Positions 1 through 64,000 of a stretch of 64,000 nt of DNA are shown in pieces. A program made the translations under genes and the position numbers. The notes beneath the pieces are model-generated. The model did no database searches. It saw only the letters and a list, made by a program, of their open reading frames with translations, and had not been told where the DNA came from. Position 1 is the stretch's first letter. Every line of letters begins with the position of its first letter. Source of the stretch: Candidatus Methanomethylicia archaeon (GTDB taxonomy: Archaea; Thermoproteota; Methanomethylicia; Culexarchaeales; Culexarchaeaceae); the NCBI GenBank assembly GCA_025058215.1, contig JANXEO010000001.1, positions 186,001 through 250,000 of the forward strand, in the 5' to 3' direction.

Positions 1-1673
1 TGAACACCTTTAGTTACATCAACAAATATACTCAAATGTTGATCGATAGCTATAATCCCTCTAGCTTCATCAGAATCCCATCCAGCTTCAGAACGTAAAA
101 TTTTAGCTCTTGTACGCCAATCTTGATCTTCATAAACAGCTCCAGAACTCAATAGTTTTAATGTAGTTTCATCAAGAGGTTCGATACTAATGTATATACG
201 ATTATGTCTATTTGGAGACTTACCCTCTATAGGACCAGCAGAACCTCTTATACTTTCTCTGTAAACCACTATTGGTGGTGATACTTCTACATCAATCCCA
301 CCGGTTCTTTGCTGTAAATCCCATAATGCTATTTCTAAGTGTAATGTTCCCATTCCACTGATTAGGTATTCTCCGGTCTCTTCATTTATTTTAACATGAA
401 GTGTGGGATCTTCTATTGCCATTTTTCTCAACGTATCTACTAAACGTGGAAGATCAGCACTTTTCCTAGGTTCAATTGATACAGTAACAACAGGTTCACT
501 AATATACATTAATTTCTCAAATGGCGTCATTAGACCTTTACAACCAATACTAATAATGGTTTCTCCAGCTCTTGCATCATCTAAACCTAGCAATGCAACT
601 ATATTTCCAGCAAGAATTCTATCAACAACCTCTCTATATGGACCCATATACAATCCCACTTGCTGTATTCTACTAGATCTTTTAGCCATCATTAAATACA
701 CCTCATCACCACTCTTGCTAATACCACTAAATATTCTTCCAGTAGTTACGAGCCCAGCATGAGGATCAACTACTATTTTACTTGCACAAATTACCAATGG
801 CCCTTTAGGATCACATTTAAGCATTGCTTGTCCTATTTCACTATCAATATCACCACGCCATATCTTTGGTATCCTATATTTTTGAGCCACCCTTGGACTG
901 GGAACATGTTGAACAACCATATCTAAAATTGCTCTATAAAGTGGAAATTCATCTGCTAAATGGGCTACTTCTTCTACACCCTTCTCATATGCTTTAATAA
1001 TTTCACTAAATTTCGCACCAACTTTCTGAGCTATTGGTATTGTTAAACCCCACTTATGTAATGCGGATCCAAATGCCATTTGACCTTTTAATGGGTTAAT
1101 CCTCCAAGTATCTTTAAATTCTGGTTCAGCATATAATTCTATTAAATTGTTAAAGTCTTTAATGATGTCAAGTAATCTTTGTTGAATTTCTTCAGGGGTT
1201 AATTTAAGTTCTCTAATTAATCTATCAATTTTATTAACGTATAATAAGGGTCTAACACGTTCTTCTAAAGCTTGTCTAACAACGGTTTCAGTTTGAGTCA
1301 TAACACCTTCAACAGCATCTACAACAACTATTGCTCCATCCATAACCCTTAGAGATCTAGTTACATGACCTGTAAAATCTACATGCCCAGGAGTATCTAC
1401 AAGATTAATTAAATATGCTTCTCCATTATATTCGTGATAAAGAGATACATTTGCAGCTTTAACAGTCATCTGCCTCATTTGCTCTATCGGAACATAATCT
1501 AAAGCTAAAGCTTTTCCAGCAACTTTTGGCGATATTAATCCTGCGGCCATTAAAAGAGAATCAGATAAAGTTGTTTTACCATGATCTACATGAGCTAAAG
1601 TACCTATGTTTCTAACATTATCCAGTTTATCCATTATATTTAAGACGTGCTCAGTCGTCTTGTACTTAACCAT
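1..1673 (-). CDS. fusA: Translation elongation factor 2 (aEF-2), C-terminus cut by window edge
   Basis: Ribosomal translocase GTPase of the cytosol. Reading leftward from the ATG at 1673, the frame stays open to the window edge (about 557 codons of an expected ~730). The N-terminus carries the G1 loop AHVDHGKTT (residues 27-35), then DTPGH and NKID, the order of an EF-2/EF-G GTPase. The C-terminal domain with the diphthamide histidine lies outside the window; the diphthine synthase that helps modify it is at 61.6-62.4 kb. The start is supported by GAGGTG at 1681-1686, seven bases upstream. It is divergent from the nucleotidyltransferase gene and has its own TATA box. Identification is firm; the missing part is a window artefact, not a truncation. 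Confidence 0.97.
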
Positions 1674-1713
1674 TCATCAACACCTCTTCAAATTAATTTA
1701 AAATTAAGAGAGA

Positions 1714-1722
1714 ATATATAAA
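1714..1722 (-). promoter_or_regulatory. TATA box for the EF-2 gene
   Basis: On the minus strand TTTATATAT lies about 45 bases upstream of the EF-2 ATG, which puts a start of transcription near 1690 and leaves a short leader containing GAGGTG. Position and base content fit an archaeal TATA box; no experiment supports it. Confidence 0.55.
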
Positions 1723-1819
1723 TCTCCTTCTTAAATCTTATCACACATTAACATAACCTTCCATTAACATAGAAAAATTCAAGTTTAAACATAACAAGGA
1801 TTATGTGAAGGGGGATACT

Positions 1820-2629
1820 ATGAAGATAATTAACGAATTAATTCATGAAGCTGAAAAAACTCAAGTGATTATGCTTGCAGGTGGTAAAGCTAAGAGAATG
1901 GGATTAACGAATGTGAGTAAAGCATTAATAAAAGTTGCAGGTAAAACACTTCTTGAGAGAGAAATAGAATTATACAGAAACTGTGGATTTAAAAAGTATA
2001 AGTTGTTAATAGGACATTTGGGTAAAGAAATAATGGAATATGCAGGTAATGGAGAAAAATGGAATGTGGAAATAAAATACTCAATGGATCCAAATATTGA
2101 AAATATTGGTAAAGGTAAGGCATTGAAACAAGCTTTACTAAATGGAGTTATAGAGAGAGATAAAAGAGCGATAATAACATTTCCAGATGATTTAAAATTT
2201 AATAGATTTTTACCATTAATTCTTCTCGCTCAACACATATATGGAGTAGAAAATTATGAAATTTGGGCAACATCAACGTTAGTAACTTCAACAACATATC
2301 CATATGGTGTAGCTGAAGTAGACGAAGTAGGTAGAATAATAAGATTCGCTGAAAAACCATTAATAAAAGTTTTAACACATATAGGAGTATGCATTATAGA
2401 AAAACAAGTATATAAATTAATAGAAGAACTCATAGACATTAATAGTCCAGAAGCACAAGAATATGAAAACATTGTATTACCGAAATTAGCAGAAAAAGGA
2501 AAATTATATAGTTTAATACTTTACGCAAACGATAAAAATGATTGGATACCTATAAACACTCTAAAGGAACTTGAATTTGCAGAAAAAGTATTAAAAGTTA
2601 AAGGTCTAGGTAGTGAGAATATTCATTGA
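1820..2629 (+). CDS. Sugar-phosphate nucleotidyltransferase family protein
   Basis: A NTP-transferase-fold enzyme of about 269 residues, probably activating a sugar phosphate with a nucleotide. The signature LAGGKAKRMG (about residues 19-28) is the phosphate-binding loop of GlmU/RmlA-type enzymes, followed by SKALIKVAGKTLLE and a metal-binding-type PDDLKF. FAEKP is the conserved lysine motif seen in glucose-1-phosphate nucleotidyltransferases. There is no left-handed beta-helix acyltransferase domain, so it is a short, single-domain form. The frame is open from a GTG at 1805, but the run of G at 1811-1814 sits at Shine-Dalgarno distance from the ATG at 1820, which I prefer. No neighbouring gene indicates the sugar, so substrate is unknown. 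Confidence 0.8.
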   Translation: MKIINELIHEAEKTQVIMLAGGKAKRMGLTNVSKALIKVAGKTLLEREIELYRNCGFKKYKLLIGHLGKEIMEYAGNGEKWNVEIKYSMDPNIENIGKGKALKQALLNGVIERDKRAIITFPDDLKFNRFLPLILLAQHIYGVENYEIWATSTLVTSTTYPYGVAEVDEVGRIIRFAEKPLIKVLTHIGVCIIEKQVYKLIEELIDINSPEAQEYENIVLPKLAEKGKLYSLILYANDKNDWIPINTLKELEFAEKVLKVKGLGSENIH

Positions 2630-2645
2630 TAACCAATAAACTACT

Positions 2646-3008
2646 TTACTTTGTGGTTACGGTATATTTGCATCCAAGAGGTTTCAATGCTTCATCTATT
2701 TTAGAAATAAGTAATTTCAATTGCTCAAAAGTTGGTGGAACTGTCCACTCAAAAAAGAAATCGTAATCTCCCAAAGTCCACCCGCTTTTACTTATCATTT
2801 TCTCATACCGAAATATAGCTTCATCTCTTGGAACTCCTAATACTTGTGAAAGCATACTTGCAGCATCATCACGAGGTAATGCAGCAGCACCTAGAGAATT
2901 ATAAAAGAGAATTTCAGGTAATTCTTTAGATACTTCAATAGCAACTTTTTCTAGAGCTTTCAATGCTTCAATAATAGGTGGTCCATATATTTTTACATAT
3001 GTTTTCAA
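2646..3008 (-). CDS. Conserved-looking protein of unknown function
   Basis: I do not recognise this family. The protein is about 120 residues, soluble, with no cysteine cluster, signal peptide or membrane segment. It begins KTYVKIYGPP and has a central ALPRDDAASML segment and an acidic-aromatic stretch (GDYDFFFEW). The frame is open from 3026, where an ATG overlaps the stop of the dCMP deaminase gene, but GAGGTG at 3015-3020 (minus-strand sense) is ideally placed for the TTG at 3008. It follows dcd by one base or a short gap and is presumably co-transcribed with dCMP deaminase and hexulose-phosphate isomerase. Codon use and composition match the neighbours. Confidence 0.7.
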   Translation of the reverse strand: MKTYVKIYGPPIIEALKALEKVAIEVSKELPEILFYNSLGAAALPRDDAASMLSQVLGVPRDEAIFRYEKMISKSGWTLGDYDFFFEWTVPPTFEQLKLLISKIDEALKPLGCKYTVTTK

Positions 3009-3025
3009 ATAGATACACCTCAGCA

Positions 3026-3517
3026 TTACTCTATGTTTCTTAAACTTTTATAATTTTCTAAATTAAACCTTCTAATATTTACACCAGCAGACTTCAATAA
3101 TTCTATAGAAATTGGATCTTCATAAGGAGAATCATAAACAATCTCTTTTATTTCTGCATTTATGATAATTTTGGCACATATAGAACATGGGAAATCTGTA
3201 ATGTATAATGTCGCACCACGTGTGCTAACACCGAAAACAGCAGCTTGGATTATTGCATTTTGCTCAGCATGTACACCTCTACAAAGCTCGTGTCTTTGAC
3301 CGGAAGGTACATTGAGTTTTTCCCTTAGGCATCCGGTTTCAGAACAATGAAGTAAACTTTTAGGAGCTCCATTGTAACCAGTTGAAAGTATATGTTTATC
3401 TTTTACCAATACAGCACCAACTTTCCTGCGTAGACAAGTTGACCTCTCTTTAACTATGTGGGCAATTTTCATAAAGTATTCTTCCCATTGTGGACGTTCA
3501 TGCACTTCAAATTTCAA
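3026..3517 (-). CDS. dCMP deaminase
   Basis: Zinc-dependent deaminase converting dCMP to dUMP for thymidylate synthesis. The cytidine/deoxycytidylate deaminase signature is intact: H83-A-E85 (HAEQN) with catalytic glutamate, and P110-C-S-I-C114 completing the zinc ligands. An additional Cys/His-rich insertion (HCSETGC, about residues 57-63) is typical of the dCMP rather than the cytidine branch. The length of 163 residues is usual. The start is a TTG at 3517 preceded by GGTGAT. It lies in a short minus-strand run with the unknown gene downstream and hxlB upstream. ComE-type competence deaminases share the fold, but dCMP deaminase is the likely role here. Confidence 0.92.
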
Positions 3518-3534
3518 TTATAATCACCTTAATG

Positions 3535-4146
3535 CTATGGGCTTTCCAAAGTTGCATGTCTAACTCTTAAATCTTCTTCTGTTTTCCTTAATTTCCTCAT
3601 AAGTTCACCCACGAGAGATTCTAAAAAGATGGATGCTGCGATTTCAAATAAAGTTCCAAGGGGAGCTAAAGGCTCATGTAAGCCTAAGACTTGTCTAGAG
3701 AAGTAATCAGTGGTTTCAGATACCTTAGTTCTACCAGGAACATATACAACGTGATCTGCTAATTTACCTAGGGGGGATTCCGGATGTGAAGTTATTGCGA
3801 CAATACTACAACCAACCTTTTTAGCAGCTTGAGCAACATTAACAACTATACCAGTACTACCAGAACCAGAAATAGCTAAAAGTACATCACCTTTACCAGC
3901 TGCAGGAGTTATGGTTTCACCTATAACATAAACTTGAAAACCAAGATGCATTAATCTCATAGCAAATGCACGGGCTACAAGCCCAGATCTACCAGCACCA
4001 ACAACAAATATAGAGCGTCTAGCGGCTTGAGCATAAATTAATATATCAATCAATTTTTCAACTTGGGATTCATCGATTACTGAGCTAAGTTTACTTATAA
4101 ATGTAACGATTACGTTAAAAAATTCCTTCATAGCATCTAAAGGCAA
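3535..4146 (-). CDS. hxlB: 6-phospho-3-hexuloisomerase
   Basis: SIS-domain isomerase interconverting 3-hexulose 6-phosphate and fructose 6-phosphate. In archaea without an oxidative pentose phosphate pathway, this ribulose-monophosphate step run in reverse supplies ribulose 5-phosphate. The SIS core is visible: VGAGRSG, then GDVLLAISGSGSTG and TSHPESPLGKLAD. The catalytic-site region GLHEPLAPLGTLFE is typical of the family. Length (203 aa) is normal. The partner hexulose-6-phosphate synthase (HxlA) is not next to it; the two are fused or adjacent in many archaea, so HxlA should be elsewhere. The start is a TTG at 4146; an in-frame ATG at 4131 is an alternative. Confidence 0.9.
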   Translation of the reverse strand: MPLDAMKEFFNVIVTFISKLSSVIDESQVEKLIDILIYAQAARRSIFVVGAGRSGLVARAFAMRLMHLGFQVYVIGETITPAAGKGDVLLAISGSGSTGIVVNVAQAAKKVGCSIVAITSHPESPLGKLADHVVYVPGRTKVSETTDYFSRQVLGLHEPLAPLGTLFEIAASIFLESLVGELMRKLRKTEEDLRVRHATLESP

Positions 4147-4204
4147 TTTAATTCCCTTTAAAAGTAACTAGTTTAATTAGTTAAATTTTTCCCAGCTTTT
4201 TACC

Positions 4205-4897
4205 TTAATTAAGCCTTAATTTACTCTGCTTATATGAGGACTCTACCCCTTCAAATTTAGTATTTAAAAAATTAACAAGTTTTTCAGCTTTACCCCTACT
4301 TATTCCTTCAACCATCGCCAATTCTACTGGAGAAGCTAGCACTATATTTTTGATGGAGCCAAACTTATTAAGTAATCTTAAAGCTGTTTTTTGACCTATA
4401 CCTGGAAAACTACTTACAACGAATAACTGTTTTTCGCTCAGGGTAGAAAGTTTTGTTTTACCTTTAACAGTAATGATCTTCTTAAACTCTTCTTGTTCAT
4501 GTTTTACTAGAGAATACAATAGTTGAGCTGTATCATATACATCTTTAGTGAAAAAGAAGGCGATCCCTAAATTCAACCAAATTGACGATAAAACGCCATA
4601 AAAAGCTTTAATCCCAGCTTTTAAAGTTTCATAAATATGTTCTAAATCACCTTCAACTATTATAGCAGATTTAGGATAATATTGGGAAAGTCTACTCGCT
4701 TGATCAAAAATTCTACCTTCAACTACACTATTAACAAAATCCCTTGCATTTTTCCTTTCTACAGCGCAATCATTTGAAATCACGTAATCACCAACTGGTA
4801 ATTGCCTAAATAACACGTATAGACCCATTTCCTTTAATAATATAGGAACTTTACAATTACGTTCCCGTTCATCAACAAATACTCTTAACGAAACCAA
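4205..4897 (-). CDS. XPF/ERCC4-type structure-specific endonuclease (short form)
   Basis: Nuclease acting on branched DNA such as 3' flaps, used in repair and fork processing. Residues 1-140 form an ERCC4 nuclease domain with VDERE (8-12), GDYVI (36-40) and the hallmark ERK (47-49). Residues about 165-215 contain tandem helix-hairpin-helix segments (FPGIGQKTALRLLNKFGS; VEGISRGKAEKLV). There is no N-terminal helicase, so it resembles the short XPF of TACK archaea rather than the euryarchaeal Hef fusion. Short archaeal XPFs often end in a PCNA-interacting peptide; none is obvious in the tail. The start appears to be TTG at 4897 with GGTG upstream. Confidence 0.9.
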   Translation of the reverse strand: MVSLRVFVDERERNCKVPILLKEMGLYVLFRQLPVGDYVISNDCAVERKNARDFVNSVVEGRIFDQASRLSQYYPKSAIIVEGDLEHIYETLKAGIKAFYGVLSSIWLNLGIAFFFTKDVYDTAQLLYSLVKHEQEEFKKIITVKGKTKLSTLSEKQLFVVSSFPGIGQKTALRLLNKFGSIKNIVLASPVELAMVEGISRGKAEKLVNFLNTKFEGVESSYKQSKLRLN

Positions 4898-4913
4898 TGA
4901 TGATGCACCAAAA

Positions 4914-4922
4914 TTTTTAAAG
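4914..4922 (+). promoter_or_regulatory. Putative TATA box for the 2-oxoacid:ferredoxin oxidoreductase operon
   Basis: An AT-rich TTTTTAAAG lies about 38 bases upstream of the korA ATG, in the short gap between divergent genes. It would give a leader of roughly a dozen bases. Sequence match only. Confidence 0.4.
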
Positions 4923-4955
4923 TAAAACTAATTAATATGTCATACGGCGTAGTTC

Positions 4956-6089
4956 ATGCTTGAAAAAGGGAAGAAATATTTTATTCAAGGTAATATAGCA
5001 TGCGCAGAAGCAGCTATAATTGCTGGATGCAGATTCTTCGCAGCATATCCAATAACACCAGCATCAGAAATAGGTGAAAAATTAGCAGAATTATTACCGA
5101 TGGTTGGAGGAAAATTTATACAAATGGAGGATGAAATAGCTTCGATAAATGCAGTTATAGGAGCTAGTTGGGCTGGTGTAAAAGCCATGACCGCCACTAG
5201 TGGTCCAGGGTTTAGTTTAATGCAAGAGGGTATTGGTTATGCATTTATGACGGAAACACCTTGTGTAATTGTCGTTGTACAAAGGGTAGGACCTGCAACT
5301 GGACAGGCAAGTAAAGGTGCTCAAGGAAACTTTTATCAAGCGAGATGGGGAACTCATGGTGATTACAGCACAATAGTCTTATCACCAAATTCAGTACAAG
5401 AAATGTTTGATTTAACAATAAAGGCATTCAATTATGCAGAAGAATACAGAACACCAGTTATACTTTTAACAGATGAATTAACTGCTCACATATTTGAACA
5501 AGTAGAGGTGCCAGAGAAAATAGAAATCAAAAACAGAAGATTGGCTTTTGACCATTCAGAACCATTTTTTGATTCAAAAAATCCATTGATAGCACCACCA
5601 ATGCCTCAACTTGGAGCAGGACTTCAAGTATTGGTAACTGGATCTACACATAATGAGTGGGGATATAGATACACACATGACCCAAAAGTGCATAGAAGGC
5701 TTATAACAAGGTTATACTATAAAATAGAAGGTAATGCCAAGAAAATATGTGAATATGAATTGAAAATAGAAAATAGATCAAAGATCGGAATAGTATCTTA
5801 TGGATGTTCATCAAGATCAGCTTATGGTGCAATAGAGATTTTAGAAAATAGAGGAGAAAGAATCTCATATCTAAGACTTAAAACACTATGGCCTTTCCCT
5901 GATTGGGCAGTGGAAGAATTAGCAGAAAATGTTGAGATAATAATAGTTCCAGAGTTAAGTTTAGGTCAACTTGTTAGAGAAGTTGAAAGAGCTTCTCATG
6001 GAAAAGCAAAAGTGATTTCATTATCAAAAATAGGTGGAGGTGAATTAATAACACCACAAGAAATAATTGAAGCTATAAGGAGGTTGTAG
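4956..6089 (+). CDS. korA: 2-oxoacid:ferredoxin oxidoreductase, alpha subunit (2-oxoglutarate type)
   Basis: Alpha subunit of a CoA-dependent 2-oxoacid:ferredoxin oxidoreductase, which oxidises a 2-oxoacid (or runs in reverse) to acyl-CoA with electrons to ferredoxin. The conserved YPITPASE (31-38) of the pyrimidine-binding domain is present, followed by the EDEIASINAVIGASWAGVKA segment, TSGPGFSLM and GPATGQ; the domain II region (IVSYGCSSRSAYGA) follows. Length 377 aa suits a KorA that is not fused to the gamma domain. It is the first gene of a tight A-B-C operon (two-base gap to korB). Sequence favours the 2-oxoglutarate branch, but branch assignment by eye is uncertain. Confidence 0.88.
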   Translation: MLEKGKKYFIQGNIACAEAAIIAGCRFFAAYPITPASEIGEKLAELLPMVGGKFIQMEDEIASINAVIGASWAGVKAMTATSGPGFSLMQEGIGYAFMTETPCVIVVVQRVGPATGQASKGAQGNFYQARWGTHGDYSTIVLSPNSVQEMFDLTIKAFNYAEEYRTPVILLTDELTAHIFEQVEVPEKIEIKNRRLAFDHSEPFFDSKNPLIAPPMPQLGAGLQVLVTGSTHNEWGYRYTHDPKVHRRLITRLYYKIEGNAKKICEYELKIENRSKIGIVSYGCSSRSAYGAIEILENRGERISYLRLKTLWPFPDWAVEELAENVEIIIVPELSLGQLVREVERASHGKAKVISLSKIGGGELITPQEIIEAIRRL

Positions 6090-6091
6090 AG

Positions 6092-6865
6092 ATGAAGCAT
6101 TTTGCATTAGAATATTTAAGAGAAGAAGTTCTTCCAACACCATTTTGTCCAGGTTGCGGAAATGGGATGATAATTAATGCATTTTTTAAAGCGGTAAATG
6201 AGCTAGGATATAGGGATTTAAAAAGTTTTGTTTTTTGTAGTGGTATTGGTTGTGGTGCTTGGATACCCTCACCACATTTTAAGATGGATACCATACATAC
6301 ATTGCATGGAAGAGCTATTCCAGTAGCTACTGGAATAAAAATGGTAAGACCTGAATTAAATGTATTTGTTATAAGTGGAGATGGTGATCTTGCGGGAATA
6401 GGATTAGGTCATTTAATACATGCAGCAAGAAGAGATTTAGGAATAAAAGTTATAATGGTTAATAACATGATATATGGAATGACGGGAGGACAAGTTTCAC
6501 CAACAACACCAAAAGGTATAAAAACTACAACCACACCCTTTGGAAATCCAGAAAGACCATTAGATATAGTAAATGTATTATCTAGTATGAAAGTACCATA
6601 CGTCGCAAAATGGACTACATACCATCTAGTACAACTAAAAAATTCTATAAAGAAAATAATACCAATAGATAAATTTGCGTTCATAGAAGTTGTTAGTCAA
6701 TGCCCAACAACATATGGAAGGAATATAGGATTTAGAAAGCCATTTGAAATGTTAAAATGGTTTAAAGAAAATGCAGTACATATTGCTAAAGCTACAAGTA
6801 TGAGTGAAGAAGAGCTTAATGGAAAAATAATAATTGGTGAGTATATAAATCAAATAGAGGGGTAG
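6092..6865 (+). CDS. korB: 2-oxoacid:ferredoxin oxidoreductase, beta subunit (TPP-binding)
   Basis: Thiamine-diphosphate-binding subunit of the complex. Near the N-terminus TPFCPGCGNG (about 16-25) is the usual CPGCG opening of KorB. The TPP/Mg site follows as SGDGDLAGIGLGH and MVNNMIYGMTGGQVSPTT. QCPTTYGRN near residue 205-213 provides a further conserved cysteine segment. No separate ferredoxin-like delta subunit is encoded here, and the subunit has no added 2[4Fe-4S] domain, so electrons probably leave through the cluster held by KorB to free ferredoxin. ATG start directly after a GGAGGTTGTAG-like ribosome-binding region; length 257 aa is slightly short of typical but normal for the family. 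Confidence 0.9.
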   Translation: MKHFALEYLREEVLPTPFCPGCGNGMIINAFFKAVNELGYRDLKSFVFCSGIGCGAWIPSPHFKMDTIHTLHGRAIPVATGIKMVRPELNVFVISGDGDLAGIGLGHLIHAARRDLGIKVIMVNNMIYGMTGGQVSPTTPKGIKTTTTPFGNPERPLDIVNVLSSMKVPYVAKWTTYHLVQLKNSIKKIIPIDKFAFIEVVSQCPTTYGRNIGFRKPFEMLKWFKENAVHIAKATSMSEEELNGKIIIGEYINQIEG

Positions 6866-6870
6866 TGAAA

Positions 6871-7398
6871 ATGATGAAAATTAGAATATGTGGTTTTGGT
6901 GGTCAAGGCATATTGTTAATGGGGGAAATTCTTGGAGCAGCAGCTGTAATCGATGGTAAAAATGCTTCAGAGGTAGGTAGTTATGGAGCTGAAGTTAGAG
7001 GAACCACAACTGTAAGTGATGTAATAATTTCTGAGAAAAAGATAAACTATCCATTAATTGATAAATGTGATATATTAATTGCAATGAGCCAACAAGCATT
7101 AAATTCAAACATTCATATTGTGAAGGAAAATGGAGTAATAATAATAGATGAAGATTTAGTTAAAGTGCCAGAAGAATTTAAAGGAAGAGTTATGAAGATT
7201 AAAGCTACAAAAATCGCTGAAGAAAAATACGATAAAATAGTGGCAAACATGATAATACTTGGGTATTTAGTTAGCAAAACAAAAATAGTTACTCCAGAAG
7301 CTCTAAAAAATGCTGTAAAAGAAAGGATCAGAAGAATGATAGATATAAACCTAAAAGCTATAGATGAAGGCATGAAAATTGGAATCTATGAAGGATAA
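6871..7398 (+). CDS. korC: 2-oxoacid:ferredoxin oxidoreductase, gamma subunit
   Basis: Gamma subunit, the CoA/ferredoxin-side domain of the complex. The nucleotide-like binding loop GFGGQGILLMGEILG opens the protein and SYGAEVRGGT-like text (SYGAEVRGTTT) follows, both family hallmarks. About 175 residues. The frame opens with a GTG at 6865 that overlaps korB, but GAGGGG at 6857-6862 is only two bases from that GTG and eight from the ATG at 6871, so I chose the ATG. The 3' end overlaps the convergent ecfT gene by about 13 bases. With korA and korB it completes a three-subunit enzyme. Confidence 0.9.
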   Translation: MMKIRICGFGGQGILLMGEILGAAAVIDGKNASEVGSYGAEVRGTTTVSDVIISEKKINYPLIDKCDILIAMSQQALNSNIHIVKENGVIIIDEDLVKVPEEFKGRVMKIKATKIAEEKYDKIVANMIILGYLVSKTKIVTPEALKNAVKERIRRMIDINLKAIDEGMKIGIYEG

Positions 7399-8141
7399 AT
7401 AGTTAAATAATTTTCTACATGTACATAAAACTTTAAAATGATTGAAGAAGAAATCAAAAAAAGGATTATAAGCAGGAGTAGATAATCCGATCTCTTAAAC
7501 GAAAGTTCTATAAAACTTCCCCTTCTAGAGGAAGCTCCAAACGCTCTTGATTCCATAGCTTCAGCAATACTTATTGACCGCCTTAATGCATTTACAATTA
7601 ATGGAACCAGAATAGGGATATAATTACGTAATTTAGTTATAAAACTACCCTTCTCAAGCTCTAAACCTCTAGATCGTTGAGCGTCTATTATAAGTTGAGC
7701 TTCCCTAGCAAGTGTTGGAACAAATCTAAGAGCCATAGTAAATGTTAATGCAAAATCATATGGTACACCTATTTTGACAAGTGCAATAGCAAAATCTTCA
7801 GGATATGTAGTTAGGAAGAAGATTGAAAAAGAAGACATTAATAGTATTAATCTTAAAGTTATGATTGATGCTGTTTCTACACCAGAAGTGAAGTAATTTA
7901 AAATAAAAATGAAAATAATGAAAATGATAGCTCCTCTTAAACTCTTGATATAATTACTTAATGTCCTTGAAATATGGAATAAGGGTAGTAGTGATAAAAA
8001 GAAAGTGAGTAAAATAATAACATTATTAAAAAGAAAGGCTACAAATATATAAAATGTTGAAAGAAGGAACTTTACACGTGGATCGAGTTTATGTATTATA
8101 GTATTACCACGTTTAAACTCAAAAGCTTTAAGGACTCTCAA
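7386..8141 (-). CDS. ecfT: ECF transporter transmembrane subunit T
   Basis: Membrane subunit of an energy-coupling-factor importer for a vitamin or metal ion. Hydrophobic segments lie around residues 28-75, 88-115 and 225-240. The two cytoplasmic coupling-helix signatures that dock the ATPases are clear: DAQRSRGLE and EAMESRAFG. Length 251 aa is typical. TTG start with AGGTGA seven bases upstream. It is the last gene of an A'-A-T operon; no S component (substrate-binding membrane protein) is adjacent, so this looks like a group II, shared ECF module. Substrate unknown. Confidence 0.92.
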   Translation of the reverse strand: MRVLKAFEFKRGNTIIHKLDPRVKFLLSTFYIFVAFLFNNVIILLTFFLSLLPLFHISRTLSNYIKSLRGAIIFIIFIFILNYFTSGVETASIITLRLILLMSSFSIFFLTTYPEDFAIALVKIGVPYDFALTFTMALRFVPTLAREAQLIIDAQRSRGLELEKGSFITKLRNYIPILVPLIVNALRRSISIAEAMESRAFGASSRRGSFIELSFKRSDYLLLLIILFLISSSIILKFYVHVENYLTIYPS

Positions 8142-8147
8142 TGAAGT

Positions 8148-8966
8148 TCACCTCTTATTTGAGAATACTTTAATTATGCAGTCCCTCACTTCAGAAACTG
8201 ACAAAAGATTTCTTGGAAAACCAAATTCACTTAATGCAAAAGCTACTTGAGTCATTTGAGGTAATATTAGATTGGCTTTCTTAATTAAATCTTCATCTGT
8301 TAGAATTCTACGCGTATTTCCATCAGCAATAATACGTCCATTAGATAAAAGTATTACACGAGGAAAGTTTTCAGCTACAAATTCCACATCATGAGTAACA
8401 ACAATCACAGTTTTGGATTGATTATGAAGTGATTTAATTAATTGAGCCAACTTCTCCTTTTGCATATAATCTTGACCAACTGTAGGTTCATCAAAAATTA
8501 TTATTTCTGGGTCGTAACATAAAACTGAAGCTATAGTAACTCTTTTACGCTCACCACCGCTTAAAGTAAATGGAGAACGATCCTTAAAATCGTATAATCC
8601 TAATAATTTAAGAGTCCTCTCAACTTTTTCTTTAATAAGATCATTTGGAAAACCAAAGTTCTTTAAAGCAAAGGAAACCTCCTCTTCAACAGTTTCAGCA
8701 AAAAGTTGATGATCAGGATTTTGAAATATTAAGCCAACTTTACGTGAAAGTTGGGCAACAGTAGCATGTCTAGTATCTATTCCGAAAACTTTTACATACC
8801 CACGTTTTGGTTTCAATAAACCATTGAAATGCTTAATTAAAGTAGTTTTACCAGCACCATTTTCACCCATTATAGCTACCATTTCTCCGTTACCTATATT
8901 GAAGGTTAAACCCTTTAGTACTGGATAACCATCATAATCAAACCAGAGATCATATACTTCTATCAT
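8148..8966 (-). CDS. ecfA: ECF transporter ATPase subunit (second)
   Basis: Cytoplasmic ABC ATPase powering the ECF importer. In order it shows Walker A GENGAGKT (about 35-42), Q-loop FQNPDHQLF, signature LSGGERKR, Walker B IIIFDEPTVGQD and the switch histidine in VVVTHDVEF. The 'PDHQLF' segment after the Q-loop glutamine is characteristic of EcfA proteins. Length 272 aa with the C-terminal extension usual for the family. Its start overlaps the stop of the other ATPase gene by four bases (ATGA), so the two are translationally coupled. The pair would form the heterodimer that binds the two EcfT coupling motifs. Confidence 0.93.
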   Translation of the reverse strand: MIEVYDLWFDYDGYPVLKGLTFNIGNGEMVAIMGENGAGKTTLIKHFNGLLKPKRGYVKVFGIDTRHATVAQLSRKVGLIFQNPDHQLFAETVEEEVSFALKNFGFPNDLIKEKVERTLKLLGLYDFKDRSPFTLSGGERKRVTIASVLCYDPEIIIFDEPTVGQDYMQKEKLAQLIKSLHNQSKTVIVVTHDVEFVAENFPRVILLSNGRIIADGNTRRILTDEDLIKKANLILPQMTQVAFALSEFGFPRNLLSVSEVRDCIIKVFSNKR

Positions 8967-9829
8967 ATCTTAGAAGCCTCCAACAAATATTCCTTAAGCA
9001 TCTTTGAAGTAAATGGGATGTCTGGGAGCATTAATCCATGATTTAAAAGTTCATAGTATAAGTTAATTATTTTCGGTATTCCGATACCGATACTTCTTAT
9101 AGTATTAAAATTTGAAAGCGAAAATACACTTTTTCTATCACCATCAAAAATCACTTTACCATTATTCATGATAATAAACCTATCACTTATTGGAGCAAGG
9201 AGATCAAGTCTATGCTCAACAATTACTATAGTCAAATTCAATTTGTTCTTAAGATAATTAAGTAAGTTAACCAATGAAATTGCACTTGCAGGATCTAAGT
9301 GTGAGGTAGGTTCATCTAAAACAACTATTTTTGGTCTCATAGCTAAACATGCTGCTAAAGCTACTTTTTGCTGTTCACCACCGGAAAGTTCATATGGTGC
9401 ACGATTGCGAAGATGATTTATATTCATTAACTCAATAATTTCATTAACTCTAGAAACTATTTCATCCCTTTCTAACCCTAAATTTTCAAGTCCAAAGGCT
9501 ATTTCTCTTTCAACACTCAATGAGAAAAGTTGAGATTCAGGATCTTGAAAAACCATACCTACATATTGTGAAAGTATTTTTGTTGGCGTATTTTTAACAG
9601 GGAGTCCATTCACAATAACCTCTCCAATGAATTCACCACCATAAAAGTGAGGTATTAAACCATTAAAACATCTACATAAAGTTGTTTTTCCACATCCACT
9701 TGGACCAGTTATTACCACAAATTCACCTTTATTTATGGTAAGAGAGATATTTTCAAGTACAAATTTTGATGATTCAGGATATCTATACGATAAATTCCTT
9801 ACTTCAATTATTCTCATAACGCTAACCAT
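8963..9829 (-). CDS. ecfA: ECF transporter ATPase subunit (first)
   Basis: First gene of the ECF module and partner ATPase. Motifs in order: Walker A GPSGCGKT, Q-loop FQDPESQLF, signature LSGGEQQK, Walker B IVVLDEPTSHLDP and switch VIVEHR. The EcfA-type 'PESQLF' segment is present. 288 aa. The frame opens at an ATG at 9829; an in-frame ATG at 9817 (MRIIEVRN) would also start the conserved N-terminal beta strand, and I cannot decide between them. A strong TATA-like element lies at 9876-9886. Together with EcfA and EcfT it forms the energising unit; the S subunit must be supplied from elsewhere. Confidence 0.92.
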   Translation of the reverse strand: MVSVMRIIEVRNLSYRYPESSKFVLENISLTINKGEFVVITGPSGCGKTTLCRCFNGLIPHFYGGEFIGEVIVNGLPVKNTPTKILSQYVGMVFQDPESQLFSLSVEREIAFGLENLGLERDEIVSRVNEIIELMNINHLRNRAPYELSGGEQQKVALAACLAMRPKIVVLDEPTSHLDPASAISLVNLLNYLKNKLNLTIVIVEHRLDLLAPISDRFIIMNNGKVIFDGDRKSVFSLSNFNTIRSIGIGIPKIINLYYELLNHGLMLPDIPFTSKMLKEYLLEASKI

Positions 9830-9875
9830 CCACTTGATATATCCTGAATTTCAAATCAAAACAAAATTATTAAGG

Positions 9876-9886
9876 TTTATATAAAA
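9876..9886 (-). promoter_or_regulatory. TATA box for the ECF operon
   Basis: TTTTATATAAA on the minus strand lies about 50 bases upstream of the first ECF ATPase ATG, in a 64-base gap. Transcription would start near 9855. Sequence match only. Confidence 0.5.
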
Positions 9887-9893
9887 GTAATTC

Positions 9894-10892
9894 TCATGAA
9901 AATTGTGAACCAAGTTTACTTGCAATCAAACTTATGCAAAAATCTTGAATTTTATCTCTATTCATACATCCATTGGCGCCTGCAGCTGTAGAATGCCCCC
10001 CGCCCGAGCCACCTATGAAAACTCCAAGAGGCTCCATAAGGTCTTTACCAATATGAAATTTTGTTTCTTCATAAAATAATGATGTAGATCTTGCACTTAC
10101 ACGTATCTCATCTTTTTCACCACCAATGACAATACTTAAATCCCCACCTAAATCTATTAATGCTCTAGCAACAGAAGCTTCAAAAGTACTTACACTAGAG
10201 AAAACCACCAGCCATTTGCCAATTCTATATAATTTTAATCTTTGGGCACCTTTTAGTTTTGCTATTCTTTCAGATATATCCACAGGTTTCGAAAGTAATG
10301 ATAATGCTAGATTATAATCTCCACCTTTACGGATTAAATATGAGACTGCATTAAAGGTTTTATATGAAGCTATTAAGAAACGTTTAGAATCAAAAATTAT
10401 AGCAGTCAACAAAGCTAGTGCACCACCTCTACTAATTTCTACATTTAATTCCCTGTACATTTCTACAACTATTTCGGCTGTAGATGTTGCTGTAACGTCA
10501 GATATTACACATATTGCCTTTTTAACTGCTTCTTCTAGTGGCTCATGATGATCAACAATCATTAATGGGATGTCAGAATATTTAAGGTTATTTCCAATAT
10601 TACCTAATTGTGTAAATGATGTTACATCAACCATAATGAAAACATCAGCTGTAATAAAATCCTCAGTAACTTCAATTCCACTAATATTTTCAAGAAGCCT
10701 TTTAGATGTAGAATGTAAACCTCCGGGGGAAATTATTGAAACATGTAAATCATTGTACAACTTAATTAAAAGTTCTTTAATAGCATATGCACTACCAAAA
10801 GAATCTGGATCTGCATTCTGATGACAAACTAGAGCTACATGTTTCGGTGAAAGTTTATTTAATATATTAATGAAATCTGAAGCACTATTCAT
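9894..10892 (-). CDS. DHH/DHHA1 family phosphoesterase (NrnA/oligoribonuclease-like)
   Basis: Manganese-dependent phosphoesterase, likely acting on short oligonucleotides or nucleotide phosphates. Motif I reads NADPDSFGS (26-34), motif III DHHEP (114-118), and the DHHA1 domain ends with the glycine-rich GGSGGGHSTAAGA that binds substrate. Length 332 aa is that of NrnA-type proteins. It is the distal gene of the exosome super-operon, after prefoldin beta, a placement seen in other archaea, which fits a role in clearing RNA fragments left by the exosome. AGAGGGG precedes the ATG by six bases. A TATA-like TTATAAA near 11008-11014 may give it its own transcript with a leader of about 100 bases. 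Confidence 0.85.
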   Translation of the reverse strand: MNSASDFINILNKLSPKHVALVCHQNADPDSFGSAYAIKELLIKLYNDLHVSIISPGGLHSTSKRLLENISGIEVTEDFITADVFIMVDVTSFTQLGNIGNNLKYSDIPLMIVDHHEPLEEAVKKAICVISDVTATSTAEIVVEMYRELNVEISRGGALALLTAIIFDSKRFLIASYKTFNAVSYLIRKGGDYNLALSLLSKPVDISERIAKLKGAQRLKLYRIGKWLVVFSSVSTFEASVARALIDLGGDLSIVIGGEKDEIRVSARSTSLFYEETKFHIGKDLMEPLGVFIGGSGGGHSTAAGANGCMNRDKIQDFCISLIASKLGSQFS

Positions 10893-11025
10893 TTAAAGCC
10901 CCTCTTTCCATTCAATATTCTAGTTTCATAATCAACGAATAAAATGTTAAACTCTATGTTAATATTAAAATAATAGGATAAAGATATCTAGCATATTGCT
11001 CTCTTAACTATGTTTATAAGAATTT

Positions 11026-11391
11026 TCAGCGTAGACTTTGCTGCGGAAGCATTGATAGGATTCTATCAACTTCACGTTTTAACTCATCAAATTGTTTACG
11101 TAATAAACTTTCTTGTTTTTCTAAAGTTTTAATCCTTAATTCTAAGGTATCTCTTTTATCGCGCAACCCTTCAAAAACTTCACTTTTAGTAGATTTAAAC
11201 ATTATGTAACCAGACGTTTTATAAATTTCACAATCGTCAGATAGTTTTTCAACTTCTTCTAATGCACTTTGAGTTTCAATCAATTGAAGTTGCAATTGTT
11301 GTTTCCTAATAAGTATCAACCTTAATTGTTCTTGTACATCTTGTAGTCTTGCAATTTTCTCCTCAACTTCAGGAGGCAATTTATCTTCCAA
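11026..11391 (-). CDS. pfdB: Prefoldin beta subunit (GimC beta)
   Basis: Beta subunit of the prefoldin chaperone, which hands nascent proteins to the thermosome. The 121-residue protein is almost entirely two long heptad-rich helices (about residues 5-45 and 75-115) separated by a short beta-hairpin region (about 48-70; YKTSGYIMFKS), the classic prefoldin beta layout. The gene lies between pcc1 and a DHH gene at the downstream end of the exosome super-operon, exactly where archaeal prefoldin beta is usually found. The alpha subunit is not in the window. Confidence 0.95.
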   Translation of the reverse strand: MEDKLPPEVEEKIARLQDVQEQLRLILIRKQQLQLQLIETQSALEEVEKLSDDCEIYKTSGYIMFKSTKSEVFEGLRDKRDTLELRIKTLEKQESLLRKQFDELKREVDRILSMLPQQSLR

Positions 11392-11469
11392 AATCTATCA
11401 TCTCCAATAATTAACTAAAACTTGAAAATTAAAAATGTTATCCAGATATTTAATAGAGTATTGATAGAA

Positions 11470-11715
11470 CTATTGCAAATTCTTTAAGATTTGTTCTAGT
11501 AAAATTGTTAATCTAATGAGGGAATTAAGGGCAGCTCTCAATAATAATGGATTATTAGAGGAAAAATGTATAAGAATTTTAGGTGGAATACACTTCATTG
11601 ATACACTAACTCCACTAGACGAAGGATTCAAAACTTCTGGAAGTAATGATTCAAAAATTATTTTCGCTAGAAATGATTCTTTAAATTCTAAGCTTACTTC
11701 AACTTCAAAGAACAT
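11470..11715 (-). CDS. pcc1: KEOPS complex subunit Pcc1
   Basis: Small dimerisation subunit of KEOPS, the complex that makes t6A at position 37 of ANN-decoding tRNAs. The 81-residue protein shows the compact CTAG/Pcc1 alpha-beta fold: an N-terminal strand (FFEVEVSLEF), the first helix AKIIFESLLPE, central strands and a C-terminal helix rich in Leu/Arg (RAALNSLIRLTILLEQIL). Position between Brix and prefoldin beta in the exosome super-operon is conserved across archaea and supports the call. Its partners Kae1 and Bud32 lie at 27.9-29.5 kb, and a second, divergent Pcc1-like protein at 25.1 kb. Confidence 0.88.
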   Translation of the reverse strand: MFFEVEVSLEFKESFLAKIIFESLLPEVLNPSSSGVSVSMKCIPPKILIHFSSNNPLLLRAALNSLIRLTILLEQILKNLQ

Positions 11716-11763
11716 TTACATCAAATTGTAATAAAAGTATATTTAAATATTTAAACAATCTTT

Positions 11764-12318
11764 CTATACAAATTTAGCCTTAATTATTGGACCAATAATT
11801 TGTTGGGAAGAATTTATAAAGTAAAGGTAGAAATAATCATTTCCAAGAGACTTAAGATTAATTATAGAGAAATTAACTGGGAAATAATTTAAATTAACAT
11901 TTAGAAATAATTTAAAACTGAATAACTCAGACAAGACGCTAGCAATATTTAGCGAATCTTCAGTGCAATATATAACAGCATCCTCGACTTTAATTCGTTT
12001 AGCTTCTCTAATTTCAAACACCATTTTCACACTAATGATTTTTAATCGTGGTTCAAGAGGGATAAGTTCATTTTTACCTACAGAATAAAAAGTCATTAAT
12101 CCTGGATTCCCCCTAAATGTATTTACAATAATAACACGCATACATTTACATTTAAGAGCTAAAGAATGGATATCTTCAATAGACATTTTCCCTCTATTAA
12201 TCTTAAGTGCGCGAGGTATAGCATAAGAAAGATCTTTACAGAAAGTTCTAGTACGACGCGTATCGTGTCTAGAAGTAGTTATTATGAAACGTATATTATT
12301 AACGTTAGAGTTAAGCAT
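11764..12318 (-). CDS. Brix domain ribosome-biogenesis protein (Imp4/Rpf-like)
   Basis: Single Brix-domain rRNA-binding protein thought to assist large-subunit or rRNA assembly, the archaeal relative of eukaryotic Imp4/Brx1. The opening IRFIITTSRHDTRRTRTFCKD is a recognisable Brix start (TTSR... near residues 12-22), with a basic patch, and the LIPLEPRL-type segment and C-terminal half follow. 184 aa is normal for the archaeal form. The gene starts one base after the L37Ae stop. In many archaea rpoP (RNA polymerase subunit P) lies between L37Ae and Brix; there is no room for it here. Confidence 0.88.
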   Translation of the reverse strand: MLNSNVNNIRFIITTSRHDTRRTRTFCKDLSYAIPRALKINRGKMSIEDIHSLALKCKCMRVIIVNTFRGNPGLMTFYSVGKNELIPLEPRLKIISVKMVFEIREAKRIKVEDAVIYCTEDSLNIASVLSELFSFKLFLNVNLNYFPVNFSIINLKSLGNDYFYLYFINSSQQIIGPIIKAKFV

Positions 12319-12319
12319 C

Positions 12320-12553
12320 TCATTTCATCATAGCAGAAGAAGGAGCATAAGCACCTCCAGTAAATGTATAACCACACTTTTTGCAAGTCCATATACCTAC
12401 GCTTATTCTTTTAACTTTACCTATAGATAGACATCTGGGACACTTATGATCACTACGCATTAAAAGTTCAATATCTCTAACTCTAGCTCTTATAGTAGCT
12501 CCGTAACGTGCACCAAATCTTCCAGTAGGTCCAACCTTATTTTTAGGTGCCAT
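12320..12553 (-). CDS. rpl37ae: Ribosomal protein L37Ae (eL43)
   Basis: Zinc-ribbon protein of the 50S subunit. CPRC (about 39-42) and CKKC (about 57-60) form the metal site, with the conserved TGRFGARYG near the N-terminus. 77 aa, as expected. It follows rrp42 directly and precedes the Brix gene within the exosome super-operon. Confidence 0.97.
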   Translation of the reverse strand: MAPKNKVGPTGRFGARYGATIRARVRDIELLMRSDHKCPRCLSIGKVKRISVGIWTCKKCGYTFTGGAYAPSSAMMK

Positions 12554-13384
12554 TTATCTCACCCCATCACTCTTCCTCCACTTATCAAATGAATCAAGTA
12601 AAATTGCTCTTAATTCCTTTCCCTTTAATTGTGCAAGTTCTATAGCCTTTAAAATTTCATCATAGGTAAAACTGCCTGAAAGTCCCTTTTGAATAGCACA
12701 TATAGAACCTTTAGAATTAGTGAAAATTGTTAATCTTGCTTCTGTAAAATTCAATTCTTCAGGTGTTGGATCTATCAAGAGATAATTGCTTATTTTGTTA
12801 ATGGTTACTGCTACGGGATAATCGTTTATCTTTAAGAATCTCTTTTCATCTTTTACAATTACTTGAGATCCTTCAACAACTACAACAGGTATTCTAGTAG
12901 TTAATAATGCTGCAAAAGAAGCTAAGGCTGTAGCATCGAATAAATCGCCTCCATAATCAAGAACGTATATATCAACCCATAGTATCCAAACCTTTTCATT
13001 TGGTATTATACATAAATCCTTAAGATCAATAGCGTTACTATGCCTTAAACCTCTATCTATAACTCTAGCTAGTTCTATGGCATTCTCATCAGGAGGTCCT
13101 GCTTCAAACTGAGGTGAAGCAAATGGAAGAAATTCAGAATTTACAATTAAAACTCCTTCATTAGGAGTGTCTGGAAATGGTCTCCCAATTTCGGTTTTAA
13201 TTCCAACTAGTATATAAGTATCTCCAATTTTAACACTTGCAGATCCGTTAGCTTTACTTATAATATCAAATTCAATTTTGATAGGTCTATAATCATGCAG
13301 TCCACGTCCACCACTTCTAACACCTTTTGCCAATGAGTTCAATACAAATTCCCTATTCACAGGAATAGAAATTGGTGTGAACAT
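12554..13384 (-). CDS. rrp42: Exosome complex core subunit Rrp42
   Basis: Non-catalytic RNase PH-fold subunit of the archaeal exosome hexamer, which degrades and tails RNA from the 3' end. The protein (276 aa) has the RNase PH-type openings SGGRGLHDYRPIKIE and NGSASVKIGDTYILVGIKTEIG, the Rrp42-specific PFPDTPNEGVL and the acidic-poor second half (VTINKISNYLLIDPTPEE) that lacks the catalytic aspartates of Rrp41. It starts with GAGGT upstream of an ATG and follows rrp41 by two bases. Confidence 0.96.
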   Translation of the reverse strand: MFTPISIPVNREFVLNSLAKGVRSGGRGLHDYRPIKIEFDIISKANGSASVKIGDTYILVGIKTEIGRPFPDTPNEGVLIVNSEFLPFASPQFEAGPPDENAIELARVIDRGLRHSNAIDLKDLCIIPNEKVWILWVDIYVLDYGGDLFDATALASFAALLTTRIPVVVVEGSQVIVKDEKRFLKINDYPVAVTINKISNYLLIDPTPEELNFTEARLTIFTNSKGSICAIQKGLSGSFTYDEILKAIELAQLKGKELRAILLDSFDKWRKSDGVR

Positions 13385-13386
13385 AT

Positions 13387-14124
13387 CTATACCTCAATTA
13401 AAACATTTTTTGTTTCTCCAAATCCATCTATTAAAGCTTTTCTTTGAATTTCATTTATACGCTTACAAGCTTTAATGGCAAGTTGCATAAGTTTATCAAA
13501 TTCTTCAATCGATAATTGTCCATCCATTTGAAGTAATGTTATGATGCCTTTATTAGGCATACATGCTACTGGAACATCAGCTTCACCATATTTATCTTCA
13601 AAATCAGACAAATCTATAATAAGTTGACCGTCAGCCTTACCCACAGCACATGAAGTAACAAGATCTCTCATAGGAATACCTGCATCTGCAAGAGCTACAG
13701 ATGCAGCGGTTATACTTGCACATCTTGTTCCCCCATCAGCTTCCAAAACTTCAATAAATATATCTATAGTTGTTCTTGGGAACTCTTCAACCAATATTGC
13801 TGGTTCTAAAGCTTCACGAATAACTTTTGAAAGTTCAATTTCACGTCGAGAGGGTGCTGGGGATTTACGCTCTTCAACTGAGAAAGGTGCCATACGATAT
13901 CTACATCTTACAACAGCTTTATCTGGTGAACTTAAGTGTTTTGTGAGTAATTCTCTTGGACCATAAACACCAACAATCACATGCGTTCTACCCTGAATTA
14001 CACGAGCAGATCCATCAACATTTGATAGAATTCCAACTTCGATTTTTAATGGTCTAAGTTCATTCCAACGTCTACCATCAACTCTCAATCCATTTTCATC
14101 AATTAACCGTTTACTTGAACTCAC
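13387..14124 (-). CDS. rrp41: Exosome complex catalytic subunit Rrp41
   Basis: Phosphorolytic 3'-5' exoribonuclease subunit; with Rrp42 it forms the hexameric ring. The RNase PH domain is complete: [36 protein letters not shown], and the active-site region [17 protein letters not shown] with its catalytic aspartates. 245 aa. The start appears to be a GTG at 14124 preceded by GGTGATGATTT. A TATA-like ATCTATAAAAG around 14160-14170 in the gap to rrp4 may provide an extra promoter. Confidence 0.97.
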
Positions 14125-14196
14125 AAATCATCACCAAATTTCCAGATAACTGTTATTATTCTTTTATAGATTAAAGCCAAAATATAAGTTATATGC

Positions 14197-14895
14197 TTAA
14201 CGTTTAATTTTTTCAATCTCTTTAGCGATCAATTCTTTGACTTTATTTGTCAATCCAGGCAAGTGAGACTTTTCTTCAACAAAAGAGACAATGGTTTTGA
14301 CTAGATTTACTATTTGGGGGTCCGTAGATGAAACCCAGATTCTACCATTCCTACCCATTACAATTTTGTAGTTTAATTCTTTCTTTATCATATTAATCAT
14401 AGACCCTCTTTTACCAATTAATCTAGGAATTTTAACTGGAGAAAGTGTTATGAGGGTACCGTTTTCTAATTTACCAAGATTTTTACCTTTAATAGATAAC
14501 AATGGACTTCTAAGCTTATCAAAAGCTATAATTTCTGCCATCAATATATCACCAGTTTTAAGAAATCTCCTAATATCTTCTCTTGCAACGTCTACAGGTT
14601 TTGAGACAGCATCAGAAACTTGAAGGATAGCGATATACGGAGAGTTTATATCTACATGCCAACTCGTTGGAGAATTATCTATCACGATTCCAATAACAGT
14701 ATCTCCAACACGTGGAATATAAAATCCCTGAAGAGGTATAACGTTTACAGCTTTCTTGTTTTTAAATTCACATAATCCGAAAACTGAAGAGAAAACTTGA
14801 TTACCCTCATAATATGTATAGACACTTGGCTTAAAATGTCCTTCAGAGATAATATCTCCAGGAAAAATGAAAGTTCTAGTTTTATCGTCGTTCAT
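14197..14895 (-). CDS. rrp4: Exosome RNA-binding cap subunit Rrp4
   Basis: S1/KH cap protein that recruits RNA to the exosome ring. After an N-terminal domain (FIFPGDIISEGHFK) comes an S1 domain (GDTVIGIVID...DILMAEIIAFD) and a KH domain with the GxxG loop in LIGKRGSMINMIK. About 232 aa. The frame is open from an ATG at 14919 inside the SBDS gene, but GGTGAT at 14899-14904 precedes the ATG at 14895, just past the SBDS stop, and is the better start. Order SBDS-Rrp4-Rrp41-Rrp42 is the canonical archaeal exosome operon. Confidence 0.95.
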   Translation of the reverse strand: MNDDKTRTFIFPGDIISEGHFKPSVYTYYEGNQVFSSVFGLCEFKNKKAVNVIPLQGFYIPRVGDTVIGIVIDNSPTSWHVDINSPYIAILQVSDAVSKPVDVAREDIRRFLKTGDILMAEIIAFDKLRSPLLSIKGKNLGKLENGTLITLSPVKIPRLIGKRGSMINMIKKELNYKIVMGRNGRIWVSSTDPQIVNLVKTIVSFVEEKSHLPGLTNKVKELIAKEIEKIKR

Positions 14896-14905
14896 AATAT
14901 CACCA

Positions 14906-15601
14906 TTAACGTACGACATTTATTTCCACATTCCCTTTACATATTTGATTCAATTTATCCATAAATGAAGTTTGGAGACCTGCGGGAAGTTCAATTTCAC
15001 ATGATAAAGAACCATCAGAAAGCCATTCGTGATGTCTAATAGTTCCGAAATTTGAAATAACCCCGTAAGTTTTACCAGCAAATTCAGGTCCTATTTTTAC
15101 TTTTAAAATAACATTAGCAATTTTAATAGGTAAAATGTTCCTTAAAGCTTTAATTATACTTGAAACTTGTTCTTCAGCACTTTTAAATGGATCTATTGAT
15201 ACGCCAGCTTCTTCAATAGCTAGTTCTATACGTTTTGGAGGATGAGGAAGATTTGTACGTGGATCAACACAATATTTAGACATAAGGCTAATTATCTGTT
15301 TCTTTTTATTTTCAATCATTTCCTTTCTTTGTTCACTTGTAAGCTGTAATTCTCCCTTTTTTAAGATTATGATGGCAATTTTATGAAAATCTGTTGTTCC
15401 AAAAACTCTTTTTAATTCTTCTTCAGAAGCTTTTAAACCTTTATTAGAATCTTTATAGATTGTGTCACCTATTAGAATATTACTTAAATCAACATTCTCA
15501 CCTTGTTTAAAAGCCCATGCTGAATTAGGTTCTACAATTATTTCAAATCGCTCACCTTTATGCACATATCTGGCGATTATGAAAGTTCTTTTAGAGCGCA
15601 T
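14906..15601 (-). CDS. sdo1: SBDS/Sdo1 ribosome maturation factor
   Basis: Shwachman-Bodian-Diamond protein, which helps release the anti-association factor aIF6 from new 50S subunits. The three-domain layout is visible: N-terminal RNA-binding FYSH domain ([28 protein letters not shown]), a helical middle ([23 protein letters not shown]) and a ferredoxin-like C-terminal domain. 231 aa is typical. Start ATG at 15601. Gene lies between psmA and rrp4, as in most archaea; an internal AT-rich gap of 77 bases separates it from psmA. Confidence 0.96.
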
Positions 15602-15678
15602 TTAACACACCATTCATCATGCTTAAACCTATGATATTTAAAACAATCTAAAAGAATAAATGCATTAACGAAGATTCT

Positions 15679-16404
15679 TTAAACTACTTTTATACTACTA
15701 ATTAATAAAGCTATCTCATTTCTTGATAGTTTTCTGAATAAACCATCTTTTATTGATACAATACCTATTTCTAGCTTATCAGGTTCTAAAGGAGCCTCTA
15801 TTATCGGTTTTAATGCGGAGATAGCCAATTTCATAGCTTCATCTAATGATATTTCAAATTTATAGTGTTTTTCAAGAAATTCGGTAACTTGTTGACTTCC
15901 AGATCCAATAACTCTAGCAAAGTAAGATGCATATGATCCACTAGGTTCTGTCATTAGCAATCTTGGACCATTATAATCAACTCCAGCTATCAGAAAAGCA
16001 ACACCAAAAGGTCTTACCCCACCACGTTGAGTGAAAATTTGCATGACATCACTTATACGTTTTGTTAAAACTTCAATATCAATAGGTTCATCATAAATAA
16101 TTCTATTTATTTGAGCTTCTTGACGTGCATAATCTATTAGAATTCTAGCATCAAATGGAAATCCAGCGTAAGTTATACCAATATGTTCATCGATCTTAAA
16201 TATTTTCTCTAGAGATGTGTAATCTATTAGAGGGATTATTTTCCTTCTTTCAGCAACTAAAATAACGCCTTCAGCACATCTTATTCCTAAAGCAGTAAAA
16301 CCACGTTTAACAGCTTCCATCGCATATTCAACTTGAAATAATCTTCCATCAGGAGAAAATACTGTAATTGTTCTATCATAACCCATACCTGGCGGTGTAA
16401 ACAA
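15679..16404 (-). CDS. psmA: Proteasome alpha subunit
   Basis: Outer-ring subunit of the 20S proteasome, gating entry to the chamber. The N-terminal gate motif YDRTITVFSPDGRLFQVEYAM (about 9-28) is diagnostic. The remainder matches the alpha fold (VILVAERRK; GVRPFGVAFLIAGVD; GSGSQQVTEFLEKHY). 241 aa. TTG start at 16404 with GGGTGA eight bases upstream; an ATG at 16386 would begin inside the conserved gate and is less likely. Its ATPase partner PAN is at 52.8 kb and a beta subunit at 60.2 kb. Confidence 0.97.
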   Translation of the reverse strand: MFTPPGMGYDRTITVFSPDGRLFQVEYAMEAVKRGFTALGIRCAEGVILVAERRKIIPLIDYTSLEKIFKIDEHIGITYAGFPFDARILIDYARQEAQINRIIYDEPIDIEVLTKRISDVMQIFTQRGGVRPFGVAFLIAGVDYNGPRLLMTEPSGSYASYFARVIGSGSQQVTEFLEKHYKFEISLDEAMKLAISALKPIIEAPLEPDKLEIGIVSIKDGLFRKLSRNEIALLISSIKVV

Positions 16405-16470
16405 AATATGTCACCCTTTAATCTCAAGATAGTTTAATGTTCTTTAAAGCAATAAACTTTACTATTATAT

Positions 16471-16534
16471 TGGGTCTGTTCGTCGCGAGAACGTCATCTT
16501 TACATCAGCAACTGGGACGGCTTCTTCATTCCCA
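16471..16534 (-). ncRNA. Probable C/D box small guide RNA (2'-O-methylation of 23S rRNA)
   Basis: Read leftward, the segment has a four-base terminal stem TGGG/CCCA, box C as ATGAAGA (16523-16529), box D' CTGA (16505-16508), box C' ATGACGT-like (about 16491-16498), and box D as CAGA (16475-16478). Guide spacings are 14 and 12-13 nt. Against remembered E. coli 23S rRNA, the D' guide (GCCGUCCCAGU) pairs over 11 nt with the P-loop (around U2249) and the D guide (UCUCGCGACG) over 10 nt with helix 93 (around U2593), each with one or two G-U pairs. Box D deviates from CUGA and box C from RUGAUGA, but the GA pairs for the kink-turn are kept. The UGA of box C is the stop codon of pop5. Confidence 0.72.
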
Positions 16535-16885
16535 TAATTTAGTAGTAGAAGAACTATTAATTATTTTCTCAGCCTTTCTAAGAGTACCTGTGACTTTAGC
16601 TATACTTAATATTACATTGTAACCATTTATATTATTAATAAAAACTAGTGCAGCTCTGGCTTTAGTTACATTTAAATGATCACAACGTAATATTCCAATC
16701 TTTTTCTCGGGATAATATCTCATTAAACTAATATACATCTTACTTGATCCAGCAATACCAAATAATGTAAGAATAGAATTTAAAATCGAATTTAAAATAT
16801 CTTTAAAGGTAATATTAGGATTATCTTCTTTACAGATAACTCTAAAAATCAAATATCTATTCTTTCTTAATTTCATGTTTATCAT
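16526..16885 (-). CDS. rnp2: RNase P protein subunit Pop5 (Rnp2)
   Basis: Protein cofactor of RNase P, which pairs with Rpp30 to activate the catalytic RNA. The ferredoxin-like fold shows in RYLIFRVIC, the ILTLFGIAGSS stretch, and the strands IGILRCDHLNVTKARAALVFI and GYNVILSIAKVTGTLRKAEKII, the latter the usual Pop5 ending. The frame is open from 16930, but that lies well inside rpp30; GGAGGG in the rpp30 tail is followed by in-frame ATGs at 16885 and 16876. I chose 16885, giving about 119 aa, with a 29-base overlap with rpp30. The stop codon is part of a probable C/D sRNA. Confidence 0.9.
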   Translation of the reverse strand: MINMKLRKNRYLIFRVICKEDNPNITFKDILNSILNSILTLFGIAGSSKMYISLMRYYPEKKIGILRCDHLNVTKARAALVFINNINGYNVILSIAKVTGTLRKAEKIINSSSTTKLWE

Positions 16886-17615
16886 TAACCCTCCCAAGGA
16901 ATTTAACACCAGGGTAAATATATTTTCCACTTAATTTCTCTCTATTTTCCATGATTAGCTTAAATGGTATATCGGAAACAAAACGTAGAGCATCAAACTC
17001 AGAAGCACCAAGAAGAGTTGCTACTGAAGCTAAAGCTCTTGGTTCTCTCATTTCAAATATATTCATTGCACCAGAAGAGAATATTACTGGTAAATTGTAT
17101 TTTAAAGCTAATTTAACATTTTCCGACATTATTTTTAACATTTTTATTCTTTCACCAACAGTAGAGCACCTTAATAATTCAGCTACGTTAATTTCCAATG
17201 CGGCATTATTTTCTAAAGCTAATTTAGCTTCAGAAACATCAAAAAAGTTCTTCTTCCAATCATAAAATGAAAAATTAAGGATGTCAACACGTCTATCTCT
17301 AGCAGCAAATCTAGCTACTTGCAAATTTTCACAAAAAACAGCTATAATTTCTACTTTTCCTCTAAAATATCTTAAATCTCTTTTTAAATGTTCGATGTCG
17401 GTGTGATGCAAATCAACTCTGCTAACCATATCTAATCCATTTTCTTCAAATAGTTTTCTAATATCTTTGATAATATCAATATTGTTTCTATTGAAATCTG
17501 CAATACCAATAGCATAAAAACCGAGCACAGAAGCTATTTTAATTATTTCTGAAATTGAGGAAGTACCGTGAGAAAGATTTGAAAATACATGTAAATCGAT
17601 GAATCTCCTACCCAT
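16857..17615 (-). CDS. rnp3: RNase P protein subunit Rpp30 (Rnp3)
   Basis: PHP-barrel protein subunit of RNase P, partner of Pop5. It starts RRFIDLHVFSNLSHG, the PHP-like opening, and keeps GFYAIGIADF, VSRVDLHH, and the family region AALEINVAELL and PVIFSSGAMNIFEMREPRALA. Metal-binding residues of true PHP phosphatases are only partly kept, as usual for Rpp30. 252 aa is at the long end. It sits between the COG1325 gene (two-base gap) and pop5 (overlap) in the exosome/RNase P super-operon. Confidence 0.94.
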   Translation of the reverse strand: MGRRFIDLHVFSNLSHGTSSISEIIKIASVLGFYAIGIADFNRNNIDIIKDIRKLFEENGLDMVSRVDLHHTDIEHLKRDLRYFRGKVEIIAVFCENLQVARFAARDRRVDILNFSFYDWKKNFFDVSEAKLALENNAALEINVAELLRCSTVGERIKMLKIMSENVKLALKYNLPVIFSSGAMNIFEMREPRALASVATLLGASEFDALRFVSDIPFKLIMENREKLSGKYIYPGVKFLGRVNDKHEIKKE

Positions 17616-17617
17616 AT

Positions 17618-18082
17618 TTAAACACCTGAAATTAGACCAATATTAAGACAAACGCTTCTAGCTATTTCCATTCGGCATTCAAATTTCAATATCATCCTAA
17701 CAACATCACCACCATCACATAAACGTAACAAACCCTTATAAGCCTCTCCTTTATCAAATCTTAAATAAAGATTTTTAGATTTATCAAATCTAAGATTGAA
17801 GGTTCTAAAAAGCAGTCGTTTATCAAGCTCACATAACTTCTCGCAAATGTATTTAAGTGTACTTTCGATGATTTCCTTATCTATTATATGGACTTTTAAA
17901 TTAAATATAGTATTACCATAGTGACCTTCCATAATCTCTTTAACGATATTAATATTTGATCTAAAGGGTTCTGGTAAAAGATTTAACATTGCAGATTGAA
18001 CTTTATCTAAATCTTCTGTAACATGACAAAAAGCATTGAATGAAATTTCAGAAATAGGAAAATCTATATATGTCATATTCAT
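17618..18082 (-). CDS. COG1325-type RNA-binding protein (exosome-associated family)
   Basis: Small protein of the archaeal 'exosome subunit' COG1325/DUF54 family, presumed to bind RNA; the exact role is not known. The signatures ISFNAFCHVTEDLDKVQSAM (near 13-32) and EGHYGNTIFNLKVHI followed by LLFRTFNLRFDKS are typical. 154 aa. The start overlaps the L15e stop by one base, and the next gene is rpp30. This L15e-COG1325-Rpp30-Pop5 order is conserved in archaea, linking it to tRNA/rRNA processing. Confidence 0.88.
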   Translation of the reverse strand: MNMTYIDFPISEISFNAFCHVTEDLDKVQSAMLNLLPEPFRSNINIVKEIMEGHYGNTIFNLKVHIIDKEIIESTLKYICEKLCELDKRLLFRTFNLRFDKSKNLYLRFDKGEAYKGLLRLCDGGDVVRMILKFECRMEIARSVCLNIGLISGV

Positions 18083-18663
18083 TACTGATTATTACCTTTA
18101 GAAGCAGAAGATCTACTTGGTCTATTCTTTACAGCCCTATGACCTTTAACTGTTAATCCTCTTGATTTCCTACCTGCAGGTGTTAATCCTCTAAAAACAC
18201 GTCTACGTTGATTTGGAGTACAGATCCAATTAATATTAGGATCATTAATTATACTGGGATGATGAGGATCGACCATTATAACTTCAAACCACTTATACTT
18301 ACCATCTTCACCAACCCAGTAACTTGCTAAAATTTCTAAATTCGGGAATTTTCTAGCAGCTTTTTCTTCAGCTATCCATTGCAAACTTTTACGAACTGTG
18401 TGGCCATATACGCCCATTCTCTTAGGACGTCTACCACTATCAGGTCTAGACTTACTCATAGAACCACGTTTAACTCTAACTCTAGCGATGATGAAACCTT
18501 GCTTAGCTTTATAGCCAAGAGCTCTAGCTCTATCCAATCTAGTTGGCTTTTCAATTCTTATAACAGTTGGTTCCTTACGCCATTTCATAAGTCTTTCTTT
18601 TATGATTTCTGGAGATTTACTACGTCGAGCTTCCTTCCATAGTAATGATATATGTTTGTACAT
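18082..18663 (-). CDS. rpl15e: Ribosomal protein L15e (eL15)
   Basis: Large-subunit protein, first gene of the exosome/RNase P super-operon. Clear family text: [11 protein letters not shown] start, [42 protein letters not shown], and the C-terminal [21 protein letters not shown]. 193 aa, strongly basic. A TATA box at 18734-18742 probably starts the whole super-operon. Confidence 0.98.
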
Positions 18664-18733
18664 GGATGCACCACTCTCAATAGGGCTATGATATTTACTT
18701 ACATGTTTACATTAGGAGATAATAGAGTCTTTG

Positions 18734-18742
18734 TTTTATAAG
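18734..18742 (-). promoter_or_regulatory. TATA box for the L15e/exosome super-operon
   Basis: CTTATAAAA on the minus strand, overlapping the end of serA, lies about 75 bases before the L15e ATG. Transcription would begin near 18712 with a leader of about 50 bases ending in GGTG-containing sequence. Good consensus match; unproven. Confidence 0.55.
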
Positions 18743-19668
18743 TTTTTTCCTTTAAAGAGGTCAATAATTTTATTAGCTAAGATGGTCGCAGCTCTGTTTT
18801 GAGCTTCCATGGTCATTGAACCTATGTGTGGAGTGGCAATAACATTATCAAGGGATATCAATTCTTTCTCCCAAGGCTCTTTAGGGGGTTCATTTTCAAA
18901 AACATCTAGACAAGCACCATAAATATGACCATTCTTAAGATGTTTAAGTAAGGCTTTTCCATCCACAATGGCACCTCTAGATGTGTTAACTAATATTGCA
19001 CCTCTTTTCATAATTTTTAATTTATCTTCATTAATCAAATGATGTGTTTCATGAGTTAAAGGGACGTGTATTGTAATTATGTCAGAAATTCTTAATAATT
19101 CATCAAGATCTACAAACTGAACATTGAGTTCTCTTTCTGTAGCAGGATCATGACGTATTACATCATAATATAATATTTTCATTTCAAAAGCTTTAGCTCT
19201 TTTAGCAACTTCTTTACCTATTTTTCCAAGTCCAATTATACCAATAGTTTTACCTTTTAATTCAAAGCCTAATGCATGTTTCTTTGGCCATTCACCATTT
19301 TTCATTAGTTTATCACACATTGAAATTTTCCTGATCAATGAAAGTAGCATGCCGAAGACGAGTTCTGCAACTGATGCTGAAGGTGCTTCAGGTGTATTTA
19401 AAACAATTATATCTCTTTTTTTAGCTGCTTCAACGTCAATATTATCTAAACCTACACCAGCACGACCTATAAACTTTAATTTAACTCCATTTTCAATAAT
19501 TCTTTTATCAACTTTAGTTCTACTACGCACTATTAATCCATCATATTCAGGGATTTTCTTTAATAATCCATCGTACGAAATCTCAAAATCTAAATCAACT
19601 ACGAAATTTGCGTCTCTTAAAAGGCTTATACCCTCTTCGGAAATTTCGTCAGTCACCAATATCCTCAT
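18736..19668 (-). CDS. serA: D-3-phosphoglycerate dehydrogenase (short form)
   Basis: NAD-dependent 2-hydroxyacid dehydrogenase, most likely the first enzyme of serine synthesis. Rossmann loop GLGKIG (about 145-150), the substrate-binding VRSRTKVD and GRAGVGLDNID, active-site arginine in VNTSRGAIVD, glutamate in ENEPPKEPW, and catalytic histidine in ATPHIGSMT are all present. At 310 aa it lacks the C-terminal ACT regulatory domain of longer SerA proteins, so it is probably not serine-inhibited in the same way. Glyoxylate/hydroxypyruvate reductases are close relatives, but SerA fits best. Confidence 0.88.
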   Translation of the reverse strand: MRILVTDEISEEGISLLRDANFVVDLDFEISYDGLLKKIPEYDGLIVRSRTKVDKRIIENGVKLKFIGRAGVGLDNIDVEAAKKRDIIVLNTPEAPSASVAELVFGMLLSLIRKISMCDKLMKNGEWPKKHALGFELKGKTIGIIGLGKIGKEVAKRAKAFEMKILYYDVIRHDPATERELNVQFVDLDELLRISDIITIHVPLTHETHHLINEDKLKIMKRGAILVNTSRGAIVDGKALLKHLKNGHIYGACLDVFENEPPKEPWEKELISLDNVIATPHIGSMTMEAQNRAATILANKIIDLFKGKNL

Positions 19669-19694
19669 AGTACCAACCCCAATCCCAATAATAC

Positions 19695-21041
19695 TTATAA
19701 TCTAAATTTTTTAAAAGCTATCTCTGAGGCTTTAACTATTGGTTCTATTACATCAGCAACGGGAGGACTATAACATGTATCTAACTTTATAAGATCATCA
19801 ACAGTAGCATGAAGAGATATAGCTGTAGCCAATATATTAACTCTTTGAGCCACATCACTAACTCCAATTATTTGGCCGCCAATAAGCCGCCTAGTATTCT
19901 CATCAAAAACAAGTTTAACAATTATGTCTCCATGAGATGGATAATACTCAGCTTTTGTATACCATTTTACTTTACCTACTACAGGCTTAAATCCACTATT
20001 TTCAGCTTTCTCAACAGTCAAACCGGTAGCTCCGACCTCATAATCGAAAATTTTCAAAACAATGGAACCTAGAGCCCCTTGAAATCTCATAAAACCACCA
20101 GCTGCATTTACACCTGCAACATTACCTTGCCTATAAGCCACTGTACCAAGATAAGGAACAAAAGGTTCAGAGGTTATTAAATGCCTAGTTTCGGCACAAT
20201 CACCAGCGGCATAAATATTAGCTTTCGAAGTTTCTTGAAGTTCATTAGTTTTAATAGCCATAGATCCCAACTCTAAGTTGATAGTTTTGGCAAATTCAAC
20301 ACATGATTTAACTCCTGTAGCTATTAGGAGAGAATCACAACTAATATTGGAATTATTAACAATCACTCCTTCGATTCTATTTGAACCAAAAACTTCATTA
20401 ACCCTACTATTAAGCCTTAAACCGATGTTATGTTTAATCATATTTTCATGAATTAATAGAGCCATATCATCATCTAATATTGTTGGTAAAACTTTTGGCA
20501 TAAGCTCTATAACATCAATCATTACTCCTCTCTTAGAAAACGCCTCTGCAGCTTCTAAACCAATTGCACCAGCACCTATAATGATCAAATGTTTTACCTT
20601 ATTTATAAGTTTCAAAATTTTTATACCATCATCAATACTTCTCAGTGTAAATACGTTTTCACTATTAAGATATTTATCTAAATTCTTTATCGGTGGAATA
20701 GCTACTCTAGAGCCAGTAGCTATTATTAAAGAATCAAATTTTAACTGTTTAGTTTCTCCGGATTTTATATTTTCAATATATAAAGTATCACTAATGGCAT
20801 CTATAGCTTTAAATCCAAGCATCAATTCTATATTAGACCTAAGAATAATATTTTTTGAAATCATCAATTTATCAAAACTTTCAATATCGCCGCTAATAAC
20901 AAATGGTAATCCACAACGTGAATAAGTCAAATATGGTTCCTCAGAAATTACAGTAATTGAAGAGCTTGAATCTTGAGCTTTAGCAGATAAAGATGCCCTT
21001 AAACCGGCTGGTCCAAATCCAATAACGACAATTTTCTTCAA
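19695..21041 (-). CDS. FAD-dependent pyridine nucleotide-disulfide oxidoreductase (CoA-disulfide reductase/NADH oxidase-like)
   Basis: Flavoprotein of about 448 aa with an N-terminal FAD loop (GFGPAGLRA), a central NAD(P)H loop (GAGAIGLEAAEAF), the second FAD segment (IYAAGDCAE) and a C-terminal dimerisation domain (GASLGG-type VEKAENSGFKP). A single redox cysteine lies in YSRCGLPFVISG (about residue 43), the position used by CoA-disulfide reductases and NADH oxidases rather than a CxxxxC pair. Role is probably CoA-based thiol redox balance or oxygen/peroxide removal, with substrate uncertain. TTG start with GGTGA upstream. Faces the divergent GTPase gene. Confidence 0.85.
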   Translation of the reverse strand: MKKIVVIGFGPAGLRASLSAKAQDSSSSITVISEEPYLTYSRCGLPFVISGDIESFDKLMISKNIILRSNIELMLGFKAIDAISDTLYIENIKSGETKQLKFDSLIIATGSRVAIPPIKNLDKYLNSENVFTLRSIDDGIKILKLINKVKHLIIIGAGAIGLEAAEAFSKRGVMIDVIELMPKVLPTILDDDMALLIHENMIKHNIGLRLNSRVNEVFGSNRIEGVIVNNSNISCDSLLIATGVKSCVEFAKTINLELGSMAIKTNELQETSKANIYAAGDCAETRHLITSEPFVPYLGTVAYRQGNVAGVNAAGGFMRFQGALGSIVLKIFDYEVGATGLTVEKAENSGFKPVVGKVKWYTKAEYYPSHGDIIVKLVFDENTRRLIGGQIIGVSDVAQRVNILATAISLHATVDDLIKLDTCYSPPVADVIEPIVKASEIAFKKFRL

Positions 21042-21188
21042 CGTACGCTCACCGTGATAATTTAGGACTCATTATCTTTATGAATGTAATCTAAAAGGAA
21101 TTTAAATAAATTTCCTAAGTTAAAAATTGATAAAAACTAATGTAAACAAAAATAATTACATTATGGAAAATTTCAAGTATATGTTAAG

Positions 21189-21197
21189 CTTTATAAT
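21189..21197 (+). promoter_or_regulatory. TATA box for the YchF-type GTPase gene
   Basis: CTTTATAAT lies 17-25 bases upstream of the ATG at 21214, so the transcript would begin at or near the start codon, implying a leaderless mRNA. No Shine-Dalgarno is visible, consistent with that. Confidence 0.5.
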
Positions 21198-21213
21198 TGA
21201 GTGTTAATTAATT

Positions 21214-22434
21214 ATGACTTTTAAATCAGATATTCTTTGTGGAATTGTAGGAAAACCGAATACAGGTAAATCAACCTTTTTTTCAGCAGCAACTTTAATT
21301 CCTGTGAAAATAGCTCCATATCCCTTCACAACAATAGAACCTAATATTGGTATTGCATATGTTAGAACTTTATGTGTTTGTAAAGAATTCAATGTTAAAG
21401 ATAACCCTAGAAATTCAATATGTACAAATGGGTATAGACTTATACCATTTCAATTAATGGATGTAGCAGGATTAGTTCCAGAAGCATGGAGAGGTAAGGG
21501 ACTGGGAAATAAATTTCTAGACGAGTTAAGAAGAGCACAAGTATTAATACATGTAGTAGATGCATCTGGATCAACAGATTATGAAGGAAGGCACGTACCT
21601 CCTGGAACTCATAACCCATGTGAAGACGTAAAATTCCTAGAAAGAGAAATAGTTATGTGGATAAAACAAATACTAATGAGTGATTGGCAAAGATTAGTTA
21701 AGATAAGAGATAAAGACTCTTCTGAAATATTATCAGTAAGATTAAGTGGGCTTCAAGTGACTAAAAACGATATAGAAGTAACATTAACGAAAATAGGATT
21801 AGAGAATAGGAAGTTAAGTTCATGGAAAGAAGAAGATATAGAGAGATTCTGTTATGAACTTAGGAAAGTGAATAAACCAATGATTATAGCTGCAAATAAA
21901 ATAGATATACCATCAGCTAAAGATGGATATAAACAACTTAAGAAGGAGTATCCAGGTGAAATTATAATTCCATGTAGTGCTGAAGCAGAATTAGTTCTTA
22001 GGAGAGCCGCTGAAAAAGGACTTATAAGATACTTTCCTGGTGATAAAAGCTTTGTGACAATAGATGACAGTAAGTTAACAACGGAACAAAGAAGAGCTCT
22101 TAGAATAATTGAAGAAAAAATTTTAGGGGAATGGGGCGGTACAGGGGTACAAAATGTATTAAATGCTGCAATATTTGAAGCATTAGAAATGATAGTTGTC
22201 TATCCAGTTGAAGATGTAAACAAATTATCAGATCACCATGGGAATGTGCTTCCAGATGCTATATTGATTAAAAAAGGCGTCACTGCAAAAGAAATGGCAT
22301 ATAAGATCCATGAAGAGCTGGGATCCACATTTATTTATGCAATAAATGCTCGAACTAAACAGAAGATAGGGGAGAGCGCAGAGTTGAAAATGAATGATGT
22401 AATAAAAATCGTTGCTGCAAAAGCTAGAAAGTAA
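21214..22434 (+). CDS. YchF/OLA1-type translation-associated GTPase/ATPase
   Basis: P-loop NTPase of the Obg superfamily, ribosome-associated in bacteria and eukaryotes. G1 is GKPNTGKST (about 13-21), G3 [10 protein letters not shown]4 NKID, then a helical insertion and a C-terminal TGS domain (about 335-400, ending in [15 protein letters not shown]). The typical archaeal [19 protein letters not shown] segment is present. 406 aa. It stands alone on the plus strand with a leaderless-type start and is convergent with the DUF2095-like gene, with directly adjacent stops. Confidence 0.93.
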
Positions 22435-22782
22435 TTACCTCCGTGAGAAATAAGGATCTTCTTTTATGTACCAATCTGATTCTTTCTTAGGTCCAAAAAA
22501 CCTGACACCCTTCTTCCTCAAGATTTCCCTAATTATTTCAGCTTCTTCATGGGATAATTCATTACGTTTTTCTAGAAAATTCACTATTTCAAGTGCTTGA
22601 GTTTCATTATCACAACGTCTAATGAAGTCAATAACAGTAGGTTCATATCCCCTAAATTTCGGTACACGAGTACTCTTTGAAGTTCCAGATTTAAGGGATA
22701 ATGCAATTAAAGATAATTTTTCCTCGATTTCTCTGCTAAGATTTGGAAAATATTTCTTTAAGGTTTCTTGATCAATTGACAT
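22435..22782 (-). CDS. Conserved archaeal protein (DUF2095-like)
   Basis: 115-residue soluble protein resembling the archaeal DUF2095 family by my recollection; function unknown. It begins SIDQETLKKYFPNLSREIEEK, has a basic loop (STRVPKFRGYEP), then TVIDFIRRCDNETQALEIV and a C-terminal basic tail ending FFGPKKESDWYIKEDPYF. No catalytic motif or metal site is visible. The charged, helical make-up would suit a nucleic-acid or ribosome partner. It stands just downstream of the radical SAM gene on the opposite side of a 60-base gap and converges with the YchF-type gene. Confidence 0.72.
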   Translation of the reverse strand: MSIDQETLKKYFPNLSREIEEKLSLIALSLKSGTSKSTRVPKFRGYEPTVIDFIRRCDNETQALEIVNFLEKRNELSHEEAEIIREILRKKGVRFFGPKKESDWYIKEDPYFSRR

Positions 22783-22843
22783 TTAGCATCCTCATGAATA
22801 AATAGTTGCAAAGTAACTTAAATATAATCCTCTTAAGATTATG

Positions 22844-24427
22844 TCACATATGAATGGATGCCTTCCTATATTCACTTAATAGTATGGAGCGACTATAACC
22901 AATATCTATATGTTCCCAAGGTAATTTAGAGTCTAAATTTATGTGAGAAGTCACGTAATTTTTTAAAGAAAAATTAAAAACTTTTTCAGCATTACGCCAA
23001 GAAAGTAGTCTTCCACCAGTTTTAGCAACATGAATTAGTACTTGAGCTATATCCCTACCTGAACGTGATATAAAAGCTTGAATCATGCTCTCCCTAATAT
23101 TTGGAAGTCTAACATCAAATCTTTTATCACTACATAGTTCTTCTCTTATAAGCTTAATTTTACACTTTAATGAATCCGGATCTTCCATACGAACCCATTG
23201 AAGAGGTGTATTGGCTTTAGGTACAAAAAATGAAAATGATAAACGTATTGATTTAGGACTTAGGAAACCATAATCTGCGATTTTACGTGTAGCAGAGATA
23301 ATTGATTTAACATCATCAATGGTTTCACCAGGTAATCCAAGCATAAAGTACAATTTAATGTTTTTAAACCCTACATTTTTAACCATTCTTACGGCTTCAA
23401 AAAGATCTTCAATTTTGATTCTTTTGCTAATAAGATTTAACAATCTATCAGAAGTAGATTCTGGTGCAAATACCGGAGTTCTTTGACCCCCACTTTTTAA
23501 AAGCATAAGTAAATCTTCATCCACAAAATCTAACCTTAAAGAAGGCATTGAAAAAGAGCATTTTTCATCACGTAAATATTTTAAGAGATCCTTAATATTA
23601 GGATGTAGAAATGCAGCTGACCCTATTATTATGAAATTATTAACTCCTGTATATTTTAAACCTTGGTTAATTATCTTCAGTATATTTTCAATGGACCTAA
23701 AACGCATAGGGAGGTAATTATACCCTTCAAGACAAAATCTACAACCAAGTGCGCAACCTCTTGAAATTTCCAGTAAAAAAGATCTGCCTAAAACAGGATA
23801 AAAGTAACTTTTAGAGGAAACCAGTGGTATTATTTGTCTCACTGAATGATAAGCTTTATCTAACTCATTTACCCATGCACGTTTAACCTTATTGTTAAAT
23901 GATGGAATATAAACTCCAGTAATTTTAGAAAGAGCATCCAAGACTTCCGTTTTTTTCTTCCCTTGATATTCCAATAAGACACTAATGAATTGATCAATTA
24001 CTTCTTCAATTTCACCTACAAATATTACATCAGCAAAATGAGCTAGAGGTTCAGGATTGGCAGTTATGGCGGGACCACCTAAACATATTATTGGACCTCT
24101 CTCACCCCGTTCATTTACTAATGGTGAAATATTAGAAGCTAGTAACATTTTTACTAAATTCACATAATCTAGTTCATATTGTAATGAAAAACCAATAATA
24201 TCAAAAGAGTTTAAGGATTTCTTTGATTCAATCGAGAGAATAGGTAAGTTTGGATCATAAAACGCCCTTTCACAAAGAATATCATTGTTAGCATTTAAAA
24301 TTTCGTATAGAAGGTGAATAGCTAAACAAGATAACCCAACCCTATATTTATTGGGATAACATAACACAAACTTTATCTGCTTACTCCTCCAATTTTTCTT
24401 AGTAACATTATATTCAAGAATTTTCAT
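22844..24427 (-). CDS. B12-binding-domain radical SAM protein
   Basis: Radical SAM enzyme of about 527 aa. Residues 1-160 resemble a cobalamin-binding (B12-type) domain, with the CLGGPAITANPEPLA segment, and the radical SAM core holds the canonical C225-x3-C229-x2-C232 (RGCALGCRFC), followed by the YNYLPMRFRS motif, and GLPGE. This is the COG1032 group; relatives modify tRNA or lipids, but the specific reaction is unknown. The gene begins two bases after the S3Ae gene ends, so it is the distal member of the long S24e-Kae1-S15-RecJ-S3Ae operon, which hints at a tRNA/translation role. Confidence 0.8.
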   Translation of the reverse strand: MKILEYNVTKKNWRSKQIKFVLCYPNKYRVGLSCLAIHLLYEILNANNDILCERAFYDPNLPILSIESKKSLNSFDIIGFSLQYELDYVNLVKMLLASNISPLVNERGERGPIICLGGPAITANPEPLAHFADVIFVGEIEEVIDQFISVLLEYQGKKKTEVLDALSKITGVYIPSFNNKVKRAWVNELDKAYHSVRQIIPLVSSKSYFYPVLGRSFLLEISRGCALGCRFCLEGYNYLPMRFRSIENILKIINQGLKYTGVNNFIIIGSAAFLHPNIKDLLKYLRDEKCSFSMPSLRLDFVDEDLLMLLKSGGQRTPVFAPESTSDRLLNLISKRIKIEDLFEAVRMVKNVGFKNIKLYFMLGLPGETIDDVKSIISATRKIADYGFLSPKSIRLSFSFFVPKANTPLQWVRMEDPDSLKCKIKLIREELCSDKRFDVRLPNIRESMIQAFISRSGRDIAQVLIHVAKTGGRLLSWRNAEKVFNFSLKNYVTSHINLDSKLPWEHIDIGYSRSILLSEYRKASIHM

Positions 24428-24429
24428 TT

Positions 24430-25044
24430 CTATGTCTTACTTTTTATATTTGTAATTATACTTTCTACAACAGCAGGTTTTAACAATAATTTACTCTTGC
24501 TCACTTCAACCTTTTTAAGTGGGTATATCTTTTTTGCGGAGTTGTATATGTCTGATGCCACTTTCCCCAAAACCATTTGCTGAACAAATTCATCAAAGTT
24601 TAATTCCGCAGCTTTAGCTACGCAAATTTCCTTACTAATCTTTCTAATGGTCCTAGCCTGAGAACTTTTTGCTCTATGTTTTGTTATTATAACAACTGTT
24701 ACTCTGAGAGTATATCCATCTTTAGTTGTAATGTTAAATATACTATCTATGAAGGTAGTTCCTCTACGTATTAAACTCCTTATATAATCTCTAGATAGCT
24801 CATGTCCTTTAAATATTGTTTTACATATATTACCATCAACTTCCATTATTTGAAAACGTAATTTTATATGTAAAAAAGAAAAATCTCCAACCAAATCGCT
24901 TAAAGATGTTTCAATAACACGACCAATTAATTTTGATTCATCACTAGCTAATGTCATTCCAATCTCAATTTGACCAAAAGCTGATGAGCTAAGTACTTTG
25001 TAGATCTTCTTCAATCGCCATTTATCTCGAACTCGTGAAGCCAT
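24430..25044 (-). CDS. rps3ae: Ribosomal protein S3Ae (eS1)
   Basis: Small-subunit protein. Recognisable regions are RDKWRLKKIYKVLSSSAFGQ, IGMTLASD, LKFQIMEVDG-like text, FKGHELSRDYIRSLIRRGTT and a long helical C-terminus. Frame opens at 25053, but GGTGAT overlapping there is well placed for the ATG at 25044. About 204 aa, usual length. It sits between pcc2 and the radical SAM gene, with S15 and RecJ-like genes upstream, matching archaeal gene order. Confidence 0.96.
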   Translation of the reverse strand: MASRVRDKWRLKKIYKVLSSSAFGQIEIGMTLASDESKLIGRVIETSLSDLVGDFSFLHIKLRFQIMEVDGNICKTIFKGHELSRDYIRSLIRRGTTFIDSIFNITTKDGYTLRVTVVIITKHRAKSSQARTIRKISKEICVAKAAELNFDEFVQQMVLGKVASDIYNSAKKIYPLKKVEVSKSKLLLKPAVVESIITNIKSKT

Positions 25045-25081
25045 TGAAATCACCTTAATCGATTTGAAACTTAATTAGAAC

Positions 25082-25342
25082 TTACTTATATGTTTGTCGC
25101 AGGGCTCGTATACTTTTAATACAAGCATATATGCTGGTTATCAATTCGTCCAGAATATTAAGTAACGTACCTATACTTACATTATTTTTACAGGTTATAT
25201 TTATGATGATACAATTAGGCTCAATAACATATGATAAACTAATATTTGATGGAAGCATATGATCGTCAGGTTTCAATGCTTCAAATATTGAGTCTATGAG
25301 TTGTTTATCGTCTAAATATACTTTTAAAACGCCTTTATTCAT
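25082..25342 (-). CDS. pcc2: KEOPS Pcc1-like paralogue (Pcc2)
   Basis: Small (about 86 aa) protein with the Pcc1-type layout: strand VLKVYLDD, helix DSIFEALKPDDHMLP, central strands (ISLSYVIEPNCIIINITC) and a long C-terminal helix ending RALRQTYK. It is distinct from the Pcc1 at 11.5 kb. Placement between a RecJ-like nuclease gene and S3Ae is the standard position of the archaeal paralogue reported as a fifth KEOPS subunit, Pcc2. The frame opens at 25369 inside recJ; the ATG at 25342 overlaps the recJ stop by eight bases and is the likelier start. The amino-acid sequence alone is a weak identifier, so synteny carries much of the weight. Confidence 0.75.
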   Translation of the reverse strand: MNKGVLKVYLDDKQLIDSIFEALKPDDHMLPSNISLSYVIEPNCIIINITCKNNVSIGTLLNILDELITSIYACIKSIRALRQTYK

Positions 25343-26792
25343 ATTTACCACATGAAATTTGTTTACCAATTATTTCATCAAAAGCTTTTAGAAATTTTTC
25401 TTTTGAATTATACGGGATTTCAGCACCTGCAGCCATATGATGTCCACCACCGGATCCTCCAACAGCTTCAGCAGCAAGTCTAGCAGCTAACCCAAGATTT
25501 ATACCTTTATTCACTAAATTTTGATTAGCTCTACAGGACACCTTAATACTATTATTCTTCGTTAAAACAAAACCTAAAACTGGTTTGTTGGATAAAAACG
25601 CCCGAGTTGATATTATTGAAAGAAAAGTACTTAAAAGTCTTTCATCAACATTGTTTTCTGTATCTATAGAGTAAACATTTGGGTATGACAGTAATTTATC
25701 TTTATTCATATCAAACCAATTTAACATTCTTGATATTTCTTTACGGTATTCATTTGATATTTCAAAAGCTTTCCTCAAAACATTGCCTCTAATTCCCATA
25801 CATAATGCTAAACCATAACTTGGGAATCCCATTCTTCCACAAGCATTTAATATTGATGAAAATTCCCTAGCATCTCTTAAACAACTATCAGAATTTTCTC
25901 TAGTCAGTATGTATGTAGTGCCAATAATACTCTCAACCACATTACTTGAGAATCCATGGCTTAACATATACTTAATTATTTCGACTATAAGCTTACGTAT
26001 CTCATCACTAGACATGTCAGAAGCTCTTCTAAATATTCCATTTTCATCAACTGGAGGAATTCCAATATTCTTAAGAAAAGTCATACATGCATTAAAATTA
26101 CCACTTAATCCAATGATTACAGGGTCAATAGTATACTCTATACTTTTAACTATTGGTCTGTATTCAAAACCAAAAAGTTTTAAACCTATTTTTACATCAA
26201 GAAAACCACTCATTACAGCTTCATCAACAATTAGCTTGTTAATTCCAATTAAACTCGATTTATCTCCACAATCTTGTCTATCCCCAAGTGCGCCAACAAT
26301 AGCTATTGGAGATAGAAAAATAAAATTCCCTGAGAAATTCCTAACAAGTAGATATGCTAGACCAGACGAACTTATTTCAATAGATCCATTAATTCCAAAA
26401 TAATGTGGATTTACTTCAATAACGCGATCATTATTCTTAAATTCTCCTTGAGGCTGATGATGGTCAATAATCATATAAGGAACTTTTAAAAATTTATCCA
26501 ATGAAGATTTTTGACCACTACCAAAGTCTATGAAAATAGCAACATTATCTTCACGTAAATTCAAATTTGATATTACATCTATTGTTAATTGATTTAAAAC
26601 TCTAACTTTAAATGGAACTTCTAAATGTTTTAAAATACATGAAAAAATTCCACCAGAGGTTAGGCCATCTGCATCTAAATGTGTAAAAACATTAAAAAAT
26701 AATCTTGAATTAACCCATTCATTAATTCGTTCTAATGCTAGTTTAATTAAATCAATAAAATTATTTGGTAAAGAATTCTCTAATAGCGACAT
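25335..26792 (-). CDS. RecJ/Cdc45-like DHH-family single-strand nuclease
   Basis: DHH/DHHA1 nuclease of about 485 aa, of the archaeal RecJ-like group that includes the GINS-associated nuclease. Motifs are HLDADGLTSG (38-47), DFGSG, DHHQP (110-114), and DHHA1 GGSGGGHHMAAGAE at the C-terminus. All catalytic aspartates and histidines look intact, so it should be an active 5'-3' or 3'-5' nuclease rather than an inactive Cdc45. It lies between S15 and Pcc2 in the translation operon, as in Thermococcales and other archaea. Related in fold to the shorter DHH protein at 9.9-10.9 kb. Confidence 0.87.
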   Translation of the reverse strand: MSLLENSLPNNFIDLIKLALERINEWVNSRLFFNVFTHLDADGLTSGGIFSCILKHLEVPFKVRVLNQLTIDVISNLNLREDNVAIFIDFGSGQKSSLDKFLKVPYMIIDHHQPQGEFKNNDRVIEVNPHYFGINGSIEISSSGLAYLLVRNFSGNFIFLSPIAIVGALGDRQDCGDKSSLIGINKLIVDEAVMSGFLDVKIGLKLFGFEYRPIVKSIEYTIDPVIIGLSGNFNACMTFLKNIGIPPVDENGIFRRASDMSSDEIRKLIVEIIKYMLSHGFSSNVVESIIGTTYILTRENSDSCLRDAREFSSILNACGRMGFPSYGLALCMGIRGNVLRKAFEISNEYRKEISRMLNWFDMNKDKLLSYPNVYSIDTENNVDERLLSTFLSIISTRAFLSNKPVLGFVLTKNNSIKVSCRANQNLVNKGINLGLAARLAAEAVGGSGGGHHMAAGAEIPYNSKEKFLKAFDEIIGKQISCGKYE

Positions 26793-26822
26793 TTTAAACC
26801 AAAAAAATTTAAATTAACTTAA

Positions 26823-27275
26823 CTATCTAAGTTTTACTGTTTTTAAACCACCAAATTCATATTTCCAGTCTGATGGTAAGATCCCTTGGCGCCTATAGTA
26901 TTTAATAAGGCGCCAAATTTTAGATTCAACAAGTTGCAAACCTCTTCTGCTTGATTTATCTTTTGGATGCTCTTCTAAATGCCGCTTAATATTTTCAGCT
27001 TTCTTAATTAAGTTATTTAAATCTTCAGGTATGGGTGGTCGCAAATTATGTTCACGTAAAATTTCTGCAATAGTTTTACCAGCCACAGCCTTTATAAGAG
27101 GTACTCCATATTGATCTCTTAATATTACTCCGATTAATGATGGAGGATTTCCCTTTTTAGCTAATTCTAATACTAAATTTTCAATATCCTCTGCTGTATA
27201 ATTTACCCAGTTGGGGAGAGTAGTTTTTACAGGTCTTGTGGAATGTGACTTACCCTTCTCTTTACTTTTCTTCAA
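26823..27275 (-). CDS. rps15: Ribosomal protein S15 (uS15)
   Basis: Small-subunit protein binding 16S rRNA, archaeal/eukaryal long form (150 aa) with an N-terminal extension. PNWVNYTAEDIENLVLELAKKG and PSLIGVILRDQYGVP precede the core helix-turn-helix region with the GLQLVESKIWRLIKYYRRQG segment. Start ATG at 27275, three bases after the XTPase gene. Part of the long translation/KEOPS operon. Confidence 0.97.
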   Translation of the reverse strand: MKKSKEKGKSHSTRPVKTTLPNWVNYTAEDIENLVLELAKKGNPPSLIGVILRDQYGVPLIKAVAGKTIAEILREHNLRPPIPEDLNNLIKKAENIKRHLEEHPKDKSSRRGLQLVESKIWRLIKYYRRQGILPSDWKYEFGGLKTVKLR

Positions 27276-27278
27276 CTT

Positions 27279-27902
27279 TCAACCCCCAGTATTAACATGA
27301 AATAAATGTTGGCTAAAATATTTAAAATTTTTTAAAAACCATGTCGCAAAACTCCTTAAGGCTAAAGCTCTATGACTAATAAGACACTTATGCTCTAATG
27401 ATATCTCAGCAAATGTGGTATTTTCACCCTTTGGTATGAAAATTGGATCGTAACCAAAACCTTTTTGTCCTCTGGCAACTTCAGAAATAAAGCCATATAC
27501 TCTACCAATAAATACTTCACATATACCTTCAGAACAAAATGCTACAGCAGATTCAAAATAACATTCTCTGTCCTTTACTCCATTCATTAATTTCAAAATA
27601 CCATTAACTCCAATAGTACTATAGACATAAGAAGAAAAGGGACCTGGAAAACCATTTAAAGTTTTAATGAATAAACCATCATCCTCAACTATTAACGGTT
27701 TTCTTAAATGTTCAAATGCTTTTCTAGCAGCAAATGAAGCTATTTCACTCAAATTTAATGCTTGTATTTCAAATTTAGGAAAAAAGATCCAATCTAGTAA
27801 TATATTATATGGCTTTAATATTTCAAATGCCTCCACAAACTTGTTTTTATTCCTAGAAATGAATAGAATTTTGGAGGCCTTTAATTCTTCTTTCAATGAC
27901 AT
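27279..27902 (-). CDS. XTP/dITP pyrophosphatase (RdgB/HAM1 family)
   Basis: House-cleaning enzyme that hydrolyses XTP and dITP, limiting misincorporation. The family text is SRNKNKFVEAFEIL (start), EDDGLFI, FPGPFSSYVYSTIG, FGYDPIFIP and the C-terminal SHRALAL. The frame is open from 28013, but that would add 37 residues lying inside bud32; the ATG at 27902 has GGGGT five bases upstream and begins just before the conserved core (about 207 aa, normal). It still overlaps the bud32 3' end by about 50 bases. Third gene after kae1 and bud32, an order repeated in several archaea. Confidence 0.9.
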   Translation of the reverse strand: MSLKEELKASKILFISRNKNKFVEAFEILKPYNILLDWIFFPKFEIQALNLSEIASFAARKAFEHLRKPLIVEDDGLFIKTLNGFPGPFSSYVYSTIGVNGILKLMNGVKDRECYFESAVAFCSEGICEVFIGRVYGFISEVARGQKGFGYDPIFIPKGENTTFAEISLEHKCLISHRALALRSFATWFLKNFKYFSQHLFHVNTGG

Positions 27903-28512
27903 ATCTACCCCTTTTTCTAATCTCACCAACTTTATTAAATACTTCTTTGTACCTGTAAAAATGGCGAGCATATCCATCTTTAAAATATTCAAAACATTGC
28001 GTAGAGATTTCATGATGTGTACTTTCCAATGCTCTTAACATTAAATGTATGTCAACACCTAAAACTTCTATTTCCCTTGAAAACCCTCCGAGGCCAAAAT
28101 CTATTAGGAAAATGGAATCATCAACTACGATTATGTTTGAAGTAGTTAAATCTCCATGAAAAAAACCATTACTATGCATTTTCCCAACCGTGGTTCCAAT
28201 AATTGTAAATAGCTCCTTAATTTTCATAATGTTCAATTTAAATAGTAAATCCCTTAACAGAATACCATCAATAAATTCCATAGTGATTGAATATTCATTG
28301 ATATTTACATCAAAAACTGTAGGTACAGGTACTCCAACTTTTTTGACGTTTATCAATAACTTTGCTTCATTCAACGTTCTATAGCTACGTAAATACTCAT
28401 CTAGAACTTTAACCCTACAACTTTTAGCTATGCGAATCTTTTTAATAGCTTTGTATCCAAACCAATCAATTAAATACAGTTCAGCTTCAGCACCTCTTTT
28501 CAATAATTTCAT
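27853..28512 (-). CDS. bud32: KEOPS kinase Bud32
   Basis: Small RIO-like atypical kinase/ATPase of KEOPS, needed for t6A synthesis. It begins LLKRGAEAELYLIDW, has the catalytic HGDLTTSNII and metal-binding LIDFGLGG, and ends with the conserved IRKRGRYVIERR tail. Frame opens at 28545, but GGAGGG in the kae1 3' end sits about eight bases from the ATG at 28512, immediately after the kae1 stop, giving about 219 aa. In Methanocaldococcus the two are fused; here they are adjacent. It overlaps the XTPase gene. Confidence 0.95.
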   Translation of the reverse strand: MKLLKRGAEAELYLIDWFGYKAIKKIRIAKSCRVKVLDEYLRSYRTLNEAKLLINVKKVGVPVPTVFDVNINEYSITMEFIDGILLRDLLFKLNIMKIKELFTIIGTTVGKMHSNGFFHGDLTTSNIIVVDDSIFLIDFGLGGFSREIEVLGVDIHLMLRALESTHHEISTQCFEYFKDGYARHFYRYKEVFNKVGEIRKRGRYVIERRIKGLQNSIHF

Positions 28513-28513
28513 T

Positions 28514-29500
28514 TTACTTTTCCCTCCAGGGAATATTAACTGCATCTAAACGCCATCTTGGAAGAATGAAACTTTTATTCACGTCCACTGTAACTTTATG
28601 TATTAATGATAAAATACCAGTCCAAGCAATCATTGCACCATTATCCCTAGCGTATTCTGAGGGGACTGATGTAAATAATACCCCATGAATATCAGCTATG
28701 GATTTCAGCATTTCCCTCAATCTTCTATTAGCAGCAACACCACCAGTTAATAGAATGGCATTTTTGTTTGTATGAACTAGTGCTCTTTCAGTAACTTCAC
28801 ACACCATTGAAAAAGCAGTTTCTTGTAAACTAAAACATAGATCTTCAAGTGGAACTCCCTCATTAAGCTTCTTTAGTGCCGCTGTAAGTAGTCCAGAAAA
28901 TGATAAATCTTGACCTTTAACAACATAAGGTAACTCAATGTAATTAGATCCTTTTAAAGCTAATCGCTCTACGTGAGGACCTCCAGGATGTGGTAAACCA
29001 GCATGTCTCGCAAATACATCTAGACAATTTCCAAGGGCTATATCCAATGTTTCACCAAAGACCCTATACCTACCATCAGAAAAGGCAGAAATTATAGTAT
29101 TTCCTCCTGAAATATAGACAATAAGGGGATCTTCAATGTTACACATTAATCTGGCAATTTCTATATGTGCTACACAGTGGTTTACTGGAATTAAAGGTTT
29201 ATTATAGTACAACGACAAAGCTCTAGTAATGGTTGCACCAACTCTAAGACAAGGACCTAAACCGGGACCTAATGAAACAGCAAATCCATCTATTTCCCTT
29301 ATATTCACTCCAGCATTCTTTATGGCATTAAAAAGTACTGATGATGCAGTCGACAAGTGGTGATGAGCTGCTTCTCTAGGATGTATACCTCCAGTCATTG
29401 GAATATATTCTAGGTTAACATTTGAAAGTATTCTTCCATTAGAACTAGCAATACCACATCCAAAAGTGTGAGCTGTACATTCGATGCCTAAAACCAACAT
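28514..29500 (-). CDS. kae1: KEOPS catalytic subunit Kae1 (t6A synthase)
   Basis: ASKHA-fold enzyme transferring threonylcarbamoyl to A37 of tRNA. The metal-binding histidines in HPREAAHHHL (about 38-47) and the HCVAHIEIARL segment, plus GGPHVERLA and the nucleotide site LLTGGVAANRRLREML, are all intact. 328 aa is standard. The gene is followed directly by bud32 and preceded by S24e, an order common in archaea. Pcc1 and Pcc2 are present elsewhere in the window; Cgi121 is not. Confidence 0.97.
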   Translation of the reverse strand: MLVLGIECTAHTFGCGIASSNGRILSNVNLEYIPMTGGIHPREAAHHHLSTASSVLFNAIKNAGVNIREIDGFAVSLGPGLGPCLRVGATITRALSLYYNKPLIPVNHCVAHIEIARLMCNIEDPLIVYISGGNTIISAFSDGRYRVFGETLDIALGNCLDVFARHAGLPHPGGPHVERLALKGSNYIELPYVVKGQDLSFSGLLTAALKKLNEGVPLEDLCFSLQETAFSMVCEVTERALVHTNKNAILLTGGVAANRRLREMLKSIADIHGVLFTSVPSEYARDNGAMIAWTGILSLIHKVTVDVNKSFILPRWRLDAVNIPWREK

Positions 29501-29532
29501 TTTATAGAACCACCAGTGAATAGAACTGTTTA

Positions 29533-29817
29533 CTAGCTTTTAGCTATATTTTTATTTATAATATGTTCAGGTTCTATTTCAAGGGCTTTTTCTTTTGAAT
29601 CATATATATGAACATGAGCTTTACTTAATGGTACACCATATTCTGAAACAATCCTCACCACATAAATCCTGTCAACATCAATTTTAAGTAGTGAAGCTAC
29701 GGTTTCTCTTACACTCAATATGTTTGGGGTACCAGAGTGCACATGCTTTATTACTATATCTAATTCTAACCTACTTAACATTTTGTTTTCTCTTTTACTC
29801 ACGATCTCTAAATCCAT
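29533..29817 (-). CDS. rps24e: Ribosomal protein S24e (eS24)
   Basis: Small-subunit protein with the family core KRENKMLSRLELDIVIKH, GTPNILSVRETVASLL and VVRIVSEYGVPLSKAHVHIYD. About 94 aa from the ATG at 29817, which has GGTGA eight bases upstream; the longer frame from 29841 adds only an unconserved tail. In most archaea S27Ae follows S24e; here the next gene, 32 bases away, is kae1, so S27Ae is not at its usual place. Confidence 0.95.
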   Translation of the reverse strand: MDLEIVSKRENKMLSRLELDIVIKHVHSGTPNILSVRETVASLLKIDVDRIYVVRIVSEYGVPLSKAHVHIYDSKEKALEIEPEHIINKNIAKS

Positions 29818-29865
29818 AATGAAGTTCACCACTATATACAAATTGACTTAGGTAAAAAAGTTTAT

Positions 29866-30429
29866 CTAGTTACAATTATATTTAGGAACAAAAAATTTAA
29901 GTAAGTTAAGCGCATAATCCTTAGCATTGTAATCTACTGGAACAACCATTAATCCATATTTAGGGATTCCAAAAAAAATCACAGAAGTTATGGGGGCACA
30001 TAAAACACAAGGTAAAGCTAATAAATCTTCTTCACCATCAACAACTATTAGGGAATGTTCTTGTAAGGAGAAGGCATATTGAATTGTTAACCAGGAATCT
30101 ACAGTTATTGTCCCAGGAGGATTTTTTGTGTAAAGTTTCCTCTTAAAAAAAGAAAATGGATTATAATTAAATTGTTTACGTTCAATTTTAAAATCCACAA
30201 TTGCTACATTCATTAGCATATTATTTGTTAAAAAATTATTTGTTACATAATCACCAACAGTTACTTTAAATTTTGAATTATTGAAGAAATTATTTACCAC
30301 AGGTCTAATCATGTTGAAATCACCTTTTAATAGGATACCATATGGAGATCTAAAGTTATCTTCATAAGTTCTATCCAAAATTAATTTACTCATAAGTACA
30401 GAAGATTCATTAATGTACTTCAATAGCAT
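29866..30429 (-). CDS. GTP-dependent dephospho-CoA kinase (DUF359)
   Basis: Archaeal-type kinase for the last step of coenzyme A synthesis, assigned to the DUF359 family characterised in Thermococcus. Motifs seen include GDYVTNNF, NPPGTITVDSW, VDGEEDLLALPCVL and the C-terminal FGIPKYGLMVVPVD, with the acidic DGEED likely in catalysis. 187 aa. Frame opens at 30429, overlapping the spt4 stop; an in-frame ATG at 30393 is an alternative. It lies between spt4 and S24e, the typical place for this gene in archaea. Confidence 0.88.
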   Translation of the reverse strand: MLLKYINESSVLMSKLILDRTYEDNFRSPYGILLKGDFNMIRPVVNNFFNNSKFKVTVGDYVTNNFLTNNMLMNVAIVDFKIERKQFNYNPFSFFKRKLYTKNPPGTITVDSWLTIQYAFSLQEHSLIVVDGEEDLLALPCVLCAPITSVIFFGIPKYGLMVVPVDYNAKDYALNLLKFFVPKYNCN

Positions 30430-30613
30430 AACGTCCCACTTCTTTCTTATTTAAAATCTTCGCAGTTTCACTATTAGTATTTAAGATTATTACTAAACCA
30501 CTCCAATCATCGGAAAAATCCCTTGAATCACATACTGGACATTTATTTTCAGAATTTTCTACAAGATAATGACAATTTCTACAAGCTTTAAATGGTAGTC
30601 CTCTTTTAGGCAA
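30410..30613 (-). CDS. spt4: Transcription elongation factor Spt4 (RNAP subunit E'')
   Basis: Zinc-binding partner of Spt5 that keeps RNA polymerase processive. Zinc ligands are in FKACRNCHYL and CPVCDS; GLVIILN and GRYAIEV follow. The frame is open from a GTG at 30640 inside rpoE, but GGAGGT in the rpoE tail is seven bases before the TTG at 30613, which starts just ahead of the zinc ribbon and gives about 67 aa. Adjacent to rpoE, its usual partner gene. Overlaps the dephospho-CoA kinase gene at the 3' end. Confidence 0.93.
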   Translation of the reverse strand: MPKRGLPFKACRNCHYLVENSENKCPVCDSRDFSDDWSGLVIILNTNSETAKILNKKEVGRYAIEVH

Positions 30614-30614
30614 A

Positions 30615-31181
30615 TTATTTACCTCCTTTTCCTTTCTCACTTAATTTTTTAATGTCTTCCTCTATCCATGAAAGAACTCCAAGAAACGGTTGACGCATTG
30701 TTAAACCAATTTTAACACCTCTTTTCGATAGACTTGCAGTAACGATTCTTGCTCTTACGATATCCCCTTTCTTCACAGTTCTTGCAGTACTTTTCCCTTG
30801 TAAAATTCCACTTCTCTTATCATAGACTATATAATCATCCATAATTTGAGAGACATGAATTAACCCATCTACAGGTCCTAATCTAATAAAAACACCAAAA
30901 TCAGTAACATCAATAACCTCTCCCTCGATGACTTCTTGTATTGTTGGTATAAATGCTAAAGCTTCAAAAGTTACATGATGATAGCTAGCTCCATCTCCAT
31001 GAACTATTCGTCCATATGGAGAAACATCAACAGTTAGTATAGCAATAATAATGCCAAGTTCGTTGTCGATTAAACCTTCATACTTATTGCGCAAAATTTC
31101 TAGTGTAATTTTTTCTAATGGCTGATTGAAATATTTAGGTGGGATTCGAACAACATCCCTTACCTTTACGATGTAATACAT
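30615..31181 (-). CDS. rpoE1: RNA polymerase subunit E' (Rpb7)
   Basis: Stalk subunit of RNA polymerase, which with RpoF binds exiting RNA. The N-terminal tip domain (YIVKVRDVVRIPPKYFNQP) and S1 domain (EGEVIDVTDFGVFIRLGPVDGLIHVSQI) are in order. About 188 aa from the ATG at 31181, which I prefer over the GTG at 31193 because the TATA box at 31202-31210 would start transcription about at that ATG and GGTGA precedes it. Its 3' end has the spt4 ribosome-binding site within it. Confidence 0.96.
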   Translation of the reverse strand: MYYIVKVRDVVRIPPKYFNQPLEKITLEILRNKYEGLIDNELGIIIAILTVDVSPYGRIVHGDGASYHHVTFEALAFIPTIQEVIEGEVIDVTDFGVFIRLGPVDGLIHVSQIMDDYIVYDKRSGILQGKSTARTVKKGDIVRARIVTASLSKRGVKIGLTMRQPFLGVLSWIEEDIKKLSEKGKGGK

Positions 31182-31201
31182 ATCATTCACCACACCATTA
31201 A

Positions 31202-31210
31202 GTATATAAA
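31202..31210 (-). promoter_or_regulatory. Internal TATA box ahead of rpoE1
   Basis: TTTATATACT lies 21-30 bases upstream of the rpoE1 ATG in a 66-base AT-rich gap after the PIN gene. It would give an almost leaderless transcript for rpoE1 and the genes after it (spt4, dephospho-CoA kinase, S24e, kae1). Confidence 0.45.
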
Positions 31211-31259
31211 AGTAAATACAATTATGATAAAATAGTTTAATTCAAAATTAAAAATATTT

Positions 31260-31673
31260 TCAAATTATCTCCCCTTCAAGATCTAAATGATCAAAATCCC
31301 TCACGTATATTGTAGGTATACCGATGCTTCTTAATTTACGTTTTAAAGTAGAATCATTTGTTGCGATAGCTACACAACCTTTATTATTTTTCGCAAAATT
31401 GAGTAATGATTCATCGGCAGTTTTAGAGTAGTTAACATTAATTACTTCACACTTACTAGCAATTTTAAGTGCAACTTTAGCAAGTTTACTTTCCCTAATG
31501 GATGATGAAAGTGAAATTCTATTTAACTCATCTAATACACTGCTTAGCACTATGAACTTATTGTTACCTGGTATCAACCTATTTACCTCCTCAAAAAGAT
31601 TTATCGGTCTTTCAGCAGCTAGAATTAAAATACTTGTATCAAAAACAATGTATGTAATCTTATTGTTATTCAA
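31260..31673 (-). CDS. PIN-domain nuclease, Fcf1-like
   Basis: PIN-fold RNase of about 137 aa, of the archaeal group linked to eukaryotic rRNA-processing Fcf1/Utp24. Catalytic acids appear as FDTSILIL (D11), LDELNRI (about 46), and CVAIATNDSTLKRKLRSIG (about 100-118). Always found next to aIF2-gamma and RpoE in archaea, which favours an rRNA-processing role over a toxin role; no antitoxin partner gene is adjacent. TTG start at 31673 just after the aIF2-gamma stop. Confidence 0.85.
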   Translation of the reverse strand: MNNNKITYIVFDTSILILAAERPINLFEEVNRLIPGNNKFIVLSSVLDELNRISLSSSIRESKLAKVALKIASKCEVINVNYSKTADESLLNFAKNNKGCVAIATNDSTLKRKLRSIGIPTIYVRDFDHLDLEGEII

Positions 31674-31679
31674 GATTTA

Positions 31680-32903
31680 TCAACCCTTAATAAAACCATA
31701 ACCTATTAATCTCCATCTACCAAGAATTCTTCTACTTATAGCAATTCTAGCGTTTAATTCAACACACACAGGTCGCTTTAAAATTACATGAGCTTCTCCT
31801 CTAGAGATGGAGCTCACAGTACCTAAAGTTGTAGCTGTTCCTACGTTTATCATTAATTGTTCTTTAACCTTTAAAGGTTCAACCTTTTGAGGTTCTTTTA
31901 ATCCCACAACCCATTCTAGCAAATGCGGTTCAAATGAAAATTCGTACAATACTGGGGGAAGAGAGCCAGGAGGACCTGCAACGTTACCAACTAGAGAATC
32001 AGCTTTTGTCAACGATGGATCTAATAACGTACCTATTCCAATAAGTCCACCAGGTTTAGCTACCTCAATGGGAGTTTCTCCAGCTTTAAGGCTTACTACT
32101 CTTGTGTATAATGGTCTATGATCAACTTTACCATCATGTTCAATTATAATTCCAGGAAGTATTTCTATTTTGTCACCTAAAGATATTTTTCCTTGCATAA
32201 TTGATCCTCCAATTACTCCACCAGACAATTTATCAAAGTTTGTTCCAGGTTTATTAACATCAAAAGATCTAGCTATAAAAACCCTTGCGGGTTTAGATTC
32301 ATCTCTAACTGGAGTTGGAATATGTTCTTCAATTGCTTGTAAAAGTACGTCTATATTAATTCCATGTAATGCAGAAATAGGTATTATGGGAGCATTTTCA
32401 GCAATAGTATTTTTAATGAAGTTAAGAATTTCAGCGTAATTTTTACTTAAGGTTTTGCGATCAGCAAGTTCAATTTTATTTTGAAGAATTATTATATTTT
32501 TGACTCCAATAATTTCGAGGGCTATTAAATGTTCACGTGTTTGCGGTTGAGGACATGGTTGAGTTGCATCAATAACCATTAATGCACCATCCATTAAAGT
32601 AGCTCCTGCAAGCATGCTTGCCATGAGCATTTCGTGTCCAGGACAGTCAACAAAAGATACATATCGAAGAATAATGGTATCAGATCCGCAAATAGCACAC
32701 TTAGTTTTTGTAGTATAGCGTTCTGGGGAAGGACAAACTGGACATTTTCTAATTAAAGTATTTGCGTACCCTAACTTTAGAGTTAATCCTCTTTTTAATT
32801 CCTCACTGTGTCGTGCAGTCCAAATACCAGTTAAAGCTTGGACTAAGGTTGTTTTACCATGATCAACATGACCTGTAGTACCAATATTACATTCAGGCTG
32901 CAT
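31680..32903 (-). CDS. eif2g: Translation initiation factor aIF2 gamma subunit
   Basis: GTPase core of the heterotrimeric factor that brings initiator tRNA to the small subunit. G1 is [11 protein letters not shown] (about 8-18), G3 DCPGHEM, G4 NKIE. The zinc knuckle (CPVCPSPERY, CAICGS) within the first 80 residues is characteristic of aIF2-gamma. 407 aa. It precedes the PIN gene and follows S6e, with the usual archaeal neighbours IF5B and RpoE. Confidence 0.97.
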   Translation of the reverse strand: MQPECNIGTTGHVDHGKTTLVQALTGIWTARHSEELKRGLTLKLGYANTLIRKCPVCPSPERYTTKTKCAICGSDTIILRYVSFVDCPGHEMLMASMLAGATLMDGALMVIDATQPCPQPQTREHLIALEIIGVKNIIILQNKIELADRKTLSKNYAEILNFIKNTIAENAPIIPISALHGINIDVLLQAIEEHIPTPVRDESKPARVFIARSFDVNKPGTNFDKLSGGVIGGSIMQGKISLGDKIEILPGIIIEHDGKVDHRPLYTRVVSLKAGETPIEVAKPGGLIGIGTLLDPSLTKADSLVGNVAGPPGSLPPVLYEFSFEPHLLEWVVGLKEPQKVEPLKVKEQLMINVGTATTLGTVSSISRGEAHVILKRPVCVELNARIAISRRILGRWRLIGYGFIKG

Positions 32904-32941
32904 ATGTTCTTCCCGTCCCTCTTCCCTCTAAAACTAAGTTA

Positions 32942-33313
32942 TTATTTATCAGGTAAACCACCCTCAACAATAATAGTGTTTATTTGTACAATATCACTAG
33001 TAATAGTATTCCCCCTGACCATCTTACGTTTTCTAAGACCATTTTCCTTTGGTTTAAACCCAGGTGGATGTGATAACAGTATTCTATATCTCCTACCACC
33101 CGATAAATATGGTATCATCGGAAAACCGGCGAAATCACTACCACCCGTAATTTTTAATTTTGTATTGGGTAGGTTAACTACACTGCCATCGACAATGTCA
33201 CCGATTTTTAAGCCGATAAGGGATAATGATGTTGGTTCATCTACCTCAAAAGTTTTTGCTTTCCCAGTTTTTGGATCGCTAACAACAACTTTAAATTTAA
33301 CCAAGTTACTCAC
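32942..33313 (-). CDS. rps6e: Ribosomal protein S6e (eS6)
   Basis: Small-subunit protein with the short archaeal length (123 aa). Family core: VKFKVVVSDPKTGKA, LKITGGSDFAGFPM and the conserved RILLSHPPGFKPKENGLRKRKMVRGN. It overlaps the start of the preceding IF5B stop by eight bases and is followed by aIF2-gamma, the common archaeal arrangement. Confidence 0.97.
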   Translation of the reverse strand: MSNLVKFKVVVSDPKTGKAKTFEVDEPTSLSLIGLKIGDIVDGSVVNLPNTKLKITGGSDFAGFPMIPYLSGGRRYRILLSHPPGFKPKENGLRKRKMVRGNTITSDIVQINTIIVEGGLPDK

Positions 33314-35078
33314 CTCCTCTTATCTTAGATATTTTCTTGAGCAATTCAATCTCCTCATCTGAAAGGATATCAGTAAATTCCTTTAGGAGCACCCTAATAT
33401 GGTCTAAAGGAACATCCACAAAAAGAATATCATTCTCATTTATATGTCTTCCGACCATCATATTACTTCTTATTGAAATAGCTACACTCATACCTTTTGA
33501 TGCTTCCTTTAACGGTTTGCCTTTATCTTGTATCTGCATTATTTCACCAACAACTTTACCATCAATTCTAATCAATGTGTAACCAGGCATTATTTTACCT
33601 ATAAGAATTTCTACGCCTACAATTATTGGTTCACTCCTTCTAAATACGTGTTGAGGTAAAATTCTAATCTTACCTGGATGAACTAATGATGCAAGTTTTC
33701 TCTCTTTTTCCATTAACATCATTTGATTAAACCATTTTTGATATTCTTCAACTAACCTATATATTATCACATCTTGAAATATTTTAACACCATAACGCAT
33801 AGCCTCAATTTCAGCCTCAGGCAATATTTTGACGTTAAATGCGAGGACAACGCCTCTATAGGTATTATATTCACTAACTAATTTAGCTTCAAGAACATCA
33901 CGTTTTGAAACATGACCAATATCAGCAACTCTCACGGGTATCTGAAGACGTTCTAAGAAATTTGTCAGCGCTTCAAGTGATCCTAAGGTATCTGCTTTAA
34001 TTATGACACCTTCAACATTTTTGTAAAATTTAATCAACGAGACTTCCTCCTTAATAGTATTTATGATGCTCTCTATTTTGGCATGATCATCAACTATATG
34101 TAATGGAGCACCCGCAACTACACCCTCAATTTCAGGAGCTGCTATTTTAACCCCAGCCGCGGCCGATACTTCTTCAACATCCATAAATCTATCTTCTGGA
34201 GAACGCATTTCATCAAGGGGTTTAGGAAGTAGCAAAGCTCTAACTCTACTTACTATAGGTTTCTCTAAACCGCCTATGACTATTGTATCTCCACGTCTGA
34301 TTATGCCATCATAAATAATGGCATCAATAGTTAAACCAAGACCTAGTTCTTCACGAACTTCAAGAACCACTCCTTTAGCAGGTCCTTCAACGAATTTTAA
34401 GCGTCCTCGTAAATATTTTTGAGCTAAACCAATTATGACCATTAAAAGTTCTGGAATGCCTTCACCAGTTTTTGCACTTGTAGGAATTACAGCTATTGTT
34501 TTTGAGAAATCACGAATTTTATCAAAACTATCGGCCATAAAATTCAATCTGTAAAATTCATGAATAATTTTCTGCTTTAAATCTTCAAGTGTTTTAAGTG
34601 TCTGTGAATCTTGTCTCTTAATACTATAAGTGATGGGAGCTTCAATAAATGATTTCCATCCAGGAATTCTATCAACCTTATTTGCTGCAACTACAAAGGG
34701 CGTTTTTCTACTTCTCAAAATATCTATTGATTCATAAGTTTGTGTCTGAAAACCTTTAGTAATATCAATTACAAGAACAGCGATATCAGCAATAGACCCT
34801 CCTCGACGGCGTAAATTTACAAAGGCTTCATGTCCAGGTGTGTCTATAAATAATAGACCAGGGAAATCTAACTCAATGCGCATCGCTTCAAGTAATGAAC
34901 CACATATTTTTTTCAATGAATATTGAGGTATAAAACTAGCTCCAATATGTTGAGTCATAGTTCCAGGTTCTCTTAAGGTAACAGCAGTCCCTCTAATCTT
35001 ATCTAATAAAGAGGTTTTTCCTACATCAACATGTCCTAACACGCAGACTATGGGCTGTCTTATTCTACTAGCAGACAT
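33306..35078 (-). CDS. infB: Translation initiation factor IF-5B (aIF5B)
   Basis: GTPase for ribosomal subunit joining. G1 is GHVDVGKTSLLDKIRGT (from about 14 in the longer frame), G3 DTPGHEAF, G4 NKVDRI, then beta-barrel domain II and long C-terminal domains (MLMEKERKL...PGYTLIRIDGK). About 590 aa. Start: frame opens at 35096, but GGTG sits seven bases before the ATG at 35078. It overlaps S6e at its 3' end. Follows ndk in an operon L7Ae-S28e-L24e-Ndk-IF5B, which is typical of archaea. Confidence 0.97.
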   Translation of the reverse strand: MSASRIRQPIVCVLGHVDVGKTSLLDKIRGTAVTLREPGTMTQHIGASFIPQYSLKKICGSLLEAMRIELDFPGLLFIDTPGHEAFVNLRRRGGSIADIAVLVIDITKGFQTQTYESIDILRSRKTPFVVAANKVDRIPGWKSFIEAPITYSIKRQDSQTLKTLEDLKQKIIHEFYRLNFMADSFDKIRDFSKTIAVIPTSAKTGEGIPELLMVIIGLAQKYLRGRLKFVEGPAKGVVLEVREELGLGLTIDAIIYDGIIRRGDTIVIGGLEKPIVSRVRALLLPKPLDEMRSPEDRFMDVEEVSAAAGVKIAAPEIEGVVAGAPLHIVDDHAKIESIINTIKEEVSLIKFYKNVEGVIIKADTLGSLEALTNFLERLQIPVRVADIGHVSKRDVLEAKLVSEYNTYRGVVLAFNVKILPEAEIEAMRYGVKIFQDVIIYRLVEEYQKWFNQMMLMEKERKLASLVHPGKIRILPQHVFRRSEPIIVGVEILIGKIMPGYTLIRIDGKVVGEIMQIQDKGKPLKEASKGMSVAISIRSNMMVGRHINENDILFVDVPLDHIRVLLKEFTDILSDEEIELLKKISKIRGGE

Positions 35079-35164
35079 AATAAGCACCAATACCACAATA
35101 ATTAAAAAAAGTAAAATTCAAATTTTATTCTGTTTTTAACAGTTATTGTCTTAAATTTATATTT

Positions 35165-35593
35165 TTATCGAGTATTAGAAATTATTTCATTGTTTTCAAA
35201 TAGAAGTTTTATTTCTCGGAGACTGTTTTCAACATTATCTGACGCATGTACCACATTTAAAGTGATGTTTAAACCATAATCACCCCTAATAGTTCCAGGC
35301 GCAGCTTCATGTGGTGATGTCGCACCAACCATTCGTCTAATAGTAGTTATAGCAAAGTTGCCTTCAACTACAATTGCTACAACAGGTCCGGAAGTTATAT
35401 GAGATATTAAATCCTCAAAAAAAGGTTTATTACGATGCATATAGTAGAAGTCCTCTGCTAATTTTCTGTTAAAATACATCATCTTTAAACCAATTATTTT
35501 AAGTCCCTTATTTTCAATTCTCTTTATTATTTCACCTATTAAACCTCTGCTTACACCATCTGGTTTAATTAGAACAAGTGTTCTTTCAATCAT
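35165..35593 (-). CDS. ndk: Nucleoside diphosphate kinase
   Basis: Transfers the gamma phosphate between NTPs through a phosphohistidine. RTLVLIKPDGVSRGLIGEII opens the chain and the active-site histidine lies in NVVHASDNVENS (about residue 116). About 142 aa. The frame starts at a GTG at 35602, but GGTG upstream fits the ATG at 35593. It sits between L24e and IF5B as in many archaea. An AT-rich TATA-like stretch (35144-35156, TATAAATTT) in the 68-base gap after it may serve infB. Confidence 0.97.
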   Translation of the reverse strand: MIERTLVLIKPDGVSRGLIGEIIKRIENKGLKIIGLKMMYFNRKLAEDFYYMHRNKPFFEDLISHITSGPVVAIVVEGNFAITTIRRMVGATSPHEAAPGTIRGDYGLNITLNVVHASDNVENSLREIKLLFENNEIISNTR

Positions 35594-35613
35594 GAAGGGC
35601 ACCTATAGAATAA

Positions 35614-35805
35614 TTAAATAGATTCTTTTTTAGTTTTAACAACCCATTTAACTTCACCAGGCTTTCTAGAGAAATATAACATGTTCTTTCTACATTTACT
35701 TGAACAAAAAAACAAAACAGTACCATCACTTTTTACATACAACATTCCTCTACCTTTAGGTACATCCTTTCCACAGAAACTGCAACGTCTAATATAAATA
35801 CTCAT
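35614..35805 (-). CDS. rpl24e: Ribosomal protein L24e (eL24)
   Basis: Zinc-binding 50S protein of 63 aa. The ligands are CSFCGKDVPKGRG (about 7-19) and FFCSSKCRKNML. It lies between S28e and ndk in the L7Ae operon. Small but clear. Confidence 0.97.
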   Translation of the reverse strand: MSIYIRRCSFCGKDVPKGRGMLYVKSDGTVLFFCSSKCRKNMLYFSRKPGEVKWVVKTKKESI

Positions 35806-35813
35806 AAACTCAC

Positions 35814-36032
35814 CTATCTAGGTGTAAGTTTACGTGCTTCCCTTTCAGTTTCACGCAACATTAATATATCCCCAATTCTAACGGGTCCTTTCACATTTCT
35901 AGTGATAACCCTTCCTTTGTCTTTACCTTCAAGGATTCTAACTCTAACTTGAATAACTTCCCCAGTTACACCCGTTCTTCCAATTATTTGAATAACTTCT
36001 GCAGGTGTAGCATCCATTTGGGAGCTACTCAA
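35814..36032 (-). CDS. rps28e: Ribosomal protein S28e (eS28)
   Basis: Small S1-like OB-fold protein of 72 aa. Typical text: [43 protein letters not shown] is broken only by conservative changes, ending [15 protein letters not shown]. It follows L7Ae by about 39 bases and precedes L24e, the canonical archaeal order. Confidence 0.97.
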
Positions 36033-36071
36033 GAAAACACCTCATTTACTATAATGATTTGTTTATTTAAG

Positions 36072-36479
36072 TTAAGATTTTCCTTCACGTGCACCGCTTT
36101 TTATTTTGTTGATTCCAGCGATGATTTCATCTACTAGCTTAGAGGCCCCCCCAGCATCAATAATACATGCAGAAGCAGCAGATACTTCTATTCCTGCACA
36201 TTGCCCCAATTTTTGTTTGCTCGGGACATAAATATATGGTATTTTGCGCTCTTCACAAAGTAATGGTAAGTGTGCTACTACTTCTGGCGGATCTACATCT
36301 TCAGCTATTAAGACTAATTTTGCAAATCCTCTTTCAACAGCTTTTGTGGTTTCATTTGTTCCCTTCTTAATTTTACCGACATCTTTTGCTATTCTCAGTG
36401 CTTCATACCCTTTCTCTACAAGTTCAGGTGGAACTTCAAATCTAACGTAGAATGGTTTACCCTTAGCTTTTGACATCAT
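36072..36479 (-). CDS. rpl7ae: Ribosomal protein L7Ae
   Basis: Kink-turn-binding protein shared by the 50S subunit, C/D and H/ACA sRNPs and archaeal RNase P. Core text: [31 protein letters not shown] and ASACIIDAG with the conserved SAAS region. 135 aa. First gene of the L7Ae-S28e-L24e-Ndk-IF5B operon. The start is the ATG at 36479 or the one at 36476 right after it, with AGGTGA immediately upstream. It has a TATA box, a GC-rich palindrome at the promoter, and a K-loop-like leader over the start codon. Confidence 0.97.
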
Positions 36480-36498
36480 CTCACCTATTTCATCGAAT
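36478..36498 (-). promoter_or_regulatory. Possible K-turn/K-loop in the L7Ae mRNA leader (autoregulatory)
   Basis: In the mRNA sense the leader reads AUU-CGAUGA-AAUAGG-UGA-GAU: flanking AUU/GAU can pair, a GAUGA resembles box C, and UGA resembles box D, joined by a 6-nt loop that contains the AGG of the Shine-Dalgarno. L7Ae binds K-turns and K-loops, and L7Ae autoregulation via a 5'-UTR K-turn has been described in other archaea. The element would place the ribosome-binding site and first AUG within the L7Ae site. Weak stem; sequence-level inference. Confidence 0.35.
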
Positions 36499-36511
36499 CA
36501 TTACCAAAATA

Positions 36512-36533
36512 AAAAGCGAGCGCGCTTTTAAAC
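36512..36533 (-). promoter_or_regulatory. L7Ae promoter with GC-rich palindrome
   Basis: A TATA-like GTTTAAAAG (36525-36533, minus sense) lies about 50 bases before the L7Ae ATG. Overlapping and just downstream of it is AAAAGCG-CGCT-CGCTTTT (36512-36529), a perfect 7-bp inverted repeat containing AGCGCGCT, in otherwise AT-rich DNA. Its location across the TATA box and start region suits an operator. No known regulator is assigned. Confidence 0.5.
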
Positions 36534-36549
36534 TTTTCTTTTATCAACG

Positions 36550-38313
36550 TCATGGATGAGAGTAGTAAAAGACCATCACTTTTTCTTTTTCGTAAATGGC
36601 ATCAACTCTTACAAAACCAAATCGCATAAACTGAATTACACTACCAATTTTAAGATTTATACAATCACTATCACAAATACCTTTGATTTCACTAGCATCA
36701 TCCATTACAATTATGGCATCTATATTCCCTTCCAAAGGTAACCAATGAATTATCTTCTGGTCATACATGGATTTTAGTATTTTAGTGTCTATAAATTCTC
36801 CTTCCACTATTCGTTTATTGTGATCAGTATTGTTGACTTTAAAGTTCAATAATCCCATCAATCTATATATTTCACCTAATTTAAATAATTTAGCATCAGA
36901 TTCAGAAATGTATACTGAAATTGTATCATCAATTGGTGCAACCGAAAAAGATCGATGCCCTCTTTCAATGTAATTTGGATGTAATGGTATCATAGCTTTT
37001 AAAGTTGTTTGGACACCGTTAATTTTTAATTTGAATAGTGGGTATTGTATGAAAAAATATCTGTTAGCAAGAGGTTCAACTATACGCCTATTTATTGAGT
37101 ATAAGTTTTCCAGTGATATGGATGCAGATGTAGGTTTAATACCAAGGTTCAGTATTATTTCCCTTATAGTTTCAGGTTTAAATCCACGTTTTCTAAGGGC
37201 CGCTAAAGTTCCAAGCCTCGGATCGCTCCACGATTTATAAATTCCACGTTTTATACCCTCAGCTATCTTCGACTTACTTAAAATCCAGCCACTCAACTTC
37301 ATTCTCCCAAAATGTATGGCCTCTGGATATGCCCATCCTAAGTGATTAAAAATGTACTCCTGTTTCAATGTATTTATTGCGTGTTCTCTTCCTCTAAGAA
37401 TATGTGTGATGCTCATTAAATGATCATCTATTGCACAAGCGTAATTGTATGTTGGCCATACACAATATTTATCCCCAGTTCTCGGATGAGGCCACAATTT
37501 CACATCAATTATTCTAAAAGCAACCCAATCTCTAACTGATGGATTTGGATGAGACATATCAGTTTTTATTCTTAGAACAGCATCACCTTCTTTAAAAACA
37601 TCACTAAGCATCTTATTCCATAGTTCAAGATTTTCTTCAACACTTCTACTTCTACATGGGCAATTCATAGCATTAATTTTATATTTTTTAAACACATCAG
37701 CAGAACATGTGCATACATATGAAGCCTCTTTCTCTATCAATTTACGTGCAAAATCGTAATATAGTTCCATTCTATCGGATTGTATATACATTTCGTCCCA
37801 TTTCACACCAAGCCATAGTAAATCTTCCTTGATCATATCATAAAACTCTAGTGCTGGGCGTTTGGTTTTGGGATCGGTATCTTCAAATCTTAAAACAAAC
37901 TTTCCTCCATACATTTTTGCATATTCATAGCATAAAATTACAGGTCTTGCACTTCCAAGATGTAAAGGTGCATCTGGATTCGGCGCAAATCTAGTTTTAA
38001 CTAAAGAGAACCTATTAACATTGGGTAGAGGGGGTAGAAGTTTCTCTTCAGCAACTGATTTTACTTCCTCAAGTAATTCAGGCCAATTTTTAAATAAAAT
38101 ATCTTTTTGTACATCAATAGGCATATTGTTAACTCTTTGAACAACATCTGTAATATAGTAGAGTATATCCTTAACGTTTTGTCTATATTGAGGCATATCA
38201 TTTAATACCTTAGATAATACAGCATTAACTTGAGCTTTACCCTTATGTTTATATGCATTTAAAAGTGCATGTTTTAATATTACATTTTCAAGATCTTTCG
38301 TAATTTCAAACAA
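36550..38313 (-). CDS. gltX: Glutamyl-tRNA synthetase (archaeal type)
   Basis: Class I aminoacyl-tRNA synthetase charging tRNA-Glu. After a ~100-residue archaeal/eukaryal N-terminal domain comes FAPNPDAPLHLGSARP with HLGS (118-121), and the KMSKS-type loop is GWILSKSK. The C-terminal beta-barrel anticodon-binding domain resembles GlnRS, as in archaeal GluRS. 587 aa is standard. The start overlaps the end of the preceding unknown gene by eight bases. It lies at the downstream end of the isoprenoid gene block. Confidence 0.96.
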   Translation of the reverse strand: MFEITKDLENVILKHALLNAYKHKGKAQVNAVLSKVLNDMPQYRQNVKDILYYITDVVQRVNNMPIDVQKDILFKNWPELLEEVKSVAEEKLLPPLPNVNRFSLVKTRFAPNPDAPLHLGSARPVILCYEYAKMYGGKFVLRFEDTDPKTKRPALEFYDMIKEDLLWLGVKWDEMYIQSDRMELYYDFARKLIEKEASYVCTCSADVFKKYKINAMNCPCRSRSVEENLELWNKMLSDVFKEGDAVLRIKTDMSHPNPSVRDWVAFRIIDVKLWPHPRTGDKYCVWPTYNYACAIDDHLMSITHILRGREHAINTLKQEYIFNHLGWAYPEAIHFGRMKLSGWILSKSKIAEGIKRGIYKSWSDPRLGTLAALRKRGFKPETIREIILNLGIKPTSASISLENLYSINRRIVEPLANRYFFIQYPLFKLKINGVQTTLKAMIPLHPNYIERGHRSFSVAPIDDTISVYISESDAKLFKLGEIYRLMGLLNFKVNNTDHNKRIVEGEFIDTKILKSMYDQKIIHWLPLEGNIDAIIVMDDASEIKGICDSDCINLKIGSVIQFMRFGFVRVDAIYEKEKVMVFYYSHP

Positions 38314-38758
38314 TCTTCCTCACCTTCACATCGTTTGCTATCACAAATAAGTATTTCTGAGGTTTATATTCTATTTGTGTGAAATAGAAAACTATACCAG
38401 AAGCGTTTGAACGTCCATACCTAACTTCACGCTTACCTGTGAATATCATAACTAAACGTGAAGACTTACGAACTCTTTCCCCGACGGAGACTATGGGAAC
38501 TATACTCCTTCCAACAAACTCTCTTAAGAGAACCTTTGTATTAGCATTTAAAAAGAGAACAATATCATTAACAACACTACATACATCTTTTAATATTAAA
38601 CCATTTTCTAAATCAAGGAAATACTTGTAAGAGTCATCATATATCTCTTCTATAAAAATGTTATTAAACATATCATCAGAGACATGATCTGAAGAAACTA
38701 TTTTAGCATAGTCATTTTCAAATACCAAAATTTTCTTGTCCTTTGTATATTTATTCAT
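38306..38758 (-). CDS. Unknown protein; C-terminal half resembles a barrel-sandwich (biotinyl/lipoyl-like) fold
   Basis: About 150 residues. I cannot name it with confidence. The segment PIVSVGERVRKSSRLVMIF followed by GKREVRYGRSNASGIVFYF recalls the 'VGDxVxKGDxL...G.VxxxxSPxxGxV' pattern of biotinyl/lipoyl-like barrels, as in the archaeal DUF2118 group, but no lipoyl-type lysine is evident. No membrane segments. Frame opens at a TTG at 38797, but AGAGGT precedes the ATG at 38758. It sits between idsA and gltX, overlapping gltX by eight bases, so it is probably co-transcribed with them. Confidence 0.6.
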   Translation of the reverse strand: MNKYTKDKKILVFENDYAKIVSSDHVSDDMFNNIFIEEIYDDSYKYFLDLENGLILKDVCSVVNDIVLFLNANTKVLLREFVGRSIVPIVSVGERVRKSSRLVMIFTGKREVRYGRSNASGIVFYFTQIEYKPQKYLFVIANDVKVRKIV

Positions 38759-38800
38759 ATGACCTCTAACGAAAACTTTAGGAGTAGCAGTTACCAAAAT

Positions 38801-39808
38801 CTAATAACCTCTAGATATTACATAATCAGCTAACTCAATTAATATCTTCTTGTCATCTGAATCAGGAAATAATTCTAATGAATTTTTAGCTCTAGAAACA
38901 TACTTTTCTGCAAGATTAGAAACATACTTTATTGACCCAAAATCTCTTAGTAAATCTTGAATAATACCTAATTCTTCTGGACGTAAGTCTTTCTTCCCAT
39001 AATACTTTAATAAAATCTTTTTTTGATTTTCATCACAATTTTTAACTGCATGTAGAAGAACTAAAGTGCATTTGCCTTCCCTAATATCACTCCCAACTGG
39101 TTTTCCTAGTGTTTTTTCATCACCTAAGATTCCTAAAATGTCATCATGCATTTGAAACGCCATACCTATATTTTCACCATAATTTGCCAAAGAATTAACT
39201 TGCTCTAAATTACCCATACCAATTAGCCCACCTATTTCACATGCAGTTCTAATAAGTGTAGCTGTTTTCTTGCGAATCATATTTAAATAATCTGATTCAG
39301 TAATAGATTCATCAAATAATCTTCCTTCAAAACTAATATCTAGAGCTTGTCCTTCGGCGATTATACTCACCGCACTAGCAAGTTTTTTTGCGGCTAATAT
39401 TACTCGTTCATTGTTTATTGATGACATATTTACACAGTCGAAAAATATTTCAAATGCTTTTGAGAAGAGAAGATCTCCTGCAAGTATTGCCATGGGGACT
39501 CCCCATAATACATGAACTGTTGGAACCCCCCGCCTTAAACTATCATTGTCCATTATGTCATCGTGTATTAATGTGAAATTGTGTATAAGTTCTACTGAAA
39601 TGGCAGGGGGCATAATAGTTAAAACATTTCCACCTACAATTTTACAACATTGATAAGTCAAAAATGGACGTAATCTTTTACCGCCAGATGTAATTAAATG
39701 TTTAGATGCAAAATATAAGTTTTGTGGTGATAAATCATCCTTAAAATATTTATTGAAATATTCCATAAAAGAACTTTGAAAATCTTCAAGAGCCTTTTTA
39801 AGTAACAT
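38801..39808 (-). CDS. idsA: Polyprenyl diphosphate synthase (GGPP/farnesyl diphosphate synthase)
   Basis: Condenses IPP with allylic diphosphates to the C15-C20 chain for archaeal lipids. First aspartate-rich motif HDDIMDND (D83-D84, D87), second motif QMHDDILG (about 217-224). A Phe sits a few residues before the first motif (HNFTLIHDD), compatible with C15-C20 products. 335 aa. It follows fni by about 34 bases and lies in the mevalonate block. The product length cannot be fixed by eye. Confidence 0.92.
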   Translation of the reverse strand: MLLKKALEDFQSSFMEYFNKYFKDDLSPQNLYFASKHLITSGGKRLRPFLTYQCCKIVGGNVLTIMPPAISVELIHNFTLIHDDIMDNDSLRRGVPTVHVLWGVPMAILAGDLLFSKAFEIFFDCVNMSSINNERVILAAKKLASAVSIIAEGQALDISFEGRLFDESITESDYLNMIRKKTATLIRTACEIGGLIGMGNLEQVNSLANYGENIGMAFQMHDDILGILGDEKTLGKPVGSDIREGKCTLVLLHAVKNCDENQKKILLKYYGKKDLRPEELGIIQDLLRDFGSIKYVSNLAEKYVSRAKNSLELFPDSDDKKILIELADYVISRGY

Positions 39809-39842
39809 ATTAAGTCCTCATAGAAGAAATATTTTCATAAAG

Positions 39843-40952
39843 TTAAATATTTCCCACACGCTTATTGTAAAATTCTTGTAAAAATCCCCTAGTTTCTAAC
39901 CAATCTTTCAAAGCTCCAGTAATGATAAGTGGTATGTGTTGTAATTCTTTAATTTTCCTTACTCCTACAAGAAACATTGAAACTTTTAATTCATCAATGA
40001 ACTGTTTAATAAAGTTATAAGCACCCTCAAATCCACTCTCTACAACTACCCTAAGTAGGGGTAAAGCCATTCCCACACAGTCAGCACCTAATGCTAATGC
40101 CTTAGCAGCATCGAGTCCAGATCTTATACCACCACTTGCAATTATTGGTAAATTAACAGCACATCTGACTTCACATAAACTTGCAGCTGTTGGTATACCC
40201 CAATCCCAGAAGACACGTGCTAAATGCGCATGTCTTTCATTACCTAGAGCTAGTGAACGATAGTACTCAACCGCAGCCCAACTCGTTCCACCAGCTCCCG
40301 CAATATCTATAGCTGAAAAACCAGCACTATGTAATTTAAGTGCAACTTCACGTGAAAAACCAGCACCAGTTTCCTTAGCTATTAATGGCACGTTTATTGA
40401 TGATGATATTAACTTTATTTTTTCAAGTACATTTGAATAAAATGGTTCTCCTTCATGTTGCATGACTTCTTGTAATGGATTAAAGTGAATAGCAAGAGCA
40501 TTCGCATCTATCATTTCAACAGCTTTTTTAACTTCTTCAACACCATAATTTAAACGTAGTTGAACTGCACCTATATTACCAATTATGAAGGTATTTGGTG
40601 CCATTTTTCGAACAACAGAAAATGTGTATGATAATTCAGGCTTTTCTATAGCTATTCTCTGGCTGCCAACACCCATACCAATTCCAAATTTCTCAGATAA
40701 TGAAGCTAGTATTGAATTTATTTTATAAGCTTTTTCAGTTCCACCAGTCATAGCGGATATTATTATTGGTGCATTCAATTTATGACCGAGAAAAACAACA
40801 CTTAAGTCAATATCATCAAAATCAATTTCTGGTAAGGAGCTGTGAATAAATTTTACATCATTAAATAGTGTTTTGATATTTTTATGTTCAACAAAATTTG
40901 AGAGACAAATTTCTATATGGTCTACTTTCCTTTTAACAATCATTTTACTCAC
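39843..40952 (-). CDS. fni: Isopentenyl-diphosphate delta-isomerase, type 2
   Basis: FMN- and NADPH-dependent isomerase of IPP and DMAPP. Recognisable: RKVDHIEICLS start, SAMTGGTE, GVGSQRIAIE, ETGAGFSREVALKL and GIRSGLDAAKALALGAD near the FMN phosphate site. 369 aa. Lies between ipk and idsA, in order with the archaeal mevalonate route. The isomer the window lacks is any type 1 (Nudix) enzyme. Confidence 0.95.
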   Translation of the reverse strand: MSKMIVKRKVDHIEICLSNFVEHKNIKTLFNDVKFIHSSLPEIDFDDIDLSVVFLGHKLNAPIIISAMTGGTEKAYKINSILASLSEKFGIGMGVGSQRIAIEKPELSYTFSVVRKMAPNTFIIGNIGAVQLRLNYGVEEVKKAVEMIDANALAIHFNPLQEVMQHEGEPFYSNVLEKIKLISSSINVPLIAKETGAGFSREVALKLHSAGFSAIDIAGAGGTSWAAVEYYRSLALGNERHAHLARVFWDWGIPTAASLCEVRCAVNLPIIASGGIRSGLDAAKALALGADCVGMALPLLRVVVESGFEGAYNFIKQFIDELKVSMFLVGVRKIKELQHIPLIITGALKDWLETRGFLQEFYNKRVGNI

Positions 40953-40990
40953 GTGTAATAGTTACACCTAAGATAATAATAACGTTAATG

Positions 40991-41821
40991 TTATTCTCTC
41001 AATGGGATAATTCGGCTACCATGAAAATTAGAATTATATGCAGCATCAACTAGTCTACCAGGAATCAATGCATTGATTATACGTACTTCGATTCCATGGG
41101 ATACTATTTTTAATATTTCTATCAATTTACCCTTCATACCACCAGTTACATCAATATTTTTCACTATATTATTAGAATTTTCATTTTCCAATATTTTAAT
41201 TATATCATTAAATGTTAAATTTTTAATTAATTTAGAGAATTTATCTATTTTAGGATCAGATGTATATATACCATCAACATCACATGAAAAAATAACTTTA
41301 TCAATACTGTTCTTTAAGCTTATGGCTAAATACGAACATATTTTATCCCCTGATAATATACAAAAGCCACGCTCATGATCAAATACAATATCACCATAAA
41401 GAACTGGAATAAAGCCTAATTTCATAGCCTTAATAATAGGTGTTATATTTGCAGATTCTATTTCACCCATTTTTGTTGTAATAATTGCTGAGGGTTGGAA
41501 TGGGAATGGAATTAGTCCAGCATCAAACAATTTATTTATAATTATGTTATTTAAGCGAATCATTGCTTCGTGTGTTTTAAAAATTCCATTCAGTTGATCC
41601 ATTCTCTTAAATCCTTCATTTATACTGTACTTATGAGCGTGTGGATGTCCAAAAGAACCTCCACCGTGAACAACAATAATAGGATATAATTCACTTATTT
41701 CCTTGAGTTCATTACTTATTCTATTTATTACTGGTATATTTGGTGTTTCAAATAGGTTTTTAATTGTTATTACACTACCACCAAGTTTAATTATAATTAT
41801 TTTCTCATGAGTATTTTTCAT
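40991..41821 (-). CDS. ipk: Isopentenyl phosphate kinase
   Basis: Phosphorylates isopentenyl phosphate to IPP, the signature step of the archaeal mevalonate route. The amino-acid kinase fold is shown by KLGGSVIT, VHGGGSFGHPHAHKY with the substrate-binding histidine, and a C-terminal DVTGGMKGKL. 276 aa. Overlaps the mvk stop by 17 bases. With Mvk present and IPK adjacent, phosphomevalonate is presumably handled by the archaeal dehydratase/decarboxylase steps encoded elsewhere. Confidence 0.94.
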   Translation of the reverse strand: MKNTHEKIIIIKLGGSVITIKNLFETPNIPVINRISNELKEISELYPIIVVHGGGSFGHPHAHKYSINEGFKRMDQLNGIFKTHEAMIRLNNIIINKLFDAGLIPFPFQPSAIITTKMGEIESANITPIIKAMKLGFIPVLYGDIVFDHERGFCILSGDKICSYLAISLKNSIDKVIFSCDVDGIYTSDPKIDKFSKLIKNLTFNDIIKILENENSNNIVKNIDVTGGMKGKLIEILKIVSHGIEVRIINALIPGRLVDAAYNSNFHGSRIIPLRE

Positions 41822-42785
41822 GTATTTTTACACCTTCATATGATATATTTGAGTATAAGACCCTACCTCCACTCTCACCTATCGCTTTAACAACATGATC
41901 TATGGAATCACTGTTACAAAGGGCTATCATAGCTCCACCTCCACCAGCACCAGTTAGTTTAGCGCCGTAAGCGCCTGCTTTTCTCACAGCATAAATTAAG
42001 CGTTCTAGATTTAAATTTGAAACACCTAAAGAAGATAATAAACCATGAGCTATATTCATTAATTCTCCCAATCTGATGTAATCTTTAATTTTCATGGCAT
42101 TAATAGCTTCTCGTACTATCATATCATTAGCCTCATATATTAATTTGAAGATGTATGGATACTTGTTTTTTAATTTCAATACTTTATCTACCATCTCAAC
42201 TGTGGACCTCACCTCACCGGTTATACCAATTAAGATTGGTTCGTTTAACTTGATATCTAATGTATTAAAACCACAAGAGCGACTATACAAAATGATACCA
42301 CCAATAGTGGAAATAGTAGGATCAATACCGCTTGGTCTACCATGAGCTATATACTCACCCTTAGAGGCAAAACTAATTATATCTTTTAACGTGAAAGGAT
42401 AGTTCATAAGTTTAAAAAGTGCAGCGGTAAAAGCTACGGATACGGCAGCTGAAGATCCTAATCCCATACCCACTGGAATTTCACTTTCGATAATGAAATC
42501 TATACCTCGATTTAGTTCAAAATTTTTAGAAAAATCATGGAGAATAAATAGTAGGGGTTTAAAGAAATCACCTATTGGGGAAAATCTATGATAAGTTATA
42601 TCATCAACATTAATGTTCAGTGTTGTAGGAAAAAAATCTGATGTTATTGAGAAATATTTGGAATCATTGAAATCAGCTTTGATTTTTGCTCTCAAGTTTA
42701 TGGCTGCTGCTAATGCAAGTCTATCTTCTACAACAAAATGTTCACCAAACAATATGATTTTAGCTGGAGCAGACGTTAAGATCAT
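41805..42785 (-). CDS. mvk: Mevalonate kinase
   Basis: GHMP-family kinase making 5-phosphomevalonate. The ATP-binding motif PVGMGLGSSAAVSVA (about 112-126) and the start SAPAKIILFGEHFVVE (GHMP motif 1), plus KLTGAGGGGAMIAL (motif 3), are all intact. 326 aa. It is followed by ipk with a 17-base overlap and preceded by the Memo gene. Confidence 0.96.
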   Translation of the reverse strand: MILTSAPAKIILFGEHFVVEDRLALAAAINLRAKIKADFNDSKYFSITSDFFPTTLNINVDDITYHRFSPIGDFFKPLLFILHDFSKNFELNRGIDFIIESEIPVGMGLGSSAAVSVAFTAALFKLMNYPFTLKDIISFASKGEYIAHGRPSGIDPTISTIGGIILYSRSCGFNTLDIKLNEPILIGITGEVRSTVEMVDKVLKLKNKYPYIFKLIYEANDMIVREAINAMKIKDYIRLGELMNIAHGLLSSLGVSNLNLERLIYAVRKAGAYGAKLTGAGGGGAMIALCNSDSIDHVVKAIGESGGRVLYSNISYEGVKIHEKYS

Positions 42786-42789
42786 AATT

Positions 42790-43635
42790 TCACCTGAAGA
42801 AAGCTATTGAAGAATATCCAACAACAGAAGACTTATTGCCGTAGACGTCCCCAGATGTAGCATATTTTAACATCGATACACTTTTAACTCCAAGCTTTTT
42901 TGCTATGACAATTAGTGTACCTACCGGACCAGGACCACACATGGAAATTCTTTTAGAATAAAAAGTTTTAAAGAAACCATCAATATCCAAATTTATTATC
43001 CTATCAATAATGAGAAAATCATTTCTTAATGCACGATCATAACTTTCATAATGTGAGAAATCTGTTGATGCTATGACTACTACCCTTTTACTTCCAATTA
43101 TTTTTGACATAGCATCTCCAAGAGCACGTGTTACTTCTTGATTTTGTATCATTAAACATATGGGAACGAACTTTATTTCTCCGAATAAGTATTGTAAAAA
43201 TGGAAGTTGAACTTCAATTGAGTGTTCGTTAAGGTGGGCAAAGCTATCATCGTCTAATATTTCGATTGATTTAAGCAATTCATCGCTTAGATTTTCATCG
43301 ATTATAGCATTACCTAAAGGAGTTCTCCAAACACCCCTCTTCATGACGGCAATGGGAGATCCCATACCAGTATGATTAGGTCCAATTATTATGAATGAAT
43401 CAGGTTTACCATTTTCTGCTATTACCTTATAACTCCATGCTGCTATAGGCCCTGAGTAAATATAACCAGCATGTGGAACAATCACACATACTAACTTTTC
43501 AGTAAAATGAGGATTTACTTTAGGTATTTCCCTTGGACCTATTTCATGTTTGAAACACCATTCAATCTGTTTAACAAGATAATCTTTTGACCCTTCATAA
43601 AATAATCCAGCTACAGCAGGATTTCTAATAAACAT
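42790..43635 (-). CDS. MEMO family protein (AmmeMemoRadiSam system B)
   Basis: Protein of the Memo/AMMECR family with a fold related to extradiol dioxygenases and histidine-based metal sites. Seen: RNPAVAGLFYEGSK start, VPHAGYIYSGPIAAWSY, GPNHTGMG, and DFSHYESY. 281 aa. In archaea it regularly sits next to the mevalonate kinase gene and often forms part of a trio with AMMECR1 and a radical SAM protein, neither of which is adjacent here. Function in archaea is not settled. First gene of the isoprenoid block, 150 bases after S2. Confidence 0.9.
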   Translation of the reverse strand: MFIRNPAVAGLFYEGSKDYLVKQIEWCFKHEIGPREIPKVNPHFTEKLVCVIVPHAGYIYSGPIAAWSYKVIAENGKPDSFIIIGPNHTGMGSPIAVMKRGVWRTPLGNAIIDENLSDELLKSIEILDDDSFAHLNEHSIEVQLPFLQYLFGEIKFVPICLMIQNQEVTRALGDAMSKIIGSKRVVVIASTDFSHYESYDRALRNDFLIIDRIINLDIDGFFKTFYSKRISMCGPGPVGTLIVIAKKLGVKSVSMLKYATSGDVYGNKSSVVGYSSIAFFR

Positions 43636-43786
43636 ATTAGAACTACCAGTAGTATTATACGATGCCCTTAAATTTAAAATTTAATTCATTTAGTTTACTA
43701 ATTATTAAAAATTATTAAATTTTTAAAGTTAATTTAGATATGATTTATTATCATTCTTAATTTATTGTAAAATTTATGATAATGGA
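43636..43786. other. AT-rich intergenic gap between S2 and the Memo gene
   Basis: About 150 bases, more than 80% A+T. It carries a TATA-like TTTTAAATTTA close to the Memo gene on the minus strand, so it probably holds the promoter for the mevalonate block. No conserved reading frame or RNA is visible. Confidence 0.5.
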
Positions 43787-44407
43787 TTAATAGGCTTCCG
43801 GTTTCGCTTCAAAATCTTCAATGGAATATGGAATATTATCATCTGGGGAAATGTCACCTCTTTCTCTTAGAACTTGTCGTGCAAGTAACCAATAAGTTAA
43901 TGCTAAAGCCTTTCTACCTTTATTATTTACAGGTATGATTAATTCAACTCCAGATGCTACATTGTCAGTATCGCATAAAGCTACCACAGGAATGCCCATA
44001 TCCATAGCTTCAGTTATAGCTTGTTCATCTGCCCGAGGATCAGAAACTATTACTATGGAAGGCTCTCTATAATGTGGTAATCTAGGATTAGTAAAAGTTC
44101 CAGGAATAAATCTACCAGTAATTGAAAAACCACCAACTACTGTACAAAATTGTGTTACAGGTTTCCAACCGTATTGTCTACTTGAAACTGCACAGATTTT
44201 GTGTGAGGGAAATCTTGATATAAACTTAGCTGCTATACGTATACGTTCATCAATATGTTTAACATCTAAAACGTATAATCCATCAGGTCTAACTCTGTAT
44301 ATAAAAGGCAACATAGGTTTTGTTTTAATTCTTGTTCCAATGTGTATTCCAACGGATAAATAGAGTTCTAGTGGTACAAGTAAATCTGACGATTGTGAAG
44401 CTGTCAT
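43787..44407 (-). CDS. rps2: Ribosomal protein S2 (uS2)
   Basis: Small-subunit protein. [32 protein letters not shown] and [14 protein letters not shown], then [20 protein letters not shown] and VALCDTDN are standard archaeal S2. 206 aa. Starts with a four-base overlap (ATGA) with eno. A 150-base, very AT-rich gap follows before the Memo gene. Confidence 0.98.
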
Positions 44408-45669
44408 TTCAATAATTCCTCCAATTCTGTTATTTTAGCATTTTCACCTAATTCTTCCTCAATTCTTATTAATTCATTTATTTTAGAGATTCTTTCACCA
44501 CCCATAATTCCACATTTAATCATTGGAGTACCCATAGCCACTGCTAGATGTGCCATAAAGCTATCTACTGTTTCTCCAGATCTATGTGAACATATAGGGG
44601 TAAGACCATATGAAAATACAGTTCTTATAGTTAAGATAGTGTCTGATAATGTACCTACTTGATTTGGTTTTATTACAACAGCGTCAAACGCATTTAAAGA
44701 TGCACCATACTTTACCTTTTCAACATTAGTTGCGGTTAAATCATCACTACATATTATACAATTTTCAGATTCATCGCATAACTGTGAAAACATGTTAAAG
44801 GCATCCTCCATAAATGGATCTTCAACATAAAATAGATCAAATTCATTTATGAGGTTCAAAATGAATTTATAGAAGTCATTTTCATCATAACTTTTTCCAT
44901 ATCCATGCAAACGGTATTTTCGTGATTTAGAATCCCAGAGAGATGATGCAGCTACGTCTAAACCTAGCTTAAATTGGATATTTATCTTTTCAGAAACTTT
45001 ATTACAAGCATTTTTAACAAGCTTAAGGACTTCAAAAATATCAAGTGTAGTAATCAAAGCTCCTTCATCATTTTTACCGTAGAAAGTTCCAGGGGGAGAT
45101 GATTTAATTAGCTCCATGTAAACCTGTATATTAGCTTTAGCTAAATTAAAGAATGATGGAGAACCATAAGGAATTAATAAAATCTCCTGAAAATCTAACC
45201 CTTTGATGTGCGTATGTTTTCCTCCACCAACTACATTACCTAAAGGTAATGGCAGTTTATTAGCACATACTCCACCAAGATATTTGTATAGTGAAATTAA
45301 CAATGAATTAGCGGCGGCTATGGCATTGGCTATAGAAGTAGATATGGCTAAAGCCCCCCCTATTTTACTAAAGTTTGAAGTACCATCTATCTCCTTTAAA
45401 ACTTTATCTATTTCAAGTTGATTTATGGAATCCATACCAATTATTTCTGGAGCTATCAATTCTTCAAAGATGTTTATTGCTTCATCTATACCACCATGTG
45501 GAAAACTGACTACTTCATATGAACTTTTACTGGCACCAGAAGGAGCTGAAAATGATCCAAATCCACTTTCAGTAAAAATTTCCACTTCAACTGTTAGTTC
45601 CCCTCTACTATTAAAGCATTTTCTTACAACAGCATCTTGAATTATAGTAGATGAGGTATACACAAACAT
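44404..45669 (-). CDS. eno: Enolase
   Basis: Converts 2-phosphoglycerate to phosphoenolpyruvate. Typical text: [18 protein letters not shown] start region, [10 protein letters not shown], the acid [10 protein letters not shown], catalytic lysine region [14 protein letters not shown] and C-terminal [18 protein letters not shown]. About 421 aa. Start: the TGATG overlap with the rpoN stop points to ATG 45669; the frame extends to 45675. Order RpoN-eno-S2 is standard, but RpoK, usually between RpoN and enolase, is missing here. Confidence 0.96.
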
Positions 45670-45896
45670 CACCATTTTTGTCTTTTCTTCATGTATAACA
45701 TGTCGAGTTTTATTATATCATCAAAATACTCTACGTGTGTAAAAATCATCCTCCGACAACAGTATCGAGTTATACCAAGTTCTTTAAATGCGCTATATGG
45801 TGATATTCCAGACTCTACTAAACGTTTAAATTTCTCAAATTTATTACCAATTGGAGCACCGCAAGTAAAGCAACGTATGGGATACACCTCCATCAC
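45669..45896 (-). CDS. rpoN: RNA polymerase subunit N (Rpb10)
   Basis: Small zinc-binding subunit joining RpoD/RpoL in polymerase assembly. The signature [15 protein letters not shown] (near the N-terminus) and [13 protein letters not shown] with the CC pair provide four zinc ligands. 75 aa. It overlaps S9 (four bases) upstream and eno downstream. Confidence 0.97.
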
Positions 45897-46303
45897 CTAT
45901 AAGATTTCTGGAATCTACGGCGGGCAGAAGGCCCTCCAAATTTCTTAGGTTCTGTTCTCCTTGGGTCACCAGTTATCATGGTTCTATCATACTCAAGAAA
46001 CATCTTTTTCAAATCCTCATTATTAAACCACCTCACTAACCCTCTTGCAATAGCCATTCTCGCAGCATCAGCCTGACCCATAAACCCTCCACCTCTAACG
46101 GTAACTTCAATATCAACTTGATTTACCAATTTTTCTCCAGCTAGTTTTAAAGGTTCTAAAATCTTCCATCTTGCAAGTTCGGGTTGGTAAATAGGTAACG
46201 GAATACCATTTATATATACCCTACCATTTCCCGGTCTAAAAATAGCTTTAGCTATTGCAGTCTTTCTTTTTCCACTTATTACTAGAGCTTTCCCTTCAGA
46301 CAT
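45893..46303 (-). CDS. rps9: Ribosomal protein S9 (uS9)
   Basis: Small-subunit protein: [56 protein letters not shown], and the C-terminal [22 protein letters not shown]. About 136 aa from the ATG at 46303, which has GGTGAT five bases upstream within the L13 tail. Part of the RpoD-L18e-L13-S9-RpoN cluster. Confidence 0.98.
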
Positions 46304-46751
46304 CTTGATCACCAGTCCATCCTAATTGTTTTGAAATTTCAATTAAATAAACATATTTGCCTGATAATCTTTTTACATCAGCTTCTTTAAACCTAACAAT
46401 TTTATAATTTCTATAATTTTCTGGAAAACCAAGGAAAATCTTTAATCTACGTAATGCTTCTCTACCTCTACGGTTATGTTTAGGGAGCATCCCCCATACA
46501 ATTTCCCTGAAAATCATATTCGGAGCTCTGTGTCTCTTAGGACCTCTATCGGGATTTCCTAAGGTACGTAGATTAAGGATTTTTTTAGCTTCTTCAAATA
46601 TACTCTGAGGCTTACCAGATACAACTGCTTTATCAATATTAACTACATAAATGGTTTTACCTTCAAGTAAATATTTAGCTACCATACTTGCAAGTCTACC
46701 CAAAATCATGTTTTCAGCATCGACAACAATTGTATTTTCATTACCACTCAT
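46296..46751 (-). CDS. rpl13: Ribosomal protein L13 (uL13)
   Basis: Large-subunit protein: [64 protein letters not shown]. 151 aa. Starts three bases after L18e and overlaps S9. Confidence 0.98.
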
Positions 46752-46754
46752 AAT

Positions 46755-47120
46755 TTAACCACCTATTATCTTAATTCCGGAACCTTTGGGGTTTAGGTTG
46801 ACTAAATCAATTATGCTAATACATTTACCATTGGCTTTCGTAATTTTTTCATAAGCAGATTTAGAAAAACTGAATGCAGCAACTGTAACTGGATGATCTA
46901 TTTCCCCTGCACCTAAAACTTTACCAGGAACTATGACTACATCACCCTTAGATGTACATCTATTGATTTTCCCAACATTTACAGCAATCCTCATCCTTCT
47001 TGGAGCTGATAATTTATTAGCAATATCACGCCATATTTTAGCATTGTTTTCAATGGATTTTTTCTTTAGAAAATTTATATTTTTCCTTAAATGTATGTTT
47101 GTAGGCCCCGTTCTTTTCAA
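46755..47120 (-). CDS. rpl18e: Ribosomal protein L18e (eL18)
   Basis: Large-subunit protein of 121 aa: RIAVNVGKINRCTSKGDVVIVPGKVLGAGEIDHPVTVAAFSFSKSAYEKI is interrupted only by family-typical substitutions, with a basic N-terminus (GPTNIHLRKNINFLKKKS). TTG start at 47120 preceded by GAGGTGATATGAA, which includes the rpoD stop. Confidence 0.95.
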   Translation of the reverse strand: MKRTGPTNIHLRKNINFLKKKSIENNAKIWRDIANKLSAPRRMRIAVNVGKINRCTSKGDVVIVPGKVLGAGEIDHPVTVAAFSFSKSAYEKITKANGKCISIIDLVNLNPKGSGIKIIGG

Positions 47121-47121
47121 T

Positions 47122-47952
47122 TCATATCACCTCTTTAATTTTAATTAAAAATTCATCACATTTCTCAGCTAAAATGGTTGCAGCAGTGTAAACTATCTTA
47201 GTAGGTGAAAGTGCTCCAGTGGATTCGATATAGAAAATGAAAGTTTTATCATCAGCATCTAATTTAATAGCTCTGTATTCACAAGCTTCAACACAAGAAT
47301 TACAAAGATTACAATTTAATGGGTAACGTAAGTATGGATAACCTTTTTCTTCATTAACGTTTAATGCCCCCTTAAAACATGCATTTACACATGTCAATAG
47401 CTCATCTACTCTACATTTGACGCATTTTGTGGTATCAACTATTACACGTGGCATATACTTGTATACACAAACAGATACTGGTTGAAAACGTGCATTTTCT
47501 TTACCCCGTCCCAGCCTTGCATACATTTCAATTACAATTTCATCACCCACAGATAATTTCGTTAATGGAAAATCATCACTAACGGGGACCACTCTCGGAT
47601 CACTTGATGTTATATCACGTGAATAAACAGTTTTAGGTTCATCGTCTGCTTTTACATTTAATATCAGAGTAACCTGACAACGAGAACAACCAACTCCATT
47701 ACATACACATTTTTCAGGCAAATTAAAGCTCTCCAAATCAGTAGTTAAAGGAATTAAGGATAATCTATGCACTAAAATTTCATCATAAACTGGGGAGGTA
47801 TTATTTATTATTACAAATTCACTAATAGCCATAACTGGGACTTCTGATATCATAATCCTTCTTAAAGCATTCGAAAAAGCATGATTTGAACCTTCAACAA
47901 TGAATCTTAATTCATTATTTTTAAACTCGAGTATTTTAACTGATGAGACCAT
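47122..47952 (-). CDS. rpoD: RNA polymerase subunit D (Rpb3) with two ferredoxin-like cysteine sets
   Basis: Assembly-platform subunit of RNA polymerase, partner of RpoL/RpoN. N- and C-terminal dimerisation domain text: SNALRRIMISEVPVMAI and SLIPLTTDLESF. The insert domain carries two full cysteine quartets: C177, C180, C188, C192 and C214, C217, C220, C224 (numbering from ATG 47952), enough for two [4Fe-4S] clusters. Sulfolobus RpoD has one or two such clusters. There is also CVCNGVGCSRC near residue 82-92. About 276 aa. GGTGATTACT precedes the ATG at 47952; the frame opens at 47964. Confidence 0.96.
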   Translation of the reverse strand: MVSSVKILEFKNNELRFIVEGSNHAFSNALRRIMISEVPVMAISEFVIINNTSPVYDEILVHRLSLIPLTTDLESFNLPEKCVCNGVGCSRCQVTLILNVKADDEPKTVYSRDITSSDPRVVPVSDDFPLTKLSVGDEIVIEMYARLGRGKENARFQPVSVCVYKYMPRVIVDTTKCVKCRVDELLTCVNACFKGALNVNEEKGYPYLRYPLNCNLCNSCVEACEYRAIKLDADDKTFIFYIESTGALSPTKIVYTAATILAEKCDEFLIKIKEVI

Positions 47953-47973
47953 AGTAATCACCAAATAGTATTT

Positions 47974-48369
47974 TTACAGTCTTCTACCTCTACGACCACC
48001 AGGCCTTCTAGTAGTATCATGAGGTATTGGAGTTACGTCTTCTATTCTACCTATAATGAAACCAGATCTTGCAAGAGCTCTAATGGCAGCTTGAGCTCCT
48101 GGACCTGGAGTTTTAATGCTATGACCTCCTGGAGCTCTAACTTTTATGTGTAGGGCTTTCATACCTTTATCTTTTACTATTTGAGCAATTTTGAAGACAG
48201 CCTGCATAGCGGCGTATGGTGATGGTTTTTCTCTATCAGCTTCTACAACCACCCCACCTGAAGATATAGCAACAGTTTCGGCTCCTGAGAGATCAGTAAT
48301 ATGGATGATAGTATTGTTAAGAGAACTGTAAATATGTGCAACCCCCCATAGAATATCTCTACTACTCAT
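47974..48369 (-). CDS. rps11: Ribosomal protein S11 (uS11)
   Basis: Small-subunit protein: [32 protein letters not shown] and the highly conserved [19 protein letters not shown], ending [19 protein letters not shown]. 131 aa, ATG with AGAGGTGATT upstream. It precedes rpoD in an S13-S4-S11-RpoD operon. Confidence 0.98.
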
Positions 48370-48371
48370 GT

Positions 48372-48881
48372 TTAATCACCTCTGTTTACTATGGCAGAAA
48401 TATGTGAGCTATCATATGAATAATGAATTTTGTCTTCTTCTTCTTTACTAACAATATAACCGGGAATCGTGACACGTCTACTATTAATGGATATATGTCC
48501 ATGAACTATAAGTTGTCTAGCATGATGAATAGATCTAGCCAGTCCCTTCCTATATACAATTGTTTGTAGACGCCTTTCAAGTAAATCCTCCACTCTTAAT
48601 CCCAAAACATCATCTATAGAAGCATCTTCGGACAATAGACCTATCCTAGATAATTTGCTAATGAGTTCTTTACGTCTAACATTTAATTCTTCAGGGGGTA
48701 AAGCTAGCATCAGACGTGCTTGCTGTCTAACCTTTGATAATAAAGTTTTCGCTATTCTAAGTTCACGTTTATTTCTAAGCCCATATGCACCAACTAATTT
48801 GAGTTCTTCCTCAAGTAATTCTCTTTTCCATGGATGTCGAGGACTTTTCCACTTATTTTTTGACCGTCGTGGATCACCCAT
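48372..48881 (-). CDS. rps4: Ribosomal protein S4 (uS4)
   Basis: Small-subunit primary rRNA-binding protein. Archaeal S4 start [39 protein letters not shown], followed by the S4 domain ([44 protein letters not shown]). 169 aa. It begins 23 bases after S13. Confidence 0.98.
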
Positions 48882-48904
48882 GCAAAATCCACCCGAAAAT
48901 AATT

Positions 48905-49345
48905 TTATCTTGGTTTGTGAGATACACCTACGGTTTGTCCAGTTCTTCCAGTAGTTCTTGTTTTTTGTCCTCTTACTTTTAATCCTAATGCGTGTCTAAT
49001 ACCCTTCCAGCATTTTATTTTCTTCATGAATTCAATATCTGCCTTAACTCTCAATATCAGATCAGAGCCTATCAAATGCTTATTTTCATTAGTTTCAAGA
49101 TCTCTTGTTCTATTAACTATCCAGAAGGGAACATGTTTAGGTAACGAATTAATTATACTTTCAAGTTTCTTTATTTTTGCTTCAGGCAAGAATCCTAACT
49201 TTTCATCTGGAGATACTTCAGCTAATTTAATAATAACATGTGCTAAATTAACTCCAATACCTTTTATTTTTGAGAGAGCGTAAACTACTTTCAAGGAGCC
49301 ATCTACATCCTGTCCAGCTATCCGCACAATATGTCTAAACGACAT
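48905..49345 (-). CDS. rps13: Ribosomal protein S13 (uS13)
   Basis: Small-subunit head protein: [69 protein letters not shown]. 146 aa. First gene of the S13-S4-S11-RpoD operon; a TATA box lies at 49388-49398. Confidence 0.98.
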
Positions 49346-49387
49346 GTATTAAACACCTTTAACTGTAAACAAAACATTAAAACTTAC

Positions 49388-49398
49388 TATTTAAATTT
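49388..49398 (-). promoter_or_regulatory. TATA box for the S13/RpoD operon
   Basis: GAAAATTTAAATAG in minus sense lies about 45 bases upstream of the S13 ATG; start of transcription would be near 49368. Sequence match only. Confidence 0.45.
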
Positions 49399-49505
49399 TC
49401 TTCAAATATACAATTGAACTTGAAGTAAAGTAGAGCAGCAAATTAAAACTTAAATCAAGTATATAACTTCAAAATTAAATTTCAAGATTTTAGATTATTG
49501 TGGTA

Positions 49506-49578
49506 TGGGCGGGCTGGGATTTGAACCCAGGACCACCGCCGTGTGAGGGCGGTATCCTACCAACTAGACGACCCGCCC
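49506..49578 (-). tRNA. tRNA-Val (CAC)
   Basis: Cloverleaf on the minus strand: acceptor GGGCGGG/CCCGCCC, D arm, anticodon stem CCGCC/GGCGG with loop CTCACAC (anticodon CAC), and T arm CTGGG-TTCAAAT-CCCAG. Discriminator A. 73 nt with no intron and no encoded CCA. A TATA-like CTTTATTAATATT lies about 20-35 bases upstream. Confidence 0.97.
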
Positions 49579-49669
49579 ATAAGTTAAACAAGAAGTTAAT
49601 ATTAATAAAGATAATTTCAGTAATTACTATTTTCAATATTTGTTTTACTTAAGGTTAATAACTTAATTT

Positions 49670-50173
49670 TTACTTGAAAATATCATCTTCTATTTCCTTT
49701 ATCTTTTTCTCGAGAAAAGATACTATCTTACTATTATCGAAAAACTCAAGCGTTTCTCCACATACCTTACATTTGAAATCATAGTCGATAGCTTCTTCAA
49801 ATGGCATTTTAACTCTGTCCTTGGGACAGTGCATAAACGTATATTTTTTCTCATACTCAAGTCTTTCTCTAAGTTTCTTTAAAACAGCATGCTTCTTTGC
49901 ACGTACAATGAATTCAACATTATCTTTATTAAGTCTCCAAAAATATATAAACCATCCAGTTGTTTTATCTCTCACTCTTTTATAAGAAACTAGTTGGTTA
50001 TCATATAAGGCATATAAGATCTTTCTAACATTGTTAAGTTTTATACCAGTTTTTTGAGCTAACATTTCATCTGTAACATCAAAATTCTCAGATAAAAATG
50101 AAACTACAGCGGCACCCTCATCTCCCAAAAGCTCCCTAACTAACTCTATGAAACCTTCATCAAGATGCTTCAA
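49670..50173 (-). CDS. tfe: Transcription factor E alpha (TFE)
   Basis: Archaeal TFIIE-alpha homologue, promoting open-complex formation. Residues 1-95 form a winged helix (ELLGDEGAAVVSFLSENFDVTDEMLAQKTGIKLNNVRKILYAL) and residues about 110-145 a zinc ribbon with CPKD and CKVCGE. 167 aa, standard for TFE without the beta subunit. Next gene is Trm56; tRNA-Val is just downstream. Confidence 0.94.
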   Translation of the reverse strand: MKHLDEGFIELVRELLGDEGAAVVSFLSENFDVTDEMLAQKTGIKLNNVRKILYALYDNQLVSYKRVRDKTTGWFIYFWRLNKDNVEFIVRAKKHAVLKKLRERLEYEKKYTFMHCPKDRVKMPFEEAIDYDFKCKVCGETLEFFDNSKIVSFLEKKIKEIEDDIFK

Positions 50174-50262
50174 TTTAAACCCCCAAAGTGACTTTTTATC
50201 TTATCTACGTATTTAATTTCTAAATAAAACCAAAAATATTTTTCTTAAGTTGACATATGAAG

Positions 50263-50799
50263 TTAGAAAACTTTTATAACATGTTTACCTCTTTGTGATG
50301 GTAAAATTCTAATTTTTGCATTTTCGAAATAGCTATTGAAAACCCATTCATCAAACAATTTTAGCAGAAAAACAGCTAACGCAGCAACTTCAGAATGTGG
50401 TTGATTACCTATAGCCACATTCCAATCAGCAATTTCATAATAAAATCTAGGGACTTTTTCAGCACCGACAATTATCAATTTCTTCCTCTTTTGGCTATTC
50501 TTTATATCATTTATAACTTGAGGTAGATTTAAACCATACATCGTAAGGTGAATTATTTCACCGCCTTGAGCTTTCCACTCTATACAGTATTTGTTAGGAT
50601 CTTCAGTAAAATCAATTAAAAAATCGCCACCCCAATTTTTACAAACATATTTTATGGAATTAAAAACTTTTTCATCGTAATAATCAAGTATAATTCCCCT
50701 GGCTCCAAAAGCTCTTGCCACTAATCCAACATGTGTAGTTATACGTTTGTCTCTGAGTAGCCTATGACCTATTCTTAGAATATAAACCTCAAAATTCAT
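50263..50799 (-). CDS. trm56: tRNA (cytidine-56-2'-O)-methyltransferase
   Basis: SPOUT-type methyltransferase making Cm56 in archaeal tRNAs. Family text: VYILRIGHRLLRDKRITTHVGLVARAFGA, VIVGAEKVP-like IIVGAEKVPRFYYEIADWNVAIGNQPHSEVAALAVFL near the knotted SAM site. 178 aa. ATG at 50799. Paired with the tfe gene; divergent from hflX. Confidence 0.93.
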   Translation of the reverse strand: MNFEVYILRIGHRLLRDKRITTHVGLVARAFGARGIILDYYDEKVFNSIKYVCKNWGGDFLIDFTEDPNKYCIEWKAQGGEIIHLTMYGLNLPQVINDIKNSQKRKKLIIVGAEKVPRFYYEIADWNVAIGNQPHSEVAALAVFLLKLFDEWVFNSYFENAKIRILPSQRGKHVIKVF

Positions 50800-50874
50800 A
50801 CCAATAATTATGAAATAAGGATGGAAAAATATAAATTTTAAAGAATTTAGTTTCTTATGACAAAATAAATAAAT

Positions 50875-51963
50875 ATGAGAGCAATAATTGTTGAAGTATT
50901 AGGAAAAAATACAAAAACAAAGATTCCTGAGACCAAAGAACTTGCTAAAAGCTTGGGATACGAGATTATAAAAGAAGTAATTCAAGTTAGAAAAACTCCA
51001 GATCATAGATACTTAGTTGGTATAGGAAAATTAAAGGAACTAAAAGAACTTGTGAAAGAAGAAAATGTTAAAACAATAATTTTCACAAATACACTTAAGG
51101 CAAATCAAGCGTTTAGAATAAGAAAGGTGATTGGATGGAATATAAATGTTATTGATAGAAACCTACTAATATTGGAAGTATTTGAAAGAAGAAGTAGAAC
51201 AGCAGAAGCAAAAATGCAAATAGAATTAGCGAGATTGTATTATATGCTACCTTGGGTTAAGGAATACTTAAGATCTAGAGATATTTATGGTGAACAGGTG
51301 GGATGGGGTGCTTTAGGAGAATATTTGCATAAATTGTATGAGCAACATATAATGAACAGAATAAGATCACTTGAGAAAAAACTTAAAGGAACCAGACTCA
51401 GGACTATAGATAGGATAAATAAGAGAAAGGAACAAGGATTTTTAGAACTAGTATTAACGGGATATACACAGGCTGGAAAAACAGAATTATTTAACAAGTT
51501 AACAGGTGAAAATAAACCAGTAGGGCTAGGACCATTCACTACATTATCAACATATGCTAGAAGATTATATTCACCACAAATGAACGGAAATAATAACATA
51601 ATTGTAATAGATTCAATAGGATTCATAGAAGATTTACATCCAATAATCCTTAATGCATTTTACACAACACTTCATGAGTTATCATTGTCAGATTTGATAA
51701 TCCTCGTAATAGATGGTTCTGAAAGTGTTAATGAAATAAGAAGAAAGACAGAAACATCACAAGAAATTATAAATAATATAGCTTTAGGTAGAGAAGTTAT
51801 TATTGCATTAAACAAAATCGATTTAATAAATGAGGAAAAAATCTGGGAATGCAAGAAAATAATTGGAGAATTTTTCCCGTATAATGACATAATACCAATA
51901 AGTGCAAAAAAGGATTTAAATTTAGATATGTTAATAAAAAGGATTGTTGAGAAGTTCAAATAA
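50875..51963 (+). CDS. hflX: GTPase HflX
   Basis: Ribosome-associated GTPase that in bacteria splits stalled or heat-damaged ribosomes. It has the HflX N-terminal domain (PDHRYLVGIGKLKELKELV), a glycine-rich helical linker (GEYLHKLYEQHIMNRIRSLEKKLKG), and the G domain: G1 GYTQAGKTELFNKLTG (about 203-218), G3 DSIGFIEDL, G4 NKIDLI. 362 aa. ATG start at 50875 with TATA-like ATATAAATTT about 45 bases upstream and no strong Shine-Dalgarno. Confidence 0.94.
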   Translation: MRAIIVEVLGKNTKTKIPETKELAKSLGYEIIKEVIQVRKTPDHRYLVGIGKLKELKELVKEENVKTIIFTNTLKANQAFRIRKVIGWNINVIDRNLLILEVFERRSRTAEAKMQIELARLYYMLPWVKEYLRSRDIYGEQVGWGALGEYLHKLYEQHIMNRIRSLEKKLKGTRLRTIDRINKRKEQGFLELVLTGYTQAGKTELFNKLTGENKPVGLGPFTTLSTYARRLYSPQMNGNNNIIVIDSIGFIEDLHPIILNAFYTTLHELSLSDLIILVIDGSESVNEIRRKTETSQEIINNIALGREVIIALNKIDLINEEKIWECKKIIGEFFPYNDIIPISAKKDLNLDMLIKRIVEKFK

Positions 51964-52053
51964 AACCATCAATTAATAAGATTCTTTAATAATTATTTCT
52001 TTAAATTAAAATTTGATTAATCCACCAACTTTTTACAAAAATTTTACCCCTTT

Positions 52054-52563
52054 CTACTTTTCCTTTTGCTTTCTGTTTTTTACTTCAGCTATATCACCAA
52101 GTGTTACATTTATTTTTTCTACATAAGAAAGAGAACGCTCGAAGGTCTTAATTGATGGCTCTAAAAGTTTAATGTTAAGTATTTTCTCTAATCGTTTTGC
52201 TAGGTCTATAGAAGGAATCATTTTCCCACTTTCGATTTTTTTAATTACGGAAACTTTTTCATTTAGCTGTCCAGCAAGAATATCAACAGTCCATCCTATC
52301 TTCTCTCTTGCACTTCTAATCTTTTCAGCATAATCATTTACAACTTCATAATCTTCTATATTTTTGCCAAAGTCCTTAGGTAATTTGTTAAACAAATCTT
52401 TTTTAGTTTTTGTTTTAAGAGTTCTATTTCTATTTTGAGGACATATTTCATATCCATGTTTCGAACATTTTTCACATACGCTTAGTACTGCACCTAAAAT
52501 AACTACTTTTTTACCTTTATCTCTTAATGGTGATCCACAAATTTCGCATGACAAACAAGTCAC
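52054..52563 (-). CDS. Multiprotein bridging factor 1 (MBF1)
   Basis: Archaeal transcription/translation-linked protein with an N-terminal zinc ribbon (CEICGSPL; CEKCSKHG) and a C-terminal cro/xre helix-turn-helix (VDILAGQLNEKVSVIKKIESGKMIPSIDLAKRLEKIL). 169 aa. Homologues associate with ribosomes in archaea. It faces the PAN gene across a 247-base gap. Confidence 0.92.
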   Translation of the reverse strand: MTCLSCEICGSPLRDKGKKVVILGAVLSVCEKCSKHGYEICPQNRNRTLKTKTKKDLFNKLPKDFGKNIEDYEVVNDYAEKIRSAREKIGWTVDILAGQLNEKVSVIKKIESGKMIPSIDLAKRLEKILNIKLLEPSIKTFERSLSYVEKINVTLGDIAEVKNRKQKEK

Positions 52564-52810
52564 CTAAGTAAATTATTTGATAGGATTTGACATCATATAT
52601 TAATCATCTATGCTATAAATTAAAGTTTATCATTTTACACTATAGTGATGGAATAGGCTGATTACAATTTCTTACTAGTTTTTTGGTCATTAATAAATAC
52701 AGTACATCATTATTACTGTTTTATAACAATTTACCTTGATTACTTATTATTAGAAAACTTGTTTAATATAACGAAACCTTAATTTTATGCGAAGCGTATA
52801 AAAAAGATGT

Positions 52811-54010
52811 ATGACGTTCAGAGTGAACGGTGAAAGCAGTGCTCAAAAAAACTATAGTAAAGCGTTAGATTACCAAATGTATTTAGAAAAGAGGTTACTC
52901 CAAATAGAGGAAGAATTAAGACTTTTGAATATGGAAAGAGAAAGGCTTCTTGAAGAAATAACATATTTAAGAAATGAACTGGAGAAAATGAAAACACCAC
53001 CTCTAATTGAAGCCTACATAGTTGATGTCTTAAATGATGGAAGGGTAATAGTGAAAAGTTCGACAGGACCAAATTTGGTAGTACAAGTTTCTAGTGAAAT
53101 AGACGTGAAAAAACTTAGACCCTATATCAGAGTTGCGTTAAATCAGAGGAATTTCGCTGTTGTGGAAGTACTACCTCAGACAGAAGATCCATATGTTCAA
53201 GTAATGGAAATTATTGAAAGACCAAGTATAACGTATGATGATATAGGAGGACTGGAGGAGCAGAAAAGAGAAATAAGAGAATCTATTGAATTACCGTTAA
53301 AACATCCAGAATTATTTGAAAGAGTAGGTATAGATCCTCCTAAAGGTGTTTTACTATATGGACCACCAGGATGTGGAAAAACATTACTAGCAAAAGCAGT
53401 AGCAAACGAAACAAATGCAACTTTCATAAGAACTGTAGGTTCTGAACTTGTCAAAAAGTATATAGGTGAAGGTGCAAGAATAGTTAAAGAGATTTTTGCT
53501 TTAGCTAGAAGAAAGGCTCCAAGCATAGTATTCATAGACGAAATAGATGCAATAGGTGCTCGGAGGCTAGGGGACGTTACAAGTGGAGAAAGAGAAGTCT
53601 ATAGAACCCTAGCCCAACTATTATACGAACTTGATGGTTTTGAGCCTAGAGGAAATGTGAAAGTTATTGCCGCTACAAATAGAATTGACATATTAGACGA
53701 AGCTCTTTTACGTCCTGGAAGATTTGATAGAATAATCTATGTACCATTGCCGAACGATGAAGAAAGAGAGAAAATATTCAAAGTTCATATGAAGAAACTT
53801 AACCTTGATGAAGGAACATCAATAAAAATACTTGTGAAGGAAACTAGCGGCATGACTGGTGCAGACATAATGAAAATATGCGTTGAAGCTGGTATGAATG
53901 CCATAAGAAGAAATATGGATAAAATAACTATGAGTGATTTTCTTAAAGCAATAGAAAAAGTGAAGAACGAAAGAGGAAAGAAAGAAAGTGTAACAACTAT
54001 ATATAGGTAA
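52811..54010 (+). CDS. pan: Proteasome-activating nucleotidase (PAN)
   Basis: Hexameric AAA ATPase that unfolds and threads proteins into the 20S proteasome. Order: coiled coil about residues 20-62, OB-fold domain, AAA domain with GPPGCGKT (184-191), DEID, and the second-region ATNRID. The C-terminal residues IYR form the HbYX motif that docks into alpha-ring pockets. 399 aa. ATG at 52811 follows a TATA-rich region; a GTG at 52823 is an alternative start. PsmA is at 15.7 kb, PsmB at 60.2 kb. Confidence 0.97.
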   Translation: MTFRVNGESSAQKNYSKALDYQMYLEKRLLQIEEELRLLNMERERLLEEITYLRNELEKMKTPPLIEAYIVDVLNDGRVIVKSSTGPNLVVQVSSEIDVKKLRPYIRVALNQRNFAVVEVLPQTEDPYVQVMEIIERPSITYDDIGGLEEQKREIRESIELPLKHPELFERVGIDPPKGVLLYGPPGCGKTLLAKAVANETNATFIRTVGSELVKKYIGEGARIVKEIFALARRKAPSIVFIDEIDAIGARRLGDVTSGEREVYRTLAQLLYELDGFEPRGNVKVIAATNRIDILDEALLRPGRFDRIIYVPLPNDEEREKIFKVHMKKLNLDEGTSIKILVKETSGMTGADIMKICVEAGMNAIRRNMDKITMSDFLKAIEKVKNERGKKESVTTIYR

Positions 54011-54020
54011 AGGTATTACT

Positions 54021-54521
54021 ATGTATATACAAAACATTGAGTATGTGAAATATATGTTGAGAAAAATTGCGGACTATCAATTTGGAGAAGGAATAGGATG
54101 TATACTTTTCCCAGAGGAAATAGAGATAGAAAAGTCGAAAAGAAAGGGGAAAATAAGGCACATAAAATTATATGGTAAATTAATAGCAACACTAAGAGCA
54201 AGTGATGGACAAATAGCATTAACAATTTATGGAGCGAAAATTATAAAAGAACATACTAAACCTCCTAAAATGAGAGTAATAGTAACAAATGAAGTATCAA
54301 GTTTTATAAGTGAAGGAAGAAATGTATTTGCAAAACATGTGAAGGCAGCAGATTTAGAGGTGCGTCCTGGAAGCGAGGTAATAGTAGTTAATGAAAATGA
54401 TGAATTATTAGCTGTTGGAAAAGCAATATTAAGTGGCGAAGAAATGATAATGTTCAAAAAAGGGATTGCCGTAAAAGTTAGACGTGGAGTGAGAGAAAAT
54501 GAGGAAAATGTCTTCTCGTGA
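54021..54521 (+). CDS. PUA-domain RNA-binding protein
   Basis: Protein of about 166 aa with a C-terminal PUA domain (residues about 85-155: VRVIVTNEV-like MRVIVTNEVSSFISEGRNVFAKHVKAADLEVRPGSEVIVVNENDELLAVGKAILSG in family-typical pieces). The N-terminal region resembles the pre-PUA segments of archaeosine-transglycosylase-like proteins. No catalytic domain, so it is probably an RNA-binding accessory factor. Overlaps nac by about 23 bases, and PAN-PUA-NAC appears to be one operon. Confidence 0.85.
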   Translation: MYIQNIEYVKYMLRKIADYQFGEGIGCILFPEEIEIEKSKRKGKIRHIKLYGKLIATLRASDGQIALTIYGAKIIKEHTKPPKMRVIVTNEVSSFISEGRNVFAKHVKAADLEVRPGSEVIVVNENDELLAVGKAILSGEEMIMFKKGIAVKVRRGVRENEENVFS

Positions 54522-54870
54522 ATTGAAGAGATTTATGCAAAAAATGGGTATGAATGTTGATGAAATAGGGGATGTAGAAGAAATAATAATAATAAGGAAA
54601 CAAAAAATCATGAAAATACCATCCCCAAATGTATCAATGATAAGAATTGGTGATCAAACAATAATACAAGTTATAGCTGAGAAAATATTAACAGAAGAAA
54701 GAAGGGAAACTGTAAAACAAATAGAAATTGAAATACCAGAAGAAGATATTCAACTCGTAGCTGCTCAAGCGGGAGTAAGCTTGGAAGAAGCCAGAAAAGC
54801 ATTAAAACAAGCAGATGGAGATCTCGCAAAGGCAATATTAATATTAACCACTATCAAAACTAATAAATAA
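54499..54870 (+). CDS. nac: Nascent polypeptide-associated complex protein (NAC)
   Basis: Ribosome-associated chaperone; archaeal NAC is a homodimer of alpha-type subunits. A NAC domain (GDVEEIIIIRKQKIMKIPSPNVSMIRIGDQTIIQV) is followed by a C-terminal UBA helix bundle (EEDIQLVAAQAGVSLEEARKALKQADGDLAKAIL). 123 aa. ATG at 54499, an ATG at 54508 is an alternative. Third gene after PAN and the PUA protein, a cluster with a protein-quality theme. Confidence 0.94.
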   Translation: MRKMSSRELKRFMQKMGMNVDEIGDVEEIIIIRKQKIMKIPSPNVSMIRIGDQTIIQVIAEKILTEERRETVKQIEIEIPEEDIQLVAAQAGVSLEEARKALKQADGDLAKAILILTTIKTNK

Positions 54871-54885
54871 TTGCTGAGTATATTA

Positions 54886-55515
54886 CTAAGATTTTGCTTC
54901 CAATTTCTTCTTTATACGTTTAAATCTGAAGATATCCTCTCTTTCTCTTTCTTCTAGGTAAAATTCAATGTAATTGATAATGCTGTTTAGTCTTGGTATT
55001 ATTATGTTTTCTAATGCATTTACCCTTCGACGTACCTTTTTTATTTCTTCTGCAAGTTTAGTTAATGTTGCGCTAACATCAGCCAATTTTATTATTAAGG
55101 GTAACAGTTGAGAGAATTTTTCAGATACAGTTTCAAGATATACTGAGGTATCTATTAAACAATATGATTTACTTATGGTCTGAAATTCTGCTTCTATAAC
55201 TGGAACTGAAACACCCATTATATTTCTAGTTTTTATATTTACACTTTTTATAGTTTCAGGTATTCCCTCAGATATTCTTTCAAGTTTTAAGGCGCCCATT
55301 TCAATCTCAGCATTTGCTAGAGCATGATATGCTTCAGATAATAATGAAGATATAGAATCTCTTATCTTTCTATACTTTTGTACTACCGCAAAAAATTCCA
55401 TGATAAGAGCATCTTGCTTTTCACGAAGTAGTTCTAGACCTCTCTGAGCTAACTTTAATCTACGTTTGAAAGCTAATAATTCCATACGCGTTGGTCGAAA
55501 TTCTATGCCAGCCAC
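54886..55515 (-). CDS. atpD: A-type ATP synthase subunit D
   Basis: Central rotor shaft subunit of the A1Ao ATPase. FRPTRMELLAFKRRLKLAQRGLELLREKQDALI is the family opening, and the rest is long coiled-coil helix (about 1-75 and 130-200). 209 aa. It stands apart from any other ATPase gene, whose operon is elsewhere in the genome, and converges with nac with 15 bases between the stops. Confidence 0.95.
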   Translation of the reverse strand: MAGIEFRPTRMELLAFKRRLKLAQRGLELLREKQDALIMEFFAVVQKYRKIRDSISSLLSEAYHALANAEIEMGALKLERISEGIPETIKSVNIKTRNIMGVSVPVIEAEFQTISKSYCLIDTSVYLETVSEKFSQLLPLIIKLADVSATLTKLAEEIKKVRRRVNALENIIIPRLNSIINYIEFYLEEREREDIFRFKRIKKKLEAKS

Positions 55516-55692
55516 TTTAACACCAAGAATATCAAAAACAACTAATATAAATAATTAACTGATAAAAACCTTTTATGCATCAAAGTATAAGACCCAAAAA
55601 TTTAAAAAATAATTTGAAGTAGCGTAGTCAAAATTAAAGATAAGGGATATCACATTCCTTTGTTTCAAGCTGAAACTTATAAATGAGTATAG

Positions 55693-55786
55693 CGGGCCCG
55701 GCGGGATTTGAACCCGCGACCCCCGACTTAGAAGGCCGGCTCGAGCCTCCATAGAGGTTGCTCTGTCCTAGCTGAGCTACGGGCCC
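55693..55786 (-). tRNA. tRNA-Arg (TCT) with a ~19-nt intron at a non-canonical site
   Basis: Acceptor GGGCCCG/CGGGCCC, D arm GCTC/GAGC, anticodon stem CCGGC/GTCGG with loop CTTCTAA (anticodon TCT), T arm GCGGG-TTCAAAT-CCCGC. Between the D arm and anticodon stem lie 20 nt rather than one, so about 19 nt (55740-55758) form an intron at position 26/27. A small hairpin CCTC-TATG-GAGG and the pairing of GAG with CTC give a relaxed bulge-helix-bulge at the junctions. Exact splice sites could shift by a base or two. 75 nt mature. Confidence 0.93.
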
Positions 55787-55837
55787 CACTAAACCCCTAC
55801 TACTATACCACACCAATAAATTTAAAAGTTATTTGAC

Positions 55838-57574
55838 TTAGAAAGAGAAATCTAAATATCTCTCTATGACTGTAAGTTGCTTTTTTTCACCAATTATCTT
55901 CTTTAAGTGCTCAGCATTTCTTATGGGTCTATTCAAAATTATTTGTGTAGTGCTTCTACCCTTAAAGATAGGAACGTATTTCAACAATTTTTTTTCACAT
56001 TTGTTGATTTTTATTGGTAGTGGTAATCCAAGTATAGATCTATATCCATGTCCAACTACCATTATATCTACAATTTCCCTTAAAGAACACCCTGAAGGTA
56101 TAGCCACTAATAGTGGATAGCTTCCTACCTGTCTACCATAAGTTATATTTCCGTATTTAATCTCGATGAAAACTTTTTTTAGTGTTAAGTATAATGGAGC
56201 TATTTTTTTAAGCATAGGTCTATCGACCTCATACCTCATCTTCTCTTTGTAAATCTTGAAGAACCTTTTATTTTTAATTATAATTTTATTCCCAACATTC
56301 CACATTTTGGTTCTAGGTAGGGGTATACATTGACGTATATTTATTCTTCTAATCAACAATCCCATGTCTAAAACTTTTTTCATAAACTCGAAATTTAAAC
56401 GGTAGGTTTCTTCGTTCTCACCGATTAATCCATAGACAAAGTTCACACCAGGTAACAATTCTGGAAGACCATTCCAACCTCTAATGGACCCTATCTCATT
56501 TACTATTTTTATTGCTTTAAGTGCATCCTCAGGTTCAACTTTTAAATTGTTTGCTTTTATAACTTTAGGATCAGTAGATTCTATACCCATAGCAGCTACG
56601 TCTCCTGGAGTATGACATTTAACAATTATCTTTGTTATTTCTCTACTCTCTTCAGGGTAATTTGCAATTGTACCAGGATTTACATTATCTATATGGAGTG
56701 TCAACAGATTTGGTATATTTAACCTTATTCCTTCAAACAGTTTTCTAATTGCATCTACATTAGGACGTGGAAACTCTTTTTCACCAACACCATAAGCTTG
56801 ATAACTATAGATGTCTGGTTGTCTACCCAATCGGAAATGTTTCACCCCAAATTCATATAGCATTGATATTTCTCTGATTATATCTTCTACTGGTCTAAAT
56901 ATGGGAGGACCCCAAAGAGGTTCCACACAAAAGGAACATCCTCCAGCAATATATCTTGGACATCCTCTGTACGTTTCGATTTCGCATATGAGGTTGAAAT
57001 CATAATTTGGGTGATCTTGCACTATCCTTGCACCTCTTACAGCTACCTCCCTAACAATATCATAATTGCTTCTGCTAGCATTTGGATCTACTTTATCCAC
57101 ATTTAAGTCTTGATTTATCAAATCTGTTAATACGACTTCTATATCACCTTTAACTATAAGATCATATAAGTTAATTACGTTATCTAGTGGTTCTGCCTTC
57201 TTACCTCCTTCAGCACAAAAACCATACTTTGCTATTGGTCCGCATAAAATTTTTATAGGTTTTTTCACTAAAGTTCCTATCTTTATTACTTCACTTCTAG
57301 TTATAGGTTCTCCTCCAATATATTTTCCGGGCACAATTACTCCCCCTATAACTATTAATATGTCCGATTTGTTCATTAACTTGAGATAATTAACAAAATC
57401 TTTACGTAGCTCATCTATTGTACAATAATGCACAATAATATTGTTGTTATATCGCCATATGACGCCCGCAGCATATCTTGCATAAACATCTAGATATGGC
57501 GGGACACCGAGTCCAGCTGGTTCATCATTATATCCATCAACTATTATAACCTTGCTTAGATCAACTGAACGCAA
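55838..57574 (-). CDS. Radical SAM protein, COG1031 type, with CX7CX2C motif
   Basis: Archaeal iron-sulfur oxidoreductase of the COG1031 group, 578 aa, function unknown. The cluster motif reads C205-PRYIAGG-C213-SF-C216, which is CX7CX2C rather than the usual CX3CX2C. An N-terminal domain of about 200 residues precedes it and seems cobalamin-free. Downstream [21 protein letters not shown] and [19 protein letters not shown] fit a SAM barrel. It lies upstream of tRNA-Arg and downstream of ThiL, on its own. No clear partner for substrate. Confidence 0.8.
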
Positions 57575-57585
57575 ATGTTAACCTC

Positions 57586-58572
57586 CTATTTATGTTTAAA
57601 GTGCTCCCATCCCCTCTTTTCTATGAATATTTCTTTACCCTCACATTTATATATAATGACATTTTTATCTTCAATTACTTTACCTATTGGTATTAATTTC
57701 CCACCGATCTTTTTAATTTCATTTTGAGCTTTAGTCCATTTTGTTCTCTCAATAGTTAAAATCAATACATATTCTTCTCCCCCATAGAATACTAACTCAA
57801 GAGGATCTATATTATTCATTTCAGCAAATTTTTTTGCTTCTTCAGTTATTGGCAACATGTTTATTTCTATTCCGACATTACTTTTTTTTGCGATTTCATA
57901 CAAGGAGATAGCTAGACCGTCACTACTATCAATCGATGCATTGACTAAACCTTTTTTCGCTAATACTATACCCTCTTTTACATATCCTTTGGGTTCATAT
58001 ATGTCTTTCAATATTTTGTTTTTCAATTTTTGAGGTGCATACAGGTTCTCAAATAATATTTTAAATCCCGCAGACGTATTACCAAATAATCCGGTTATGG
58101 CTACAATGTCACCAATTTTAGCGCCACTTCTAGATATTACATTCTTTGCAATGCCGAAAGAAATACCATCAATTATTAAATCATCAGTTTCATTAGTGTC
58201 TCCTCCGAGAATGTACATGTTGTATTTTCTAGCAGCAATGTTCATCCCTTTATATACTTCTATTAAATACTCTAAATCCATATCTCTCCTTAAACCTATT
58301 GAGGATAAGAAGCCCATTGGTTTCGCACCTTTAGCTGCTAAATCACTTACGCTCATTGTAACTACTTTTTTTCCTATTTGAATAGCACTCATCCCTGGGG
58401 GGACATCAGTTTTGCCAACAAGCATATCTACATTCATCACCAGGTTTATATTTCTTGTTAATTTTAGTGCAATTGCATCATCACCATAAGGTAAGGCTAA
58501 CCTTTTTTTCTTATTGATAACTTCAAAAATAGTTTCAATTATTTTCCATTCACCTACATCAGAGACCTTCAT
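57586..58572 (-). CDS. thiL: Thiamine-monophosphate kinase
   Basis: Makes thiamine diphosphate from thiamine monophosphate. Markers: LPYGDDAIALKL, VMNVDMLVGKTDVPPG, MSVSDLAAKGAKP, ILGGDTNETDD and GLFGNTSAG. About 328 aa. Frame opens at 58599, but AGTGAGG is four to six bases from the ATG at 58572, giving a 14-base overlap with the PolD gene. Thiamine diphosphate serves the oxidoreductase encoded at 5-7 kb. Confidence 0.92.
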   Translation of the reverse strand: MKVSDVGEWKIIETIFEVINKKKRLALPYGDDAIALKLTRNINLVMNVDMLVGKTDVPPGMSAIQIGKKVVTMSVSDLAAKGAKPMGFLSSIGLRRDMDLEYLIEVYKGMNIAARKYNMYILGGDTNETDDLIIDGISFGIAKNVISRSGAKIGDIVAITGLFGNTSAGFKILFENLYAPQKLKNKILKDIYEPKGYVKEGIVLAKKGLVNASIDSSDGLAISLYEIAKKSNVGIEINMLPITEEAKKFAEMNNIDPLELVFYGGEEYVLILTIERTKWTKAQNEIKKIGGKLIPIGKVIEDKNVIIYKCEGKEIFIEKRGWEHFKHK

Positions 58573-60115
58573 GTCCCTCACTTTTTTCCTCTTTAACATT
58601 TTCTTCTATAAAATTGATAATAGCTTGAACTGTATTGTTGCCTAGATTTATTAAAACTGCTTTAGCTGGATTTGGTTGTATTCCCATTTTCTTCATATGT
58701 TCCGTTTGACGCTGCCATGTACCAGAATTAACTACAACTATTCCCTTGTAATATATACATTCGAAGGTATGTATATGACCAGCATGAAAAACATGTGGTA
58801 TCTTCTCGATTACCATGTAATCTTCTTCCTCTGGGGCTATCAAAGTTCTATTGCCATATACTGGTGCAAGATGTCTCCTCTTAAGTAATTCCACCATAGC
58901 TTTTGCTGGCGCCTCATATTTCAGCTCAGGTATGCTTACTATTATATCATCCAGACTTCTTCCATGAGTCACAAGAAATAGAGAATCATGCAATTTAAAG
59001 TATACTGGATCTCCTAAAATAATTACATTATTAAGCCTATAAAGAGAAGCTGCATATTCCTTGTATAATTTTGTAGAAGGAAGAGTCTGCCGAGCTGCAT
59101 CATGATTGCCGGGTATTAAGAAAATCTTGATGTGTTGAGGTATTTGTGAAAAATAATGTGCAGCAATGTCATATTGTTTCTTTAAGTCTTTAATAACCAG
59201 TTCCTCTTCTTGATTTGGATAAATGCCTATACCATCAACGACATCACCCGCAACTACTAGGTATTTTACTTTTCGTGCTAGTCTTTTCATTTTCTCATCA
59301 CCTAAAAAGCCATTTAACCATAGTATAAGTCTATTAAATTCTGTTCTCATAAAGTACTTACTACCTATGTGTAGATCTGATATTAAGAGTGCATATAAAT
59401 CAGGTTTTTTACCAATATTTATTGACGGTTGAGTAACCTCCGGTTGTAGTATATCGGTAGCAATTATTTTCCCTTCGTCTGTGATAAACCCTTCAATACA
59501 TATTACTTCATTAGGAAGTATATTTCGCGCTCTTCTAATAAGATTTTCATTCTTTTTAGTTACGATTACTGATATTTCTCCAGTGAGATCCTCAACTTCA
59601 AATAAAATGTGATTTTTTGAAATTAGTTTGTCAGAAACTATACATATTATCTTTACAGTATTTCTTTCTTGATGTATGCTGTAATTTTTATAACTAGCTA
59701 TATCATATATGTCAATGAAACCTTTAGTGTCAAATCTCTCAGTAAGCAATATTTTCCTGAGTTTAGTGTATCTACTCATAAAATAGTTTTTAAAATCTAT
59801 AGAGAGCGATTTCGATAAAATATATTCTGTAGGTTCAAAAATTATTTCTATTTCATCGGGCATGTGGCTAGCATCAGTAGTCTCATTTTCACATGTCTCT
59901 GTTTTTAATAGTGAATATAATATTTCAAGTGTTAAAATTGCTGGTTTCTCCTTTGTTATAAGTAAGTAATTAATCACTTTTTCCTCTAACATTTTTGTTA
60001 TATCATCACGTTTATACAATAGTTCAAATACTTCAGGACTTACTTGTACACCTAATAATGATAATTTTGTCAATAACGTTTTTATCTTAAGAATGTTTGT
60101 ATTTTGAATAGTCAT
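58559..60115 (-). CDS. polB: DNA polymerase D small subunit (DP1)
   Basis: Calcineurin-type phosphoesterase and proofreading subunit of PolD. Metal-binding motifs in order: SDLHIGSKYF, GDVVDGIG, PGNHDAA, VTHGRSLDD, and HAGHIHTF. An OB-fold precedes (SVIVTKK region). 518 aa. All motif residues are intact, so 3'-5' exonuclease activity is expected. Its presence shows the organism is not a PolD-lacking Thermoproteia member. DP2 is not in the window. Divergent from psmB. Confidence 0.93.
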   Translation of the reverse strand: MTIQNTNILKIKTLLTKLSLLGVQVSPEVFELLYKRDDITKMLEEKVINYLLITKEKPAILTLEILYSLLKTETCENETTDASHMPDEIEIIFEPTEYILSKSLSIDFKNYFMSRYTKLRKILLTERFDTKGFIDIYDIASYKNYSIHQERNTVKIICIVSDKLISKNHILFEVEDLTGEISVIVTKKNENLIRRARNILPNEVICIEGFITDEGKIIATDILQPEVTQPSINIGKKPDLYALLISDLHIGSKYFMRTEFNRLILWLNGFLGDEKMKRLARKVKYLVVAGDVVDGIGIYPNQEEELVIKDLKKQYDIAAHYFSQIPQHIKIFLIPGNHDAARQTLPSTKLYKEYAASLYRLNNVIILGDPVYFKLHDSLFLVTHGRSLDDIIVSIPELKYEAPAKAMVELLKRRHLAPVYGNRTLIAPEEEDYMVIEKIPHVFHAGHIHTFECIYYKGIVVVNSGTWQRQTEHMKKMGIQPNPAKAVLINLGNNTVQAIINFIEENVKEEKSEGHEGL

Positions 60116-60185
60116 TTCTAACTAACTTATGACTAGCAGAATATATTTATTAGTTTACTTTTAAGTTTAATTAAATGGTGTAAAA

Positions 60186-60785
60186 ATGGAAGCTATAGGA
60201 GCAACAGCGGTCGGAATGGTCTGTAAAGATGGAGTTGTGCTTGCTTCTGAAAAAAGAGTTGCTTATGGTTACACTATTCTAAGTAAAGCAGGCAAAAAAG
60301 TATTTAAGATAACTAATCACTTGGGAATTGCGTGTGCAGGAGTAATAGCTGATATGCAGATGCTTGCTAAATCTCTAACAGCAGAAGCAAATCTATTTGA
60401 ATTAAATTACAAGAGACCTATGAAAGTTAGGAATCTAGCAAAATTACTTTCAACAATTTTGTATAGTAGTAGATTAATGCCATACATGACTGAAGTCATA
60501 ATAGCTGGTGTAGATACAACTGGACCTCATTTATACGTTTTAGATCCATTAGGATCATTAATAGAAGATAAATATGTTGCATTAGGATCTGGAGCTATGT
60601 TGGCTATAAGTGTTATGGAATCTGAATACTCTCCAGATATAACTACTGATATTGGAGAAGAAATAGCGATAAAGGCTATAAAGGCAGCTGTGAAAAGAGA
60701 CATAATATCGGGAGACGGCATAGATTTACTTATAATAAAACATGATGAAACTTTGGAAAAATTCATACTGCTAGAGACAATCTAA
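60186..60785 (+). CDS. psmB: Proteasome beta subunit, Thr1 replaced by Ala (likely non-catalytic)
   Basis: Inner-ring subunit of the 20S proteasome, 199 aa. After a five-residue leader (MEAIG) the chain reads ATAVGMVCKDGVVLASEKR, aligned to TTTVGI in active subunits, so the catalytic Thr1 is Ala6. Glu17 and Lys33 equivalents (ASEKR; GKKVFK) are kept. The same ATAVG start is seen in a crenarchaeal beta paralogue that I recall as not autoprocessed. An active beta (TTTVG) should be encoded elsewhere. ATG with GGTG upstream; promoter shared with DP1 in a 70-base gap. Confidence 0.92.
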   Translation: MEAIGATAVGMVCKDGVVLASEKRVAYGYTILSKAGKKVFKITNHLGIACAGVIADMQMLAKSLTAEANLFELNYKRPMKVRNLAKLLSTILYSSRLMPYMTEVIIAGVDTTGPHLYVLDPLGSLIEDKYVALGSGAMLAISVMESEYSPDITTDIGEEIAIKAIKAAVKRDIISGDGIDLLIIKHDETLEKFILLETI

Positions 60786-60858
60786 CTTTAAATTTTTAAT
60801 TCTTTTAATCATTAACATCAATAAATCCAATACCTCTGCTACTTCATAACTGTTTTCA

Positions 60859-61581
60859 TCATTTATTTTTACCATTTTCAAGATCCTTTCTTCTTTTTAT
60901 TATTTCATGTATTATTTGTGATGTTTTATAAAATTGAGCATTTTTATATTCTTCTTTAATTCTAATAACCTCTACATTTAAACCTCTCTCCATTAATTTT
61001 TTCCTTAATTCATCTTCTGAGACAAAATTTTGATCTGGACCTAAAATTATTATATCTGGATGTATTTCTTCAACCTTTTTTAAAATATCTTCACTTTCAC
61101 TTCCTAGGAAAACCTCATCTACATATTTTAAACCTTTTACGGTTATAAGTCTTTGATCGCTGGGTACTACTGGCTTTCTCCCCTTAAATCTCTCAACGTT
61201 TTTGTCTGTAGATACGAGAACTATTACTCTACCAAATTCTTTAGCTTTTTCAATTAACCATAAGTGGCCAGGGTGGATTATATCAAAGGTTCCTGCTATT
61301 AGAACTCTTCTCTTTCTTTCTTGTAGTACATCACTTTCCCATCGGAAATCTAGTATATTCAGTAACCTTAAACAATCCAGTAGTCCTTCAGCATAAGCGA
61401 TGCAAGTTAAACTAGTGAAAACATCATTTCTTTCAAAATAGAATTTTGCATCATTGCAATATCTTTCGCTTAAATCAACAATTTCTTTAATTTTCTTATC
61501 TAAATTCTGCTTTTTTACTTCGTTTAAAATTAACTGGAATTTATTTATATAATTTTTTAATCTATCATATTCATCTAACAT
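60859..61581 (-). CDS. DUF357-cytidylyltransferase fusion (archaeal FAD synthase-like)
   Basis: About 240 aa in two parts: N-terminal helical DUF357 (about 1-85, with LTCIAYAEGLLDCLRLL) and a cytidylyltransferase domain with GTFDIIHPGHLWLIEKA (HPGH 103-106) and the ISTDK-like VSTDKNV segment. The transferase part resembles archaeal FAD synthase RibL, which adenylylates FMN. DUF357 fusions occur in several archaea; what the N-terminal domain does is unknown. It is followed by diphthine synthase upstream in the minus direction (six-base gap), and converges with psmB. Confidence 0.83.
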   Translation of the reverse strand: MLDEYDRLKNYINKFQLILNEVKKQNLDKKIKEIVDLSERYCNDAKFYFERNDVFTSLTCIAYAEGLLDCLRLLNILDFRWESDVLQERKRRVLIAGTFDIIHPGHLWLIEKAKEFGRVIVLVSTDKNVERFKGRKPVVPSDQRLITVKGLKYVDEVFLGSESEDILKKVEEIHPDIIILGPDQNFVSEDELRKKLMERGLNVEVIRIKEEYKNAQFYKTSQIIHEIIKRRKDLENGKNK

Positions 61582-61587
61582 ATCAAA

Positions 61588-62373
61588 TCACCTTAATATC
61601 TCCTTTGGTGCATTCGCTAGCTTTATTAAAGCTTCTGCTTCAATAAAGTGCAGTTTACCAACTATTATTAAGGAGTGAGGGGGATCCCCGAAATCCTCTT
61701 TCAAGAGCTCATATATATAGTTAGCTCGAATTTTTTGATAATCAGACCCTATTCTTGCACAACCCACACAAAGTATATTTTCCGTTATGACGTTTTCTTT
61801 TTTGATGTATTCAAGTTTCCTCAGTAAATCTATAGCATCTGGTATCTTCATGAAAAGACGTCTTTCTGCGTCAATCTCTAATAATAATAACGTATGTAAC
61901 CCTCTACTCATATTATCTTTTATAACTTCGTAAGGAGTTTCACTTATCACTGATCCGTGGGGAAATGTTAAAGTCACGGTTCTACCAAACTTATAGTTAA
62001 ATAAACCTGTTTCACCGTAAATTGCTGACTGTATTGATACAGAGTGTATAACTTTCGTTTCTATTCCGGCGTTTATTGCCGCAAGTCTTAAATGCATATG
62101 TGTAGTTGCCACAAATGGATCTCCAGGTATTAGCAGTACAACTACTTCTTTTTTGGCTTCATCCAATATTTTATAATAATCTTCTTCTAGGCACTTTCTT
62201 GAAACAGGGAAGACTTTCTTATTGAAAAAAGTTTCTAACTCATTTATGGAAAAATTTGGTATTAAACTTGTATAATTATCCAGGTAGATTTTCTCTCCAT
62301 TTTGTATCCATTGTATACCAGAGCGTGTTAGATCATTTAATCCATTTAATCCCATGCCCACGAATACTAACAT
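61588..62373 (-). CDS. dph5: Diphthine synthase
   Basis: SAM-dependent methyltransferase of the tetrapyrrole-methylase fold that methylates the modified histidine of EF-2. It opens LVFVGMGLNGLNDLTRSG and keeps LLIPGDPFVATTHMHLRLAA, HSVSIQSAIYGETGLFNYKFGRTVTL. 261 aa. Its substrate protein EF-2 is encoded at the start of the window. The leader holds a perfect 14-bp palindrome and there is a TATA box at 62431-62440. Confidence 0.94.
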   Translation of the reverse strand: MLVFVGMGLNGLNDLTRSGIQWIQNGEKIYLDNYTSLIPNFSINELETFFNKKVFPVSRKCLEEDYYKILDEAKKEVVVLLIPGDPFVATTHMHLRLAAINAGIETKVIHSVSIQSAIYGETGLFNYKFGRTVTLTFPHGSVISETPYEVIKDNMSRGLHTLLLLEIDAERRLFMKIPDAIDLLRKLEYIKKENVITENILCVGCARIGSDYQKIRANYIYELLKEDFGDPPHSLIIVGKLHFIEAEALIKLANAPKEILR

Positions 62374-62385
62374 AATAACTCACAA

Positions 62386-62399
62386 CAACTATATAGTTG
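62386..62399. promoter_or_regulatory. 14-bp perfect palindrome in the dph5 leader
   Basis: CAACTATATAGTTG lies between the dph5 TATA box and its ATG, about 13 bases from the start codon. A perfect palindrome in a leader could be an operator or form a hairpin near the ribosome-binding region. No known regulator matches. Confidence 0.3.
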
Positions 62400-62430
62400 A
62401 AGAAGTTCTAGATGAAAATTTTGTGAACAA

Positions 62431-62440
62431 ATTTATAAAT
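62431..62440 (-). promoter_or_regulatory. TATA box for dph5
   Basis: ATTTATAAAT (itself symmetric) lies about 60 bases upstream of the dph5 ATG; start of transcription would be near 62411. Sequence match only. Confidence 0.5.
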
Positions 62441-62547
62441 AAAAGTGATCGTCAGTGAAATAAAACAATAAATCAATTAAAATTATATATATCACAACGG
62501 AATTAATTTTTAATTCATATCTATCGTCATGGTTTATGCGAAATGTT

Positions 62548-62556
62548 AATTTATAC
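62548..62556 (+). promoter_or_regulatory. TATA box for tRNA-Lys
   Basis: AATTTATAC lies 23-31 bases upstream of the mature 5' end of tRNA-Lys, the distance expected if transcription starts near the first base of the tRNA. Confidence 0.45.
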
Positions 62557-62578
62557 CAATTTGCAACATTTTTACCAA

Positions 62579-62653
62579 GGGCCCGTAGCTCAGCCAGGAT
62601 AGAGCAGTGGGCTCTTAACCCATTGGTCGCGGGTTCAAATCCCGCCGGGCCCG
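62579..62653 (+). tRNA. tRNA-Lys (CTT)
   Basis: Acceptor GGGCCCG/CGGGCCC, D arm GCTC/GAGC, anticodon stem GTGGG/CCCAT with loop CTCTTAA (anticodon CTT), T arm GCGGG-TTCAAAT-CCCGC, discriminator G. 75 nt, no intron. First of a cluster of three plus-strand tRNA genes. The G27-U43 pair is the only wobble in the anticodon stem. Confidence 0.97.
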
Positions 62654-62804
62654 CTATAAATAAACTTTTGAAAACGAAGCCATCCAATATTTAGGAAATT
62701 AATTATTGTCAATCTTGTTTAAAATAATACACAATCGTAGTAGGCATTATGAACAGGATAGAAAAATTAAAGAAACTCTTTTTATAATATAAAACTGTAG
62801 TGGA

Positions 62805-62935
62805 CCCGCCGTAGCTCAGTGGTAGAGCATCCGGCTGTAGCGTTTGCATACACACGATACAGATGTAAAATCGTGGATGAGTGTGTATCAGCCGTAGAAA
62901 CCGGAGGGGCGCCGGTTCAAATCCGGCCGGCGGGA
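62805..62935 (+). tRNA. tRNA-Tyr (GTA) with a 59-nt intron
   Basis: Acceptor CCCGCCG/CGGCGGG with C1-G72, the archaeal Tyr identity pair; D arm GCTC/GAGC; anticodon stem TCCGG/CCGGA, loop CTGTA-G-[intron]-A; T arm GCCGG-TTCAAAT-CCGGC. Intron 62841-62899 lies at the canonical 37/38 site. A bulge-helix-bulge fits: helix CTGT with GTAG, and bulges A-G/C and A-A/A at the two junctions. The intron itself holds an ATACACAC/GTGTGTAT stem. Mature length 72 nt. TATA-like TTTATAATA at 62781-62789. Confidence 0.95.
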
Positions 62936-62949
62936 TCACAAAAATATAT

Positions 62950-63063
62950 GCGGGGGTAGCCAAGCTAGGACAAAGGCGCGGGACTTAAGACCGTACTAAT
63001 AAAAGGGCTGGATAAGAAATCCCGTCCCGAAGGGGTTCGTGGGTTCAAATCCCACCCCCCGCA
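62950..63063 (+). tRNA. tRNA-Leu (TAA) with a 29-nt intron
   Basis: Type II tRNA with a long variable arm: acceptor GCGGGGG/CCCCCGC, D stem GCC/GGC, anticodon stem CGGGA/TCCCG, loop CTTAAG-[intron]-A (anticodon TAA), variable arm TCCCGAAGGGGTTC, T arm GTGGG-TTCAAAT-CCCAC. Intron 62990-63018 is at the canonical 37/38 position; the four-base helix CTTA/TAAG and AG/A and AA/A bulges give a clean bulge-helix-bulge. Starts 15 bases after tRNA-Tyr, probably co-transcribed. Mature length 85 nt. Confidence 0.95.
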
Positions 63064-63390
63064 TTATAATTGACCTCTTTGGGGTAAAGTCCTAATTTAT
63101 TTTTCTTGTTTTCTGATATCTTTTACGCTATTTATTTTATTATACTGTATCTAAAAATATACCGAACTATTAACCTGAATTTTGTCAGAGTAGTGGTTTC
63201 TTAATTTTACAATTTCAGATTTTAGTCTAAAAACAATTATGAATCAAATATTTTAAATTTGTGTTTAGGAACCATATTACTTAAAATTGTATAATTTTTG
63301 TTTCGTAATCTCGTAACATTCGATAATAGTCTTTTTAGTAAAATAGAAAATCTACTTCTCAGAAATCTTATGAGGAATGTTTCAATAAAG
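63064..63390. other. AT-rich intergenic spacer after the tRNA cluster
   Basis: About 330 bases, mostly A+T. A T-rich run (about 63099-63116) just after tRNA-Leu could end its transcript. A 62-codon frame on the minus strand (63237-63425) overlaps the end of the zinc protein gene and shows no family features, so I do not call it. I see no C/D box RNA or other structure. Confidence 0.5.
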
Positions 63391-63756
63391 TTATAGTTCT
63401 TTAAATATCTTAATGAGACGTTCAATTATGGATAATAGTTGATTAGCATCATTAATATCATTGACCATATCAAGTCTATCGATAAAATATGTTATTTTTT
63501 CGTATATTTTTGTCTTTAGAGATTTAATAAGATCACCCTCTACTTTAATTTCTCTGACAAAATTTTTTTCCTCAATTCTCCGATGTTTTTCCTCTTCTTG
63601 AAAAACTGCCTTGCGTTTACACGATGGACAAATAATTTCACCATCTTTCAAACGAAAAAGCGGAACTTTACATTCTGGACATATATATGAGAGCATAGTT
63701 GCACCCTTCATTAAAAGATCAGCCATTTCTTTAATTTTTGTATCACGATCACTCAT
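63391..63756 (-). CDS. ZNRD2/Sjogren autoantigen p27-like zinc protein (UPF0148)
   Basis: Small protein of about 121 aa with an archaeal zinc ribbon: ICPECKVPLF and IICPSCKRKA provide four cysteines, followed by charged helices. Matches the Sjogren's/scleroderma autoantigen 1 family (UPF0148) by my recollection; its role is unknown. Frame opens at TTG 63768, but GGGGAT lies upstream of the ATG at 63756. Divergent from the UPF0147 gene. Confidence 0.85.
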   Translation of the reverse strand: MSDRDTKIKEMADLLMKGATMLSYICPECKVPLFRLKDGEIICPSCKRKAVFQEEEKHRRIEEKNFVREIKVEGDLIKSLKTKIYEKITYFIDRLDMVNDINDANQLLSIIERLIKIFKEL

Positions 63757-63849
63757 CTTAATCCCCAATAGAAAAAGTGCTTATCTAAAAGAAAAATATT
63801 AAAGTTTAATGTTTTCTAATTTGTAAATTGGGTTTATGGAGGTTAACCT

Positions 63850-64000
63850 ATGTTTCAGGATAAAGTTCAGCAGGCTATAGCATTACTTCAATCAATAGTA
63901 GATGATACTGTAGTACCAAGAAATATAAGAGGTGCAGCAAGTAACGCCATAAAAATGTTACAAACAGGAAAATTAAGCTTAGGAGTTAGAGCATCAAATG
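63850..64000 (+). CDS. UPF0147 family protein, 3' end beyond window
   Basis: The frame begins [20 protein letters not shown] and continues with [21 protein letters not shown]-type text, which I recognise as the small helical UPF0147 family of archaea (usually about 90 aa), function unknown. About 50 codons fall in the window. GGAGG at 63838-63842 is seven bases before the ATG. Confidence 0.85.

Follow-up and report, generated by a model that had tools for sequence, protein, structure and literature searches.

The 64-nt segment at positions 16471-16534 of the window (the whole 64,000-nucleotide stretch of archaeal DNA that was analysed) is confirmed, so far as sequence can tell, as an archaeal C/D box sRNA of ordinary type encoded on the minus strand. 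With a probability of roughly 0.9, it is a dual-guide RNA that would direct 2'-O-methylation at U2593 and at a site in the P-loop of 23S rRNA (E. coli numbering). Its parts and its neighbours are listed in Table 1.

Table 1. Features of the sRNA gene and of its immediate surroundings; positions are those of the window.
Feature	Position	Strand	Basis or remark
C/D box sRNA gene, 64 nt	16471..16534	-	boxes read directly; model match of 70.7 bits; orthologs conserved
Terminal stem, 5' arm TGGG	16531..16534	-	partner at 16471-16474; two-sided changes at 5/5 family stem pairs
3-nt bulge AAU ahead of box C		-	requirement of the C/D kink-turn
Box C, AUGAAGA	16523..16529	-	kink-turn GA and G6 kept; A at position 5 in place of U
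D' guide, AGCCGTCCCAGTTG, 14 nt	16509..16522	-	13/14 nt pair with the P-loop region of the organism's own 23S rRNA
D'+5 nucleotide, A	16513	-	faces U2249
Box D', CUGA	16505..16508	-	read directly; family-conserved
Box C', AUGACGU	16491..16497	-	read directly; family-conserved
D guide, TCTCGCGACGAA, 12 nt	16479..16490	-	positions 3-12 pair 10/10 with C2591-A2600 of the organism's own 23S rRNA
D+5 nucleotide, A	16483	-	faces U2593
Box D, CAGA	16475..16478	-	non-consensus at position 2; orthologs have CTGA, CGGA, CCGA or CAGA
Terminal stem, 3' arm CCCA	16471..16474	-	pairs with 5' arm TGGG
pop5 (RNase P protein), upstream gene, probable transcript source	16526..16930	-	PF01900, E=1.6e-22
pop5 stop codon TGA, inside box C	16526..16528	-	ORF 16526-16930; same in 5/5 same-family genomes
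psmA (proteasome alpha), downstream neighbour, outside the element	15679..16404	-	PF00227, E=1.1e-54
Family guide sequences for recognising orthologs: GCCGTCCCAG or GCCGCTCCAG, together with CTCGCGACG			

Read directly on the minus strand from 16534 to 16471, the element runs TGGG A AUGAAGA AGCCGUCCCAGUUG CUGA UGUAAAG AUGACGU UCUCGCGACGAA CAGA CCCA. The stem, the four boxes and the guide spacings of 14 and 12 nt that an earlier note on this DNA had described are thus all present, and the element was the sole match in the window, on either strand, of a permissive script that required boxes C, D', C' and D and a stem of at least 3 pairs. The kink-turn bases are kept as that note had claimed, with box C and box D each departing once from the consensus RUGAUGA/CUGA; orthologs include AUGAUGA and CUGA. 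In the window, A occupies both position 5 of box C and position 2 of box D, so that the standard U.U pair is weakened to A.A; relatives have A-U, A.G or A.C. A kink-turn filter requiring at least one U at this site, a rule given in PMC7994747, would reject the window's copy. In same-family relatives the stem is one pair longer, with an extra G and an extra C, one per side, and since both sides gain a base the 3-nt bulge beside box C is preserved.

Of the proteins for such an RNA, fibrillarin (PF01269, E=1.7e-100) and Nop5 (PF01798, E=1.8e-74) are encoded in the genome by adjacent genes, as they are in relatives; the completeness of the source assembly is 45.6%. By its proteasome matches (86% identity) the window belongs close to Candidatus Culexarchaeum, Methanomethylicota. 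Thermodynamic folding of the naked RNA missed the C/D fold; this is usual for such RNAs and lends no support. Rfam scans of the window and 16 relatives gave no C/D family above the gathering threshold, and the window gave no match at all; on a few relatives there were generic C/D matches below the gathering score to snoPyro_CD (RF00095), sR5 (RF01304) and sR23 (RF01138), all of which carry other guides. A search of the intergenic DNA for promoters and terminators of bacterial type gave no hit beyond the chance level, this promoter type not being the right one for the host.

Alignment to the organism's own 23S rRNA, which had been proposed as a check, gave pairing for both guides. The D guide forms 10 bp, one of them G-U, with C2591-A2600 through exactly guide positions 3-12, and its +5 nucleotide faces U2593, both as first claimed. 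The E. coli numbering was confirmed with rrlB, in which CUGGGGCGG begins at C2248 and CGUCGUGAGA at C2591. In 61 of 76 sequences the D guide core, ending in ...GACG, is 2 nt from box D, making U2593 the shared target prediction, and as a prediction common to the phylum U2593 is firm. Both target sequences are identical in all relatives in which these regions of 23S rRNA are readable.

The earlier note had also held that two such pairings were improbable by chance, a claim that proved too strong: pairing alone is only moderately significant, shuffled guides pairing equally well in 9.4% of cases for D' and 2.5% for D, and 0.8% of shuffled D' guides reach a 13-bp pairing. Given how modest this is under the null model, we take the pairing as supportive and not decisive, and do not rest the case on it.

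For the D' guide the note had proposed 11 nt of pairing with A2247-U2257 and U2249 as the target. The pairing extends to 13 nt (10 Watson-Crick, 3 G-U) with the equivalents of E. coli 2245-2257, because the organism's own rRNA reads CGGCUGGGGCGGC, and at the spacing found in this genome the +5 nucleotide does face U2249; most relatives outside the class, however, point to G2251. The D' core lies 1 nt from box D' in most sequences outside the class, 3 nt in the window and 4-6 nt in most of the class (CUCCAG-type cores, left out by the spacing script, were read by eye and are mostly at 1 nt). The 1-nt spacing gives G2251 in most families outside the class, and as the spacing varies among relatives the D' target nucleotide is uncertain. 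Methylation of G2251, in the P-loop, occurs in bacteria, in halophilic archaea and in eukaryotes (PMC11542601), and guides for it are predicted in three archaea (PMC4644070). Probably, then, the D' guide was ancestrally aimed at G2251 and box D' slid in Methanomethylicota.

It is possible, though we think it unlikely, that in the class the D' guide merely anchors or chaperones and has ceased to guide methylation, leaving U2593 as the sole modified site. In favour of this, box D' of the class now stands 3-6 nt away from the pairing core, where most other families have a distance of 1 nt, and the +5 position is thereby shifted or lost. However, the extra nucleotides in the window pair too (U.G, U.G, G-C), and positions 3-12 are fully paired around U2249.

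What outweighs chance pairing is that within the family the element is more conserved than its flanks. Identity to same-family orthologs reaches 82-84% in the element but falls to 60-63% in the intergenic DNA on its psmA side and to 65-67% in the 150 bases of pop5 that lead up to the element. Conservation in close relatives had been named at the outset as a test that could refute the RNA, and in those relatives all boxes and both guides are kept while the flanks diverge; in one same-family genome the copy in the same place reads TGGGGTATGAAGAAGCCGTCCCAGACGTCTGACTTAATGGATGACGTTCTCGCGACGAACTGACCCCA. The terminal stem likewise shows two-sided changes at 5/5 pairs among 18 class orthologs, with 92.7% of cells pairing, a level reached by 0/500 shuffles. 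Over the whole range (61 sequences, in a model-fitted alignment), the stem has a covariation score of 0.579, versus 0.170 when shuffled and at most 0.246 when slid.

A model built from four orthologs (R1) found the RNA across the class. A second model (R2), built from 15 class orthologs and used at a cut-off of E<=1e-3, gave a match in 260 of the 398 genomes sampled from the phylum, in almost every case a single one per genome; its E-values are rough, as calibration was shortened. Beyond the phylum set, Asgard and euryarchaeal coverage consists of 12 more genomes, accessed by way of named loci. Among them, R2 was strong in three Asgard genomes (two Baldrarchaeota, 1.2e-9 and 1.7e-11, and Borrarchaeum, 6e-7), weak in Helarchaeota (0.004), and without a match in Methanomicrobiales, Methanomicrobium, Methanobrevibacter, Hydrothermarchaeum and Vulcanisaeta. 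Judged by this range, which takes in TACK and several Asgard genomes, the dual-guide RNA is of unusual age and breadth.

The RNA varies within one family, f6. In part of it (L102, L112, L114, L115, L116) the D' guide GCCGTCCCAG is kept but the D guide has given way to a sequence unrelated to it, which reads as guide swapping inside one RNA family. Three genera of f6 (L104-L111, L113, L115, L116) carry two GC hairpins between box D and the CCCA arm, GGGC-loop-GCCC and CGCAGGG-loop-CCCTGCG, about 65-100 bases into the element, with invariant stems and varying loops. The insert had no match in Rfam, and this form resembles a C/D RNA that has been lengthened by a module of two hairpins.

The overlap with pop5 was also described correctly: the stop codon lies within box C, and the ORF is that of Pop5 by its PF01900 match. 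According to PMC7994747, one in four archaeal C/D sRNAs runs over a gene's 3' end and contains its stop codon, which falls in box C in about half of these cases, and transcription plus the internal boxes suffice for maturation. As such stops are common among archaeal sRNAs, the overlap is ordinary. The linkage reaches well beyond the family. In the class, a Pop5 ORF is upstream in 30/30 loci, most of which touch or overlap the element, the exceptions having pop5 tens of bases off, or about 220 in L100. The downstream gene varies in the class, where psmA is replaced by others, and other genes take its position in related families; the neighbourhood also carries Rpp30, L15e and SBDS. Of 40 loci picked from families outside the class, 12 have Pop5 as the gene immediately upstream in the same orientation, an adjacency expected by chance at a rate of roughly one over the gene count of a genome. 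The pop5 stop falls within one Bathyarchaeota copy of the RNA, at +35, and 131 nt separate pop5 from a Baldrarchaeota copy that follows it. These loci are most simply explained by an ancient linkage that was lost several times, though it may instead have been gained more than once.

Two further observations concern gene surroundings. On a Baldrarchaeum contig (L206 with L030), the Asgard copy lies a few hundred bases upstream of psmA on the opposite strand, with pop5 not adjacent, and this proximity to psmA echoes the neighbourhood in the window. Elsewhere in the window, three tRNA matches of 94-131 bases, at 62805-62935 (+), 62950-63063 (+) and 55693-55786 (-), are longer than usual, which suggests that these tRNA genes contain introns or have long variable arms.

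With the element behind or overlapping the Pop5 ORF in the 30 class loci and the 12 of 40 from other families, its kink-turn might instead be a cis-regulatory L7Ae site at the stop of the pop5 mRNA and not part of a trans-acting guide. L7Ae is a subunit of archaeal RNase P, and in Sulfolobus it controls its own synthesis by way of a kink-turn in its mRNA (PMC5539422). Even so, we regard this as very improbable, for most families outside the class carry the RNA away from pop5, and both guides and the distance from D guide to box are conserved, neither of which a bare kink-turn would need.

The reading frames separate RNA from protein. While the pop5 ORF of the window's family ends with TGA in box C, that of families f2 and f3 continues as GDEEAVPV and ends in box D', that of f9 continues in another frame as GMKKPSQATE, and in parts of f6 it ends before the element. 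The same nucleotides being read in different pop5 frames or left untranslated, it is the RNA and not a peptide that is conserved. Accordingly, a Pop5 C-terminal peptide as the conserved unit, to which the ORFs running into the element in f2, f3, f9 and part of f6 might have pointed, is ruled out by the frame changes between families and deserves practically no credence, as orthologs far from pop5 keep the sequence and the terminal stem covaries.

For the dual-guide sRNA, we propose that the RNA would be cut out of the 3'-terminal part of the pop5 transcript and that its C/D and C'/D' motifs would then be bound by L7Ae, Nop5 and fibrillarin, as the motifs and the genes for Nop5 and fibrillarin suggest. 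The D guide would then direct 2'-O-methylation of U2593 in helix 93, and the D' guide methylation in the P-loop, helix 80, which by the N+5 rule would fall on U2249 in this organism, with G2251 as the probable ancestral site. U2249 and U2593 are about 340 nt apart in sequence, and both are at the peptidyl-transferase centre. As the targets are distant in sequence and yet both at the catalytic centre, the RNA may bring them together and may so help to join them in 23S folding. A wider scenario, which we hold to be doubtful, is that this was an sRNA of the TACK/Asgard ancestor with its gene already tied to pop5. Where the pop5 stop is inside the RNA, excision of the sRNA destroys the stop, so that a transcript would yield either Pop5 or the guide, and the supply of Pop5 might in this way be coupled to assembly of the L7Ae-containing C/D particle.

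The archaeal C/D box sRNAs described by Dennis et al. 2015 (PMC4644070) and reviewed in PMC7994747 have the same box order, stem, two guides and size, and share the peptidyl-transferase-centre targets and the overlap of ORF 3' ends with the stop in box C. Those RNAs are fast-evolving with varied guide pairs (rapid turnover of guides, and no position methylated in all species studied, according to PMC7994747), whereas the window's RNA keeps one pair across TACK and several Asgard genomes. The G2251 guides predicted in three archaea (PMC4644070) are alike in their P-loop target, and most families outside the class would give exactly G2251, but the spacing in the window differs and gives U2249. 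The Arabidopsis C/D snoRNAs for 25S Gm2620 (equivalent to E. coli Gm2251; PMC11542601) act on the same widely methylated P-loop site by a C/D guide. The sections of PMC4644070 on 23S sites name no sRNA joining G2251 with U2593, and the pair is absent from its table of sRNAs bridging distant sites. The main texts on Sulfolobus and Pyrobaculum, in the parts consulted, do not name the orthologs, which their supplementary catalogues may already list. The breadth of the dual-guide RNA and its recurrent place behind pop5 are, apparently, undescribed points.

If the reading as a dual-guide sRNA is true, a guide pair for the P-loop and helix 93 that is kept as a unit over most sampled families of Thermoproteota and in several Asgard genomes would place this RNA among the most conserved archaeal C/D RNAs. 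It would also be a candidate for the ancestral set of RNAs inherited near the origin of eukaryotes, and would offer a test case for dual guides as folding chaperones of the catalytic centre.
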